This document shows positions 1 to 9,181 of a stretch of DNA of 9,181 nucleotides, piece after piece. The DNA is from Candidatus Stramentimicrobium fermentans (GTDB lineage Bacteria > Atribacterota > Phoenicimicrobiia > Phoenicimicrobiales > Stramentimicrobiaceae). The position numbers and the translations under genes were made by a program. Numbering within the stretch: the first letter of the stretch is position 1; the number at the start of each line of letters is the position of its first letter. The notes beneath the pieces are model-generated. The model was not told the origin of the DNA, did no database searches, and saw only the letters and a program-made list of their open reading frames with translations. The stretch lies in assembly GCA_012520575.1 (NCBI GenBank), contig JAAYOB010000012.1, forward strand, positions 1 to 9,181, given 5' to 3'.

Positions 1-92
1 CTGGGGGCGATAGGTATCGACAGGGAAGACAGAGGTAAGGAAGGCGGGTCGAGGTTCCTGGTCCTCGTTAAACACAGGGAAAAACAATAACT

Positions 93-125
93 GCCAACAA
101 TAACGAATTGGCTCTAGCAGCTTAA
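93..125 (+). other. tmRNA tag-peptide reading frame (ANNNELALAA, stop TAA)
   Basis: The frame starts at the likely resume codon GCC (93-95), preceded by AATAACT, and reads Ala-Asn-Asn-Asn-Glu-Leu-Ala-Leu-Ala-Ala before TAA (123-125). The C-terminal ALAA is the classical protease-recognition end of ssrA tags. The resume codon is placed by analogy with tmRNAs such as that of Bacillus subtilis, where ATAACT also precedes the first tag codon; it is not proven by the sequence alone. Confidence 0.9.
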
Positions 126-136
126 TATAAGCTGCT
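116..136 (+). other. tmRNA hairpin around the tag stop codon (P5-type helix)
   Basis: AGCAGCTTA (116-124) and TAAGCTGCT (128-136) are perfect reverse complements separated by ATA. The 9-bp stem holds the last tag codons and most of the stop codon, as the P5 helix does in other tmRNAs. Confidence 0.85.
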
Positions 137-364
137 CATCTTTAGAAAGTTATGCCTGTAAACTTTCTGATAGGTGTAATACTGAACAGGCTATTCCTGT
201 CGAATGTTCCGATTGATAGGAAGAAAATAAGGAACTAACTTATTTGAATCCGGTCTATGGGAGTTAAATAAAGCGAAAACAAAGCATAGACTACACTCGT
301 AGTATTTCTTGCTAACGATTCTCTGGACGCGAGTTCGATTCTCGCCGCCTCCACCATCTTTGAT

Positions 365-389
365 ACCCGAATTATTTATTCGGGTTTTT
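365..389 (+). terminator. rho-independent terminator of ssrA
   Basis: ACCCGAAT (365-372) and ATTCGGGT (378-385) form an 8-bp stem with a 5-base TATTT loop, and the run of T continues to 389. It begins nine bases after the tmRNA CCA, so it ends the ssrA transcript and separates it from the protein-coding run. Confidence 0.92.
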
Positions 390-477
390 CTTTAACTGAA
401 AATTTATAAATTGCAGTAATATTATCTAGAGTAAAATTGCTTTGTTGAAAAGATTTGGTGGAATGACATTATAAAAT

Positions 478-506
478 TTGCTAAAATAAAACAAGTGTTG
501 TTAAAT
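478..506 (+). promoter_or_regulatory. possible sigma-70-type promoter for the 561 gene
   Basis: TTGCTA (478-483) and TTAAAT (501-506) are 17 bases apart. An alternative is TTGAAA (445-450) with CATTAT (467-472) at 16 bases. Neither pair is a strong match and the region is AT-rich, so chance matches are expected. Some promoter between the ssrA terminator and 561 is likely because the terminator isolates the downstream genes. The rest of the 390-560 spacer shows no open frame, repeat or riboswitch-like structure that I can support. Confidence 0.3.
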
Positions 507-560
507 GTAGACGAGCCATTTATCATACTCAGATTAATCAGGGAATAGGACGATAGAATA

Positions 561-1604
561 GTGAACTCATTTTTAGACAAACAGAGCAAGTTCTTAATAC
601 AGTTGGTTATCGGGCTGATAATTTTTTGTTTTATGTTCCGTAGACTGAACTGGATTTTAGTATATTTTAGCTTAGCGCTCTTTTTAGCCTATTTCTTTAA
701 CCCTTTTTATAATTTTTTATTAGAAAGAGGTGTTAAAAAAACATTATCAATTCTGTTAATTTTCTCCATAATCCTTGCTTTTGCTATTTTTCTAATGTTT
801 TTTATTATCCCTAATACTATCAATGAATTAAACCTGCTCTATAAGGAAATTCCCGGCCTTTTATCCCGTTTTCAAGATATGCTGCTTTCACATGAACATA
901 TATTTGATAAAATTTTATATTCGGGTAACTTAAAAACATTTTTTAATGACCTTTTTTTGGAGATACAAAGAGGACTTTTAATCTTCTCCAGAACAGCTAT
1001 ATCTACCTTGTCTGCCTTTGTTACCAGATTTGGATTGGGCATTATTATTGTACCCCTTGTCCTCTATTACCTTTTAATAGATATGGATTTGTTTAAGAAT
1101 AGCTTGTTAATATTTGTCTCACCGTCAAACAGAAAAGATTTAAAAGAAATAGTTCTGAAAATTGATGGTATCCTGAGCAGTTTTATACGAGGTCGTCTAA
1201 TAGTCTGTCTAATTGTGGGGGCATTGATTACCATTGGGCTTTTTCTATTAAAATCAAAATTTTTTTTTCTTATCGGTATGGTCTCGGGGATACTAAATTT
1301 TGTTCCTTATTTCGGCCCGGTTGTCGGTTGGGTTTTATCCTTATTTTTTGTGATAGGGAGGCCTTGGTCGGTATATATATGGGTTACCATTTTGTTTGTT
1401 GGAGTGAATCAGATAGAGGCAATCTGGTTAAATCCCAAAATATTAGGGAAAGAGATGGGGTTGCATCCTCTGACTATTATTTTTGCGGTATTGATCTTTG
1501 GAGATTTATTGGGTTTCTTAGGCATATTGTTTGCGGTACCAATAGCTGCTACGCTTAAAGTAATTATTCATAGATACTTAGCTCAGGAGGAGAAGGCAAC
1601 TTGA
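561..1604 (+). CDS. AI-2E family transporter (PerM/YtvI-like membrane protein)
   Basis: This is a 347-residue polytopic membrane protein of the AI-2E transporter family (PF01594), whose members are proposed exporters or channels; the true substrate of most is unknown. Hydrophobic segments lie around residues 8-26, 31-50, 61-85, 140-172, 213-245, 254-270, 272-287 and 303-335, with a soluble stretch at about 86-135 as usual for the family. The conserved C-terminal half is clear: NFVPYFGP at 246-253, then NQIEAIWLNPKILGK and a Gly/Leu-rich final helix pair. The start is GTG with a modest AGGA (547-550) ten bases upstream. The stop overlaps the next start by one base, so translation is probably coupled to the amidase. 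The family is confident; autoinducer-2 transport should not be assumed. Confidence 0.93.
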   Translation: MNSFLDKQSKFLIQLVIGLIIFCFMFRRLNWILVYFSLALFLAYFFNPFYNFLLERGVKKTLSILLIFSIILAFAIFLMFFIIPNTINELNLLYKEIPGLLSRFQDMLLSHEHIFDKILYSGNLKTFFNDLFLEIQRGLLIFSRTAISTLSAFVTRFGLGIIIVPLVLYYLLIDMDLFKNSLLIFVSPSNRKDLKEIVLKIDGILSSFIRGRLIVCLIVGALITIGLFLLKSKFFFLIGMVSGILNFVPYFGPVVGWVLSLFFVIGRPWSVYIWVTILFVGVNQIEAIWLNPKILGKEMGLHPLTIIFAVLIFGDLLGFLGILFAVPIAATLKVIIHRYLAQEEKAT

Positions 1605-3115
1605 TGTATAAAAATAGAGTATTAACAGTTTTATTCATTCTTCTGCTATTACATATTATTGCTGTTCAGGGTGTTGCACAGCAAGATAATCTTGGATTGA
1701 AACTAAATAAGGCTGTTCTAGATACGGATGTCCCGCCAGTGGTAGTAGATGGCAGGGTATATTTACCTGCCAGAGATATAATCGAATCATTGGGCGGTAG
1801 AATAACCTGGTTTCCGGCTTTGAAATTATTAAACCTGAATCTAGGGAAAAAAGAGGTTAGTTTAGTAATAGATATTCCTGAGGCGGAGATAAATGGGGAA
1901 AAGGTGCTTTTACAGAATGCTCCGGCAATCATAGAGGATAGGGTGATGATTCCCTTAGAAGTAGTGCAATTATTGACTGAGGTGGAGGCGGAATGGGATA
2001 AAACGGCTCAAGAAATAAATATTACCAGTCGTCAACCTTATATAACATCTATCAGAAGTTATTCTCATCCTGATAAGACTCGTATTGTCATAGATATGTC
2101 TGAAAAGAGTACTTACAATATCTTTATTCTTAGCGGACCTGATAGAGTGGTCGTTGATATAAAGGCCTCTCTTAGCCAATTGAATAAAGAGCAGCAAGAA
2201 GTAGAGGTAAATGATCTTTTGGTGAGCAGGGTTAGAAGTGGTCAGTTTACCCCAGATACGGTCCGGATAGTATCTGATCTTAAAGGGAAATATAATTCTC
2301 AAGTTTTCGATTTGACTGGACCGAATCGAATTGTAATAGATGTTTTTGCACCTGAAATATTGTTAGGCGAGGCTGAGCAATTGGAAATCCCACCGGAGGC
2401 AATTACCAAACCCGAAGGGATAAAGGATGGTGGAAAGCAGGTTGTAGTAATTGACCCGGGACATGGCGGCTCTCAACCGGGGGCTATAGGTTACAGTGGG
2501 CTGAAAGAGAAAGAGGTAGTTTTAGATATTGCCTTAAAACTAAAGAAAATGTTACAGGAAAAAGGATTTACCGTGTACCTTACCAGGGAAAAAGATGTAG
2601 ATGTAGCTTTGGAAAATAGGCCGCTTATCGCTATGCAGAAAGAGGCGGCTGTATTTGTTAGTATTCATACCAATTCTGCTTTACAGAAAGGTTCCCCGAC
2701 TGCTAAGGGAGTGGAGACCTATGTCTTGAATTCTCGTTATATCGGTGCCTCAGCAAAGGATGTCGCTGATAGAGAGAATAAAGCAAGTAAGCTTTATCAC
2801 TATGAAGACAATATATTGAATCAAATAATAGCAGATTTAGAAGAAAGTGCCAGTATCGGGTTTAGTTTAAATTTTGCCGATATTGTTCAGAAGAAGCTAG
2901 TACAGCATACCGGACTAGGCAACAGAGGGGTGAAACAAGCACCTTTTCTGGTATTGAAGGGAGTAAACATGGCGGCGGTATTAATAGAGGTAGGCTTTAT
3001 CTCTAATCCCAATGAGGAAAAACTTTTGAAAACCCCTGAATTTAGAGAAAAGGTAGCATTGGCCATCAGCCAGGCTATACAAGATTATCTAAAAAATATG
3101 CCTAAGGACATTTAA
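1604..3115 (+). CDS. exported N-acetylmuramoyl-L-alanine amidase (copper-amine-oxidase-like N domain, AMIN, Amidase_3)
   Basis: This cell-wall hydrolase cuts the bond between N-acetylmuramic acid and the L-alanine of the stem peptide. From ATG 1604 it has 503 residues: a signal peptide (1 to about 25, probable cut after GVA), a copper-amine-oxidase N1-like region (about 36-145, with the VDGRVYLPAR motif), an AMIN region (about 147-248) that in other amidases targets the wall or envelope, a linker, and a zinc Amidase_3 domain (about 281-499). The zinc ligands H287 (DPGHGG), E302 and H355 (SIHTN) and the catalytic E462 (LIEVGF) are all present, so it should be active. An in-frame TTG at 1601 is an alternative start one codon longer; AGGAGG (1585-1590) suits it at ten bases, while AGGAG (1588-1592) suits the ATG at eleven. 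The gene follows the AI-2E gene without a gap and precedes GerMN. Confidence 0.95.
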   Translation: MYKNRVLTVLFILLLLHIIAVQGVAQQDNLGLKLNKAVLDTDVPPVVVDGRVYLPARDIIESLGGRITWFPALKLLNLNLGKKEVSLVIDIPEAEINGEKVLLQNAPAIIEDRVMIPLEVVQLLTEVEAEWDKTAQEINITSRQPYITSIRSYSHPDKTRIVIDMSEKSTYNIFILSGPDRVVVDIKASLSQLNKEQQEVEVNDLLVSRVRSGQFTPDTVRIVSDLKGKYNSQVFDLTGPNRIVIDVFAPEILLGEAEQLEIPPEAITKPEGIKDGGKQVVVIDPGHGGSQPGAIGYSGLKEKEVVLDIALKLKKMLQEKGFTVYLTREKDVDVALENRPLIAMQKEAAVFVSIHTNSALQKGSPTAKGVETYVLNSRYIGASAKDVADRENKASKLYHYEDNILNQIIADLEESASIGFSLNFADIVQKKLVQHTGLGNRGVKQAPFLVLKGVNMAAVLIEVGFISNPNEEKLLKTPEFREKVALAISQAIQDYLKNMPKDI

Positions 3116-3128
3116 ATAGAGGACGACA

Positions 3129-3743
3129 ATGGCTAGAAGAAGAAAAAAGAAGAAGAATATATTTAATTCTACCGTAAACTTAATATTGTTGATTTTTCTA
3201 CTGGTTGCGATCTTCTTTTTAATTAACAGATTTGTTCTTCCCTGGTATAAGGACAGGGGGGAAATAGGAATAGAATTAGAAAAACCTATAGAGGAGATTA
3301 GGGAAGAGCCCCCTTCAGTTTTAGAAGAAGCAGAGATTGTTTTATATTTTGCAGATGATAATGGCCAGTTTTTAATTCCGGAAGCCAGGAGAATTAAGAA
3401 AACCAATGACCTAGCCAAACAGGCTGTTTTAGAGTTGATTAAGGGTCCTACTGGTAGCGATCTTTATCCCACCATACCCCCTGCTACCATTATCAATGCG
3501 TTGTATATCAGTGATAGGATTGCTTATATCGATCTCTCTCCGGAATTAATTAAAAATCATCCCGGGGGAAGTACCGGGGAATTGCTAACTGTAAATTCTT
3601 TGGTATTAACTCTAACCTCTTTCCCCGATATTGATAAGGTGCAGATACTGGTTGGGGGAAGCAGTAAGGATACCTTAGCAGGCCATATAGATGTCAGTAT
3701 GCCGCTGGAAAGGGATGAAAGCTGGTTAAGAAAAACATTATAA
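3129..3743 (+). CDS. membrane-anchored GerMN domain protein
   Basis: This is a 204-residue protein with a very basic N-terminus (RRRKKKK at 3-9), one membrane segment (about 13-36), an acidic Glu-rich linker (about 43-68) and a GerMN domain (PF10646; about 69-190). The domain is recognised from VLYFADDNGQFLIPEARRI, the AVLELIKGP helix, the IAYIDLSPEL strand and the LVLTLTSFPDIDKVQILVGG stretch. The domain should face outside, with the charged tail in the cytoplasm. GerMN was named from the Bacillus spore protein GerM, which is a lipoprotein with two copies; this one has a single copy and a membrane anchor. GerMN also occurs in non-sporulating bacteria, so it is not evidence of sporulation. 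AGAGGA (3118-3123) lies five bases before the ATG, and only 13 bases separate it from the amidase, suggesting a shared envelope role. Confidence 0.88.
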   Translation: MARRRKKKKNIFNSTVNLILLIFLLVAIFFLINRFVLPWYKDRGEIGIELEKPIEEIREEPPSVLEEAEIVLYFADDNGQFLIPEARRIKKTNDLAKQAVLELIKGPTGSDLYPTIPPATIINALYISDRIAYIDLSPELIKNHPGGSTGELLTVNSLVLTLTSFPDIDKVQILVGGSSKDTLAGHIDVSMPLERDESWLRKTL

Positions 3744-3744
3744 T
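3715..3744 (+). promoter_or_regulatory. possible internal promoter before tlyA
   Basis: A perfect TATAAT (3739-3744) lies over the GerMN stop codon, with ATGAAA (3715-3720, four of six matches to TTGACA) 18 bases upstream. A transcript would begin near 3751, giving tlyA a leader of about 27 bases. The -35 match is weak and the local sequence is AT-rich, so this is tentative. Confidence 0.35.
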
Positions 3745-3777
3745 TACCTAAATTATTTAAGATATTTAGTATGAGGT

Positions 3778-4617
3778 ATGGGCAATAAAGAACGTTTGGA
3801 TAAATTGCTGGTTGATAAAGGATTAGTGGAATCCCGAGAGAAAGCCAAAAGGTTTATTATGGCAAACCTGGTGCAAGTAAATGGGGTAACAGTCACTAAA
3901 TCGGGTACCAGGATTGATACGAATAGCCATTTGATGGTAAATAACAGAGCTGAACATTATGTCAGCAGAGGCGGTAATAAACTAAATAAAGCTTTAATTG
4001 AGTTTAATATTGTGCTAATCGAAAAAACAGTAATAGATGTAGGCGCCTCTACCGGCGGTTTTACCGATTGTCTTCTACAGTTTGGAGCTGAAAAAGTTTG
4101 CTGTGTGGATGTCGGCTATGGACAACTTGATTGGTCTTTGCGCCATGACCCGCGGGTAATAAATATGGAAAAGACCAACATAAGATACCTTACCAAAGAG
4201 CATTTCGATTTTCTTTTTGATTTAGCCACTGTCGATGTCTCTTTTATTTCCTTAGAAAAAGTGTTTCCGGTACTGGCAGAATTGTTAAAGCCGGAGGGAG
4301 AGGTTATCGCTTTAGTAAAGCCGCAATTTGAAGCTGGTAGAAAATTGGTTAAAAAAGGTGGTATTGTAGACAATCCGGATGTCCATTTGGAGGTAATTAA
4401 TAATCTTGTAGAAAGAGTACAGGATAATTTCCGGTTAATCGATACGACCTTTTCCCCATTGAAGAATGTTCCGGGAAATATAGAATATTTTCTTTATTTG
4501 AAAAAGAAAAAGGGGAAGAATTGCTTAAATCCGGCAAATAATACACCCATCAAAAAGATGATAGAGGAAGCTCATCAATATTTTTCCAAAGAGTATAAGA
4601 GGGGAGAATCTCTCTGA
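3778..4617 (+). CDS. tlyA: TlyA family 16S/23S rRNA (cytidine-2'-O)-methyltransferase
   Basis: TlyA enzymes methylate the 2'-O of cytidine in rRNA (C1920 of 23S, and in one subtype also C1409 of 16S); the old name hemolysin A is misleading. The 279-residue protein has an N-terminal S4 RNA-binding domain (about 5-64, opening with KERLDKLLVDKGL) and an FtsJ-like Rossmann domain (about 65-245). The S-adenosylmethionine loop is DVGASTGGFTD (87-97). A K-D-K-E tetrad typical of this fold can be placed at K68 (SRGGNKL), D153 (TVDVSF), K181 (LVKPQFE) and E236 (GNIEYF). ATG 3778 fits the family N-terminus and an in-frame stop just upstream excludes a longer form. The nearest purine box, GAGG (3773-3776), is one base from the ATG, too close to be a good ribosome binding site. 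A roughly 30-residue basic tail follows the domain. Which rRNA sites it modifies cannot be decided here. Confidence 0.94.
   Translation: MGNKERLDKLLVDKGLVESREKAKRFIMANLVQVNGVTVTKSGTRIDTNSHLMVNNRAEHYVSRGGNKLNKALIEFNIVLIEKTVIDVGASTGGFTDCLLQFGAEKVCCVDVGYGQLDWSLRHDPRVINMEKTNIRYLTKEHFDFLFDLATVDVSFISLEKVFPVLAELLKPEGEVIALVKPQFEAGRKLVKKGGIVDNPDVHLEVINNLVERVQDNFRLIDTTFSPLKNVPGNIEYFLYLKKKKGKNCLNPANNTPIKKMIEEAHQYFSKEYKRGESL
4600..4606 (+). promoter_or_regulatory. ribosome binding site that supports a CTG start at 4614
   Basis: AGGGGAG lies within the last codons of tlyA, seven bases before CTG 4614. No ATG, GTG or TTG follows at a usable distance in any frame with a long open reading frame, so this site points to the CTG, or less likely ATA 4617, as initiator of the next gene. 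Short TCTC repeats at 4611-4614 could pair with GAGA (4604-4607) and partly cover the site. Confidence 0.6.
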
Positions 4618-5138
4618 TATATTTAATTATAGGCACATTATTATCGGGCGGAATAATATCCCTCCTTCTTTTTCTGAAAATAAAAAGTATTTTTGGCAGT
4701 AGACAGGCCACTAAAAGAACGTTAATTAGTAAGCGGGCAGAAAATAAAGCTGAAAAATATCTAAAGAATAATGGTTTTCAGATTATCGGAAAACAGCAGA
4801 GCAAACCTTTAATCATAAAAGCGGGGACAATTACCCATCACTACTTAATAAGAGCTGATCTATTAGCAAGAAAGAATGGCAGGACCTATGTTGTTGAAGT
4901 AAAGAGCGGTTCTCAAAATAAAATAACTAACAGAGAGACCAGAAGACAATTATTGGAATATTTTCTGGCTTATCGGCCTTATGGGATTATTCTCTTCGAT
5001 ATGGAGACCAAAAAATTTTCTGAGATAAAATTTCTTTTACCTTATTTTCGTTCCCGATTAATGGAAAATACCATCTTCTTTCTACTGGGCGCCTTGCTTA
5101 CTCTGTTGGGTTTCTATATTGTTCTTAAAATGGTCTGA
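4614..5138 (+). CDS. membrane-anchored PD-(D/E)XK nuclease-like protein, probable CTG start
   Basis: I do not recognise a named family. The frame is open from 4599 to the TGA at 5136-5138; from CTG 4614 it gives 174 residues. Segment 1-21 is hydrophobic and followed by KIK and other basic residues, so the central part should lie in the cytoplasm; a second hydrophobic segment (about 154-171) ends the protein. In between, residues 40-145 look like a PD-(D/E)XK nuclease: a helix with E43 and E47 (AENKAEKYL), D82 in a strand (RADLL), E95-V-K97 after a turn (YVVEVKSG), and Q112-xxx-Y116 (QLLEY), the motif of RecB and Cas4-type nucleases. This suggests cleavage or binding of nucleic acid at the membrane, which is inference. 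It overlaps the tlyA stop by four bases and ends nine bases before nadK, so it is translated within the operon. A one-base change from ATG, or a sequencing error, could explain the CTG. Confidence 0.8.
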   Translation: MIYLIIGTLLSGGIISLLLFLKIKSIFGSRQATKRTLISKRAENKAEKYLKNNGFQIIGKQQSKPLIIKAGTITHHYLIRADLLARKNGRTYVVEVKSGSQNKITNRETRRQLLEYFLAYRPYGIILFDMETKKFSEIKFLLPYFRSRLMENTIFFLLGALLTLLGFYIVLKMV

Positions 5139-5147
5139 GGAGAAAAG

Positions 5148-6047
5148 ATGAAGATTACTAAAACAGGTTTAATAGTTAATAAGGAGAGGGACAGAAACTT
5201 CTTAATAACTAAAAAATTGGTCAATTATTTAATAGGGAAAGGGGTAGAAGTTTTTATCCCTGAAGATATTATACTAAAATTTCCTGAATCAAAATTGATA
5301 CATACCCTTACCGAATCTTATCAAGGACTTAATATGTTTTTTTCTTTGGGAGGAGACGGAACATTGCTGAGAGCCGCCAGGTTGGCCTCTCCCCATGGTA
5401 TCCCGGTCTGCGGCATAAATTTAGGAGGGCTAGGTTTTTTAACCCAAGTAGGTATAGAGGAAATAGACCATTACTTACCTCAAATATTGGCCAACGATTG
5501 CCGGATAGAAGAAAGAATGATGTTATCTGGCTATATACACAGAAATGGTAAAAAGACAGGGAGATTTTATTGTCTTAACGATGTAGTTATTTCCAAAAAA
5601 TTATTTGCCCGATTAGTGGAGCTAGAGATGTTTATTAATGAAGAGTATGTTATTCAATATGCTGCTGATGGTTTAATCATTTCTACCTCCACCGGTTCAA
5701 CTGCCTATTCTCTTTCTGCCGGTGGACCTATTATCTATCCTGACATAAAGACTATTATTATTACACCCATCTGCCCTCATACTCTTTCTGCCAGAACCCT
5801 GGTTGTTCATCATAATGACCATATTAAAATTATTATTCGCTCCAAAGAAGAGGAAGTAATGCTGACCATTGATGGTCAGCAAGGATTTGATCTTGAGGAG
5901 AATGATGTAATAGAAATATATAAGTCCAGGTATAAAACTCAATTAGTGACTTTTCCCGGAAAGAGTTTCTATAGCATTTTAAGGAGAAAATTAAAATGGA
6001 GCGGCAGAGTCATTCCCCCTATTGCTGAACGTAAGGAAGGGTCATAA
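5148..6047 (+). CDS. nadK: NAD kinase
   Basis: NAD kinase phosphorylates NAD at the 2' position of its adenosine ribose to make NADP, the only route to NADP. The 299-residue length is normal. Family motifs are in order: GGDGT (68-72) for phosphate binding, GINLGGLGFL just after it, the paired N144-D145 (NDVVI) of the NAD site, D174, and TSTGSTAYSLSAGGP (from T180), followed by a C-terminal beta domain containing TIDGQ. The start is well supported by GAGGAG (5137-5142), five bases before ATG, overlapping the stop of the preceding gene. recN follows after three bases. The tlyA-nadK-recN order is common in Bacillota. A 20-base inverted repeat lies inside the gene at 5861-5880. Confidence 0.97.
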   Translation: MKITKTGLIVNKERDRNFLITKKLVNYLIGKGVEVFIPEDIILKFPESKLIHTLTESYQGLNMFFSLGGDGTLLRAARLASPHGIPVCGINLGGLGFLTQVGIEEIDHYLPQILANDCRIEERMMLSGYIHRNGKKTGRFYCLNDVVISKKLFARLVELEMFINEEYVIQYAADGLIISTSTGSTAYSLSAGGPIIYPDIKTIIITPICPHTLSARTLVVHHNDHIKIIIRSKEEEVMLTIDGQQGFDLEENDVIEIYKSRYKTQLVTFPGKSFYSILRRKLKWSGRVIPPIAERKEGS

Positions 6048-6050
6048 ATT

Positions 6051-7778
6051 ATGCTCTGTTACCTTAAGATAAAAAACTTTGCTCTGATAGATGATCTTAA
6101 TGTAGAATTTGAAAAAGGGCTCAATGTACTTACCGGAGAAACCGGAGCAGGAAAGTCAATGGTCATAGAGGCTATAAATATAGTCTTAGGAGCCCCCTTT
6201 AAGCAAAGCTGGATTAAGAATGGTCAAGAATCTTTAGATATTGAAGCTTTATTTTGCTTAGTTGGCATGCCTTCAAAACAATGGCAAGAATTGCAAAATG
6301 TTACTAATATACCCCTTGAAGACCAGCAAATAATCATTAGACGAAAGATACACCATACCAGAAGAAGTAGTTGTTTCATTAACGGCCAGCTGGCTACCCT
6401 GTCGATGCTTCAACAGATCGGTAATTATTTGATAGATTTGCATGGTCAGCATGAACACCAATCATTATTAAACCCTGAATATCATATTGACCTTGTTGAT
6501 AGTTTTGGAGATGGCTCTTTTTTAGCCAAAAAAGAAATGCATCAGAAGATTTATAAAAAGTGGCAGAATAAAATAAAACTGCTCAATCAACTGGAACAAA
6601 AACACACAGAGGTTTTATCTCAGAGGGATTATCTCTTATTCCAGCTTAGTGAGATTGAGCAGGCAAATTTAAAAGAGGGGGAAGACCGAGAAATAGAAGA
6701 GACCTTAAGCATAATTCAACATCAAGCCAAAATAAAAGAAGTTATGGAAATAGCCCATGAAGCTTTGTTTGAAAGCAATAACGAAGGAGGTTCTCCTATT
6801 TATGATATTTTAACCAGACTTATCAGCCAATTTAATACCATTTCTTTACCGGAGCAAAAATTTAATAACATTAAAGCACAATTGACAGACCTGCAATTTA
6901 AAGTAGAAGATATATCTGCACAAATAATGGAGTATAAGGAAAAAATTGACTTGGATGTTTATCAATTGCAGGAAATTGAAGAGAGATTAAATATAATAAA
7001 TCATTTAAAACAGAAATATAACCCGCAAATAGGAGAAATATTAAAATACCATGAACGGCTACAGGAGCAAATGGATTCAATAGAAGATGGCCGGGCAAAG
7101 ATTGATATACTGAAAAAAGAAATTTTTGAGTATGAGCAGAGTTTGATTAACCTATCTTTAGAATTGAGCTGCCAGCGAAAAAAAATATCTCAACGGCTAG
7201 CGCAAGATATTATCAAAGAATTGGCAGATCTGAATATGAAAGATTGTGATTTTGTAGTAAAGACTGAACAACAAGAAGAACAAAATGGTTTAAGGATTGG
7301 AGATAAACAAATAAAGATAACTTCCAAGGGTATTGACCGGATTGAATTCTTTATCTCTACAAATATCGGAGAAAAGGTTAAACCGTTATCTGAAATAGTT
7401 TCAGGGGGAGAAGTGTCCAGAATAATGTTGGGTTTAAAATCTATTCTGAGTAAGGCAGACCAAATACCAACAATGATTTTTGATGAAATTGATAGCGGTG
7501 TGGGGGCACGTTTAGGTGAGAACATCGCTCAAAAATTAGCGAAGTTAGCAGAAAGTCATCAGGTTATAGCAGTTACACATCTGCCCCAAATTGCCTCTCT
7601 GGCAGACCAGCATCTTTATATCAGCAAATATACTTCTCAGAAAAAGACTGCACTAACCATAAAGAGGTTACAAGGAGATGAGCAACTTTCTGAGATAGCT
7701 CGAATGCTTGATGGTGAAAAATATGGTGCCCTTAGTATTGAACATGCCCGTAAGATGCTCTATCGGAAGGGAGAGTGA
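6051..7778 (+). CDS. recN: DNA repair protein RecN (SMC-like ATPase)
   Basis: RecN is an SMC-family ATPase that acts early at DNA double-strand breaks, with RecA. The 575-residue length is typical. The N-terminal ATPase half has Walker A GETGAGKS (29-36) and the RecN-like stretch LIDLHGQHEHQSLLNP. A long coiled-coil arm rich in Glu, Gln and Lys runs from about 160 to 390. The C-terminal half has the ABC signature SGGEVSR (451-457), Walker B MIFDEIDSG with D478 and E479, and VTHLPQIAS. All catalytic elements are intact. GGAAGG (6035-6040) lies ten bases before ATG. The gene follows nadK after three bases and precedes the sigma-54 activator by four, so it is mid-operon. No LexA-type operator was recognised nearby. 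Confidence 0.97.
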   Translation: MLCYLKIKNFALIDDLNVEFEKGLNVLTGETGAGKSMVIEAINIVLGAPFKQSWIKNGQESLDIEALFCLVGMPSKQWQELQNVTNIPLEDQQIIIRRKIHHTRRSSCFINGQLATLSMLQQIGNYLIDLHGQHEHQSLLNPEYHIDLVDSFGDGSFLAKKEMHQKIYKKWQNKIKLLNQLEQKHTEVLSQRDYLLFQLSEIEQANLKEGEDREIEETLSIIQHQAKIKEVMEIAHEALFESNNEGGSPIYDILTRLISQFNTISLPEQKFNNIKAQLTDLQFKVEDISAQIMEYKEKIDLDVYQLQEIEERLNIINHLKQKYNPQIGEILKYHERLQEQMDSIEDGRAKIDILKKEIFEYEQSLINLSLELSCQRKKISQRLAQDIIKELADLNMKDCDFVVKTEQQEEQNGLRIGDKQIKITSKGIDRIEFFISTNIGEKVKPLSEIVSGGEVSRIMLGLKSILSKADQIPTMIFDEIDSGVGARLGENIAQKLAKLAESHQVIAVTHLPQIASLADQHLYISKYTSQKKTALTIKRLQGDEQLSEIARMLDGEKYGALSIEHARKMLYRKGE

Positions 7779-7782
7779 TAAA

Positions 7783-9181
7783 ATGAAAGATAAAAAAAAC
7801 TACATTGAGCAGTCCCTTCTTAAGGAAATAAATAAGCAGAAAGAAATTTTAAGTACCCTAAGAGCAATTATAAATTCTACCGATGATGCTATCTCGGTAG
7901 TAAATGAAAAGGGGATACATACCATAGTAAATGATGCCTATACCAGGTTGATAGGATTAACAGAGCAAGATGTGTTGGGAAAATCATCAAATGTGGACAT
8001 TGCCGAAGGCGAAAGTATGCATATGAAAGTACTGAAAACCAGACAATCAGTACATGGAGTTAGAATGAAAGTAGGACCTAATAAAAAAGAGGTAATTGTA
8101 AATGTGGCTCCGGTAATAGTCGATGGTGAACTAAAAGGCAGTGTGGCTGTGATACATGACTTATCAGAAATAAGAAATTTAACAGAAGAGTTGGATCAAG
8201 TTAAAAAAAGGGTTCGTCATTTAGAAGCTAAATATACCTTTGATGATATTGTAGGTAAAAGTAGGGCAATAATGATAGCCAAAGAACAAGCCATTAGAGC
8301 TGCCGTAACACCGGCGACTGTATTGCTATACGGTGAGAGCGGTACCGGTAAGGAATTATTTGCCCATGCTATTCATAATCACAGTGTTCGAAAAATCCGA
8401 CAGTTTATCAGGGTTAACTGCTCTGCTTTGGCCGATACCTTGCTGGAAAGCGAACTTTTTGGTTATGAAAGCGGGGCTTTTACTGGCGCCGATAAAAAAG
8501 GTCGAAAAGGATTATTTGAAGAGGCTGACGGCGGTACCATATTCTTAGATGAAATTGCCATGATGAGTTTGAATTTACAGGCAAAACTATTAAGGGTTTT
8601 ACAGGAAAAAGAAATAATCAGAGTAGGTAGCAATAAACCTATTAATGTTGATGTCAGAATTATTTCCGCTACCAACACCAATTTAGAAGAAAGAGTAGCG
8701 AAGGGACATTTTAGAGAAGACCTTTATTATCGGTTATATGTGATACCTATTTCGATACCTCCTTTAAGAGATAGAAGAGAAGATATCCCTATATTAGTAC
8801 ACAATATCATTAGGAGATGCAATCAAGAATTCGGTAGAAACATTAAAGATGTCTCCAAGGAAGTAATTTCTTTGTTGCAAAATTATTCCTGGCCCGGGAA
8901 TATCAGAGAACTGGAAAATGTCATCGAGAGAGCAGTGATAAATATGAAGGATCAAGAAAATGTCTTAAAGGCAATTCATCTTCCCGAATTTATATGTTTG
9001 ACAAACCAAAATGGCGGAGAGAAAGAAGTGCCAAGTCTAAATAAGCTACCAGAAATTACGGGGGAACCGGTCAGCCAATTGAAAAACTTGCAAGCAGAAA
9101 CAGAAAAGAAGATTATTATAACAACCCTAAACGAAGTCAATGGCAATTGCCAAAAAGCGGCTCAACAATTAGGCATTAGTA
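7783..9181 (+). CDS. PAS domain sigma-54-dependent transcriptional activator (partial, 3' end outside window)
   Basis: This is an enhancer-binding protein that uses ATP to open promoters bound by sigma-54 RNA polymerase. The window holds 466 codons and no stop. Order: a short helical N-terminus, a PAS sensor domain (about 24-130, with ISVVNEKG and VNVAPVIVDG), a coiled-coil linker (about 130-150), the AAA+ domain (about 153-385) and the start of a Fis-type helix-turn-helix (about 440 onward, AETEKKIIITTL then QKAAQQLGIS), cut mid-motif. AAA+ motifs are intact: Walker A GESGTGKE (184-191), GAFTGA (231-236) for sigma-54 contact, Walker B with D256-E257, and WPGNIRELEN (370-379). There is no receiver domain, so the signal is probably a small ligand or redox cue sensed by PAS. 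AAGGGAG (7767-7773) is nine bases before the ATG. The architecture matches BkdR-like regulators; the targets are unknown. Confidence 0.95.
   Translation, partial: MKDKKNYIEQSLLKEINKQKEILSTLRAIINSTDDAISVVNEKGIHTIVNDAYTRLIGLTEQDVLGKSSNVDIAEGESMHMKVLKTRQSVHGVRMKVGPNKKEVIVNVAPVIVDGELKGSVAVIHDLSEIRNLTEELDQVKKRVRHLEAKYTFDDIVGKSRAIMIAKEQAIRAAVTPATVLLYGESGTGKELFAHAIHNHSVRKIRQFIRVNCSALADTLLESELFGYESGAFTGADKKGRKGLFEEADGGTIFLDEIAMMSLNLQAKLLRVLQEKEIIRVGSNKPINVDVRIISATNTNLEERVAKGHFREDLYYRLYVIPISIPPLRDRREDIPILVHNIIRRCNQEFGRNIKDVSKEVISLLQNYSWPGNIRELENVIERAVINMKDQENVLKAIHLPEFICLTNQNGGEKEVPSLNKLPEITGEPVSQLKNLQAETEKKIIITTLNEVNGNCQKAAQQLGIS

Follow-up and report, generated by a model that had tools for sequence, protein, structure and literature searches.

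A double-anchored PD-(D/E)XK-fold protein family between tlyA and nadK in Atribacterota and many Bacillota

What is encoded between tlyA and nadK in Candidatus Stramentimicrobium fermentans, and what might its product do? In the 9,181-nucleotide stretch of DNA analysed here (the window), a first-pass annotation had proposed a gene for a nuclease-like protein of the PD-(D/E)XK superfamily, held in the membrane at both ends. We conclude that this is a real, overlooked gene and that its product most likely acts as a metal-dependent DNase from a tethered position on the inner face of the membrane, with substrate and role as the inferred parts of this reading. As an overall explanation, it appears fairly probable that a double-anchored PD-(D/E)XK protein on the cytoplasmic side acts on DNA as a metal-dependent nuclease, and that lineages in which the enzyme is dead have kept it for binding or docking. 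Coding constraint, predicted fold, catalytic residues, anchors and gene order were computed; cutting, metal and substrate are what we infer from them.

The reading frame and its missing start

The coding region lies on the forward strand at 4614-5138 (174 codons plus stop). It is free of stop codons throughout, within a frame open from 4599; when the 540 bases were shuffled 2000 times by mononucleotides, a fully open frame never arose. As had been claimed, it fills the space between two conserved neighbours on the same strand: it shares four bases (CTGA, 4614-4617) with the stop of tlyA (3778-4617), and nine bases separate its end from the ATG at 5148 of nadK (5148-6047), which is followed in the same gene row by recN (6051-7778). 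Relatives bear out its coding nature as well, with homologues in several phyla and dN/dS of 0.07-0.22 in pairs from lineages with a complete catalytic site and 0.07-0.23 in pairs of enzyme-dead copies, several of these pairs being near saturation at synonymous sites. Such low values in both indicate that both kinds are under selection.

The start of the window gene is uncertain, an aspect which the first-pass annotation had omitted. Its frame has no ATG, GTG or TTG upstream of the core, and the first standard in-frame start, TTG4953, is located 3' of the codons for D82, E95 and K97; standard gene callers would therefore miss the gene. The probable start is CTG4614, located 7 bases downstream of a putative Shine-Dalgarno-like AGGGGAG (4600-4606, forward strand). 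Near relatives have an in-frame ATG, GTG or TTG before the first helix together with a longer spacer or leader. When window positions 4596-4632 are compared with two of these relatives (L004 and L032), the spacer between tlyA and the gene, as well as the leader, are absent and the tlyA frame extends into the window gene. Judging by this comparison, the window copy seems to have lost the spacer/leader stretch, which joined the end of tlyA onto the gene. The window (4600-4616) and the relatives L004 and L032 (upstream of the core) have in common a short inverted repeat near the gene start (GAGGGGAGAATCTCTC; AAGGGGAAGAATTCCTCTT; AAGGGGGGAAATTCCCTTT), and a search for an RNA hairpin over the window gene start gave a folding z of -0.15, which is not unusual.

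The missing standard start and the absent spacer and leader could also mean that the gene is decaying in the window and can no longer be started. However, its frame is intact, its active site is complete, the AGGGGAG is suitably spaced from CTG4614, and dN/dS against the nearest relatives is 0.07-0.08 (with synonymous sites near saturation), so that we regard decay as very improbable.

Predicted fold, active site and membrane anchors

The AlphaFold2 model of the window protein (mean pLDDT 94.2) consists of one long helix (residues 2-52), a core, and a last helix (residues 144-173). The core has the alpha-beta-beta-beta-alpha-beta arrangement of the PD-(D/E)XK superfamily (AlphaFold2, Foldseek, VIA-align), in line with the fold that had been proposed. 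Solved structures resembling the model are Cas4 SSO0001, AdnA, ACE1, a YraN-type protein (3fov) and Hjc: Foldseek matched Cas4 SSO0001 (1.7e-5) and AdnA (5e-5), and the best VIA-align match was 3fov (Z 10.7, 88 residues, 2.4 A), followed by Cas4 (Z 8.9), AdnA (8.8) and Hjc (8.6). The folds of tRNA splicing endonucleases were also among the structural matches, and a library of viral structures returned general PD-(D/E)XK matches only, with nothing closer to the window protein.

The D ... (D/E)xK motif of the superfamily is present as D82 (4857-4859) and E95-V96-K97 (4896-4904), and the QxxxY motif (Q112, Y116) is part of a longer RRQxLEY segment, R110 to Y116 (4941-4961); D82, E95, K97, Q112 and Y116 are the residues initially named. 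Profile alignment places D82, E95, K97, Q112 and Y116 on the corresponding residues of Cas4, and E43 (4740-4742, forward strand like the others) on Glu9 of Pyrococcus Hjc. The window protein is a mix, with a YraN/Hjc-like first half and a RecB/Cas4-like second half that carries QxxxY. In 23 Atribacterota sequences E43, Q61, R80, D82, E95, V96, K97, G99, R110, R111, Q112, L114, E115 and Y116 are invariant. Across 68 proteins from several phyla, D82, K97, R110, R111, Q112, L114, E115 and Y116 remain invariant, while E43, Q61, E95 and G99 are found in at least 90%; the sequence sets were found partly by patterns with RRQ-LEY or EVK, and invariance in the larger set is somewhat favoured by this search. 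The outcomes that would have spoken against the proposed gene, namely a lack of any homologues that keep D82, E95 and K97, a different fold or codons free of constraint, were not what we found.

Both ends of the protein are hydrophobic, as had been noted. An N-terminal membrane helix (residues about 1-23; 4614-4682) runs into the long first helix, and a C-terminal one covers residues about 152-172 (5067-5129; both on the forward strand). With a membrane helix defined as an 18-residue stretch of mean hydropathy of at least 1.6, the N-terminal helix was detected in 119 of 123 family proteins, L096 among the exceptions being a trimmed sequence, and the C-terminal helix in 106. The mean net charge in the family is +5.2 after the N-terminal helix, on the side of the core, and +0.45 before it, on the outside. 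This bias suggests that the nuclease-fold core should face the cytoplasm, and together with hydropathy and the model it agrees with the topology first put forward.

The mechanism that we propose combines these elements. A helix at each end would fix the window protein in the cytoplasmic membrane with its PD-(D/E)XK core in the cytoplasm, where E43, D82, E95 and K97 would coordinate a divalent metal ion for the cleavage of nucleic acid, and where Q112 and Y116 may assist catalysis as they do in RecB/Cas4 nucleases. The substrate could be DNA ends or branches near the membrane, either of incoming DNA or of membrane-attached chromosomal DNA. DNA is favoured because the structural relatives process DNA and because recN is in the gene row; RNA is conceivable as well.

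Distribution, gene order and loss of the catalytic triad

Protein searches found homologues in 36 of 61 genomes, all of one phylum, and profile searches found them in 36 of 50 Atribacterota genomes; overall, almost all members of this phylum have a copy in the tlyA-nadK slot. The order tlyA, family gene, nadK, recN was seen in the loci read as far as the contigs extend. One Atribacterota family (f6, L109-L114) is a clean absence, in which tlyA is directly followed by nadK, whereas the absence of the gene in G005, G020, G024 and G049 probably reflects missing contigs, as a nadK match is also absent there. When 84,980 species genomes were scanned with patterns, 76 loci came up; going by record title, they belong to Atribacterota and to many Bacillota, with isolated cases in Bacteroidota, Chlamydiota, Myxococcota, Acidobacteriota and other groups. 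In 64 of them the gene adjoins tlyA, nadK or recN, and its place in the row beside recN, to which attention had been drawn, is a fixed one. Some distant copies are located away from recN, and the repair link of the family therefore rests on gene order only. In the phylum of Heliorestis (Bacillota), 71 of 299 sampled genomes matched the family, or 69 (about 23%) after removal of two judged to be YraN; the sequences left out of the counts as apparent YraN were G223, G266, G215 and the second match of G256, of which all except G215 were read. The gene is mostly single-copy, and cultured carriers (for example Thermosediminibacter, Tepidanaerobacter, Heliorestis and Desulforadius) make the role of this membrane-bound nuclease fold directly testable.

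Several individual loci deserve mention. In L120, L125 and L127, an extra small protein of about 70-80 residues, DUF2007-like by eye, is encoded between the family gene and nadK. A contig labelled Spirochaetes (L039, QNBN01000209.1) carries the Atribacterota version and is probably mislabelled or misbinned. In L098 (Chitinispirillaceae), the family gene adjoins a large SbcC-like ATPase (by eye) on the opposite strand.

TlyA is an rRNA methyltransferase, and the four-base overlap links the window gene closely to tlyA; one could thus imagine a membrane-bound ribonuclease that acts with TlyA on ribosomal RNA. Against this, most of the structurally similar proteins are enzymes that act on DNA, and several Bacillota loci keep the family gene with nadK while tlyA is elsewhere. 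We consider such a ribonuclease improbable.

All active-type lineages, among them each complete Atribacterota copy in the alignment, keep the catalytic site in full. The nuclease reading does not extend to the whole family, as the loci read show a slot copy without the D-(D/E)-K triad in 33 of the 69 Bacillota genomes with the gene. The changes are varied (K97 to N, R or I; E95 to K; D82 to S, K or P). Enzyme-dead copies in the tlyA-nadK slot are L115-L128, L130, L131, L133, L134, L137, L138, L146, L152, L156, L158-L161, L163, L167, L168, L171 and L174; the pairs tested are under purifying selection and the membrane anchors are usually kept. A tree of 123 proteins, built without the catalytic columns, implies at least eight changes of catalytic state. 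With the full tree, an AU test does not reject one common origin of the enzyme-dead copies (p 0.122), and two separate losses of the triad are supported in a reduced set (p 0.005, for a group chosen after seeing the tree). The triad has probably been lost more than once in Bacillota.

Since the slot is kept in genomes without the triad, cutting is dispensable in those lineages, and its loss in about half of the Bacillota carriers means that nuclease activity cannot be the sole conserved function. In several Bacillota lineages, where the cutting site is gone and the protein is under selection, it would probably be a membrane-bound binding or docking protein only, a role independent of cutting for which the enzyme-dead lineages speak. 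The same observations (retained slot, anchors and purifying selection, repeated changes of state, two supported losses) could be taken further, to a conserved role that is structural throughout, in which this membrane protein would bind a partner protein or nucleic acid, while catalysis would be ancestral or secondary. A precedent is SmdA of Staphylococcus, which is anchored, needed for division and without several conserved NERD residues (PMC9040797). The intact site throughout the active-type lineages, the complete Atribacterota copies included, argues against this extension, and we find it unlikely. A broader version is possible, if less likely than not, and we put it forward tentatively: the double-anchored family may be a standing part of the tlyA-nadK-recN row in Atribacterota and many Bacillota whose conserved task is to keep a partner or nucleic acid at the membrane, cutting being an ancestral activity repeatedly lost. 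If so, a single gene position would span a natural range of forms, from enzyme to pseudo-enzyme, where enzyme and enzyme-dead forms can be compared.

Comparison with known nuclease families

Returning to the membrane-tethered DNase as the preferred reading of the window protein, we compared it with known families. In Pfam and NCBIfam the window protein matched only below threshold and its relatives could be placed in no clear family, and we found no paper on this tlyA-nadK gene position. An identity can thus be given to a conserved core-row gene which is named by no Pfam or NCBIfam model.

YraN is a soluble protein. Its family (UPF0102, PF02021; score 18.1 against a gathering cut-off of 23.6 bits) provides the best structural match, 3fov, and shares the order E...D...ExK, but it has neither RRQ-LEY/QxxxY nor membrane helices. 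The distinction from YraN drawn at the outset stands: PF02021 is above cut-off in 54 of 61 genomes, and the window genome has its own YraN as a separate gene (G000:C49:49568-49840) beside an rnhB-like gene; most relatives likewise have a true YraN of their own. This co-occurrence rules out a YraN replacement or orthologue. A YraN-related protein made by others had no detectable nuclease activity (PMC10140301), a point against the nuclease reading of the window protein. Cas4 and RecB-AddB type nucleases (4ic1, AdnA, AddAB) share the core and QxxxY, while the window protein differs by its membrane helices, its chromosomal housekeeping row and, as it contains no cysteine, the lack of the Fe-S site of Cas4; it scored 22.4 against a cut-off of 65 bits for TIGR00372 and 14.8 against 22.7 for PF01930. 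An AddAB stand-in is ruled out by a separate AddAB-like pair in the window genome.

A similar general architecture is found in proteins with an N-terminal membrane helix and a cytoplasmic PD-(D/E)XK domain. COG4741 combines such a helix with a small YraN-like nuclease and has been predicted to defend the cell, in association with the membrane, against foreign DNA (PMC1189080). ShdA, an RmuC-domain protein, is an experimentally shown membrane-bound DNase; it breaks down DNA in vitro, reduces transformation and blocks phages (PMC10270631). By this general likeness the window family could likewise serve at the membrane as a defence against foreign DNA. Yet it is encoded in a fixed housekeeping row, mostly once per genome, and PADLOC matches were weak and of Cas4/DruK type only. 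Searches of plasmids, phages and viral contigs gave no family match, which also rules out a mobile or phage gene. We therefore deem a guard function rather unlikely, if somewhat less so than a purely structural one.

Nor is the window protein a member of these families. PF10107 (COG4741/Endonuc_Holl) had no match in 41 genomes, with positive controls, which rules out COG4741, for which a C-terminal helix and QxxxY are not described. Pfam scans gave no match to PF02646 (RmuC), in the case of the window protein at E values up to 10, and RmuC and ShdA are large, with long coiled coils and one anchor. The NERD-domain protein SmdA, which is anchored at its N-terminus and which cells need in order to divide (PMC9040797), resembles the window protein in the N-terminal helix and nuclease-related domain, but has 302 residues, another C-terminal part, one anchor and a gene outside the tlyA-nadK slot; PF08378 (NERD) scored 13.8 against a cut-off of 22.1 bits in the window protein and matched weakly in 15 of 68 family members. 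The unusual stand-alone form first suggested is instead a new and widespread family, unnamed by Pfam and NCBIfam, of a membrane-tethered PD-(D/E)XK kind already known from RmuC/ShdA, COG4741 and SmdA, and the few known membrane-tethered nuclease-fold proteins thereby gain one family.
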